37,179 nt of DNA from positions 1 to 37,179 of the forward strand of contig JAJDVH010000116.1 in the NCBI GenBank assembly GCA_022826185.1, written 5' to 3'. A program made the translations under genes and the position numbers. Under the pieces are notes generated by a model. The model saw nothing but the letters and a program-made list of their open reading frames with translations. It searched no databases and was not told where the DNA came from. Numbering within the stretch: position 1 is the stretch's first letter; the number at the start of each line of letters is the position of its first letter. This DNA comes from Alphaproteobacteria bacterium (lineage in GTDB: Bacteria; Pseudomonadota; Alphaproteobacteria; Bin95). Positions 1 through 37,179 of the stretch are shown piece after piece.

Positions 1-145
1 CCCGCTTCATCGACGCCTACAACAACAGAAGACTGCACTCCGCCCTCGGATATCTCAGCCCGAACCGCTTCGAGGAAAAACAACAACCCAACCCTGTCAA
101 AAAGGCCGCTTGATACTGTCCGGCCCATGGGGCCCACTCCAAAGG
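1..145 (+). mobile_element. Right end of an IS3-family insertion sequence
   Basis: The transposase stop at 111-113 is followed by a short GC-rich segment at about 116-140 that begins ACTGTCCGGCCCATGG and contains the small palindrome GGCCCATGGGGCC. IS3-family elements usually end in an inverted repeat 20-40 bases beyond the OrfB stop, so this segment is the likely right terminal inverted repeat. The left end and any target duplication are outside the window, so the exact boundary is uncertain. Confidence 0.5.
3..113 (+). CDS. IS3-family transposase (OrfB), C-terminal fragment
   Basis: The window opens inside a reading frame whose last 36 residues contain FIDAYNNRRLHSALGYLSP, the end of the rve_3 integrase core of IS3-family OrfB transposases, including the conserved YNxxRLHSALGY block. 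The frame stops with TGA at 111-113. The DDE catalytic residues lie mainly upstream, outside the window, so it cannot be said whether the enzyme is intact. In the intact element OrfB would be made as an OrfAB fusion by frameshifting and would cut and join the IS ends. This is the only transposase sequence in the window and it marks the left edge of an accessory region. Confidence 0.9.
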   Translation, partial: RFIDAYNNRRLHSALGYLSPNRFEEKQQPNPVKKAA

Positions 146-169
146 GCGCGGGAGCGGCGGCCTCCCTCC

Positions 170-254
170 GTCATGGCCGGACCTGTTCCGGCCATCCGTG
201 CGGCCCTCCGGCAGAAGCGGTGGAGGGAGATGCCCGGAACGAGTCCGGCATGAT
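170..254. repeat. Intergenic palindromic repeat, copy 1 (pairs with 14694-14780)
   Basis: The segment starts GTCATGGCCGGACCTGTTCC and closes with an imperfect reverse complement of that end (GGAACGAGTCCGGCATGAT). Its two arms flank a spacer with a second internal symmetry, CCGTGCGGCCCTCCGG against a GGAGGGAGATG side. The reverse complement of the whole segment aligns almost base for base with 14694-14780, so the two copies are in opposite orientation. The architecture resembles RIME/REP-type mosaic palindromes known from alphaproteobacterial intergenic regions. No protein is expected from it. Confidence 0.85.
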
Positions 255-854
255 GAACCAGGGGCATGACGGGATGTGTCATGGGATGTCATGTTCTGTC
301 ATGGTCGGCCATGCGAACGGCGCATAGCCTGCAGCCGTTCCGGGCATGAGCCGTCGGTCCGGGCCGCCGCTCCCGGCATTCCATCCGGGTTCCCCCTCTT
401 TGCGTTTTCGGCATGGGTCTCTCCTTTCCGTCCGTCTTCGCTCCGTTCTCCCGCCGCCCGGCTGCCCGGCGCGGCGGGACCCTGATTCGCGCGTAATGCG
501 CGCCGGCGCCTGCGCGCCCGCCCCCGCGCGTTCGGCGGGGGCGCGGTTCGCGCGCCTGATTGCCCGGGTGCGCCCGCGCGCGCGAGCCGGACGCAGGGCG
601 CACCTCGCCCGTCGGCCGAATCGGGGGCTTTTCCGCGCCGGCGCCGACGCGGGGGGAAGCGGCCTCCGGATGCCCCTTCCCGAGTGTGTTCCCAGTTTAT
701 TCTGGTGATGCGAAGCCGAAATGCAAGCCTTTCGGCCAGAATTTTTCGCGGTTGCCTGCCATGAGGTTGATTATTCAGGAAACATTACCTGGCTTCATGT
801 CCCGGCGCGGCGGGCGCTTGCGCCGGGGCGGCGGGGGCGGCTACAGTGCGGGAC
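255..854. other. Non-coding stretch between the repeat and the first gene
   Basis: I see no credible gene. The open frames here are arginine- and proline-rich, typical of high-GC chance frames. Around 520-545 there is a GC-rich hairpin with arms GCCCCCGC and GCGGGGGC separated by seven bases. About 690-800 is comparatively AT-rich and is the likely promoter zone for the gene beginning at 855, but no convincing -35/-10 pair could be set. Confidence 0.6.
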
Positions 855-1187
855 ATGGACGAGGGCATTTACATTCTGGCCGGGCTGATGCTCGGCGTGA
901 TCGGTTTCCTGTGGACCATCCACCGGGACATGCGCAACCTCTCCGAGCGCGCGGCGAAGGACAACAAGGACCTTTCCGAGCGCCTGGCGAAGGACATGCG
1001 CAACCTCTCCGAGCGCGCGGCGAAGGACATGAGGGACCTTTCCGAGCGCACGGCGAAAGATATGAGCGAGCTTTCGGCGCGCGTTTCGACGGACCTGCGC
1101 GGCCTTTCCGACCGCGTGGCGCGGCTGGAGGGGCTGCTCGAAGGCTCGATACGCCGCACGGAGCCGACGCCCGAAGCGGGCGAATAG
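855..1187 (+). CDS. Small single-TM protein with hendecad coiled-coil repeats
   Basis: This 110-residue protein has a short acidic N-terminus, one hydrophobic segment (about residues 4-20, IYILAGLMLGVIGFLW) and then six consecutive 11-residue units of the form D-M-R-x-L-S-E-R-x-A-K (about residues 25-90). It ends in RLEGLLEG and a polar tail. Eleven-residue periodicity suggests a long, slightly right-handed coiled coil anchored in the inner membrane. ATG at 855 was preferred to the in-frame GTG at 846 because it places the TM segment at the extreme N-terminus, as in the paralogue-like proteins at 5466 and 25144. Its function is unknown. It stands alone, convergent with the RelB-like gene on the other strand. 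Confidence 0.75.
   Translation: MDEGIYILAGLMLGVIGFLWTIHRDMRNLSERAAKDNKDLSERLAKDMRNLSERAAKDMRDLSERTAKDMSELSARVSTDLRGLSDRVARLEGLLEGSIRRTEPTPEAGE
927..1124 (+). repeat. Six tandem 33-bp in-frame units
   Basis: Units begin at 927, 960, 993, 1026, 1059 and 1092, each starting with an Asp codon (GAC or GAT). Units 1 and 3 are identical over 33 bases, units 2 and 4 are close relatives, and units 5 and 6 have drifted. Because the unit is a multiple of three, copy-number change would lengthen or shorten the coiled coil without a frameshift. Confidence 0.9.
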
Positions 1188-1196
1188 CGGCGCGCC

Positions 1197-1469
1197 TTAC
1201 GGGCGGGCGGCTTCTTCGAGGTCCGCAAGCATCTCTTCGACGGCGGCGAAGCGCGCCCTGCCGGCCTTCACGATCTCATCGGCCTCGGCCATGGCCGCGC
1301 GGGTCTCGGCGTTGGGAACCTTCCGCTCCAGCGGGAAGGCCTGCTGGACCGCGATGCAGTGGAACAGTAGGCGCACAGCCTCCGATGCCGTCAATCCCCA
1401 TGGCGCGCTTCGGTCGCCCGCCGCTTCCTTATCGGGAAACGCCTTGGTCAGCAAACATATCACCGGCAC
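1197..1469 (-). pseudogene. RelB/DinJ-type antitoxin, N-terminally degraded orphan
   Basis: Residues from about 25 onward match RelB/DinJ antitoxins: GLTASEAVRLLF, then a short helix, PLERKVPNAETRAAMAEA and a charged C-terminal helix. The family normally starts with a ribbon strand of the type NVKARIDxxxK. Here the available start (MPVICLLTKAF) does not give that strand, while another reading frame just upstream of it encodes NVKASA, which suggests a frameshift in the DNA-binding end. No RelE/YafQ-like toxin follows on the minus strand, where a plus-strand gene lies instead. It is probably a relic of a toxin-antitoxin pair at the left edge of the RM island. A translated, divergent antitoxin cannot be excluded. 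Confidence 0.6.
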
Positions 1470-1494
1470 TTGCCTTGACGTTCTCTTTTTGTTA

Positions 1495-1539
1495 CACTAC
1501 CCTCAGAATGCCGCATAATGCTGCATTCTGAGGGTAGTG
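1495..1539. promoter_or_regulatory. Near-perfect 45-bp palindrome, likely operator
   Basis: Arms CACTACCCTCAGAATGC (1495-1511) and GCATTCTGAGGGTAGTG (1523-1539) are exact reverse complements. The 11-base middle is itself symmetric (GCAT-A-ATGC) except for one mismatched pair (1512/1522). The element lies between the RelB-like remnant and the RHH gene, and the only ATG of the RHH gene (1518) falls inside it. The CATAAT at 1514-1519 could serve as a -10 box with TTACAC at 1492-1497 as -35 (16-base spacer). Autoregulation by the RHH protein is the natural inference. A hairpin acting on mRNA is an alternative. Confidence 0.7.
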
Positions 1540-1751
1540 GGGTAAGGCGAATTTCAGCCAAGAACCGCATCACGGTTAATCTCGAAGACGCAGAGTACCG
1601 CGCGCTTCAACAGGTAGCCGCCAAATCGGAACGGTCTCTCGCGTGGCTGGGACGTCGAGCTATCCGTGATCTGCTGCAACGCGAAGCTATCCAGATGACG
1701 CTGGATTTACCAGACCGAGACACGGTCGACCCGAGGCCTTCCTCGAAATGA
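1518..1751 (+). CDS. Ribbon-helix-helix (CopG/Arc-like) protein of the RM operon
   Basis: This is a 77-residue protein. After a short leader it has the ribbon strand RITVNLEDAEY (about residues 19-29) followed by helix A and the turn/helix B segment SLAWLGRRAIRDLL, the CopG-type RHH pattern. Such proteins bind DNA as dimers. The first gene of this operon is therefore a plausible controller of the two downstream RM genes. ATG 1518 is the only standard start in frame; the next alternative would be a non-ATG codon closer to the strand. Its TGA overlaps the methyltransferase ATG (ATGA at 1748-1751), so the two are translationally coupled. Codon use and GC content start to fall here relative to the flanks. 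Confidence 0.75.
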   Translation: MLHSEGSGVRRISAKNRITVNLEDAEYRALQQVAAKSERSLAWLGRRAIRDLLQREAIQMTLDLPDRDTVDPRPSSK

Positions 1752-2650
1752 AGTATGTGGGAGGGACCCTTTACCAAGGCGACTGCCTTGAAGTAATGAA
1801 ATCGCTCGACGATCACTCAGTCGATTTGGTGCTGTGTGATCTTCCCTACGGCACGACCCAAAACAAATGGGACAGCGTTATTCCCCTTGAGCAGCTCTGA
1901 CAACAGTATCGTCGGGTTGTTAAACCAAGAGGCGTAATTGCGTTATCTTCGCAAGGTATTTTCACTGCACGCGTTATACTTAGTAACGAGCCTTGGTTCC
2001 GATATAAGTTTGTTTGGATTAAGAGCAAGCCAACTAACTTTCTCAATGCACGCCGTCAACCCTTACGGCAACACGAAGACATATGTATATTTTATCAAAG
2101 TCAGCCCGATTATCGGCCTGTCATGTCGCATGGTGAGCCGTACGATAAGGGAGTCAGAAAAGCCCAATACACAGGAAGCTATGGAGACTTCAAGCCCGTA
2201 CAGGTAAAGAGCAGCGGTCAGCGTTTTCCGACAGATGCTCTATATTGCAAAACGGCCGAAAGCGAAGCCGGTGGTCGTGTTTGGCATCCAACACAAAAGC
2301 CAGTGGCCCTCGGACGCTACCTTATTCGCTTATTCACCGGCGAAGGCAATGTCGTTTTGGATAACGCCTTCGGCAGTGGTAGTTTTCTGGTAGCGGCCGC
2401 GCTTGAAGCGCGACGTTTCATTGGAATTGAAAAGAATGAAGAGGTTCATCTTTTCAAGGAGAAACGCATCGACTATATGGAGGTCGCGAGAATGAGGCTT
2501 GCTGAAGTCAAGACTGCGATTGAGCGAGAGGACGAACCTGCGCCCCTGTATTCCGATTTACAACCCCGTGCGAGGTCCGGCAAGATCAGCCCGAGAGGAA
2601 TGGTTGACGTAGATGCGATCATTCGCCAAGCCCTGAAGGAAGCCGTATGA
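1748..2650 (+). pseudogene. Beta-class DNA methyltransferase interrupted by in-frame TGA
   Basis: Read through one TGA, the frame gives a 300-residue N4-cytosine/N6-adenine methyltransferase of the pfam01555 kind. Catalytic motif IV is DLPYG at residues 31-35 and the SAM-binding motif I (DNAFGSGS) is at 205-212. This IV-before-I order defines the beta class. Codon 51 (1898-1900) is TGA, where homologous sequences usually carry Trp in a context like LWxQYxRxxKPxG; the reading resumes at once with QQYRRVVKPRG and stays open to the stop at 2648-2650. The first re-initiation ATG is at 2123 and would lose motif IV. Product and target are otherwise intact in appearance, so this is a recent nonsense mutation, a sequencing error or a rare read-through. 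The gene overlaps both neighbours by ATGA. Confidence 0.85.
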
Positions 2651-5367
2651 CCGCTCTTAGTACGACCTACAATGAACGGTCTTGGGCAATTGACCTTATT
2701 GGTCACCTGAAACATCTTGTCCAGCAGGGCGAACGTCCCATCAAGGATGCAGGGGGCGAGCGTACCATACGCACCGAAGGCGGCGCGTTGTTCCCGGACG
2801 TCCTGCTTTTCGGCGACAGGTCGACGGCGCGCATTCTGCAAGGCTGGGAACTCAAGATGCCCGATACGAGCATCCATGATATGGAGTTTCGACAAAATGC
2901 TGAAGCGAAGGCGAGGGCGCTGGGCTTGGACAGCTTTCTACTTTGGAATGTATCTGTCGTCCACCTGTATGTGCGGCCCCTCGAGAGCGAAGATTACGTT
3001 CTAGAAAACACTTGGTCGGACCTGACAGATATCCGAGATCGGGATAGTGTCGTTTCTAGTCGGGAACGCTGGGAGGACATGGCGAATGACATTATAGGTT
3101 ACCTCAACGATTTGTTCGACAGGGGGACTCTAGAGGGCCGACAATTCATTGACTCATATCGCAGTGGTGGCATCACGGCACTAATAATGGAAAATACGGG
3201 CTTAGTGGAACAGGCATTGAAGGATGCTGCGAGGCGTAATGGTTTACTTCGCGCGGAAATGACGCTTTGGTGGGATCGGTACCAAACCGAATACCTTGGG
3301 ACGCGCATGGAGCAGGTGCTTGCGCAAGCGGTGATCGTCAATTGGATCGCCAAAATCTTGTTTACGCATATTTTACGAGAAAATGACTCGAGGGCACGGC
3401 GAGTATCTGACATTCAAGATCAAACTACTCCCGAACAAGCGTTGCACTTATTTCAGCAGCTATCGCAAGATTGTAACTTTTGGACGATCTTTTCCGACAG
3501 TTTGGCCTTATCGACTCTCCCCGAACGACCTTGGCACCAGCTTAAGCAATTTAACCGTCTTTTGACGGACCTTAGGGTCGGGTCGGTCGATCAGCAGCAG
3601 CTTGGGGGAATTCTAGAAGCTACGGCCGAGGTGGCTCGTCGAAAACTTCGTGGTCAGTATCCGACCCCCATGCCTCTTGCCCGGATTCTCACCAATCTTT
3701 GCCTCAGAGATATTGTTTCTGACCGCGTTCTTGACCCGTGTTGCGGCAGTGGCACCATTGCACGAGCAGTTGTAGAACAAAAACTAGCCTCAGGTGTACC
3801 CCCGGCCGAAGCGGCGAAATCAGTTTTTGCTGGTGACCAGGACCCTCAAGCTGCGCTGATCGCTACTTTTGCGCTCGCAAATCCTAGCTTGACGAATGCT
3901 CCGCTGCGGATATTTCAACGGGATGCATTCTCCTTGTGCCCCACGACAGAACTGTCATTCCAAGACCCAACGGATGGTACGCCGTTTGTGGAGCGCCTGG
4001 GTTCGTTTCAAGCAATTGCCTGCAATCTTCCTTTCGTTGCACAGACGGGACGGGCGCAATATGGGAATGCAATCCGAGATATAACCGAGCAATTGGGGCG
4101 AGAAGGATATGAATTTTCGGGTCGGGCGGATGTCGCTGGGTATCTTCCTTTCGCCTTGCATCCCTTGCTCGTCGATCAAGGCAGACTTGGGATAATCATC
4201 ACCAATGCATGGCTTGGAACGGACTGGGGCGATATGTTCTATGATTCTCTCAGCCGATACTATGACCTGAAGACTGTTATTACGTCGGGCGCGGGCCGGT
4301 GGTTTCAAAGTAGTGAGGTAGTCACGAATATCTTGATTATGGAAAAGAAGGGGAATCCAGAAATTTCAAGCGGAGATGTCAAATTTGTCGTCTTGAAGCG
4401 GCCGCTCGCGGAGTTTGAGGAAGATGAGGATCAGCGAGTCGTGGCCGCTCAAATAGAACTGGGGCAAGCTCATTCGGAAACTATGAGCATTCGTACAGTC
4501 AGTCCTGCACGTCTGTCACGTTTTCGTCGATATGGTCTTGGCGGAACTGGCCAGTTTGTTGACTCAGATTGGGCATTGGAATTGCCGCTAGTTAGCTTGA
4601 GTGGGGTTTTTCGGATTCGCCGCGGAGAGAGAAGAGGAATGAACGCGTTGTTTTACCCGGCGGAAGGACACGGCATTGAAGCCGAATATATTCGACCTTT
4701 AGTAAAGAGCCCGATGGACTTTGCCCAATTGACCGGGGAAGCGACGAGGGAAGCTTTTTCCTGTTCTAGAACGCAGGAGGAAATGCGAGAGCTGGGGCAT
4801 CGCGGAGCATTGAGTTGGATAGAGAGATTTAGTACTCCTGACATCATTCGTAGGCTGTCGCGGGCCAATGGTCATTGGTATGAGATGAACGCTGACAGCC
4901 TGACGGAGTTAGTGATGTTTATTGGTTATGGAAGACGATTATTTGTAGGACGGGTTGATCCTCCCGCGTTTGTGGACCAACGCATGGTTCGATTGGCGCC
5001 TGTGGCAGATGTCAACATTGGGCTAGTCCATGCGTTGATGAACAGCAGTATCGGCATGTTTATGATAGAAGGTTTAGGGTTTGGTCGGGGGCTAGGAGCA
5101 TTGGACCTAAGTAAGGACCGGATAGAAGCATATATGCATATGATTGACACGAATGTGCTCGATGACGCCCAAAGGGCGGATATACTGGAAGGTTTCGCGC
5201 CATTGTTGGATCGGGAGATACTGGATGTCGCTGACGAACTGGAGCAGGCTGACCGACAAGAATTTGATGACCGGATAATTAGGTCTCTTGGATTACACGT
5301 AGAACGAGAAGAGATTTATGATTGCTTGAGAGGCCTTGTCGAGATCCGCTCTACGGCAAACGGCTGA
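2647..5367 (+). CDS. Fused restriction endonuclease / N6-adenine methyltransferase (Type IIG-like)
   Basis: The protein has 906 residues. The N-terminal part has a PD-(D/E)xK nuclease signature: PD at 50-51, then WELK with E68 and K70. A helical linker leads to the gamma-class methyltransferase: RGQYPTP (335-341), SAM-binding DPCCGSGT (363-370) and catalytic NLPF (460-463), where most N6-adenine enzymes have NPPY or NPPF. The C-terminal ~300 residues contain QRMVRLAP and a helix-rich segment like the target-recognition and half-S regions of Type I/IIG enzymes. One polypeptide would thus cut and modify DNA, with the upstream methyltransferase possibly protecting the other strand or another site, as in Eco57I-type pairs. 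It overlaps the preceding frame by ATGA and is clearly lower in GC than the flanking genes, which fits horizontal acquisition. The specificity cannot be deduced. Confidence 0.85.
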   Translation: MTALSTTYNERSWAIDLIGHLKHLVQQGERPIKDAGGERTIRTEGGALFPDVLLFGDRSTARILQGWELKMPDTSIHDMEFRQNAEAKARALGLDSFLLWNVSVVHLYVRPLESEDYVLENTWSDLTDIRDRDSVVSSRERWEDMANDIIGYLNDLFDRGTLEGRQFIDSYRSGGITALIMENTGLVEQALKDAARRNGLLRAEMTLWWDRYQTEYLGTRMEQVLAQAVIVNWIAKILFTHILRENDSRARRVSDIQDQTTPEQALHLFQQLSQDCNFWTIFSDSLALSTLPERPWHQLKQFNRLLTDLRVGSVDQQQLGGILEATAEVARRKLRGQYPTPMPLARILTNLCLRDIVSDRVLDPCCGSGTIARAVVEQKLASGVPPAEAAKSVFAGDQDPQAALIATFALANPSLTNAPLRIFQRDAFSLCPTTELSFQDPTDGTPFVERLGSFQAIACNLPFVAQTGRAQYGNAIRDITEQLGREGYEFSGRADVAGYLPFALHPLLVDQGRLGIIITNAWLGTDWGDMFYDSLSRYYDLKTVITSGAGRWFQSSEVVTNILIMEKKGNPEISSGDVKFVVLKRPLAEFEEDEDQRVVAAQIELGQAHSETMSIRTVSPARLSRFRRYGLGGTGQFVDSDWALELPLVSLSGVFRIRRGERRGMNALFYPAEGHGIEAEYIRPLVKSPMDFAQLTGEATREAFSCSRTQEEMRELGHRGALSWIERFSTPDIIRRLSRANGHWYEMNADSLTELVMFIGYGRRLFVGRVDPPAFVDQRMVRLAPVADVNIGLVHALMNSSIGMFMIEGLGFGRGLGALDLSKDRIEAYMHMIDTNVLDDAQRADILEGFAPLLDREILDVADELEQADRQEFDDRIIRSLGLHVEREEIYDCLRGLVEIRSTANG

Positions 5368-5465
5368 CGGGCATTTTGAGGTCGGGGGTTCCGTCCATCC
5401 TCCGGCACTAGGTGTCGCTAGGGGACGCTCTTGCCATTCCGCTTCACGATCTCCAAAGTCAGGGC

Positions 5466-5705
5466 ATGTTCGAATCGGCCGACGCGATTCCGATCCTGCT
5501 TGCCATCGTCGGCGTCGGCGGCGTTCTTGCCGGCATGGCGTGGCGCATGGCCGCCCGCCTCGACAGGCGCATAACCGAGGACAGGCGCGCCGCCGATGCG
5601 GACCGCCGGGCGTTCCAGCGCGCCATGGACGATTTCCGGGCCGAGATGCAGCGCCTGGCCGGGCGGCAGTCCCGCGTCGAAGGGCGGTTCGACGCCGCCG
5701 GATAG
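5466..5705 (+). CDS. Small single-TM, coiled-coil protein
   Basis: This is a 79-residue protein. MFESADAIP is followed by a hydrophobic helix (ILLAIVGVGGVLAGMAW, about residues 10-27) and a highly charged coiled-coil tail rich in Arg, Asp and Ala. The start at 5466 was preferred to the upstream in-frame ATG at 5412 because it places the TM helix near the N-terminus, as in its look-alikes. The layout (acidic N-tip, TM, charged helix) matches the proteins at 855-1187 and 25144-25344. It lies just downstream of the low-GC RM island, with GC back at the chromosomal level. Its function is unknown. Confidence 0.65.
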   Translation: MFESADAIPILLAIVGVGGVLAGMAWRMAARLDRRITEDRRAADADRRAFQRAMDDFRAEMQRLAGRQSRVEGRFDAAG

Positions 5706-5777
5706 GCGGAGCCGACGCCGAGCCCCGGCCCCGGTTTCCCTTGCCCCAGCGTTACCCCCGTGCGTCCTCCAGCGTCT

Positions 5778-6113
5778 CTACTCCGCTGGCGCGGGCCTCG
5801 GCCCTCCGCTGCGCTCGATCAGCGCGGCGAGCGCCGTCATGGCTTCCTCGTGGCGGCGCTCGTCGGCTTCGCGCCACGCCTCCTGAGTCCGGCGCCACTC
5901 GGCCAGCTCCTCACGCGCCCGGCGCTGCTCCGCCTCCTGCGCTGCCTGCGCCTGCCTGCGGTCCGAGGCGCGCTCGTCGGACGATTTGTTCATCGCCCTT
6001 ATGCCCTCGCGGATGAAATAGCAGGCCGCGATGCCGACCCCCGCCGTAATGAGGGCGATCGCCACCGTCGCCAGCGCGGCGACTGCGGGCCAGTCCCAGC
6101 CGGGAGGTTCCAT
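5778..6113 (-). CDS. Small single-TM protein with long charged coiled coil
   Basis: This is a 111-residue protein. MEPPGWDWP precedes a hydrophobic segment ([25 protein letters not shown], about residues 10-34). A long Glu/Arg/Ala-rich helix follows (about 40-100) with several [13 protein letters not shown]-like stretches, ending in a proline-rich tail. It is convergent with the gene ending at 5705. The steady hydrophobic-then-heptad-like pattern argues for a real gene despite the high GC. The family is not recognised. A membrane-anchored structural or signalling stalk is possible, but this is inference only. Confidence 0.6.
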
Positions 6114-6194
6114 GCGAATCGCTCCGGTTCCGTCCGTCGGTGGAACCTTACCGCATTCCGCGGATCGTATCGCCCCGGACCTGCCGCGTTCCCC

Positions 6195-7811
6195 TCACCC
6201 CCGCGCGTCCTCCAGCGCCATGGCCGCGCCTTTTTCGGCGATCATGATGGTGGGGCTGTTGGTGTTGCCGGAGGGGATCGCGGGCATGACCGAGGCGTCG
6301 ATCACGCGGAGGTTCTCCAGCCCGTGGACCTTCAGCCGGTCGGAGACGACGGCCCCGCTGTCGCTGCCCATTTTGCAGGTGCCGACCGGGTGGTAGGTGG
6401 TGGTGCCGAGGTCGGCGGCGGCGCGGGCCAGCTCCTCGTCGGACCCGAAGGCGGGGCCGGGCACGAATTCCTCCGGCGCATAGGGCGCCAGCGATCGCGC
6501 GGCGGCGATGCGCCGGGTCAGCCTCACCGACTCCACCGCCACCTGCCGGTCGCCGGGCGTGGAGAGGTAGTTGGGCCGGATCGCGGGCGGCTCCTCCGGG
6601 TCCGGGGATTTGAGCGTGACCCACCCCCGGCTCTCCGGCCGGAGGTTGCAGGGCGAGGCGGTGAAGGCCGGGAAGGTATGCAGCGGCTCGCCGAACCGGT
6701 CTAGCGAGAGCGGCTGCACATGATATTGCAGGTTGGCGGTCTCGCGCGCGGGGTCGGACTTGGCGAAGACGCCAAGCTGGCTCGGCGCCATGGTGAGGGG
6801 CCCGCGCCGGAAGAGCGCATATTCCAGCCCCATGCCGAGCCGGCCCCAGAGGCTGTTGGCGCGCCGGTTGAGCGTGTCCACGCCGGAGACGCGGAACGCC
6901 ATGCGGATCTGCATGTGGTCCTGGAGGTTGCCGCCGACGCCCGCAAGCTCATGGCGCACCGCCACGCCCTTCTCCTGCAGGAGCGCGCCCGGCCCGACGC
7001 CGGAGACCTGCAGCAGATGCGGCGAGCCGATGGCGCCCGCCGCCAGCACGAGCTCGCCCGCGACCTCCGCCCGTTCGTCCCGGCCCTTGCGGCGGAACTC
7101 CAGGCCGGTCGCGCGGGGGCCGTCGAACAGGATGCGCCGCGCGCGGGCGCCGGTCAGCACGGTCAGGTTCGGGCGCTTCTCCGCCGGCCTCAGGAAGCCG
7201 CGCGCGGTGTTCCAGCGGGTGCCGCCGCGCTGGTTGACCATGAATTTGCCGGTGCCCTCATTGTCGCCGTCGTTGAAGTCGGGCGTCGGGTGCAGGCCGA
7301 TATCGGCGCAGGCGCGCTGGAAGGCGTCGAGGATCTCCCAGCCGACCCGGGGCTGCTCCACCCGCCACTCGCCGCCCGTGCCGTGGAACTCGTCCGGCGG
7401 GCCGAAATGACCTTCCGACTTCCGGAACCAGGGCAGCACGTCGTCCCAGGACCAGCCGCGGTTGCCCATCTGCGCCCAGCCGTCATAGTCGCGGGCCTGG
7501 CCGCGCATATAGACCATGCCGTTGATCGACGAGGAGCCGCCGAGCCCCCGGCCGCGCGGATAGGGGATGGTGCGCCCGTTCAGCCCCGGCTCCGCCTCGG
7601 TGGCGAAGCACCAGTCGGTGCGCGGGTTGTTCTGGGTGTAGAGGTAGCCGACGGGGATCCGGATCCAGATGTAATTGTCGCGCCCGCCGGCCTCCAGCAG
7701 CAGCACCCGGTTGCGCGCGTCCTCCGAGAGCCGGTTCGCCAGCACGCACCCCGCCGACCCCCCGCCCACGACCACATAGTCGAAGCTCCCGACGCTGGCG
7801 GTCTCCGCCAT
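6195..7811 (-). CDS. GMC-family FAD-dependent oxidoreductase (choline dehydrogenase-like)
   Basis: This 538-residue protein is of normal family length. It begins with the FAD-binding Rossmann fold [16 protein letters not shown] (G16-x-G-x-x-G21) and the ribose-binding E40 in LLLEAGG. The GMC signature [18 protein letters not shown] lies near residue 90. The C-terminal catalytic region contains [10 protein letters not shown], with the active-site His, and [14 protein letters not shown], which contacts FAD. Such enzymes oxidise alcohols to aldehydes. The substrate (choline, alkanol or polyethylene glycol-like) cannot be read from the sequence. It starts six bases after the tldD stop on the same strand, so the two are probably co-transcribed. 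Confidence 0.92.
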
Positions 7812-7817
7812 CCCCTC

Positions 7818-9287
7818 TCACCCGGCCATGCCGCCGACGGTCATGGCGTCTATGCGGAGGGTGGGCTGGCCGACGCCGACGGGGACGGACTGGCCGGCCT
7901 TGCCGCACATGCCGATGCCGTCGTCGAGCGCGAGGTCATTGCCGATCATGGCGACGCGGGTGAGCGCGTCCGGGCCGTTGCCGATCAGGGTGGCGCCGCG
8001 CACCGGGGCCGCGACCTTGCCGTTCTCGATCAGATAGGCCTCGGTCGCGTTGAAGACGAACTTGCCGCTCGTCACGTCCACCTGCCCGCCGCCGAACTGG
8101 ACCGCGTAGAGGCCCCGGTCCACCGACGCGATCACCTCCTCCGGGTCGCGGTCGCCGGCGAGCATGAAGGTGTTGGTCATGCGCGGCATGGGCGCGTGCG
8201 CGAAGGACTCGCGCCGGCCGTTGCCGGTGGGCGCCACGCCCATCAGCCGCGCGTTCAGCCGGTCCTGCAGGAAGCCCTTCAATATGCCGTCCTCGATCAG
8301 CACGTTGCGGGCGGTGGGGGTGCCCTCGTCATCGACGGTGAGCGAGCCGCGCCGGTCCTCCAGCCCGCCATCGTCCACCACGGTCACGCCCGGCGCCGCC
8401 ACGCGCTCGCCGATGAGGCCGGCGAAGGCGCTCGTGCCCTTGCGGTTGAAATCGCCCTCCAGCCCGTGGCCGACCGCCTCGTGCAGCAGCACGCCCGGCC
8501 AGCCGGGGCCGAGCACGACAGTCATCTCGCCGGCGGGCGCGGGCACCGCGTCGATCTTGACCAGCGCCTGGCGGAGCGCCTCGTCCACCTGCGCCTTCCA
8601 GGCCGCTTCCTCCAGGAATTCCCCGAAGCCGACCCGGCCGCCGCAGCCATGAGAGCCGGTCTCCACCCGCCCGTCCGGGGCCTGCACGGCGATCTGCGCC
8701 CGCACCACCACCAGCGGGCGGATGTCCGCCGCCGCCTCGCCGCCGGCGCGCTGGATGCGCACCGCCTGCCAGGCGCCGGCGATCGAGGCCGTCACCTGCA
8801 CGACGCGGGGGTCCGCGGCGCGGGCATAGGCGTCGATGCGCCCGAGCAGCGCCGCCTTCTCCGCGAAATCCGGCGCGTCCAGCGGGTTCTCCGGGCCGTA
8901 AAGCCGCCGGTTGGCCGACACCGGGGGCAGCGCCAGCATGCCGCCATGGCCGGAGGAGACCGCGCGCACCGCCTCTGCCGCCCGGCGGAGCGCCGGCTCG
9001 TCCAGGCTCGCGGCATGGGCGTAGCCCGTCGTCTCCCCGGCCACGGCGCGCAGCCCGAACCCCCGGGAGATGTCGTAGGTGGCGCCGGAGAGCCGGCTGT
9101 CGTCCAGCGTCAGGCCCTCCGAGACGGCGTATTGCAGATAGAGCTCGCCGTCGTCCGCGCCGGCGAGCGCGTCGTCGAGGATGCGTTCGGCGGCGCCCCG
9201 GTCGAGGCCGGCGCGCTCGAAGAAGACGGCCTCGGTTTCCTCGAGCGCAGCGGGGCCGGACGGAGTGGAGGACGGGGTGGCAGACAT
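7818..9287 (-). CDS. tldD: Metalloprotease TldD
   Basis: This is a 489-residue protein of typical TldD length. The zinc-protease motif HEAVGHGLEGD is clear, preceded by the conserved PGVLLHEA-like strand. Other TldD blocks are DISRGFGLRAV near the N-terminus and GKFVFNATEAYLIENG plus ALDDGIGMCGKAGQSVPVG at the C-terminus. TldD pairs with TldE/PmbA to form a protease that trims modified peptides and destabilises some antitoxins. No tldE is in the window. The start MSATPSSTPS at 9287 was chosen over an upstream extension because the upstream frame covers the divergent ctaC promoter region and has no family similarity. Location divergent to ctaC is common in alphaproteobacteria. Confidence 0.95.
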   Translation of the reverse strand: MSATPSSTPSGPAALEETEAVFFERAGLDRGAAERILDDALAGADDGELYLQYAVSEGLTLDDSRLSGATYDISRGFGLRAVAGETTGYAHAASLDEPALRRAAEAVRAVSSGHGGMLALPPVSANRRLYGPENPLDAPDFAEKAALLGRIDAYARAADPRVVQVTASIAGAWQAVRIQRAGGEAAADIRPLVVVRAQIAVQAPDGRVETGSHGCGGRVGFGEFLEEAAWKAQVDEALRQALVKIDAVPAPAGEMTVVLGPGWPGVLLHEAVGHGLEGDFNRKGTSAFAGLIGERVAAPGVTVVDDGGLEDRRGSLTVDDEGTPTARNVLIEDGILKGFLQDRLNARLMGVAPTGNGRRESFAHAPMPRMTNTFMLAGDRDPEEVIASVDRGLYAVQFGGGQVDVTSGKFVFNATEAYLIENGKVAAPVRGATLIGNGPDALTRVAMIGNDLALDDGIGMCGKAGQSVPVGVGQPTLRIDAMTVGGMAG

Positions 9288-9480
9288 GGGCTCGCGGCGC
9301 TCCTTCGGCGGGGTTGCGGCTGGTCGCGCGGAGGGCGATTCTACAGCAGCCCGCGCAAACTTGGGACAACGGGTCGCATAAACCGCGCGTGCCGCCGCTT
9401 TTATTGTCCGAACGGTCTCTACAAGGCCCACAATCCGGGCTATGACAGGCCCCGTAGAGGACGTTGGAGGACCATCGGCC
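9288..9480. promoter_or_regulatory. Divergent tldD / ctaC intergenic region
   Basis: These 193 bases separate the tldD start (minus strand) from the ctaC start (plus strand) and must hold both promoters. The segment around 9385-9440 is less GC-rich (TTTTATTGTCC). A ribosome-binding site, GGAGGA, lies at about 9466-9471 ahead of the ctaC ATG. I could not fix a unique -35/-10 pair. Confidence 0.55.
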
Positions 9481-11977
<2,497 letters not shown>

Positions 11978-12022
11978 CGCCCGTCCGCTGGTCTCCTCCA
12001 AGCCGGAGGGCCGACCGAACCC

Positions 12023-12955
12023 GTGAGCGACGCCTCCACCGCAGGAACCGCCGGCCTCGCGCCGACCGCCGGCGTCGGCGCCGGCTTTGCGCCATCCGCC
12101 GGCGTCGGCGACTATCTCGCGCTGCTGAAGCCGCGCGTCATGTCGCTGGTGGTGTTCACCGGGCTGGTCGGCATGGCGATCGCCCCGGGTTCGCTGCACC
12201 CCCTGCTGGCGGCCGTCGCCGTGCTGTGCATCGCCGCCGGGGCCGGCGCATCGGGCGCGGTGAACATGTGGTACGACCGCGATATCGACGCGGTGATGGA
12301 GCGCACGCGCGCGCGCCCGCTGCCGCGGGGCCTCATCGAGCCGGACGACGCGCTCGCCTTCGGCATCCTGTTGTCCGCAGGCGCGGTCGGCATGATGGGC
12401 CTGGCCGTCAACTGGCTGGCGGCCGGCCTGCTGGCGCTCACCATCGCCTTCTACGTCTTCGTCTATACCATCTGGCTGAAGCGCCGCACGCCGCAGAACA
12501 TCGTGATCGGCGGCGCGGCGGGCGCCTTCCCGCCGGTGATCGGCTGGGCCGCGGTCACCGGCGACCTTGCGCTGACGCCGCTTTGCCTGTTCGCCATCGT
12601 CTTCGTGTGGACGCCGCCGCATTTCTGGGCGCTCGCGCTCACGCGCTCCGGGGACTATGCCGCCGCCGGCGTGCCGATGCTGCCGGTGACAGCCGGCGCC
12701 AGGGAGACCCGGCGGCAGATCCTGATCTACAGCGCGGTGCTGGCCCCGCTCGGCCTTGCGCCCGTGCTGGCCGGCGGACTCGGCTGGCTCTACGGCGCGG
12801 CCGCGGCGGCGCTGGGCCTCGAGTTCCTGCGCCGCGCATTCCAGGTATGGCGGCGCGCGGACGATGCGAGCGCCAGGTCGCTGTTCGGTTTTTCGCTGGT
12901 CTATCTGGCGGCGCTGTTCTTCGCCATGCTCGCGGACAGGGCGCTGGGGCTGTGA
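12023..12955 (+). CDS. ctaB: Protoheme IX farnesyltransferase (haem O synthase)
   Basis: This is a 310-residue UbiA-superfamily prenyltransferase. It adds farnesyl to haem B to give haem O, the precursor of the haem A needed by CtaD. The first prenyl-diphosphate motif is [19 protein letters not shown]. The second conserved region is [19 protein letters not shown], and about eight TM helices are visible. It starts with GTG after GGAGG (12005-12009). The N-terminus carries a short Ala/Gly-rich extension with a duplicated [12 protein letters not shown] / APSAGVG unit ahead of the usual [11 protein letters not shown] start. The stop directly abuts the next ATG. Confidence 0.97.
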
Positions 12956-13078
12956 ATGGCGGACCTTACGGAAAGAGAACGCCGCCGGCGCTTCAAGAAC
13001 CGGGTGCTGCTGGCGGTGCTGGTCGCCTTCGTGGTCATCGTCTATGCGGTGAGCGTGGTGCGGATGGGAGGCGGCTGA
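12956..13078 (+). CDS. CoxF-like small membrane protein of the oxidase operon
   Basis: A 40-residue frame starts at the base after the ctaB stop and ends three bases before ctaG. Its sequence is a charged N-terminus (MADLTERERRRRFKNR) and one TM helix (VLLAVLVAFVVIVYAVSVVRM). This is the size, position and layout of the small CoxF/CtaF-type protein found between ctaB and ctaG in alphaproteobacterial cox operons. It is probably an inner-membrane assembly or accessory subunit. The exact role is not known to me. Confidence 0.8.
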   Translation: MADLTERERRRRFKNRVLLAVLVAFVVIVYAVSVVRMGGG

Positions 13079-13081
13079 GCC

Positions 13082-13768
13082 ATGGCTGACCGCCGCCGCA
13101 ACCGACGAATTGCCGCGCTGCTTGTGGCGGTGCCGGTGGCAATGGGGGCGCTCGCGTGGGCGTCGGTCCCGCTCTACCGGCTGTTCTGCCAGGTCACCGG
13201 CTTCGGCGGCACCCCCGGCATAGCGGCGGAGGCGCCCGAGGCGGCCGCGGATGCGCCGAGCATCGAGATCCGCTTCAACGCCGATATCGCGCCCGACCTC
13301 GACTGGCGCTTCGGCCCGGTCGAGCGGTCCGTCACGGTCCGGCTGGGCGAGCCGGCGCTCGCCTTCTACCGGGCCCGGAACCTCGGCGACGAACCCGTGA
13401 CCGGCGCGGCGGTCTTCAATGTCACGCCGCTCAAGGCGGGCCGCTATTTCAGCAAGATCGACTGCTTCTGCTTCACCGAGCAGCGCCTGGGTCCGGGCGA
13501 GAGCGCCGACATGCCGGTGTCGTTCTTCGTCGATCCCGAGATCGCAAGGGACCCGAATGTCCGCGATGTCGCGACGATCACGCTGTCCTACACATTCTTC
13601 AGGTCGGAAGACGAGGAAGAACAGCCCGCTGGCGATGCGGCGCAGAAGCAGCAACAGGCCGACGCGGCAGCAGGGGAGAAAACCGCTGCCGCGCTGAACG
13701 CGGCAAACGCTACGAATGGCGGCGTCAGCGCCGCCGCGACCAACCGGGAGCAGACCTATGGCGGATAG
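13082..13768 (+). CDS. ctaG: Cytochrome c oxidase assembly protein CtaG/Cox11
   Basis: This 228-residue protein delivers copper to the CuB site of subunit I. It has an N-terminal TM helix (about residues 10-28), the YRLFCQVTGFGGT motif directly after it, and an Ig-like periplasmic domain with the copper-binding CFCF pair in SKIDCFCFTEQ. The family core ends with ATITLSYTFF, around residue 177. The last ~50 residues (Gln/Ala/Asn-rich, from EDEEEQPAGD) are an extension unlike Cox11 proteins I know and include the repeat at 13688-13741. As a result the stop codon lies 11 bases inside ctaE. Confidence 0.95.
   Translation: MADRRRNRRIAALLVAVPVAMGALAWASVPLYRLFCQVTGFGGTPGIAAEAPEAAADAPSIEIRFNADIAPDLDWRFGPVERSVTVRLGEPALAFYRARNLGDEPVTGAAVFNVTPLKAGRYFSKIDCFCFTEQRLGPGESADMPVSFFVDPEIARDPNVRDVATITLSYTFFRSEDEEEQPAGDAAQKQQQADAAAGEKTAAALNAANATNGGVSAAATNREQTYGG
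13688..13741. repeat. Repeat core shared with the yejB-yejE intergenic element
   Basis: These 54 bases match 30078-30131 at 45 positions by hand alignment, without gaps, including an uninterrupted TACGAATGGCGGCGT. The right part is palindromic (GGCGGCG ... CGCCGCC). Here the element is translated as the C-terminal tail of CtaG, whereas at 30078 it is intergenic. Confidence 0.8.
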
Positions 13769-14576
13769 CCACGTCCAGAAACACCCCTACCATCTGGTCG
13801 ATCCGAGTCCCTGGCCGATCATCGGCGCGGTCGCAGCCTTTCTCGCGACCATGGGCACGGTGCTCTTCATGCATGACGGGGTGGTGTGGGTCATGGCGCT
13901 CGGCCTGGTGCTGATCCTCCTCACCATGGTCGTGTGGTGGCGCGATGTGATCCGCGAGGCGGAGCATGAAGGCCACCATACGCCACCCGTTCAGATCGGG
14001 CTGCGCTTCGGCATGGCGCTGTTCATCGCATCCGAGGTGATGTTCTTCTCGGCCTTCTTCTGGGCGTTCTTCGACGGCGCGCTGTTCTTCGGCGCGGAGG
14101 AAATGCCGGGCCGGATCGAGGCGACCGGCGGCGTCTGGCCGCCCGCCGGCGTCGTGCCTTTCGAGGCATTCGGGCTGCCCTTCCTCAACACGCTCATCCT
14201 GCTGCTGTCGGGCGTCACCGTCACCTGGGCGCACCACTCGCTGCTGCACGGCGACCGGGCGGGGCTGATCCAGGGCCTCGCCTGCACGGTGGCGCTCGGC
14301 GTGCTGTTCACGGGCTGCCAGGTGTTCGAATACAGCCATGCCGCCTTCGGCTTCCGCGAGGGCATCTATCCCTCGACCTTCTTCATGGCGACCGGCTTCC
14401 ACGGCTTCCATGTCATCATCGGCACCTGCTTCCTGACGGTCTGCCTGTTCCGGGCCATCAAGGGGCATTTCCGTCCGGACCAGCATTTCGGCTTCGAGGC
14501 GGCGGCCTGGTACTGGCACTTCGTCGATGTCGTGTGGCTGTTCCTGTTCTCGGTCATCTACATCTGGGGCAGCTGA
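13758..14576 (+). CDS. ctaE: Cytochrome c oxidase subunit III
   Basis: This is a 272-residue, seven-TM protein that stabilises the catalytic core and supports proton uptake. The start MADSHVQKHPYHLVDPSPWP is the classic N-terminus, and GGAG at 13746-13749 precedes it. Conserved stretches include FGMALFIASEVMFFSAFFWAF and the C-terminal YWHFVDVVWLFLF. The start overlaps the end of ctaG by 11 bases. In many alphaproteobacteria a DUF983 gene comes next; here a repeat element occupies that place. Confidence 0.97.
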   Translation: MADSHVQKHPYHLVDPSPWPIIGAVAAFLATMGTVLFMHDGVVWVMALGLVLILLTMVVWWRDVIREAEHEGHHTPPVQIGLRFGMALFIASEVMFFSAFFWAFFDGALFFGAEEMPGRIEATGGVWPPAGVVPFEAFGLPFLNTLILLLSGVTVTWAHHSLLHGDRAGLIQGLACTVALGVLFTGCQVFEYSHAAFGFREGIYPSTFFMATGFHGFHVIIGTCFLTVCLFRAIKGHFRPDQHFGFEAAAWYWHFVDVVWLFLFSVIYIWGS

Positions 14577-14797
14577 TGCACTGTTTCGGGAATTGGCATT
14601 CGACGGCGTCGGTGCCGATTTCCCGGCTTAGCCATGCCCCCGGGCCGTCATGCCCGAACGCTCTCCTTCGACAGGCTCAGGGCAGGCGCCTCCGTCATGC
14701 CCGGACTTGTTCCGGGCATCTCCCTCAGCCGCTTCCGCCGGACGGCCGCATGGATGGCCGGAACAAGTCCGGCCATGACGCGGCGGGGCATTAGGCC
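14577..14797. repeat. Intergenic palindromic repeat, copy 2, with flanking partial repeat
   Basis: Bases 14694-14780 start GTCATGCCCGGACTTGTTCC and end with GGAACAAGTCCGGCCATGAC, an almost complete inverted repeat around an internal stem (GCCGCTTCCGCCGGACGGCC). This is the reverse-oriented partner of 170-254. Just before it, 14648-14690 holds a partial GTCATGCCCGAACG and a CCTTCGACAGGCTCAGGGCA segment, a motif I recall as frequent between alphaproteobacterial genes. The block ends 18 bases before the SURF1 reading frame opens. Confidence 0.85.
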
Positions 14798-15481
14798 ATT
14801 CGGCGGCGCTTCCCGTTCGCCCTCTTCGTTCTGCCGGCGCTCGCGGTCCTTGTCGGACTCGGCGTCTGGCAGCTCGACCGGCGGGAGTGGAAGCGCGAGC
14901 TGATCGACCGCGCGGCGGCGCGCCTCGCCGAACCGCCCCTGACCGCGCTTGCCGGCATCGGCCCCGGCGACGCCTGGCGGCGCGTGACGCTGGAGGGCAG
15001 GTGGGAGGCCCCCGAACTGCTGCTGCAGAACCGGACCTGGAACGGGCGCGCCGGCTTCGACCTGCTGGCGTCCTTCCGACCGACGGGCGCGGCGGGCTCC
15101 GTGCTGGTCAACCGGGGGTGGGTCGAGCCTGCCCGGCGCGCGCCCGACACTCGCCCGCCGCCGCGGACGACGCTTGAGGGGGTGGTTCGCTTCCCGAGCC
15201 CGCCGGGCCGTTTCGCGGTGGACAACGACCCGGCGCGCGGCATGTGGTTCCAGATCGACCCCGAAGCCGCAGCGGCGCATCTCGGCCGGCCGCTGGCGCC
15301 GTTCTACATCCAGGCTTCGCCCGTTGCCGATGCGCCGGACTGGCCGCGCGCCCGCCCGCCGGAGCCGCGCTTCCGCAACGACCACCTCCAATATGCGCTC
15401 ACATGGTTTGCGCTCGCCGGGGCCGTGGCTATCCTCTACCTGGTCTGGAGGCGCCGGGCGGGGAGGGAACAGGTCAGATGA
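14798..15481 (+). CDS. SURF1 family protein, unusual ATT start
   Basis: SURF1 (Shy1) assists haem A insertion into cytochrome oxidase subunit I. The predicted 227-residue product has a first TM helix (FALFVLPALAVLVGLGVWQLDRREWK), the periplasmic domain with LLQNRTWNG and VLVNRGWVEP, the FYIQASP strand, and the C-terminal NDHLQYALTWFALAGAVAILYLVW helix. In frame, TAG at 14792-14794 lies directly upstream and no ATG, GTG or TTG occurs before the first TM helix. ATT at 14798 would give (M)RRRFPFALFVLPA, exactly where homologues begin. ATT is a rare start, so either it is used or the gene has lost its start to the adjacent repeat. An internal start at 14984 would delete the TM helix. Confidence 0.85.
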   Translation: MRRRFPFALFVLPALAVLVGLGVWQLDRREWKRELIDRAAARLAEPPLTALAGIGPGDAWRRVTLEGRWEAPELLLQNRTWNGRAGFDLLASFRPTGAAGSVLVNRGWVEPARRAPDTRPPPRTTLEGVVRFPSPPGRFAVDNDPARGMWFQIDPEAAAAHLGRPLAPFYIQASPVADAPDWPRARPPEPRFRNDHLQYALTWFALAGAVAILYLVWRRRAGREQVR

Positions 15482-15490
15482 GAGAACGGC

Positions 15491-16831
15491 ATGTCCCGTC
15501 AGCTTCACCTTAACCTGTTCGTCCACAGCCGCGGCCACCATGAGGCGTCCTGGCGCCATCCGAAAGCCTCGCCGCTCGCGCTGACGGATTTCGAGTTCCA
15601 CCGCGAGCTTGCCCGCAAGGCGGAGGATGCGGCCTTCGACTCGATCTTCCTGGCGGACAGCCTCTCCATGTCCGGCGAGGTGGCGCACACGGCGCGCAGC
15701 TGGCTGGAGCCGATCACGCTGCTGGGCGCGCTTGCCTCCGCGACCTCGAAGATCGGGCTGATCGCGACAGCCTCGACCACCTATACCGAGCCCTTCAACC
15801 TCGTCCGCCAGTTCGCTTCGCTGGACCACATCAGCAACGGCCGGATCGGCTGGAACATCGTGACCTCCTGGTCGGTCGCCGCGGCGCACAATTACGGGGA
15901 CGAGGTCCAGGTGAGCCATGCGGACCGCTATGCGCGCGCCGAGGAATATATGGCGGTCGCCAAGGCGCTCTGGGACAGCTGGGCCGATGATGCGGTGCTC
16001 GACGACCGGCCGGCGGGGCGGTATGCGAAGCCCGGCAGCATCCACGCAGTCGACCACGCCGGCGAGCATTACAAGGTCGCCGGCCCGCTGAATGTGCCGC
16101 GCTGTCCGCAGGGGCGGCCGGTCTTCGTGCAGGCCGGGTCGTCGGAGACGGGGCGCGATTTCGCCGCCCGCCATGCCGAGGTGGTGTTCACCGCGCAACT
16201 GGAGAAGGCGACGGCGCAGGCCTTCTACGCCGACCTGAAGGGGCGGGCGGCAAAGGCCGGGCGGGACCCTGACAGGGTAGCGATCCTGCCGGGGTTCAGC
16301 CCCCTCATCGCGGACACGCGGGAGGAGGCCGAGCGGCTCGTCCTCGAACTGAACGGGCTGGCCGACCCGGAGGTTGGCAGGAAGCGGCTCTCCGGGCGCT
16401 TCGGCGGCTTCGATTTCAGCCATCTCGAACTCGACCGGGAACTGACGCCGGCGGACTTCCCCGATCCCGGCACGGTCGAGGCGGCGCGGAGCCGGGCGGA
16501 GACGATCCTGGGCCTCGTCAAGCGCGAACGCCCGACGCTCCGCCAATTGCTGGCGAAGCTCGCGGGCGCGCGCGGCCACTACACTTTCGCCGGCACGCCG
16601 GAGCAGACGGCGGACTTCATGGAGGAGTGGCTGGCGGACGGCGCCGCGGACGGCTTCAACCTCATGCCGCCCGTGCTGCCCTGGATGCTGGACGCCTTCA
16701 TCGAGCGTGTCATGCCGATCCTGCGCGAGCGGGGCCTCTTCCGCGACGCCTATTCCGGCTCGACGCTCCGCGCCCATTACGGCCTCGCCCGGCCCGCGCC
16801 GGAGGTGCCGCCGGGCGCGCGGGCGATCTAG
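15491..16831 (+). CDS. LLM-class flavin-dependent monooxygenase (NtaA/SnaA/DszA type)
   Basis: This 446-residue protein has the length and N-terminus of the nitrilotriacetate monooxygenase subfamily: LHLNLFVHSRGHHEASWRHP, then AEDAAFDSIFLAD and the long block LDHISNGRIGWNIVTSW. The segment RCPQGRPVFVQAGSSETGRDFAARHAEVVF is also typical. These enzymes use FMNH2 from a separate reductase to oxidise small organic substrates, such as aminopolycarboxylates, sulfur compounds or alkanes. The substrate is not predictable here and no flavin reductase lies beside it. It starts nine bases after the SURF1 stop, so transcription from the cox operon may continue into it, although the gene does not belong to the cox set. 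Confidence 0.9.
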   Translation: MSRQLHLNLFVHSRGHHEASWRHPKASPLALTDFEFHRELARKAEDAAFDSIFLADSLSMSGEVAHTARSWLEPITLLGALASATSKIGLIATASTTYTEPFNLVRQFASLDHISNGRIGWNIVTSWSVAAAHNYGDEVQVSHADRYARAEEYMAVAKALWDSWADDAVLDDRPAGRYAKPGSIHAVDHAGEHYKVAGPLNVPRCPQGRPVFVQAGSSETGRDFAARHAEVVFTAQLEKATAQAFYADLKGRAAKAGRDPDRVAILPGFSPLIADTREEAERLVLELNGLADPEVGRKRLSGRFGGFDFSHLELDRELTPADFPDPGTVEAARSRAETILGLVKRERPTLRQLLAKLAGARGHYTFAGTPEQTADFMEEWLADGAADGFNLMPPVLPWMLDAFIERVMPILRERGLFRDAYSGSTLRAHYGLARPAPEVPPGARAI

Positions 16832-17039
16832 CCCGGAAAACGGCTGTGCTATCTCGCCGACCGAAGCCCAACCGTCACCCCGGACGGAGCGAAGCGACGA
16901 TCCGGGGTCCATCTTCCGGCCTTTCCGGCAGACTGAGACGGTTGGAGATGGGCCCCGGATCGGGGTCCGGGGCGACGGTTTCCGGTATGGTGGAATCCGG
17001 GTTCCGCCCCGTCCGGCCCGAAGCAGGAGGAGCATCGCC
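16832..17039. repeat. Intergenic palindromic element (CGTCACCCCGGAC type)
   Basis: At 16873-16977 the segment begins CGTCACCCCGGACGGAGCG and ends GGGGTCCGGGGCGACG. The inner arms GATCCGGGGTCC and GGCCCCGGATC fold against each other. It is a different family from 170-254 and 14694-14780 but has the same mosaic-palindrome style. A Shine-Dalgarno (AGGAGG, about 17025-17030) for the hydrolase follows it. Nothing else is seen in the gap. Confidence 0.75.
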
Positions 17040-17936
17040 ATGAGCGCGACACCCGTCACCTTCTATTCCGAAGGCTTCAAGCTGGTAGGGGACCTGTACC
17101 GGCCCGATGGCCTCGGGGCGGGCGAGACGCGGGCCGGCATCGTGCTCTGCCACGGCTATACGGGGGTGAAGGACCTCTATTTGCCGGACAATGCCCGCGT
17201 GCTGACGGAGGCCGGCTATGTCGTGCTGGCCTTCGACTACAAGGGCTGGGGCGAGAGCGAGGGGCCGCGCACGCGCCTGGCGCCCTACAGCCGGGTGGCG
17301 GACGTGCAGGCGGCGCTGACCTTCCTCGGCGCGCAGGAGGAGGTGGACGAGGAGCGGCTCGGCATTTACGGCACCAGCTATGGCGGGGCGACGGTGGTCT
17401 GGACCGGCGCGGTGGACCGGCGGGTGAAGTGCGTCGTCAGCGTGGTCGGCATCGGCCACGGCGAGCGGTGGATGCGCAGCGTGCGCCGGCCGGACGAATG
17501 GTTCGACCTGCTGGAGCGCTCCGCCGGGGACCGGGTGAAACGCGCGACGGAGGGCGAGTCGGAGTGGGTCGAGCGCAGCGAGGTGCTGTTGCCGGACCGG
17601 CAGTCGGCGGAGCTGGCGGCCGCCGCGCGCCGCAACGTGCCCTCCGCGCTCAACACGCTGCCGCTCGAATATGTCGATGAGACGCTGGGTTTCCACCCGG
17701 AATGGATCGTGGACCGGATCGCGCCGCGCCCGGTGCTCTTCATCACCACCGACGATGACCGGCTGGTGCCGCCGGAGGAGTCTGAGGCGCTCTACGACCG
17801 CGCCGGCGAGCCGAAGAAGCTGGTCGTGCTCCGGGGCTACGGCCACTACGAGGTCTATGTGGACCCCGCCTTCACCGAGGTGATGGACGAAACGCTCGCC
17901 TGGTTCCGGGAGCATTTGCCGGCGGAGCAGGGGTAG
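17040..17936 (+). CDS. Alpha/beta hydrolase
   Basis: This 298-residue protein has the complete alpha/beta-hydrolase triad in place: nucleophile S113 in GTSYGG, acid D240 in TTDDDRLVP and H269 in GYGHYEVY. The oxyanion region is LCHGYTG (37-42), and the AFDYKGWGESEG stretch is typical of the dienelactone-hydrolase/BAAT/peptidase S15-like group. No signal peptide is visible, so it is probably cytoplasmic. Start ATG 17040 follows AGGAGG by about nine bases; the longer upstream frame runs through the repeat and is rejected. The substrate is unknown. Its placement with the LLM monooxygenase suggests ester or amide breakdown in the same catabolic context, which is inference. Confidence 0.88.
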   Translation: MSATPVTFYSEGFKLVGDLYRPDGLGAGETRAGIVLCHGYTGVKDLYLPDNARVLTEAGYVVLAFDYKGWGESEGPRTRLAPYSRVADVQAALTFLGAQEEVDEERLGIYGTSYGGATVVWTGAVDRRVKCVVSVVGIGHGERWMRSVRRPDEWFDLLERSAGDRVKRATEGESEWVERSEVLLPDRQSAELAAAARRNVPSALNTLPLEYVDETLGFHPEWIVDRIAPRPVLFITTDDDRLVPPEESEALYDRAGEPKKLVVLRGYGHYEVYVDPAFTEVMDETLAWFREHLPAEQG

Positions 17937-18012
17937 CTGTGCTATTTCTCGCCCGTCTTCGGAGAACGGCGATGAACGGCAGACCTGCAGACGCGCGCGG
18001 CGGGGCGCGGCG

Positions 18013-19395
18013 ATGCGCTATCTGAGTACGCGTGGCGACGCGGCGGAGCGGGACTTCTCCGGCGTCCTGCTGACGGGCCTGGCGGAGGATGGCGGCCTCT
18101 GGCAGCCGGGCGAATGGCCGCGGCTGGACGAGGCGGCGCGCGCGCCGGGCGCAGGCTATGCCGAGCGCGCCTTCGCCGTCACCCGGCCCTTCATCGCCGG
18201 CGCGCTGGAGGAAGCGGACTGGCGGGCGCTGCTGGCCGAGGTCTATGCCGGCTTCCGCCACCCGGCGACGGCCCCGCTCGTGCAGCTCGACACGAATCTC
18301 TGGCTGATGGAGCTCTTCCACGGGCCGACCTTCGCCTTCAAGGACCTGGCGATGCAGGCGCTGGGCCGGCTGTTCGACCTCGTGCTGAAGGCGCGCGGCG
18401 AGCGCATCACCATCATTGGCGCGACCTCCGGCGACACCGGCGCGGCGGCGGTGGAGGCGGTCCGGGGGCTGGAGACCATCGACCTCGTCATGCTCTACCC
18501 GCACGGGCGCATCTCCGATGTGCAGCGCCGGCAGATGACCACGGTGGAGGAGCCCAATATCCACACGGTTGCGCTCGAAGGCACCTTCGACGACTGCCAG
18601 GACCTGGTGAAGGCGCTGTTCGCCGACACCCGGCTCCGCGAGGAATGGCGCTTCGCCGCCGTCAACTCGATCAACTGGGCCCGCGTCATGGTCCAGACGG
18701 TCTATTACGTCCATGCGGCGGCGCAATTGGGCGGCGGACCGGTCGCCTTCTCCGTGCCGAGCGGCAATTTCGGCAATGTCTATGCGGGCTATGCCGCGCG
18801 CGAAATGGGGCTCGATGCGCCGCGCTTCATCGTCGGCTCCAACAGCAACGACATCCTGGCGCGCTTCTTCGAGGCGGGCGACATGTCCACAAGGCCGGTG
18901 ACGCCCAGCTGGTCGCCCTCCATGGACATCCAGGTCTCCAGCAATTTCGAGCGCCTGCTGCATGACCTGCTGGGCCGCGACGGCCCGGCCGTCGCCCGGC
19001 ACATGGCGGCCTTCAGGCAAAGCGGGCGGCTGCCGCTCGACGAGGCGGGCTGGCAGGCGGCGCGAAAGCTGTTCCGGGGCCATGCGGTGGACGATGACGG
19101 CACGCTCGCCCGGATCGCCCGCACCCACGGCGAAACGGGCATGACCGTCGATCCGCACACCGCGGTCGGTATCGCCGCCGCAGACGCGCTCCGCGATCCT
19201 GACATGCCGACGGTTGCGCTGGCGACCGCCCATCCGGCCAAGTTTCCCGACGCCGTGGAGCGCGCCATCGGCCGCCGTCCGCCTTTGCCGGACGCGCTTG
19301 CCGCGCAGGCGGAACGCCCCGAACGGGCGGCGCGCATGGCGAACGACCTCGGCCTCCTCAAGAGCTTCATCCGCGAAAGGGTGCGCCGGCCATGA
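18013..19395 (+). CDS. thrC: Threonine synthase
   Basis: This is a 460-residue PLP enzyme of fold type II that converts O-phosphohomoserine to threonine. The N-terminal MRYLSTRG and GGLWQP and the lid domain are typical of the long (ThrC type 2) class. The PLP lysine is K110 in HGPTFAFKDLAMQ. The phosphate-binding ATSGDTGAAAVEA and the SGNFGNVYAGY block are present. The stop overlaps the start of the M16 peptidase by ATGA, an arrangement widely kept in alphaproteobacteria downstream of SURF1. No clear leader peptide or riboswitch is seen in the 76-base gap before it. Confidence 0.97.
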   Translation: MRYLSTRGDAAERDFSGVLLTGLAEDGGLWQPGEWPRLDEAARAPGAGYAERAFAVTRPFIAGALEEADWRALLAEVYAGFRHPATAPLVQLDTNLWLMELFHGPTFAFKDLAMQALGRLFDLVLKARGERITIIGATSGDTGAAAVEAVRGLETIDLVMLYPHGRISDVQRRQMTTVEEPNIHTVALEGTFDDCQDLVKALFADTRLREEWRFAAVNSINWARVMVQTVYYVHAAAQLGGGPVAFSVPSGNFGNVYAGYAAREMGLDAPRFIVGSNSNDILARFFEAGDMSTRPVTPSWSPSMDIQVSSNFERLLHDLLGRDGPAVARHMAAFRQSGRLPLDEAGWQAARKLFRGHAVDDDGTLARIARTHGETGMTVDPHTAVGIAAADALRDPDMPTVALATAHPAKFPDAVERAIGRRPPLPDALAAQAERPERAARMANDLGLLKSFIRERVRRP

Positions 19396-20606
19396 GCGTC
19401 ACCGTCTCCACCCTGCCGAACGGCCTCCGGGTCGCGACCGACACCATGAAGACCGTCGAGACCGTCTCGCTCGGCATGTGGGTCGGGGTCGGCACGCGCC
19501 ATGAGCGCGCGGCCGAGAACGGCGTCTCGCACCTGCTGGAGCACATGGCCTTCAAGGGCACGGAGCGGCGCACGGCCGCCGACATCGCCAGCGAGATCGA
19601 GGCGGTGGGCGGCTTCCTCAACGCCTATACCGCGCGCGAGGTGACGGCCTATTACGCCAAGGTGCTGAAGGAGGACGCCGCGCTTGCGGTCGATATCCTG
19701 GCCGACATCCTGACCGGCTCCGTCTTCGATCCGGAGGAGCTGGAGCGCGAGCGCACCGTCATCCTGCAGGAGATCGGACAGGCGCAGGACTTCCCGGAGG
19801 ACGTCGCGTTCGACCTGTTCCAGGAGACCGCCTTTCCGGACCAGGCGATGGGCCGCAGCATTCTCGGCCGCCCGGAGGTGGTGCGCTCGCTGCCGAGGGA
19901 GGCGGTGGCGGGCTGGATGGGCGAGCGCTACCGGGCGCCCGCCATGGTGCTGGCGGCGGCGGGGAATATCGGCCACGAGACGCTGCTCGGCCTGGCGGAG
20001 CGGCATTTCGCGGACCTGCCGACCGCGCCGGCTCCCGTGCCGGAGGCCGCCCGCTATGCCGGCGGGGAGGTCCGTGAGAGCCGCGACCTGGAGCAGACCC
20101 ACCTGTTGCTGGGATATGAAGGGCCGAGCTTCGGCGATATCGGCTTCTATCCGGCGCAGCTGTTCTCGACGCTCTATGGCGGCGGCATGTCCTCGCGGCT
20201 CTTCCAGGAGGTGCGGGAGAAGCGCGGGCTGGTCTATTCCATCTATTCCTTCGCCTCCTCGGCGGCGGACACCGGCCTGGTGGGCGTCTATGCCGGCACG
20301 GCGCGGGAGAATGCCGAAGAGGTGCTCGACATCGTGCGCGGCCAGCTGGACGACCTTGCCGACCACGGCCCGGATGAGGACGAACTCGGCCGCGCCCGCG
20401 CGCAGCTTCGCGCCAGCCTGCTGATGGCGCGGGAAAGCACCTCCTCGCGCTGCGAGCAACTCGCACAGCAATTGCTGGTCCACAACCGCCCGATCCCGCC
20501 AGAGGAGCTGACGGCGCGCGTCGAGGCGGTGAGCGCGGTGGAAGTCATGGGCATCGCCGCCCGCTACGTCCGCACCCCGCCGAGCCTCGTGGTGCTGGGG
20601 CCTTGA
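19392..20606 (+). CDS. M16-family zinc peptidase (processing peptidase-like)
   Basis: This 404-residue protein has the inverted zincin motif H47-L-L-E50-H51 in VSHLLEHMAFKGT, followed by the downstream ERTVILQEIGQAQD region that supplies the third ligand in this family. The second half contains LFSTLYGGGMSSRLFQEVREKRGLVYSIYSF, the glycine-rich and RE..Y-type region of the M16 C-terminal domain. The length matches bacterial relatives of the mitochondrial processing peptidase beta subunit (PepR/YmxG type). It is probably a cytoplasmic or periplasmic oligopeptidase; no signal peptide is evident. It is translationally coupled to thrC through an ATGA overlap, and a small symmetric element (CTGCCCGG-A-CCGGGCAG) follows at about 20679-20695. 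Confidence 0.95.
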   Translation: MSVTVSTLPNGLRVATDTMKTVETVSLGMWVGVGTRHERAAENGVSHLLEHMAFKGTERRTAADIASEIEAVGGFLNAYTAREVTAYYAKVLKEDAALAVDILADILTGSVFDPEELERERTVILQEIGQAQDFPEDVAFDLFQETAFPDQAMGRSILGRPEVVRSLPREAVAGWMGERYRAPAMVLAAAGNIGHETLLGLAERHFADLPTAPAPVPEAARYAGGEVRESRDLEQTHLLLGYEGPSFGDIGFYPAQLFSTLYGGGMSSRLFQEVREKRGLVYSIYSFASSAADTGLVGVYAGTARENAEEVLDIVRGQLDDLADHGPDEDELGRARAQLRASLLMARESTSSRCEQLAQQLLVHNRPIPPEELTARVEAVSAVEVMGIAARYVRTPPSLVVLGP

Positions 20607-20710
20607 GGGGCGGCGCAACGCACGCGCTGGAATACAGGTGTGTCGGTCCCCAGGTTACGATACCTTAGCTTGGTCTACTGCCCGGACCGGGCAGGACGGA
20701 GACAGGGCTC

Positions 20711-21289
20711 ATGACAAGCACAGGCTCTAGCCGCATCGTTGAGTCTGGCGTATTCGAGTGGCCGTGGACCGCGTCGCACGGGCTCTTGGTCATCGGCGGT
20801 GCATCTGGCGGCGGCGGCGGTGGTGGCGGCGCGCTCTGTCTCGAAGGCTTGAACCTTTACGGTGCAGGCGGCGGCGGCGGCGGCGGCGGCGGCGGGATGA
20901 CCCGAGTAGGACACAAGGGAGTTCACTACGATGCATCCGGCGGCAACGGTGGTGACGGCGGCGGCGGCGGCGGGCTTCGCGAGGGCACTCCGGTCCAGGG
21001 CGAATCTGGTAAGGGTGGCAGTTATGGCCACGGTGGCGGAGGCGGTGCCGGTGCAGAAGCGACCCCCTCCGAAGGTCGGGTAGTGGCAGGCGGTGGCGAT
21101 GGCGGTAGGGGCTTTCCGGGTGAGGTCAAGGTCATAGAGGTGTCCCACTTGTCGGTTGGTGATCGCTTTGAGATAGAGATCGGTATAGGTGGCCGCGGCG
21201 GGTACGCCGGTAGAGGTTACGAGAGGGGGACGGAGGGCGTCACGGGAGCAGGCGGGTTCGTGCTCCTGGTTCCGGTTTACGAGAGTTAG
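20711..21289 (+). CDS. Glycine-rich repeat protein, first gene of an unknown three-gene cassette
   Basis: The 192-residue protein opens with a short non-repetitive segment (VFEWPWTASHGLLVIGG). Three poly-glycine runs of about 8-10 residues follow, interleaved with loops such as ALCLEGLNLYGAG and MTRVGHKGVHYDASGGNGG. After the glycine-rich part comes a beta-rich stretch (VKVIEVSHLSVGDRFEIEIGIGG) and a hydrophobic end, GGFVLLVPVYES. This resembles the glycine-rich domains of phage tail-fibre tips and some surface proteins, which form polyglycine-II sandwiches. There is no signal peptide. A GGAG site lies about ten bases upstream of ATG. GC is lower than in neighbouring housekeeping genes. Fifteen bases separate it from the next gene. 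Confidence 0.75.
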   Translation: MTSTGSSRIVESGVFEWPWTASHGLLVIGGASGGGGGGGGALCLEGLNLYGAGGGGGGGGGGMTRVGHKGVHYDASGGNGGDGGGGGGLREGTPVQGESGKGGSYGHGGGGGAGAEATPSEGRVVAGGGDGGRGFPGEVKVIEVSHLSVGDRFEIEIGIGGRGGYAGRGYERGTEGVTGAGGFVLLVPVYES

Positions 21290-21303
21290 CTGGGAGACGG
21301 GCG

Positions 21304-21978
21304 ATGCTGAGCGAGTCGGCGGAGGCCGGTGCTGCGGGGGAGACGCAGATTCAGATGTCAGCGACAGTGTTAAGGGACTTCGGTGTGCAAGTGGCCCGTC
21401 GCCCGCGCAGCGCCAGCGGTCTTTTCTCGCAGCCGAGGGTTTGGGCACCTGTTGGATCTGCTGGGCTTTGTATCAATGTAGAGGGTTACAACAAACTTGA
21501 AGAGGCGTCGGGGGTGCTGACTCATGGTGCAACAGTAAATGCAGTGCAACAAGTCGCCAGCCCCATCGACCCAAGCATTCCAGCGGATCTCACCTCTGAC
21601 GACGCAGCGCGTGGGCAACGTCAGAAGCATGAAACCTATATGGCGCGCATAGAGTTTCTGCAGGCGGAGGCGCTGCACGAAGGCTATGCCCTGAACCCCG
21701 CCTCCCGAATCGACTTCGAGCGTTTTGCTCTAGGAGTGCCCGACGTTCGCGCAGGCAACCTCGTACTGCTGGAGAACGGTAACCTACGCGCGATTTGGAA
21801 GGATCGGCAGGGAACGCGGCTGGGCTTGCAGTTCCTCGGCGGCGGGATGGCCCAGTACGTGATATTCAAGCGACGAGAGAAGGAGCGGCCGATCTCCCGC
21901 GTTGCAGGGCGCGACTCCTTGGAGGGGCTGGAGCGGCTGCTGGCCGCGTTCGACATGCGATCGCTCCTCTACGAATGA
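21304..21978 (+). CDS. Conserved-looking protein of unknown function (cassette gene 2)
   Basis: The protein has 224 residues. I do not recognise a named domain. The N-terminal half is Ser/Ala-rich and polar. The C-terminal half looks like a compact alpha/beta domain: DVRAGNLVLLENGNLRAIWKD, then GTRLGLQFLGGGMAQYVIFKRR, and a final PISRVAGRDSLEGLERLLAAFDMRSLLYE helix. GNLVLLENGNLRAIWKD plus LGLQFLGGG reads as two beta-hairpins, as if binding a ligand or partner. I recall similar hypothetical proteins paired with a relative of the next gene, but cannot check this. Its TGA overlaps the next ATG (ATGA), so the two are almost certainly co-produced. Its base composition is less GC-rich than that of the flanking genes. 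Confidence 0.75.
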   Translation: MLSESAEAGAAGETQIQMSATVLRDFGVQVARRPRSASGLFSQPRVWAPVGSAGLCINVEGYNKLEEASGVLTHGATVNAVQQVASPIDPSIPADLTSDDAARGQRQKHETYMARIEFLQAEALHEGYALNPASRIDFERFALGVPDVRAGNLVLLENGNLRAIWKDRQGTRLGLQFLGGGMAQYVIFKRREKERPISRVAGRDSLEGLERLLAAFDMRSLLYE

Positions 21979-22421
21979 AAGGCGACCCGCTCCCGGGGGA
22001 AGACCGCATCGTTCGGTACTTATCGGCAACACTGCTGATAGATGGCGAATTCGCCGATGGCGTCGGCTTTTGCCTGCGGCATGGAGAGACGGGGCTGTCC
22101 GTAAACTGGTTGGATGTCCTGGCGTCGGGCGGAGCGGACCCACTGAGCGAGGTGCGGCGTCTGAGCCGTCTTCGACTACGGAGAAGCGGGCGCTTCGCGG
22201 AACTCGGGGTGGGCGACGTCTTGCGCACCGTGACCGAGGAACTGGACACGCTGCGGATCGTGCATGATCCGCTGGAGGAGGCGGAAGGGTTCGCCGCCGA
22301 TCCGTCGCATTCGCTAGTCGCCGGTCTGCCGCCGGCCGACAGCGACGAGGCGATGCTGGTGGGCGACATGATCGCCGAGTGCGTCACCGCCATGCATCCA
22401 GCGATTGTCGAGCAGGGCTAA
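21975..22421 (+). CDS. Conserved-looking protein of unknown function (cassette gene 3)
   Basis: This is a 148-residue protein. It reads as a small mixed fold: DRIVRYLSATLLIDGEFADGVGFCLRHGETGLSVNWLDVL, then an Arg-rich helix (EVRRLSRLRLRRSGRFAELGVGD), then VTEELDTLRIVHDPLEEAEGFAADPSHSLVAGLP, and a C-terminal helix MIAECVTAMHPAI with a conserved-looking Cys. The RHGETGLS string resembles phosphoglycerate mutase RHGET, but no second catalytic His motif follows, so I do not assign that fold. It is coupled to cassette gene 2 by an ATGA overlap, and its stop ends the cassette 60 bases before the SDR gene. Toxin/antitoxin-like or phage-related roles are possible but unsupported. Confidence 0.75.
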   Translation: MKGDPLPGEDRIVRYLSATLLIDGEFADGVGFCLRHGETGLSVNWLDVLASGGADPLSEVRRLSRLRLRRSGRFAELGVGDVLRTVTEELDTLRIVHDPLEEAEGFAADPSHSLVAGLPPADSDEAMLVGDMIAECVTAMHPAIVEQG

Positions 22422-22481
22422 CCGCGCTGCGAAGGTCGCGGCTAGCAATAGAGCATGCCCTCAAGCGAAGGAAGGATGGAC

Positions 22482-23219
22482 ATGGCAAAGACTGCAATCG
22501 TGACCGGCGGCAGCCGGGGGATCGGGGCTTCGGTCTGCCGGCTGCTGGGGGCGGAGGGCTGGAATGTGGTCGTGAACTATGCCGGCAGGGCGGATGCCGC
22601 CGAGGCGGTTGTGCGCGATGTCGAGGCCGCCGGCGGGCGGGCGCTCGCGGTGCAGGCGGATGTTTCCTCGAAGGCCGATGTGGACCGGCTGTTCGCGGCG
22701 GGGGACGAGGCGTTCGGGCGGCTGGATGCGCTGGTGAACAATGCGGGCGTGATCGGGCGCCGCGGCCGGTTCGAGAAACTCGACGGGCCGGTGATGGAAG
22801 AGGTGCTCGCCGTCAATGTGCTCGGCTGCATGCTGTGCGCCCTGGCCGCGATCCCGCGCCTTTCCACCCGCCACGGCGGGCAGGGCGGCTCGATCGTCAA
22901 CATTTCCTCGGGCAATGCGCTCTCCGGCGGTCCGGGCGAGTCCGTGCTCTACAGCGTGTCCAAGGGCGCGGTGAACTCGCTCACCATCGGCCTCTCGCAG
23001 GAGCTCGCCGGGGAGGGCATCCGGGTCAATACTGTCAGCCCCGGCCTCACCGACACCGACATGCCGGGCCCGGACAAGATCGCCGCCATCGGCCCGACAA
23101 TCCCGATGGGGCGCGTCGCGCATCCGGACGAGATCGCGGAGGGCGTGGTCTGGCTGCTCTCCGACAAGGCCTCCTATGTCGCCGGGGCCAATCTGCGCAT
23201 CGGCGGCGGGCGGCCCTGA
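22482..23219 (+). CDS. SDR family NAD(P)-dependent oxidoreductase (FabG-like)
   Basis: This 245-residue protein is a classical short-chain dehydrogenase: cofactor loop TGGSRGIG (residues 8-15), NNAG, the Ser in VNISSGNA, and Tyr/Lys in YSVSKGAVN. It ends with the usual GANLRIGGG. ATG 22482 was chosen because it gives the standard MAKTAIVTGG start and has a purine-rich GAAGGA site just upstream; in-frame ATGs at 22455 and 22476 would add a nonstandard tail. It starts the probable catabolic group that continues with the two deacetylase-like genes. The substrate is not known. Confidence 0.93.
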   Translation: MAKTAIVTGGSRGIGASVCRLLGAEGWNVVVNYAGRADAAEAVVRDVEAAGGRALAVQADVSSKADVDRLFAAGDEAFGRLDALVNNAGVIGRRGRFEKLDGPVMEEVLAVNVLGCMLCALAAIPRLSTRHGGQGGSIVNISSGNALSGGPGESVLYSVSKGAVNSLTIGLSQELAGEGIRVNTVSPGLTDTDMPGPDKIAAIGPTIPMGRVAHPDEIAEGVVWLLSDKASYVAGANLRIGGGRP

Positions 23220-23278
23220 GGGGCCCGGCCGATCGGGCCGTTGGACAATCGCGCGCCGCCGGGGCAGGCTGCCGGGCC

Positions 23279-24175
23279 ATGATGGACCGCTTCCCCTACA
23301 TCCCGCTGCCCGAGCGCCCGAAACTGGTCTGGCCCGAGGGCAAGCGGCTCGCCGTCTGGGTGCTGCCCAATATCGAGCATTACGAATACCGGCCGGCATT
23401 CGAGAGCCGGCGCGAGCCCTGGCCGCGCATGCCCGCCCCGGATGTGGTCGGCTACGGCGTGCGCGACTACGGCAACCGCGTCGGCGTCTGGCGGATGTTC
23501 GATTGCCTGGCCCGCCACGGCGTCCGGGCCACGATCTCGCTGAATTTCGGCGTGATCGAGCACTATCCCGAGGTCTGGCAGGCGATCCGCGAGCGCGGCG
23601 ACGACATCCTCTGCCACGGCTTCTACAACACGCGCTACCTCTGGGGGCTCGGCGAGGAGGACGAGCGCGCCGTCATCCGCGACTGCGTCGAGACCTACGC
23701 CCGCGCCACCGGCGGCGAGACGCTGCCGGGCTGGTTCGGCCCCGCCGCCTCCGGCACCTTCAACACGGCCGATATCGTGAAGGAGCTCGGCATCGGCTAC
23801 ACCGCCGACTACTACCATGACGACCAGCCGACCCTGGTGCGCACCAGGCACGGGCCCCTGCCCTGCGTGCCTTATTCCATGGATATCAACGACGCCATTG
23901 TTTATCGCTGGCAGAGCGAGGGCGCGGAGTTCGCCCGCATGATCCGCGACGCCTTCGACACGCTCTACGCCGAGAGCGCGGAGACCGGGCGGGTGCTGGC
24001 GATCTGCCTCCATCCCTATCTCTACGGCCAGCCGCACCGGATCAAACATCTGGATGAGGCGCTCGGCTATGTGATGGGCCATGAGGGCGTCTGGCAGGCG
24101 ACCGGCTCGGAGATCGCCGCCTGGGCGCTGCGCGAATGGCTGCCCTCCTGGGCTATGCCGGAGGAAGCGGCATGA
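23279..24175 (+). CDS. Polysaccharide-deacetylase / allantoinase-type (NodB fold) protein, copy A
   Basis: The protein has 298 residues. The layout is that of PuuE-like members of the polysaccharide deacetylase family: RLAVWVLPNIEHYEY near the N-terminus, GNRVGVWRMFDCLARHGVRATISL (65-88), the His-bearing ILCHGFYNTRY (H113), a substrate-loop WFGPAASGTFNTADIVKELGI, and the C-terminal LHPYLYGQPHRIKHLDEALGYV. Members of this branch hydrolyse cyclic amides or ureides rather than N-acetyl groups. The exact substrate cannot be read. It starts 59 bases after the SDR and overlaps the next gene by ATGA. It is a clear paralogue of the next protein. Confidence 0.9.
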   Translation: MMDRFPYIPLPERPKLVWPEGKRLAVWVLPNIEHYEYRPAFESRREPWPRMPAPDVVGYGVRDYGNRVGVWRMFDCLARHGVRATISLNFGVIEHYPEVWQAIRERGDDILCHGFYNTRYLWGLGEEDERAVIRDCVETYARATGGETLPGWFGPAASGTFNTADIVKELGIGYTADYYHDDQPTLVRTRHGPLPCVPYSMDINDAIVYRWQSEGAEFARMIRDAFDTLYAESAETGRVLAICLHPYLYGQPHRIKHLDEALGYVMGHEGVWQATGSEIAAWALREWLPSWAMPEEAA

Positions 24176-25083
24176 GCGAGCAGACCCGCCGCTACCGGGA
24201 CGGCCCCGGCTATGACCACCCCTGGTTCGACTGGCCGCCGCCGGAGGCCCCGACCGTCTGGCCGGGCGGGGCGCGGCTCGCGGTGATGCCGCTGCTGCAT
24301 GTCGAGCATTTCGAGCTCGACCCGGAGGCGGACGCCGTCGCCGACCCGCGCTTCGCCGGCGCGCTCGGCAGCTACCGGCCGGACTACAATAATTTCTCCC
24401 GCCGGCTCTACGGGCTGCGCGTCGGCGTCTGGCGGCTGTTCGACATATTGAAGGCGCACGGGCTCAGGGCGACGGTGGCGCTCGGCGCGGCCGCGGCCGA
24501 GCTCTGCCCCCAGATCGTCGAGCGCGCGCTCAAGGACGGCCACGGCATCGCCGCGCACGGCACGGTCGCCAACCGGATGATCTCCGCGCGCATGGATGAG
24601 GCGGAGGAGCGCGCCTTCATCGCCGAATCGACCGCGCGGCTTGGGGCCTGCACCGGCCGGCGCCCGCGCGGCTGGGTCGGGCAGGACCACGGGGAGAGCG
24701 CGCGCACGCCGGGCCTGCTGGCGGAGGCGGGCTTCGACCATGTGATCGACTGGCCGAACGATGAGCGCCCGCTGGCGATGCGCACCGACCCGCCGATCAT
24801 CTCGATCCCGGCGCACACGGAATGGGACGATGCGGAACTGTTCGCCGTGCGCAAGGTGGATGCATGGCGCTATCCGGACCTCATCGCCGATGCCGCCGAA
24901 TGCCTGCATGGCGAGGGCGGGCGGATGATGACGCTCGGCATCCACGCCTGGATATTCGGCCAGCCGCACCGCAGCCGCCATCTCGACGCCGCGCTCGGCC
25001 GGCTGCTGGAGCGCGACGGCATCTGGAACGCGACCTCGGACGAGATCGCCGATCTGGCGCTGGGGAAGGCCCGCATCGTTTGA
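24172..25083 (+). CDS. Polysaccharide-deacetylase / allantoinase-type (NodB fold) protein, copy B
   Basis: This 303-residue protein is a diverged paralogue of copy A. It shares RLAV, LRVGVWRLFDILKAHGLRATVALG, the H129-containing IAAHGTVANR in place of LCHGFYNTR, and IFGQPHRSRHLDAALGRLLERDGIWNATSDEIADLAL at the end. The tandem, coupled arrangement suggests a heteromer or two steps acting on related substrates. The ATG overlaps the stop of copy A. The region between its stop and the ThDP enzyme carries a fossil of a third copy (25367-25432). Confidence 0.9.
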   Translation: MSEQTRRYRDGPGYDHPWFDWPPPEAPTVWPGGARLAVMPLLHVEHFELDPEADAVADPRFAGALGSYRPDYNNFSRRLYGLRVGVWRLFDILKAHGLRATVALGAAAAELCPQIVERALKDGHGIAAHGTVANRMISARMDEAEERAFIAESTARLGACTGRRPRGWVGQDHGESARTPGLLAEAGFDHVIDWPNDERPLAMRTDPPIISIPAHTEWDDAELFAVRKVDAWRYPDLIADAAECLHGEGGRMMTLGIHAWIFGQPHRSRHLDAALGRLLERDGIWNATSDEIADLALGKARIV

Positions 25084-25143
25084 TGGGCCCGGCCGGATGG
25101 CGTATGTTCGATATGGATTTGCTGGCGCGCGGAAAGGGCCGTC

Positions 25144-25344
25144 ATGGAAAGCGATACGACGGCGATCATCTTCTCCGTTATCGGAGTCGGCGTTGTCTTG
25201 GCGGGGCTGATCCTTACCGTGACCGAACGTCTGGGCATCCGCCTGACGGCCGTGGAAAAGGAAACCGCCCGGCTTGCCGGACTGCTTGAAGGATTGGGGC
25301 TTGTGGGACGTGTGGCTCCCCGTGCGTCCGGCGACGCGGATTAG
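25144..25344 (+). CDS. Small single-TM protein (same layout as 855 and 5466 genes)
   Basis: This 66-residue protein has an N-terminal MESDTT, a hydrophobic helix (AIIFSVIGVGVVLAGLILTV, about residues 7-26), then an amphipathic stretch with RLTAVEKETARLAGLLEGL. The motif R-L-x-G-L-L-E-G also ends the repeat protein at 855-1187. It starts 60 bases after copy B and interrupts the deacetylase-to-ThDP coupling, so it looks inserted. A purine-rich GGAAAGG precedes the start. Its function is unknown. Confidence 0.65.
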   Translation: MESDTTAIIFSVIGVGVVLAGLILTVTERLGIRLTAVEKETARLAGLLEGLGLVGRVAPRASGDAD

Positions 25345-25366
25345 GCGCGGGTTTCGCGGGAAAAGC

Positions 25367-25432
25367 GACGGGTTCTGGAATGCGGCCTCGGACGAGGCCG
25401 CCGATACGCTATTGGAGACTGCACGGCCATGA
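25367..25432 (+). pseudogene. Fossil 3' end of a third deacetylase-like gene
   Basis: The frame reads DGFWNAASDEAADTLLETARP and stops at TGA 25430-25432. The end of copy B reads DGIWNATSDEIADLALGKAR, with strong DNA similarity as well (GACCTCGGACGAG against GGCCTCGGACGAG). The TGA overlaps the ATG of the ThDP enzyme by the same ATGA pattern seen between copies A and B. No body of the gene precedes it, so this is a leftover of a deleted third paralogue. It also contains a 9-bp inverted repeat (GCGGCCTCG-GA-CGAGGCCGC). Confidence 0.75.
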
Positions 25433-26967
25433 ACGGTGCGGAAAGCCTTGTCACGACGCTTGTCGGCGGCGGTGTCGATGTCTGCTTCACCAATCCCGGC
25501 ACCTCGGAGATGCATTTCGTGGCGGCGCTCGACCGCGTGGACGGCATGCGTTCCGTGCTCTGCCTGTTCGAAGGCGTGGTGTCGGGCGCGGCGGACGGTT
25601 ACTGGCGCATGGCGCGGCGGCCGGCGGCGACCCTGCTGCATCTGGGGCCGGGGCTCGGCAATGCGGTTGCCAACCTGCACAACGCCAAGAAGGCGCATTC
25701 CGGCATCGTCAACATTGTCGGCGAGCATGCGACCTTCCACATCGAGCACGATGCGCCGCTGACCGCCGATATCGAGGGCATCGCCCGGCCCGTGTCGCAC
25801 TGGGTCCATACCTCCCGCGACTCCACCGCGGTCGCCGAAGACGGAGCGCGGGCCATCGCGGAGGCGATGGCGGCGCCGGGGCGAATCGCGACCCTGATCC
25901 TGCCGGGCGATACGGCCTGGAACGCGGCGAACGGCGTGGCCGCCGTGCCCGGGGTCGCGCCGCCGGCGAAGGTGGATGAAGAGGCCGTCGCGGCGGCGGC
26001 GGACGCCGCGGGTGAGGGCTGCATGCTGCTGCTGAGCGGCGATGCGCTGACCGAGCGCGGCCTCGCGCTGGCCGGGGCGATTGCGGCGAAGACCGGCTCG
26101 TCCCTGCTCGCCCAGACCTCCAATGCCGTGCTCCAGCGGGGCGCGGGGCGTGTGCCGGTCGGCCGCGTGCCGTTTCCGGTGCTGCAGGCTGTCGAGCAGC
26201 TCAAGGATATGCACACGGTTGTGCTGGTCGGCGCGAAGGCCCCGGTGGCGTTTTTCGGCTATCCCGACCGGCCGAGCGTCGTGACCTCCGACGATTGCGA
26301 AATCCGCTGCCTCGCCGCCATCGAGGAGGACCAGTTGGACGCGCTTGAGCGGCTCGCGGACCGAGTGGGCGCGCGGGCCGAGGATGCGCCGGTGCAGAAG
26401 CCCTTCCGGCCGGACCTGCCGACCGGCGCGTTCGACCTCGACAAGCTCGCGGCCATTCTCGGCAACACCATCCCGGAAAACGCGATCTGCGTGGACGAGT
26501 CCGTGACCACCGGGCGCGGCTTCTATCCGCTGACGGCCGGCGCCCCGCCGCATGACTGGCTGCAGAACATGGGCGGCTCCATCGGCTATGGCGGCCCCTG
26601 CGCGGTGGGCGCGGCGATTGCCTGCCCGGACCGCAAGGTGCTGGCGATGATCGGCGACGGCAGCGCGATGTACACGATCCAGGCGCTCTGGACGATGGCG
26701 CGCGAGAACCTCGACATCACCGTGGTGATCTGGGCAAACCGCACGTACCAGATTCTCAAGGGCGAGCTTGCCAATGTCGGCGCCGGCAATCCGGGCCGCA
26801 AGGCGCTGGACATGCTCGATATCGGCCGGCCGGACATGAACTTCGTCGAGATGGCGCGCGGCATGGGCGTGGAGGGCGAGCGCGCCGAGGACTGCGAGGG
26901 CCTGATCCGGGCGCTCGGCCGCGCGAATTCGGAACGCGGCCCCTACCTGATCGAGGCGGTTCTCTGA
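25429..26967 (+). CDS. ThDP-dependent enzyme (acetolactate synthase large subunit-like)
   Basis: This is a 512-residue protein. The N-terminal PYR domain has the catalytic Glu48 in LCLFEGVVSGAADGYWRM. The middle domain follows, and the C-terminal PP domain has the ThDP/Mg site MIGDGSAMYTIQALW through VVIWANRTY. It is a single-polypeptide member of the IlvB/benzoylformate decarboxylase superfamily; no small regulatory subunit gene is near, which argues against true acetolactate synthase for valine synthesis. The context with an SDR and two cyclic-amidase-like proteins suggests a decarboxylase or ligase in a degradative pathway; that is inference. Confidence 0.88.
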   Translation: MNGAESLVTTLVGGGVDVCFTNPGTSEMHFVAALDRVDGMRSVLCLFEGVVSGAADGYWRMARRPAATLLHLGPGLGNAVANLHNAKKAHSGIVNIVGEHATFHIEHDAPLTADIEGIARPVSHWVHTSRDSTAVAEDGARAIAEAMAAPGRIATLILPGDTAWNAANGVAAVPGVAPPAKVDEEAVAAAADAAGEGCMLLLSGDALTERGLALAGAIAAKTGSSLLAQTSNAVLQRGAGRVPVGRVPFPVLQAVEQLKDMHTVVLVGAKAPVAFFGYPDRPSVVTSDDCEIRCLAAIEEDQLDALERLADRVGARAEDAPVQKPFRPDLPTGAFDLDKLAAILGNTIPENAICVDESVTTGRGFYPLTAGAPPHDWLQNMGGSIGYGGPCAVGAAIACPDRKVLAMIGDGSAMYTIQALWTMARENLDITVVIWANRTYQILKGELANVGAGNPGRKALDMLDIGRPDMNFVEMARGMGVEGERAEDCEGLIRALGRANSERGPYLIEAVL

Positions 26968-27015
26968 CAAAACCGTAACTGGACCGCCTCGGGGCCGGGA
27001 CGCATAATCCCCGCT

Positions 27016-28833
27016 ATGCGAACGCTTTTCCTGCTTGTGCTCTGCGCGGTTCTGGTCTCGATCGACAGTCGTGCGGAGACGGTCCACCGCGCCCATGCCA
27101 TCGCCATGCATGGCGAGCCGAAATACGAGGCCGGTTTCCCGCATTTCGACTATGTGAACCCGGAGGCGCCCAAGGGCGGCATCATCCGGTTCGGCGTGCA
27201 GGGCAGTTTCGACAGCTTCAACCCCTATAACGGCAAGGGCAACGCCGCCGGCATGGCCAACCCCGTCGAGACGCTGCTGACGGGCAGCGCTGACGAACCG
27301 TTCACCGAATACGGGCTGATCGCGGAAAGCATGGAATGGCCCGAGGACCGGTCCTGGGTCGTCTTCCATCTGCGCAAGGAGGCGCGCTGGCACGACGGCA
27401 GGCCGATCACGGTTGAGGACGTGATCTTCTCGCTGGAACTGCTGAAGGCGGAGGGCGAGCCGTTCTTCCGCCACTACTACGCCAATGTCGGCAAGGGCGA
27501 GAAGGTGGGGCCGCGCAGCGTCCGGTTCCGGTTCTCGGGCGGCCAGAACCGCGAGCTGCCGCTGATCGTCGGCCAGATTCCCATTCTGCCGAAGCATTAC
27601 TGGGAAGGGCGGGACTTCCAGGCGACGACGCTCGACCCGCCGCTCGGCAGCGGCCCCTACCGGGTCGCAACTTTCGAGACCGGGCGCTATCTGGAGCTGG
27701 AGCGCGTCGGGGACTATTGGGGCCGCGACCTGCCGGCCAGGCGGGGCACCGGCAATTTCGACCGCATCCGCTACGAGTACTACCGCGACCCGACGGCCAT
27801 CCGCGAAGCGCTCAAGTCCGGCGACATCGACTACCGGGAGGAGAACATCTCCAAGTCCTGGGCGACGGAATACGATATCGAGCCGGTGCAGGAGGGCTGG
27901 CTGAAGAAGGAGAGCATCGAGCATGGCCGGGTCGCGGGGATGCAGGCCTTCGTCTTCAACGCCCGGCGCGACATCTTCAAGGACCGGCGGGTGCGCCGTG
28001 CGCTCGGCTACGCCTTCGATTTCGAGTGGTCGAACCGGACGCTGTTCTACGGCATCTACAACCGGACGGAGAGCTACTTCGACAACTCGGAGCTCGCGTC
28101 CTCCGGCGTGCCGCAGGGCCGGGAACTGGAACTTCTGGAGCCCTACCGCACGGGCCTTCCGCCGGAGGTTTTCACCGAGCCGTTCGAGCTGCCGAAAACC
28201 GACGGGAAGGGCTGGCCGCGCCAGAATTACCGCGCCGCGCTACGCCTGCTGAAAGAGGCCGGGTGGGAGCTTCGGGACCTGCAATTGGTCCACGGGGAAA
28301 CCGGGAAGCCGATGGCATTCGAGATATTGCTGCGCAACCCGGCCTTCGAGCGCGTCTTCCTGCCCTTCGCGCGCAACCTGAAACGGCTCGGCGTCGAGGC
28401 CCGCATCCGGCTCGTGGACCCCTCGCAATATGCACAGCGCGTGCGCGGCCGCGACTTCGACATGATCGTCGGCGGCTGGGGGCAGAGCCATTCGCCCGGC
28501 AACGAGCAGCGCGACTATTGGGGCTCGGCTGCCGCCGGCCAGTTCGCCAGCCGCAACTCCGTTGGCATTGCCGATCCGGTGGTCGATGCTCTTGTCGAAA
28601 GCCTGATAGCCGCCCCGGACCGGCAGGAGCTGGTCTATCGCACGAGGGCGCTCGACCGGGTGCTGCTGCACGGCTACTGGGTTATCCCGAACTGGCACAC
28701 CTCCGCCGACCGCGTGCTCTACTGGGACAAATTCGGGCGGCCGCCGACCGTGCCGATGGACGGCGTCAACACGAACCGCTGGTGGTTCAACCCCGCGAAG
28801 GCCGCCGCGCTGGAAGCGGCGCGCGGCGGCTGA
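27016..28833 (+). CDS. yejA: Extracellular peptide-binding protein of a Yej-type ABC transporter
   Basis: This 605-residue protein of the SBP_bac_5 family has a signal peptide (MRTLFLLVLCAVLVSIDSRA) and the YejA-type opening HAIAMHGEPKYEAGFPHFDYVNPEAPKGG. Conserved points include LRKEARWHDGRPITVEDVIFS, LGSGPYRV and the closing WVIPNWH. YejABEF systems import peptides, including microcin C-like compounds, in enterobacteria and rhizobia. It is the first gene of the four-gene operon, followed 31 bases later by yejB. The start is preceded by a weak purine stretch only. Confidence 0.92.
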   Translation: MRTLFLLVLCAVLVSIDSRAETVHRAHAIAMHGEPKYEAGFPHFDYVNPEAPKGGIIRFGVQGSFDSFNPYNGKGNAAGMANPVETLLTGSADEPFTEYGLIAESMEWPEDRSWVVFHLRKEARWHDGRPITVEDVIFSLELLKAEGEPFFRHYYANVGKGEKVGPRSVRFRFSGGQNRELPLIVGQIPILPKHYWEGRDFQATTLDPPLGSGPYRVATFETGRYLELERVGDYWGRDLPARRGTGNFDRIRYEYYRDPTAIREALKSGDIDYREENISKSWATEYDIEPVQEGWLKKESIEHGRVAGMQAFVFNARRDIFKDRRVRRALGYAFDFEWSNRTLFYGIYNRTESYFDNSELASSGVPQGRELELLEPYRTGLPPEVFTEPFELPKTDGKGWPRQNYRAALRLLKEAGWELRDLQLVHGETGKPMAFEILLRNPAFERVFLPFARNLKRLGVEARIRLVDPSQYAQRVRGRDFDMIVGGWGQSHSPGNEQRDYWGSAAAGQFASRNSVGIADPVVDALVESLIAAPDRQELVYRTRALDRVLLHGYWVIPNWHTSADRVLYWDKFGRPPTVPMDGVNTNRWWFNPAKAAALEAARGG

Positions 28834-28864
28834 CCGCCCGCCGGCGGCGCGCGCAAGCCGGCCG

Positions 28865-29953
28865 ATGGCAGCCTATATCCTGCGCCGCCTGGCGCTGATG
28901 GCGCCGACCTTCCTCGGCATCATCCTCATCAATTTCGTCGTCATCCAGTTCGCGCCCGGCGGGCCGATCGACCAGGCGATCGCGCAATTGGAGGGCTATG
29001 GCGACGCCGCAATCGAGCGCGTGACGCGCGGCGGCGCCGAGATCGTGCGCAGCGCGGAGAGCTCCGACAGCCGCTACCGGGGCGCGCAGGGCCTCGACCC
29101 GGCCTATATCGCCCAGCTGGAGAAGCGATTCGGCTTCGACCGGCCGGTGCATGAGCGCTTCTTCAAGATGGTGGGCGATTATCTGAGCTTCGATTTCGGC
29201 GAGAGCTATTTCCGCGACGAGCGCGTGGTGGACCTCGTGCTGGAGAAGATGCCGGTCTCGATCTCGCTCGGCCTCTGGACGACCTTGCTGGTCTATCTCA
29301 TCTCGATCCCGCTCGGCGTCGCCAAGGCGGTGCGCGACGGCTCGCGCTTCGATATCTGGACGAGCGCGGTCGTCGTGTTCGGCAACGCCATTCCCTCCTT
29401 CATCTTCGCGGTCATGCTGCTGGTGCTGTTCGCCGGCGGGAGCTATCTCGACTGGTTCCCGCTGAAGGGCCTGACCTCCGAGGGGGCGGAGACCTGGCCC
29501 TGGTATGCGCAGGTCGCGGACTATTTCTGGCACCTGGCGCTGCCGGTCACAGCGATGGTCGTCGGCGGCTTTGCGACGCTGACCCTGCTCACCAAGAACT
29601 CCTTCCTCGACCAGATCGGCCAGCAATATGTGCTGACCGCGAGGGCCAAGGGGCTGACGGCGCGCCGGGTGCTCTACGGCCATGTCTTCCGCAACGCCAT
29701 GCTGATCGTCATTGCCGGTTTCCCGGCGGCGTTCGTGGGCGTGCTGTTCACCGGCGCGGTGCTGATCGAGACGATCTTCTCGCTGGACGGCCTCGGTCTG
29801 CTGGGCTTCGAGGCGGCGCTCAACCGCGACTATCCCATCATGTTCGCCTCGCTCTGGTTCTTCACCCTGCTCGGCCTCGTCATGCAGCTCATCGGCGACC
29901 TCACCTACATGCTGGTCGACCCCCGCATCGACTTCGAGACGCGGCAGGTCTGA
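28865..29953 (+). CDS. yejB: ABC transporter permease YejB
   Basis: This 362-residue inner-membrane protein begins MAAYILRRLALMAPTFLGIILINF, the standard permease-1 N-terminus of the oligopeptide family, and carries a large periplasmic insert after the first helix. The cytoplasmic coupling EAA loop is in LTARAKGLTARRVLYGHVFRNAM. About six TM helices are visible. It should pair with YejE. The 288 bases to yejE contain a palindromic repeat. Confidence 0.93.
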   Translation: MAAYILRRLALMAPTFLGIILINFVVIQFAPGGPIDQAIAQLEGYGDAAIERVTRGGAEIVRSAESSDSRYRGAQGLDPAYIAQLEKRFGFDRPVHERFFKMVGDYLSFDFGESYFRDERVVDLVLEKMPVSISLGLWTTLLVYLISIPLGVAKAVRDGSRFDIWTSAVVVFGNAIPSFIFAVMLLVLFAGGSYLDWFPLKGLTSEGAETWPWYAQVADYFWHLALPVTAMVVGGFATLTLLTKNSFLDQIGQQYVLTARAKGLTARRVLYGHVFRNAMLIVIAGFPAAFVGVLFTGAVLIETIFSLDGLGLLGFEAALNRDYPIMFASLWFFTLLGLVMQLIGDLTYMLVDPRIDFETRQV

Positions 29954-30241
29954 TACCGGGATGCTCGACACGGGACACATGCCTGGGACCGCTTCTTTGT
30001 GCCTCCCCTCCCGCTCGGCGGGAGGGGCCGGGGGAGGGCCTCTCAGCGCGACGGGCCTTTGCCGGGCTTCGCCCGCCGCCGCGCCGAACGCGACGATCGT
30101 TACGAATGGCGGCGTTGGCGCCGCCGCTTCCGCTGGCGCGAAAGCGGGCCCCCGCCCGGCCTCCCCCGCAAGCGGGGGAGGAGGCTTCCGGTGGCTGTCG
30201 ACATGGGTTCCGGTCAATGACCGTCGGTCCGGGGTATACCG
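29954..30241. repeat. Composite palindromic repeat between yejB and yejE
   Basis: The element at about 30002-30187 starts with the hairpin CCCTCCCGCTCGGCGGGAGGG and ends with CTCCCCCGCAAGCGGGGGAG, the usual style of a long intergenic palindrome. Its core (30078-30131) is the same element found in the ctaG tail (13688-13741). The flanks 29954-30001 and 30188-30241 hold no gene. A transcript crossing it would form strong hairpins. Confidence 0.85.
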
Positions 30242-31264
30242 ATGAGTCCGCTGGCGCGCCGGCGCCTTGCCAATTTCCGGGCCAACCGGCGCGGCTGGTG
30301 GTCGCTCTGGATCTTCCTGGCGCTCTTCGTCCTCTCGCTGGGCGCGGAGTTCATCGCCAACGACAAGCCCTTCGTCGTCTTCTATGACGGCGGGCTCTAC
30401 ATGCCGGTGTTCGAACGCTATCCGGAGACCGTCTTCGGCGGCGAGTTCGAGGTGGAGGCCGATTACCGCGACCCCTATGTGCGCGAGCTGATCGCCGGGA
30501 AAGGCTGGATGCTGAGCCCGATCATCCCCTACGACTACCGCACCGTCGCCTGGGACCTGGCCACGCCCGCGCCGTCCGCACCCGATGCGGAGCACTGGCT
30601 CGGCACTGACGACCAGGCCCGCGACGTCATGGCCCGCCTGATATACGGGTTCCGCATCTCGGTGCTGTTCGGGCTGACGCTCACCCTCTTCAGCAGCATC
30701 GTCGGTGTGGCGGCCGGCGCCGTGCAGGGCTATTTCGGCGGCTGGACCGACCTGATCGGCCAGCGCATGATCGAAATCTGGGGCAGCATGCCGACGCTCT
30801 ACCTGCTCATCATCCTCGCCAGCACGATCACGCCGACCTTCTGGTGGCTGCTCGGGCTGCTGCTGCTGTTCTCCTGGATCGCGCTGGTCGGGCTGGTGCG
30901 CGCCGAGTTCCTGCGCGCGCGCAATTTCGACTATGTGCGCGCCGCCCGCGCGCTTGGCGTCTCCAACCCGGTCGTCATCTTCCGCCATGTGCTGCCGAAC
31001 GCCATGGTCGCGACGATCACCTTCCTGCCCTTCGTGCTGATCGGCGCCATCACCTCGCTGACCGGCCTCGACTTCCTGGGCTTCGGGCTGCCGGTCGGCT
31101 CCGCTTCGCTGGGCGAACTGCTGGCGCAGGGCAAGGCCAATCTCCAGGCCCCCTGGCTCGGCCTCACGGCCTTCTTCTCGCTCGCCGTATTGCTCTCGCT
31201 GCTGGTGTTCATCGGCGAGGCGGTGCGCGACGCCTTCGACCCGCGCAAGGGGCTCACGGGATGA
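30242..31264 (+). CDS. yejE: ABC transporter permease YejE
   Basis: This 340-residue protein starts MSPLARRRLANFRANRRGWWSLWIF, then has a TM helix, a periplasmic domain (FVVFYDGGLYMPVFERYPETVFGG, a YejE trait) and five further TM helices with the EAA-type loop RAARALGVSNPVVIFRHVLPNAM. It is the partner of YejB. Its stop overlaps the start of yejF by ATGA. The gap to yejB (288 bases) is unusually large for an operon and contains the repeat. Confidence 0.93.
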   Translation: MSPLARRRLANFRANRRGWWSLWIFLALFVLSLGAEFIANDKPFVVFYDGGLYMPVFERYPETVFGGEFEVEADYRDPYVRELIAGKGWMLSPIIPYDYRTVAWDLATPAPSAPDAEHWLGTDDQARDVMARLIYGFRISVLFGLTLTLFSSIVGVAAGAVQGYFGGWTDLIGQRMIEIWGSMPTLYLLIILASTITPTFWWLLGLLLLFSWIALVGLVRAEFLRARNFDYVRAARALGVSNPVVIFRHVLPNAMVATITFLPFVLIGAITSLTGLDFLGFGLPVGSASLGELLAQGKANLQAPWLGLTAFFSLAVLLSLLVFIGEAVRDAFDPRKGLTG

Positions 31265-32874
31265 GCGCGCTGCTGGCCGTCGAGGACCTCCGGGTCGATT
31301 TTCAGAGTCACGAGACGCAAGTCCACGCCGTGCGCGGCATATCCTTCGACATCGAGCGCGGCGAGACCCTGGCGCTGGTGGGCGAAAGCGGCTCCGGCAA
31401 GTCGGTGACGGCGCTCTCGCTGCTCCAGCTGCTGCCCTATCCGGCGGCCTCGCACCCCTCGGGGCGCATCCGCTTCGACGGCGAGGAACTCATGGGCGCG
31501 GGCGAGGACGTCATGCGCCAGGTGCGCGGCAACCGCATCGCCATGATCTTCCAGGAGCCGATGACCTCGCTGAACCCGCTGCACACGGTCTCCCGGCAGG
31601 TGAGCGAGACGCTGTTCCTGCACAAGGGCCTCTCGCGCGAGCGGGCCAGGGCGGAGACGCTGAAGCTCTTGCGCGAGGTCGGGCTCCGCGACCCCGAGCA
31701 GCGGCTCGACAGCTATCCGCACCAGCTTTCCGGCGGCCAGCGCCAGCGTGTGATGATCGCCATGGCGCTCGCCAACGAGCCGGACCTGCTGATCGCCGAC
31801 GAGCCGACCACCGCGCTCGATGTCACCATCCAGGCCCAGATCCTCGACCTGCTGAAACGCCTCCAGGCCGAGCGCGGCATGGCGCTCATGCTCATCACCC
31901 ACAATCTCGCCATCGTGCGCAAGATGGCCGACCGGGTCTGCGTGATGACGGAAGGCGAGATCGTCGAGCGCGGCAGCCGGGACGACATATTCGAGCGCGC
32001 CGGCCATGCCTACACGCAGCGCCTGCTGGCCGCCGAGCCCAAGGGCGAGCCGCCGCCGGCCCCGGAGGGCGCGGAGGAGGTCATCCGGGCGGACGATGTG
32101 CGGGTCTGGTTCCCGGTCAAGCGCGGCGCGCTCCGGCGCACGGTCGGCCACATCAAGGCGGTGGACGGCATCTCCTGCACGGTCCGCGAGGGCCGCACGG
32201 TGGGCGTGGTCGGCGAAAGCGGGTCGGGCAAGACGACGCTCGGGCTGGCCCTGCTGCGGCTCGAGCGCTCACGCGGCGCCATCGTCTTCGGCGGCCGCCC
32301 GATCCACGGCGAGGGCTGGAAGGCGCTCCGCCCGCTCCGGCGCGAGATGCAGATCGTCTTCCAGGACCCCTACGGCTCGCTCTCGCCCAGGCTCACCGTC
32401 GGCCAGATCGTCGGCGAGGGGCTGGCCGTCCACGATATCGGCGGCGGCACGGCCGCGCGGCGGCGGGCGGTGGAGGAAGCGCTGGAGGAGGTGGGCCTCG
32501 AAGCCCGGATGGCGGACCGCTATCCGCACGAGTTCTCCGGCGGCCAGCGCCAGCGCATCGCGATCGCGCGCGCCATGGTGCTGAAGCCGCGCTTCGTGGT
32601 GCTGGACGAGCCGACCTCGGCGCTCGACATGTCGGTGCAGGCGCAGATCGTGGACCTGCTGCGCGACCTGCAGGTCCGCCACGGCCTCGCCTACCTGTTC
32701 ATCAGCCACGACCTCAAGGTGGTGCGCGCGCTCGCCGACGAGCTGATCGTGATGCGCGAGGGCAGGGTGGTGGAGCAGGGCCCGGCCCGCACCGTCTTCG
32801 AAAACCCCCGAGACGACTACACGAAGGCCCTCCTCGCCGCCGCCTTCGACCTGGAGGCGCGCGAGGCGGAGTAG
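31261..32874 (+). CDS. yejF: Dual-domain ABC ATPase YejF
   Basis: This 537-residue protein has two complete nucleotide-binding domains. The first has Walker A GESGSGKS, signature LSGGQRQR and Walker [13 protein letters not shown]. The second has [16 protein letters not shown] and [12 protein letters not shown]. Both H-loops (ITHN, ISHD) are present. It powers the YejB-YejE permease. It is coupled to yejE by the ATGA overlap. The N-terminal start [14 protein letters not shown] gives the expected first strand; upstream in-frame sequence belongs to another frame of yejE. Confidence 0.95.
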
Positions 32875-32905
32875 GGCGGCGCGTCTTGCGCTTTCCCTTC
32901 ACATG

Positions 32906-32924
32906 GTTATCGGAAAGTGATAAC
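32906..32924. promoter_or_regulatory. Inverted repeat, likely operator of the HTH gene
   Basis: GTTATC and GATAAC are perfect 6-bp arms separated by seven bases, in an AT-richer patch 33 bases ahead of the start at 32957. The position suits autorepression by the HTH protein that follows. No separate promoter elements are assigned. Confidence 0.55.
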
Positions 32925-32956
32925 TCGATTCGATGACAGCGCTTGGCCCGAATTCC

Positions 32957-33337
32957 ATGACGACATTGAAGATCGGTATTGCCGGCTACGACCGGATGAA
33001 GGCGCGGACGATGGCGATCGCCCGGGGAGAGCACAAGCCTGCCGGGGACGAGCCGACGGTCTGGTTCACGTCCCTCGAGAGTTTTGCGAAGGTGCTCTCA
33101 GGGCACAATCGCGAGCTGCTGGCGGTGATTGCGCGGGAGCGGCCGGGTTCGCTGACGGAGTTGGCGGTGCTGGCCGGGCGCAGCAAGTCCAACCTGTCGC
33201 GCACTCTCAAGACGATGTCGCGCTACGGCCTTGTGGAGTTGGCGGCGGGACGGCGCGGCGCGCTCGTCCCGCGCGTTCCCTACGACCGGGTAAGCCTGGA
33301 CTTGCCGCTGACGACCTCGCCGCGCGAGGCCGCATAA
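32957..33337 (+). CDS. HTH DNA-binding protein, TumA/HVO_A0114-like orphan antitoxin
   Basis: This is a 126-residue protein. It starts MTTLKIGIAGYDRMKARTMAIARGE, continues with VWFTSLESFAKVLSGHNRELLAVIAR and has a winged-HTH segment LTELAVLAGRSKSNLSRTLKTMSRYGLVEL (about residues 61-90). This pattern is that of MarR-like antitoxins paired with TumE-family toxins. The toxin gene normally lies just upstream, but here only 82 bases separate the start from yejF and no toxin frame exists. It is therefore an orphan regulator or a relic. ATG 32957 was preferred to 32933 since family members begin with a short strand like TLKIGI. Confidence 0.75.
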   Translation: MTTLKIGIAGYDRMKARTMAIARGEHKPAGDEPTVWFTSLESFAKVLSGHNRELLAVIARERPGSLTELAVLAGRSKSNLSRTLKTMSRYGLVELAAGRRGALVPRVPYDRVSLDLPLTTSPREAA

Positions 33338-33370
33338 GGCAGTTCCGGCCGGACGGCAAGCGCCCCCGGC

Positions 33371-34171
33371 CTACTGCTCGGCGCCCACCGCGACATCGGC
33401 CATGAGGGCTTCCGTGCTTTCGCCGTGCATGTGCCCGCGGATGGGGGCGGCGTCGAAGGCGTCGAGGCCGGAGCCGAGGCGGACATAGGCGTCGGTCGGA
33501 CTCTGGCGGTGGGTGGGGTCGAAGCCGACCCAGCCGAGCCCCTGCACCCAGGCTTCCGCCCAGGCGTGGGTATCGCCGAGCGGTGTGTCGGGGTCGTGCA
33601 GATAGCCGACGACATAGCGCGCCGGAATTTCGAGGACCCGGCAGGCGGCGGCGAAGAGATGCGCCTGGTCCTGGCAGACGCCGGCCCCGCGCTCCAGCGC
33701 CTCGGCGGCGGTGACGCTGCTGTCCGTTGCGCCCGGACGGTATTCGACCGCGTCGGCGACGGCCTCGTTCAGATTGTGGAGCATCGGCAGCAGGCCGTCG
33801 CTCGCTTCGGCCACCCCGGCGGCGAACGCCGCGATACCGCCGTCGGGGCCGGTGAGCGGCGAATAGCGCAGGAAGACGGCCGGGCGGTGCGGCGGCCAGC
33901 GGCCCAGCATCCCGGCCCGGTCCTCGGTCTCGACCCTGCCCTCGACGGCGACCTCCACGCGCTCCGGCGGGTCCGGCGCCCGCCAGAGCGCCTCCCTGTC
34001 GCCGAAGGAGTTGGTCAGCAGGGGCGAGACTTCGGCCCCGTTGACCCGGACCGACCATGCCTCGACCCGCTGCATGGCGTTGTCGGCGGCGAACAGTCTG
34101 AGCCGCAGCGTCAATTGCTGCGGCGGCGGGTCGTAGCGGTAAACGGTCTCGTGGCGGATGGAGAGGAGCAT
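33371..34171 (-). CDS. Transglutaminase-like protease-fold protein
   Basis: This 266-residue protein has the bacterial transglutaminase N-terminal beta domain (LSIRHETVYRYDPPPQQLTLRLRL) followed by the papain-like core with Cys in GAGVCQDQAHLF, His in DTHAWAEAW and Asp in GFDPTH. It is the last gene of a minus-strand trio; the alpha-E gene ends 11 bases before its start. In this neighbourhood such proteins are thought to hydrolyse or transfer peptide or isopeptide bonds made by the ATP-grasp partner. Start MLLSIRHE at 34171 is preceded by a GAGG-like site; the upstream frame shadows the alpha-E gene. Confidence 0.93.
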   Translation of the reverse strand: MLLSIRHETVYRYDPPPQQLTLRLRLFAADNAMQRVEAWSVRVNGAEVSPLLTNSFGDREALWRAPDPPERVEVAVEGRVETEDRAGMLGRWPPHRPAVFLRYSPLTGPDGGIAAFAAGVAEASDGLLPMLHNLNEAVADAVEYRPGATDSSVTAAEALERGAGVCQDQAHLFAAACRVLEIPARYVVGYLHDPDTPLGDTHAWAEAWVQGLGWVGFDPTHRQSPTDAYVRLGSGLDAFDAAPIRGHMHGESTEALMADVAVGAEQ

Positions 34172-34182
34172 GGGCCGCGCCC

Positions 34183-35112
34183 TCAGAAGTGGTAGGCGCG
34201 CGAGAGCTCGCCGGAGACCTGCGCATTGAGCCGCAGCGTCTCCAGCAGGAACTCGTGCAGCCCCTCGTCGAAAATGTCGTCCATCTCCCGGTCCTGCAAT
34301 TGGCGGACGGCCTTCTCGACGGTGGCGTGGCAGTCGTGGCGCGCGCCGTAGCGGTCCGCCAGCCGGTTCAGGGCCGCCCGCAGGCCGGAATAGCAGAAGG
34401 CCAGCGAACAGGGAAAATCGCGGTTCAGGATCATGAAATGGGCGATCTTGGACGGGCTGAAATCGCCGCGATAGAGATAGTGGTAGGCGCGGACCGCAGA
34501 CGTGGCGTGCAGCAGGCTGATCCAGCGGTAGCGGTCGCGGTTGTCCAGCACCAGGCCGGTCTCGGGCAGCAGCACGAAATATTTGACGTCGAGAAGGCGG
34601 AGCGTCATGTCGGCGCGTTCGAGAAAGGCGCCGGCGGAGAGGAAATCGTAGCGCTCGCCCCGCAGCATGGTCGTCTGCGCTGCGCCCCGGAACAGCGCCG
34701 AGAGGCTCCTGATGCGGTCCAGCGTGGCCGGAAGGTCGCGCTGGATGGTGGCCGCCTCGACGCCGCCGAGCCAGCGCCAGCCGTCGTTCAGCCCCTCCCA
34801 CATCTCGGCGGTGAGCGCCGTCCGGACGGCCCGGGCATTGTTCCGCGCGCGGTCGAAGCAGGCGCGGATCGAGGAAGGGTTGTCTTCGTCGAGGATGAGG
34901 CTCCGACAGACCTCGGCCTCGCCGACCCGCGCGCCGGGCCCGAACGCCGCCCCGGCGCCCGCGGCGGCGACGACCGAACTCCACTCCTCCTGTCCGTAGG
35001 CGCCGGGCAGCATCGCCATGCGCCGGCCCATCTCGACCAGCCGGGCGGTCGCCTCCGCGCGCTCGAGATAGCGCGCCATCCAGAACAGGCTCTCCGCGGT
35101 CCGGCTCAGCAT
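34183..35112 (-). CDS. Alpha-E domain protein (DUF403)
   Basis: This 309-residue, almost all-helical protein starts MLSRTAESLFWMARYLERAEATARL, the alpha-E signature start. Recognisable blocks are ARNNARAVRTALTAEMWEGLN, DYLxxGAFLERAD-like (SAGAFLERADMTLRLLDVKY) and FCYSGLRAALNRL. The family is always linked to circularly permuted ATP-grasp proteins and transglutaminases and is believed to take part in making or modifying peptide conjugates; the chemistry is not established. The start was taken at 35112 rather than 35127 because family members begin with this Met. Confidence 0.92.
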   Translation of the reverse strand: MLSRTAESLFWMARYLERAEATARLVEMGRRMAMLPGAYGQEEWSSVVAAAGAGAAFGPGARVGEAEVCRSLILDEDNPSSIRACFDRARNNARAVRTALTAEMWEGLNDGWRWLGGVEAATIQRDLPATLDRIRSLSALFRGAAQTTMLRGERYDFLSAGAFLERADMTLRLLDVKYFVLLPETGLVLDNRDRYRWISLLHATSAVRAYHYLYRGDFSPSKIAHFMILNRDFPCSLAFCYSGLRAALNRLADRYGARHDCHATVEKAVRQLQDREMDDIFDEGLHEFLLETLRLNAQVSGELSRAYHF

Positions 35113-35182
35113 CGCCTCTGGTCCCACAGGGTTCGCGGACAGTATAGGCGGGTTTCACGCGGCCCGTCCCGAACGGGCGGGG

Positions 35183-36589
35183 CTATTCCGCCAGCACCCA
35201 GGTGTCCTTGACGCCGCCGCCCTGGCTGGAATTGACGACCAGGGAGCCTTCGCGCAGCGCAACGCGGGTGAGGCCGCCGGGGACGAGGCGGATGGTGCGG
35301 CCGATCAGGCAATAGGGCCGGAAATCGACATGCCGGCCGGCGACGCCCGTTTCGGAGAGCGAGGGCGAGGAGGAGAGCTCTAGGGTCGGCTGGGCGATGA
35401 AGCCCTCCGGGTCGCGCTTGATCTTCTCCGCGAATTCGGCGCGCTCGGCGGCGCTGGAATGCGGCCCGATCAGCATGCCGTAGCCGCCCGAGCCATGCAC
35501 TTCCTTCACCACCAGCTCGTCCAGCCGCTCCAGCACATATGCGCGTTCCTCATCGTTCGAACAGCGCCAGGTCGGCACGTTCTGCAGGATTGGCTCCTGG
35601 CCGAGATAGAAGCGGATCATCTCCGGCACATAGACATAGACTTCCTTGTCGTCCGCGATGCCGGTCCCCGGCGCCGAGCAGAGCGTCACGCCGCCGGCCC
35701 GGTAGGCGCTGAACAGGCCGGGGACGCCGAGCAGGCTGTCGGGCCGGAAGGAGAGCGGGTCGAGGAAGGCGTCGTCGATGCGCCGGTAGAGCACGTCCAC
35801 GCGCTGGGGCCCCTGCGTGGTGCGCATCCAGCACAGGCCCTCGTCCACGAACAGGTCCTGCGGCTCGACCAGCTCGATGCCCATCAGGTCGGCGAGGAAG
35901 GAATGCTCGTAATAGGCGGAGTTGAAGGGCCCCGGCGTCAGCAGCGCGATGACGGGGTCGCCGGAACAGGCCGGCGGCGCCACTTCCTCCAGTGTCCGGC
36001 GCAGTTCCTCCGGATAGACATCGACCGGCTCGATATTGCCGCCGCGGAAGAGCTCCGGGCAGGTCCGCATCATGCACTCGCGGTTCTCCAGCATGTAGCT
36101 GACCCCGGAGGGCGTGCGGCAATTGTCTTCCAGCACCTGGAATTCCTGCTCGCCGGTGCGCACGATGTCGATGCCGACCACATGGGAATAGACGCGGCCC
36201 GGCGGGTTGACCCCGACCATCGCCGGCTCGAAGGCCGCGTTCCGGTAAACCAGCCGCTCCGGAACGATGCCCGCGCGCAGGATTTCGCCGCGGTGATAGA
36301 TGTCCTGGAGAAAGGCGTTGAGCGCGAGCGCCCGCTGGCGGATGCCGCGCTCCAGCCGGCGCCACTCGTCGGCGGCGAATACCCTCGGGATAAGGTCGAA
36401 GGGGATCAGGCGTTCCGGATCGCCGCCTTCGTCATAGACGGCGAAGGTAATGCCGACGCGGCGGAAGACATCCTCCGCCTCCGCCGTGTGCCGGTGGAGC
36501 GTGTCGAGGCCACTCGCCTCGATCCAGGCGGCGATCTCGCTGTAAGGCGCCCTGATGCCCGCGCCTTCGCCGGTCATCTCGTCGAACAT
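35183..36589 (-). CDS. Circularly permuted ATP-grasp protein (DUF404/DUF407)
   Basis: This 468-residue protein matches the circularly permuted ATP-grasp (CP_ATPgrasp) family. Its landmarks are QRALALNAFLQDIYHRGEILRAGIVP, VVGIDIVRTGEQEFQVLEDNCRTPSGVSYMLENR (the Glu/Asp/Asn metal and ATP contacts), VDVLYRRIDDAFLDP, and VHGSGGYGMLIG near the C-terminus. It is predicted to form amide or peptide bonds using ATP. It is the first gene of the minus-strand trio, 70 bases ahead of the alpha-E gene. No carrier or substrate peptide is obvious in the window. Confidence 0.94.
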   Translation of the reverse strand: MFDEMTGEGAGIRAPYSEIAAWIEASGLDTLHRHTAEAEDVFRRVGITFAVYDEGGDPERLIPFDLIPRVFAADEWRRLERGIRQRALALNAFLQDIYHRGEILRAGIVPERLVYRNAAFEPAMVGVNPPGRVYSHVVGIDIVRTGEQEFQVLEDNCRTPSGVSYMLENRECMMRTCPELFRGGNIEPVDVYPEELRRTLEEVAPPACSGDPVIALLTPGPFNSAYYEHSFLADLMGIELVEPQDLFVDEGLCWMRTTQGPQRVDVLYRRIDDAFLDPLSFRPDSLLGVPGLFSAYRAGGVTLCSAPGTGIADDKEVYVYVPEMIRFYLGQEPILQNVPTWRCSNDEERAYVLERLDELVVKEVHGSGGYGMLIGPHSSAAERAEFAEKIKRDPEGFIAQPTLELSSSPSLSETGVAGRHVDFRPYCLIGRTIRLVPGGLTRVALREGSLVVNSSQGGGVKDTWVLAE

Positions 36590-36638
36590 GCCGGCTCCCT
36601 TCCCGGCCGGTTTCGCAAAGCGGGTCCGCCGTCTTCTG

Positions 36639-37179
36639 TCAGACGGGGTCCCAGTAGAACACGTCGCCGTCCCGGTCGAGGGGCGAGAACGCCGCCTTCA
36701 GGGACGGCATGGCGTGCTCGTGGATGTCGGCCGGCGACCAGCCCTCGCCCCGGTGGACGGAGCGCGCCGGGCGGTGCTGGTTGAAGATGAACTGCTCGTT
36801 GCGCCGGGAGGCGAAGATCTGCCCCGTCACGCCGCTTGCAAGGTCGGAGAGCAGATAGACCACCATCGGCGCAATCTGCGCGGGCTGCAGCGTCTTCAGC
36901 TTCTCGATCCGCTCCAACTCCTGCGGCGTGCTGGCGGGAATGGTCTCGATCATGCGGGTCCAGGCGAAAGGCGACATGCAGTTGGAGCGCACATTGAAGC
37001 GCTGCATGTCGAGCGCGATCGACTTCGACAGCCCCACAATCCCCATCTTCGCCGCCGCATAGTTCGCCTGGCCGAAATTGCCGATCAGCCCCGAGGTCGA
37101 GGTGAAATGCACCATCGCCCCCGATTCCTGCGCCCGGAAATGGTCCGCCGCATTGCGCGCCACATTGAACGAGCCCTTG
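36639..37179 (-). CDS. SDR family oxidoreductase, 3' part (runs off window)
   Basis: About 179 codons are visible, entering from the right edge with KGSFNVARNAADHF. The SDR catalytic Ser is in VHFTSTSGLIGNFG and Tyr/Lys in NYAAAKMGIVGLSKS, followed by LDMQRFNVRSNCMSP. After the usual end of the fold (GVTGQIFASRRNEQFIFNQ) there is an extra tail RGEGWSPADIHEHAMPSLKAAF. That tail matches the extended SDRs related to the hydroxyacyl-CoA dehydrogenase domain of multifunctional protein 2. The start and cofactor loop are outside the window. It ends 49 bases upstream of the ATP-grasp gene start and is on the same strand. Confidence 0.9.
   Translation of the reverse strand, partial: KGSFNVARNAADHFRAQESGAMVHFTSTSGLIGNFGQANYAAAKMGIVGLSKSIALDMQRFNVRSNCMSPFAWTRMIETIPASTPQELERIEKLKTLQPAQIAPMVVYLLSDLASGVTGQIFASRRNEQFIFNQHRPARSVHRGEGWSPADIHEHAMPSLKAAFSPLDRDGDVFYWDPV

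Follow-up and report, generated by a model that had tools for sequence, protein, structure and literature searches.

An acquired cassette with a constant gene pair and an exchangeable upstream gene, possibly a defence-type module, in an alphaproteobacterial genome

In the window (the whole stretch of 37,179 nucleotides analysed here) a small gene cassette is inserted at a chromosomal junction. We observe the insertion itself, the constant pairing of two of its genes, here called B and C, the change of the gene that precedes them, and the constraint acting on both B and C. A remote similarity to a candidate defence system was observed as well, together with the presence of relatives in R-M operons. 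As the best explanation, on which our judgement is evenly poised, we propose that the cassette is an acquired, partner-swapping defence-type module, in which the upstream gene is exchangeable and B-C forms the constant core. It is probably a variant of a candidate anti-phage system, with a putative function.

The cassette is a clean insertion between the M16 and SDR genes

The inserted segment of ~1.86 kb (about 20607-22464, no strand assigned) was delimited by comparing junction sequences. It extends from the stop codon of an M16-type peptidase gene (19392-20606, + strand) to the GCGAAGGAAG leader of an SDR gene (22482-23219, + strand), and both of these flanking genes lie outside the cassette. 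The M16 gene was detected in all eight genomes of the genus, and in six of them M16 and SDR are directly adjacent, with an empty-site junction that reads TGA followed directly by GCGAAGGAA, or a close variant of it. The site is empty in the genome carrying the closest M16 relative (G004, 98%). An insert at this junction was found in two of the eight genomes only, namely that of the window (G000) and that of a sister species (G003). The direct adjacency of M16 and SDR in 6/8 genomes shows that this is a clean insertion, and its two ends revealed no terminal repeats.

The GC3 value is 0.66 in the first gene of the cassette (G), 0.67 in B and 0.76 in C, compared to 0.88-0.91 in thrC, M16 and SDR. 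An earlier, sequence-only reading of this DNA had described a base composition different from that of the flanks and had proposed an acquired module; the empty sites and the foreign composition bear this out. The flanks of the cassette in the window are housekeeping genes (thrC, M16, SDR), with no defence island. Some 15 kb upstream, at 1501-5500, GC falls to 0.48-0.56 amid a region of 0.65-0.75, and two ORFs located there (2123-2650 and 2647-5367, the latter of 906 aa) appear by eye to be DNA methyltransferase/restriction-methylase-like. This segment is a possible second acquired defence locus.

Genes of the cassette

The three ORFs lie where they had been placed from the sequence: G at 20711-21289 (192 aa, 70 of them Gly), B at 21304-21978 (224 aa) and C at 21975-22421 (148 aa), all on the + strand. 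The start of C overlaps the stop of B in an ATGA (21975-21978), in agreement with the tight coupling that had been claimed for these two genes, and the motifs quoted for them are all present, LLENGNLRAIWKD and LGLQFLGGG in B, RHGETGLSVNW and MIAECVTAMHP in C. None of the three proteins matched Pfam, PHROGs, NCBIfam or PADLOC even at E up to 1, although for G low-complexity filters weaken the Pfam and PHROG tests; B and C thus belong to no characterised family of these collections, as had been supposed.

G is a glycine-rich ORF in the variable partner slot. It is separated from B by 14 bp, and GGAG-type ribosome sites precede both G and B. Its codon statistics are near-equal on both strands (-0.31 vs -0.26) and do not decide its coding status; based on the partner-slot position and the spacing of the ribosome site, G is probably a gene, though unproven. 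A search of 240 class genomes returned G itself and no other relative, and tblastn gave no match, for which the low-complexity filter is probably responsible.

B consists of a disordered, variable N-terminal part (residues 1-~95) and a conserved core (~97-224), and the DNA of the core (21642-21978, + strand) begins where similarity to the sister-species cassette starts in blastn. AF2 predicted the core with a pLDDT of about 90, as two helices, five strands and a helix, and residues 1-91 with a pLDDT mostly <50. The core is conserved across 25 proteins, whereas the N-terminal part is not. Outside close relatives the N-terminal parts showed chance-level similarity in pairwise tests, while the B core and C remained similar; even loci L011 and L013, which have a TIGR04255 partner in common (50%), do not share the N-terminal part of B. 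This segment may simply be fast-evolving. In structural searches (Foldseek vs PDB) B gave no match at E <= 0.001, and a PDB sequence search returned nothing useful. The top VIA rows for B, a Mediator subunit at Z 8.2 and TriTu at Z 8.1, fall within a range regarded as uninformative, and we claim no fold from them. Two further candidates were rejected: the matches of L005 and L006 to B residues 15-60 are due to chance, since larger ORFs overlap there on both strands, and L059 encodes a coiled-coil-like protein that is unrelated and lies among phage-like genes (by eye).

Conserved residues of C are R14, the SV(N)W block including W45, P99 and H112 (in DPSH). The AF2 model of C was unusable (mean pLDDT 38), and no fold or catalytic site was identified in either B or C. 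One member of the C family (alignment A13) matches the PADLOC AbiEii model at 1.4e-4.

A sister species carries a divergent cassette with a different first gene

At the same junction, the genome of the sister species (G003, loci L003/L010) carries a DUF3467 gene (PF11950, E 1.2e-6) with B and C behind it. The insertion junction is identical to that of the window, and the B core and C are 73% and 76% identical, respectively. However, the partner is DUF3467 instead of the glycine-rich gene, and the N-terminal part of B is unrelated to that in the window. In blastn, the DNA of the G003 contig (L010) shows 93% similarity as far as the end of M16; similarity is absent across the first gene and early B and returns where the B core starts (21642).

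Synonymous divergence (dS) between the two cassettes is 0.95 in the B core and 0.90 in C, five times the flank value (0.17 for both M16 and SDR), thus the two cassettes are more diverged than their hosts. The corresponding dN/dS values of 0.21 (B core) and 0.13 (C) indicate that both are under purifying selection. From the fivefold dS we conclude that the two cassettes were acquired or replaced separately; most simply, each was acquired on its own at one hotspot, or a divergent cassette took the place of another there. A single ancestral insertion with an exchanged front block was considered and rejected, since the fivefold dS in the B core and C speaks against common descent with the flanks.

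B and C remain paired while the upstream gene changes

Searches with B alone yielded 12 loci (L004, L010-L019, L033) and searches with C alone yielded five (L027-L031). C adjoins B in 11 of the 12 B-found loci, with L017 as the exception, and B is present in all five loci found with C. C is disrupted in L012 by an IS66-like insertion (3374-4429, by eye) and is split by stops in L015, so the cassettes decay in some genomes. The B-C family is rare, as the C profile detected it in 7/385 class genomes.

The position upstream of B-C is occupied by a TIGR04255 gene in L011-L014 and L027-L031 (seven were tested, with NCBIfam E values of 4e-8 to 2e-38; L012 and L014 assigned by sequence similarity), by DUF3467 in L010, by a 138-aa protein without a match in L004 and by the glycine-rich ORF in the window. 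L016 and L018 have no partner gene, and most of the N-terminal part is missing from their B as well. In pairwise tests, similarity between first genes of different type was at chance level. Of the three-gene cassette described by the sequence-only reading, genes 2 and 3 are therefore constant and co-occur in other genomes, but they do not form a fixed trio with the first gene, which varies.

Genomic context of the relatives

Several relatives are located in or beside R-M operons and other candidate defence genes. In L019, HsdR-, HsdM- and HsdS-like genes (HsdS by NCBIfam) are followed by B-C, and in L017 B lies within an R-M locus. A PtuA-like ATPase of the AAA type is found upstream in L011, and L068 has an AAA-type ATPase gene at a distance of 4 bp on the upstream side (by eye). 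Matches of the PDC-M32A type were obtained in ten of the 219 phylum genomes searched. In L060, L061 and L062 a PDC-M32A-C pair is flanked by an HsdM-like gene and an HsdS-like gene; the contig of L064 starts inside M32A, and an HsdS-like gene comes after the M32A-C pair (Hsd identities by eye). No recognised defence gene was found alongside B-C in L013, L014, L016, L018, L027 and L028. The defence association of the B-C relatives is a list of cases and not a statistic; that some relatives lie within or next to R-M operons and PADLOC candidates agrees with the defence role that had been named as one possibility.

Unusual arrangements were also seen. In L066 (1474-2790, - strand) the B core is fused in one frame behind TPR-like repeats (by eye), and L065, from the same genus, has a near-identical core without full repeats. 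In L069 (1408-3140) a nucleotidyltransferase gene and a HEPN-like gene (both by eye) come after a short B and C, a combination typical of toxin-antitoxin loci; a similar pair comes after B in L017.

Proposed role of the cassette and alternative explanations

As modelled, the B core would be a small domain of alpha-beta type, with a probable role in binding protein partners. The disordered, fast-changing N-terminal segment of B, or a domain fused at that place elsewhere, would link B to the variable partner, i.e., the glycine-rich protein here and TIGR04255, DUF3467 or the fused PDC-M32A domain in other loci. C may work with B as a regulator or an effector. The partner would then sense or execute, with B-C restraining it or relaying its signal, and the likeliest role would be to defend the cell against phages or other mobile DNA. 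The physical complex, the roles of sensor and executor, the phage target and the defence function are all what we infer for this module. If the defence role is true, the cassette would be a plug-in immune module.

More broadly, we put forward tentatively, and with some doubt, that B-C may be the constant part of a widespread but so far unrecognised class of immune modules whose sensor or effector can be swapped freely. The exchanged parts would comprise TIGR04255, DUF3467, glycine-rich and ATPase genes as well as fused PDC-M32A and TPR-like domains, a composition which we propose just as tentatively. Under such a reading, the window would capture a difference of this kind between two sister species at a single chromosomal hotspot. 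The B-C framework unites scattered uncharacterised genes, namely the TIGR04255 loci, some DUF3467 genes, PDC-M32 and the cassette of the window.

The tight coupling of B and C and their sporadic spread would also be expected of a toxin-antitoxin-type or addiction pair, in which one protein would be toxic and the other would neutralise it; the pair would travel beside many unrelated genes, with the upstream gene as a passenger and not a partner. Such a pair could account for the lack of a partner gene beside B-C in L016 and L018, for the position of B-C next to the MNT/HEPN-like pair in L069 and for the AbiEii match (1.4e-4) of one C relative, and the B core resembles the immunity protein TriTu among its weak matches (Z 8.1, 78 aligned). 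However, structural Z values near 8 are also reached by unrelated models, and no known toxin domain was found. Moreover, many unrelated loci have one specific family, TIGR04255, as their recurrent upstream gene, and in PDC-M32A the partner is fused to B; this recurrence and this fusion favour a functional partner over a passenger. We thus consider an addiction pair rather unlikely.

A mobile module with a cellular role unrelated to phages, e.g., in stress response, regulation or modification of surface components, would fit the biosynthetic and peptidase genes that flank the cassette in the window and the location of relatives L016, L018, L027 and L028 among ordinary genes. This explanation seems unlikely to us in view of the patchy presence within the genus (2/8 genomes), the repeated embedding in R-M loci and the lack of a conserved metabolic neighbour. 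The poly-glycine blocks and the closing GDRFEIEIGIGGRGG stretch of G recall glycine-rich adhesin domains. They are what favours the idea, present in the sequence-only reading, of a phage-fibre tip in G, and also a reading of the cassette as a prophage remnant with a tail-fibre tip gene, but this is highly improbable, since none of the three proteins matches Pfam or PHROG, searches of 2.9 million viral contigs and of phages and plasmids gave no relative of B or C, and the insert is clean, 1.86 kb long and has no phage genes nearby.

Comparison with TIGR04255 loci and PDC-M32

Among the closest counterparts of the partner-swapping module proposed here are the TIGR04255 loci, in which a partner likewise precedes a B-type and a C-type gene, with short overlaps between the genes. 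Four of them (L011-L014) contain close relatives of the window B core and C (53-60% identity). They differ in the partner, as the slot in the window holds the glycine-rich ORF, and no TIGR04255 gene was found in the window genome (G000). A total of 15 TIGR04255 genes were detected in 12 of 142 class genomes, two of them with profile-level B-C behind, and in seven more loci (L046, L048, L049, L050, L052, L055, L056) the TIGR04255 gene is followed by two small genes that resemble remote versions of B and C. Comparison of the window-group with the TIGR04255-linked profiles by hhalign supports this resemblance; it gave 92% for C and 91% for B, compared to 0.1-0.3% for crossed B/C controls.

PADLOC lists PDC-M32 as a 'phage defence candidate'; one reported example comes from a Sinorhizobium prophage (PMC12429752). 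Candidates of the PADLOC type stem from 'guilt by embedding', and most are without experimental tests (PMC12988326, PMC12255303); for PDC-M32, we found no experimental validation in the literature. The PDC-M32A model was matched by 5/25 B relatives, in the last third of PDC-M32A (best 1.2e-8), and the B relatives concerned belong to TIGR04255 loci; the PDC-M32B model was matched by 2/22 C relatives (0.001). The window B and C matched neither PADLOC model, and direct comparison of the window-group with the PDC-M32-group profiles was weak (hhalign, C 51%, B 9%). Thus, the link runs via the TIGR04255-linked group, and we refrain from assigning the window pair to PDC-M32.

The window cassette differs from PDC-M32 in having a glycine-rich gene as a separate unit. 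PDC-M32A carries a fused N-terminal domain of ~250 aa, which is missing from the window B, and the PDC-M32 examples seen in this analysis lie inside type I R-M operons, while the window cassette is not in an immune operon. On the other hand, the gene order of PDC-M32 (M32A, then M32B) is B-type then C-type, as in the window. The B-type core at the C-terminus of PDC-M32A has a 'GGIQAEW' block, whose equivalent in the window is NGNLRAIW, and PDC-M32B shows the R...F...LSV...P...H pattern of C.
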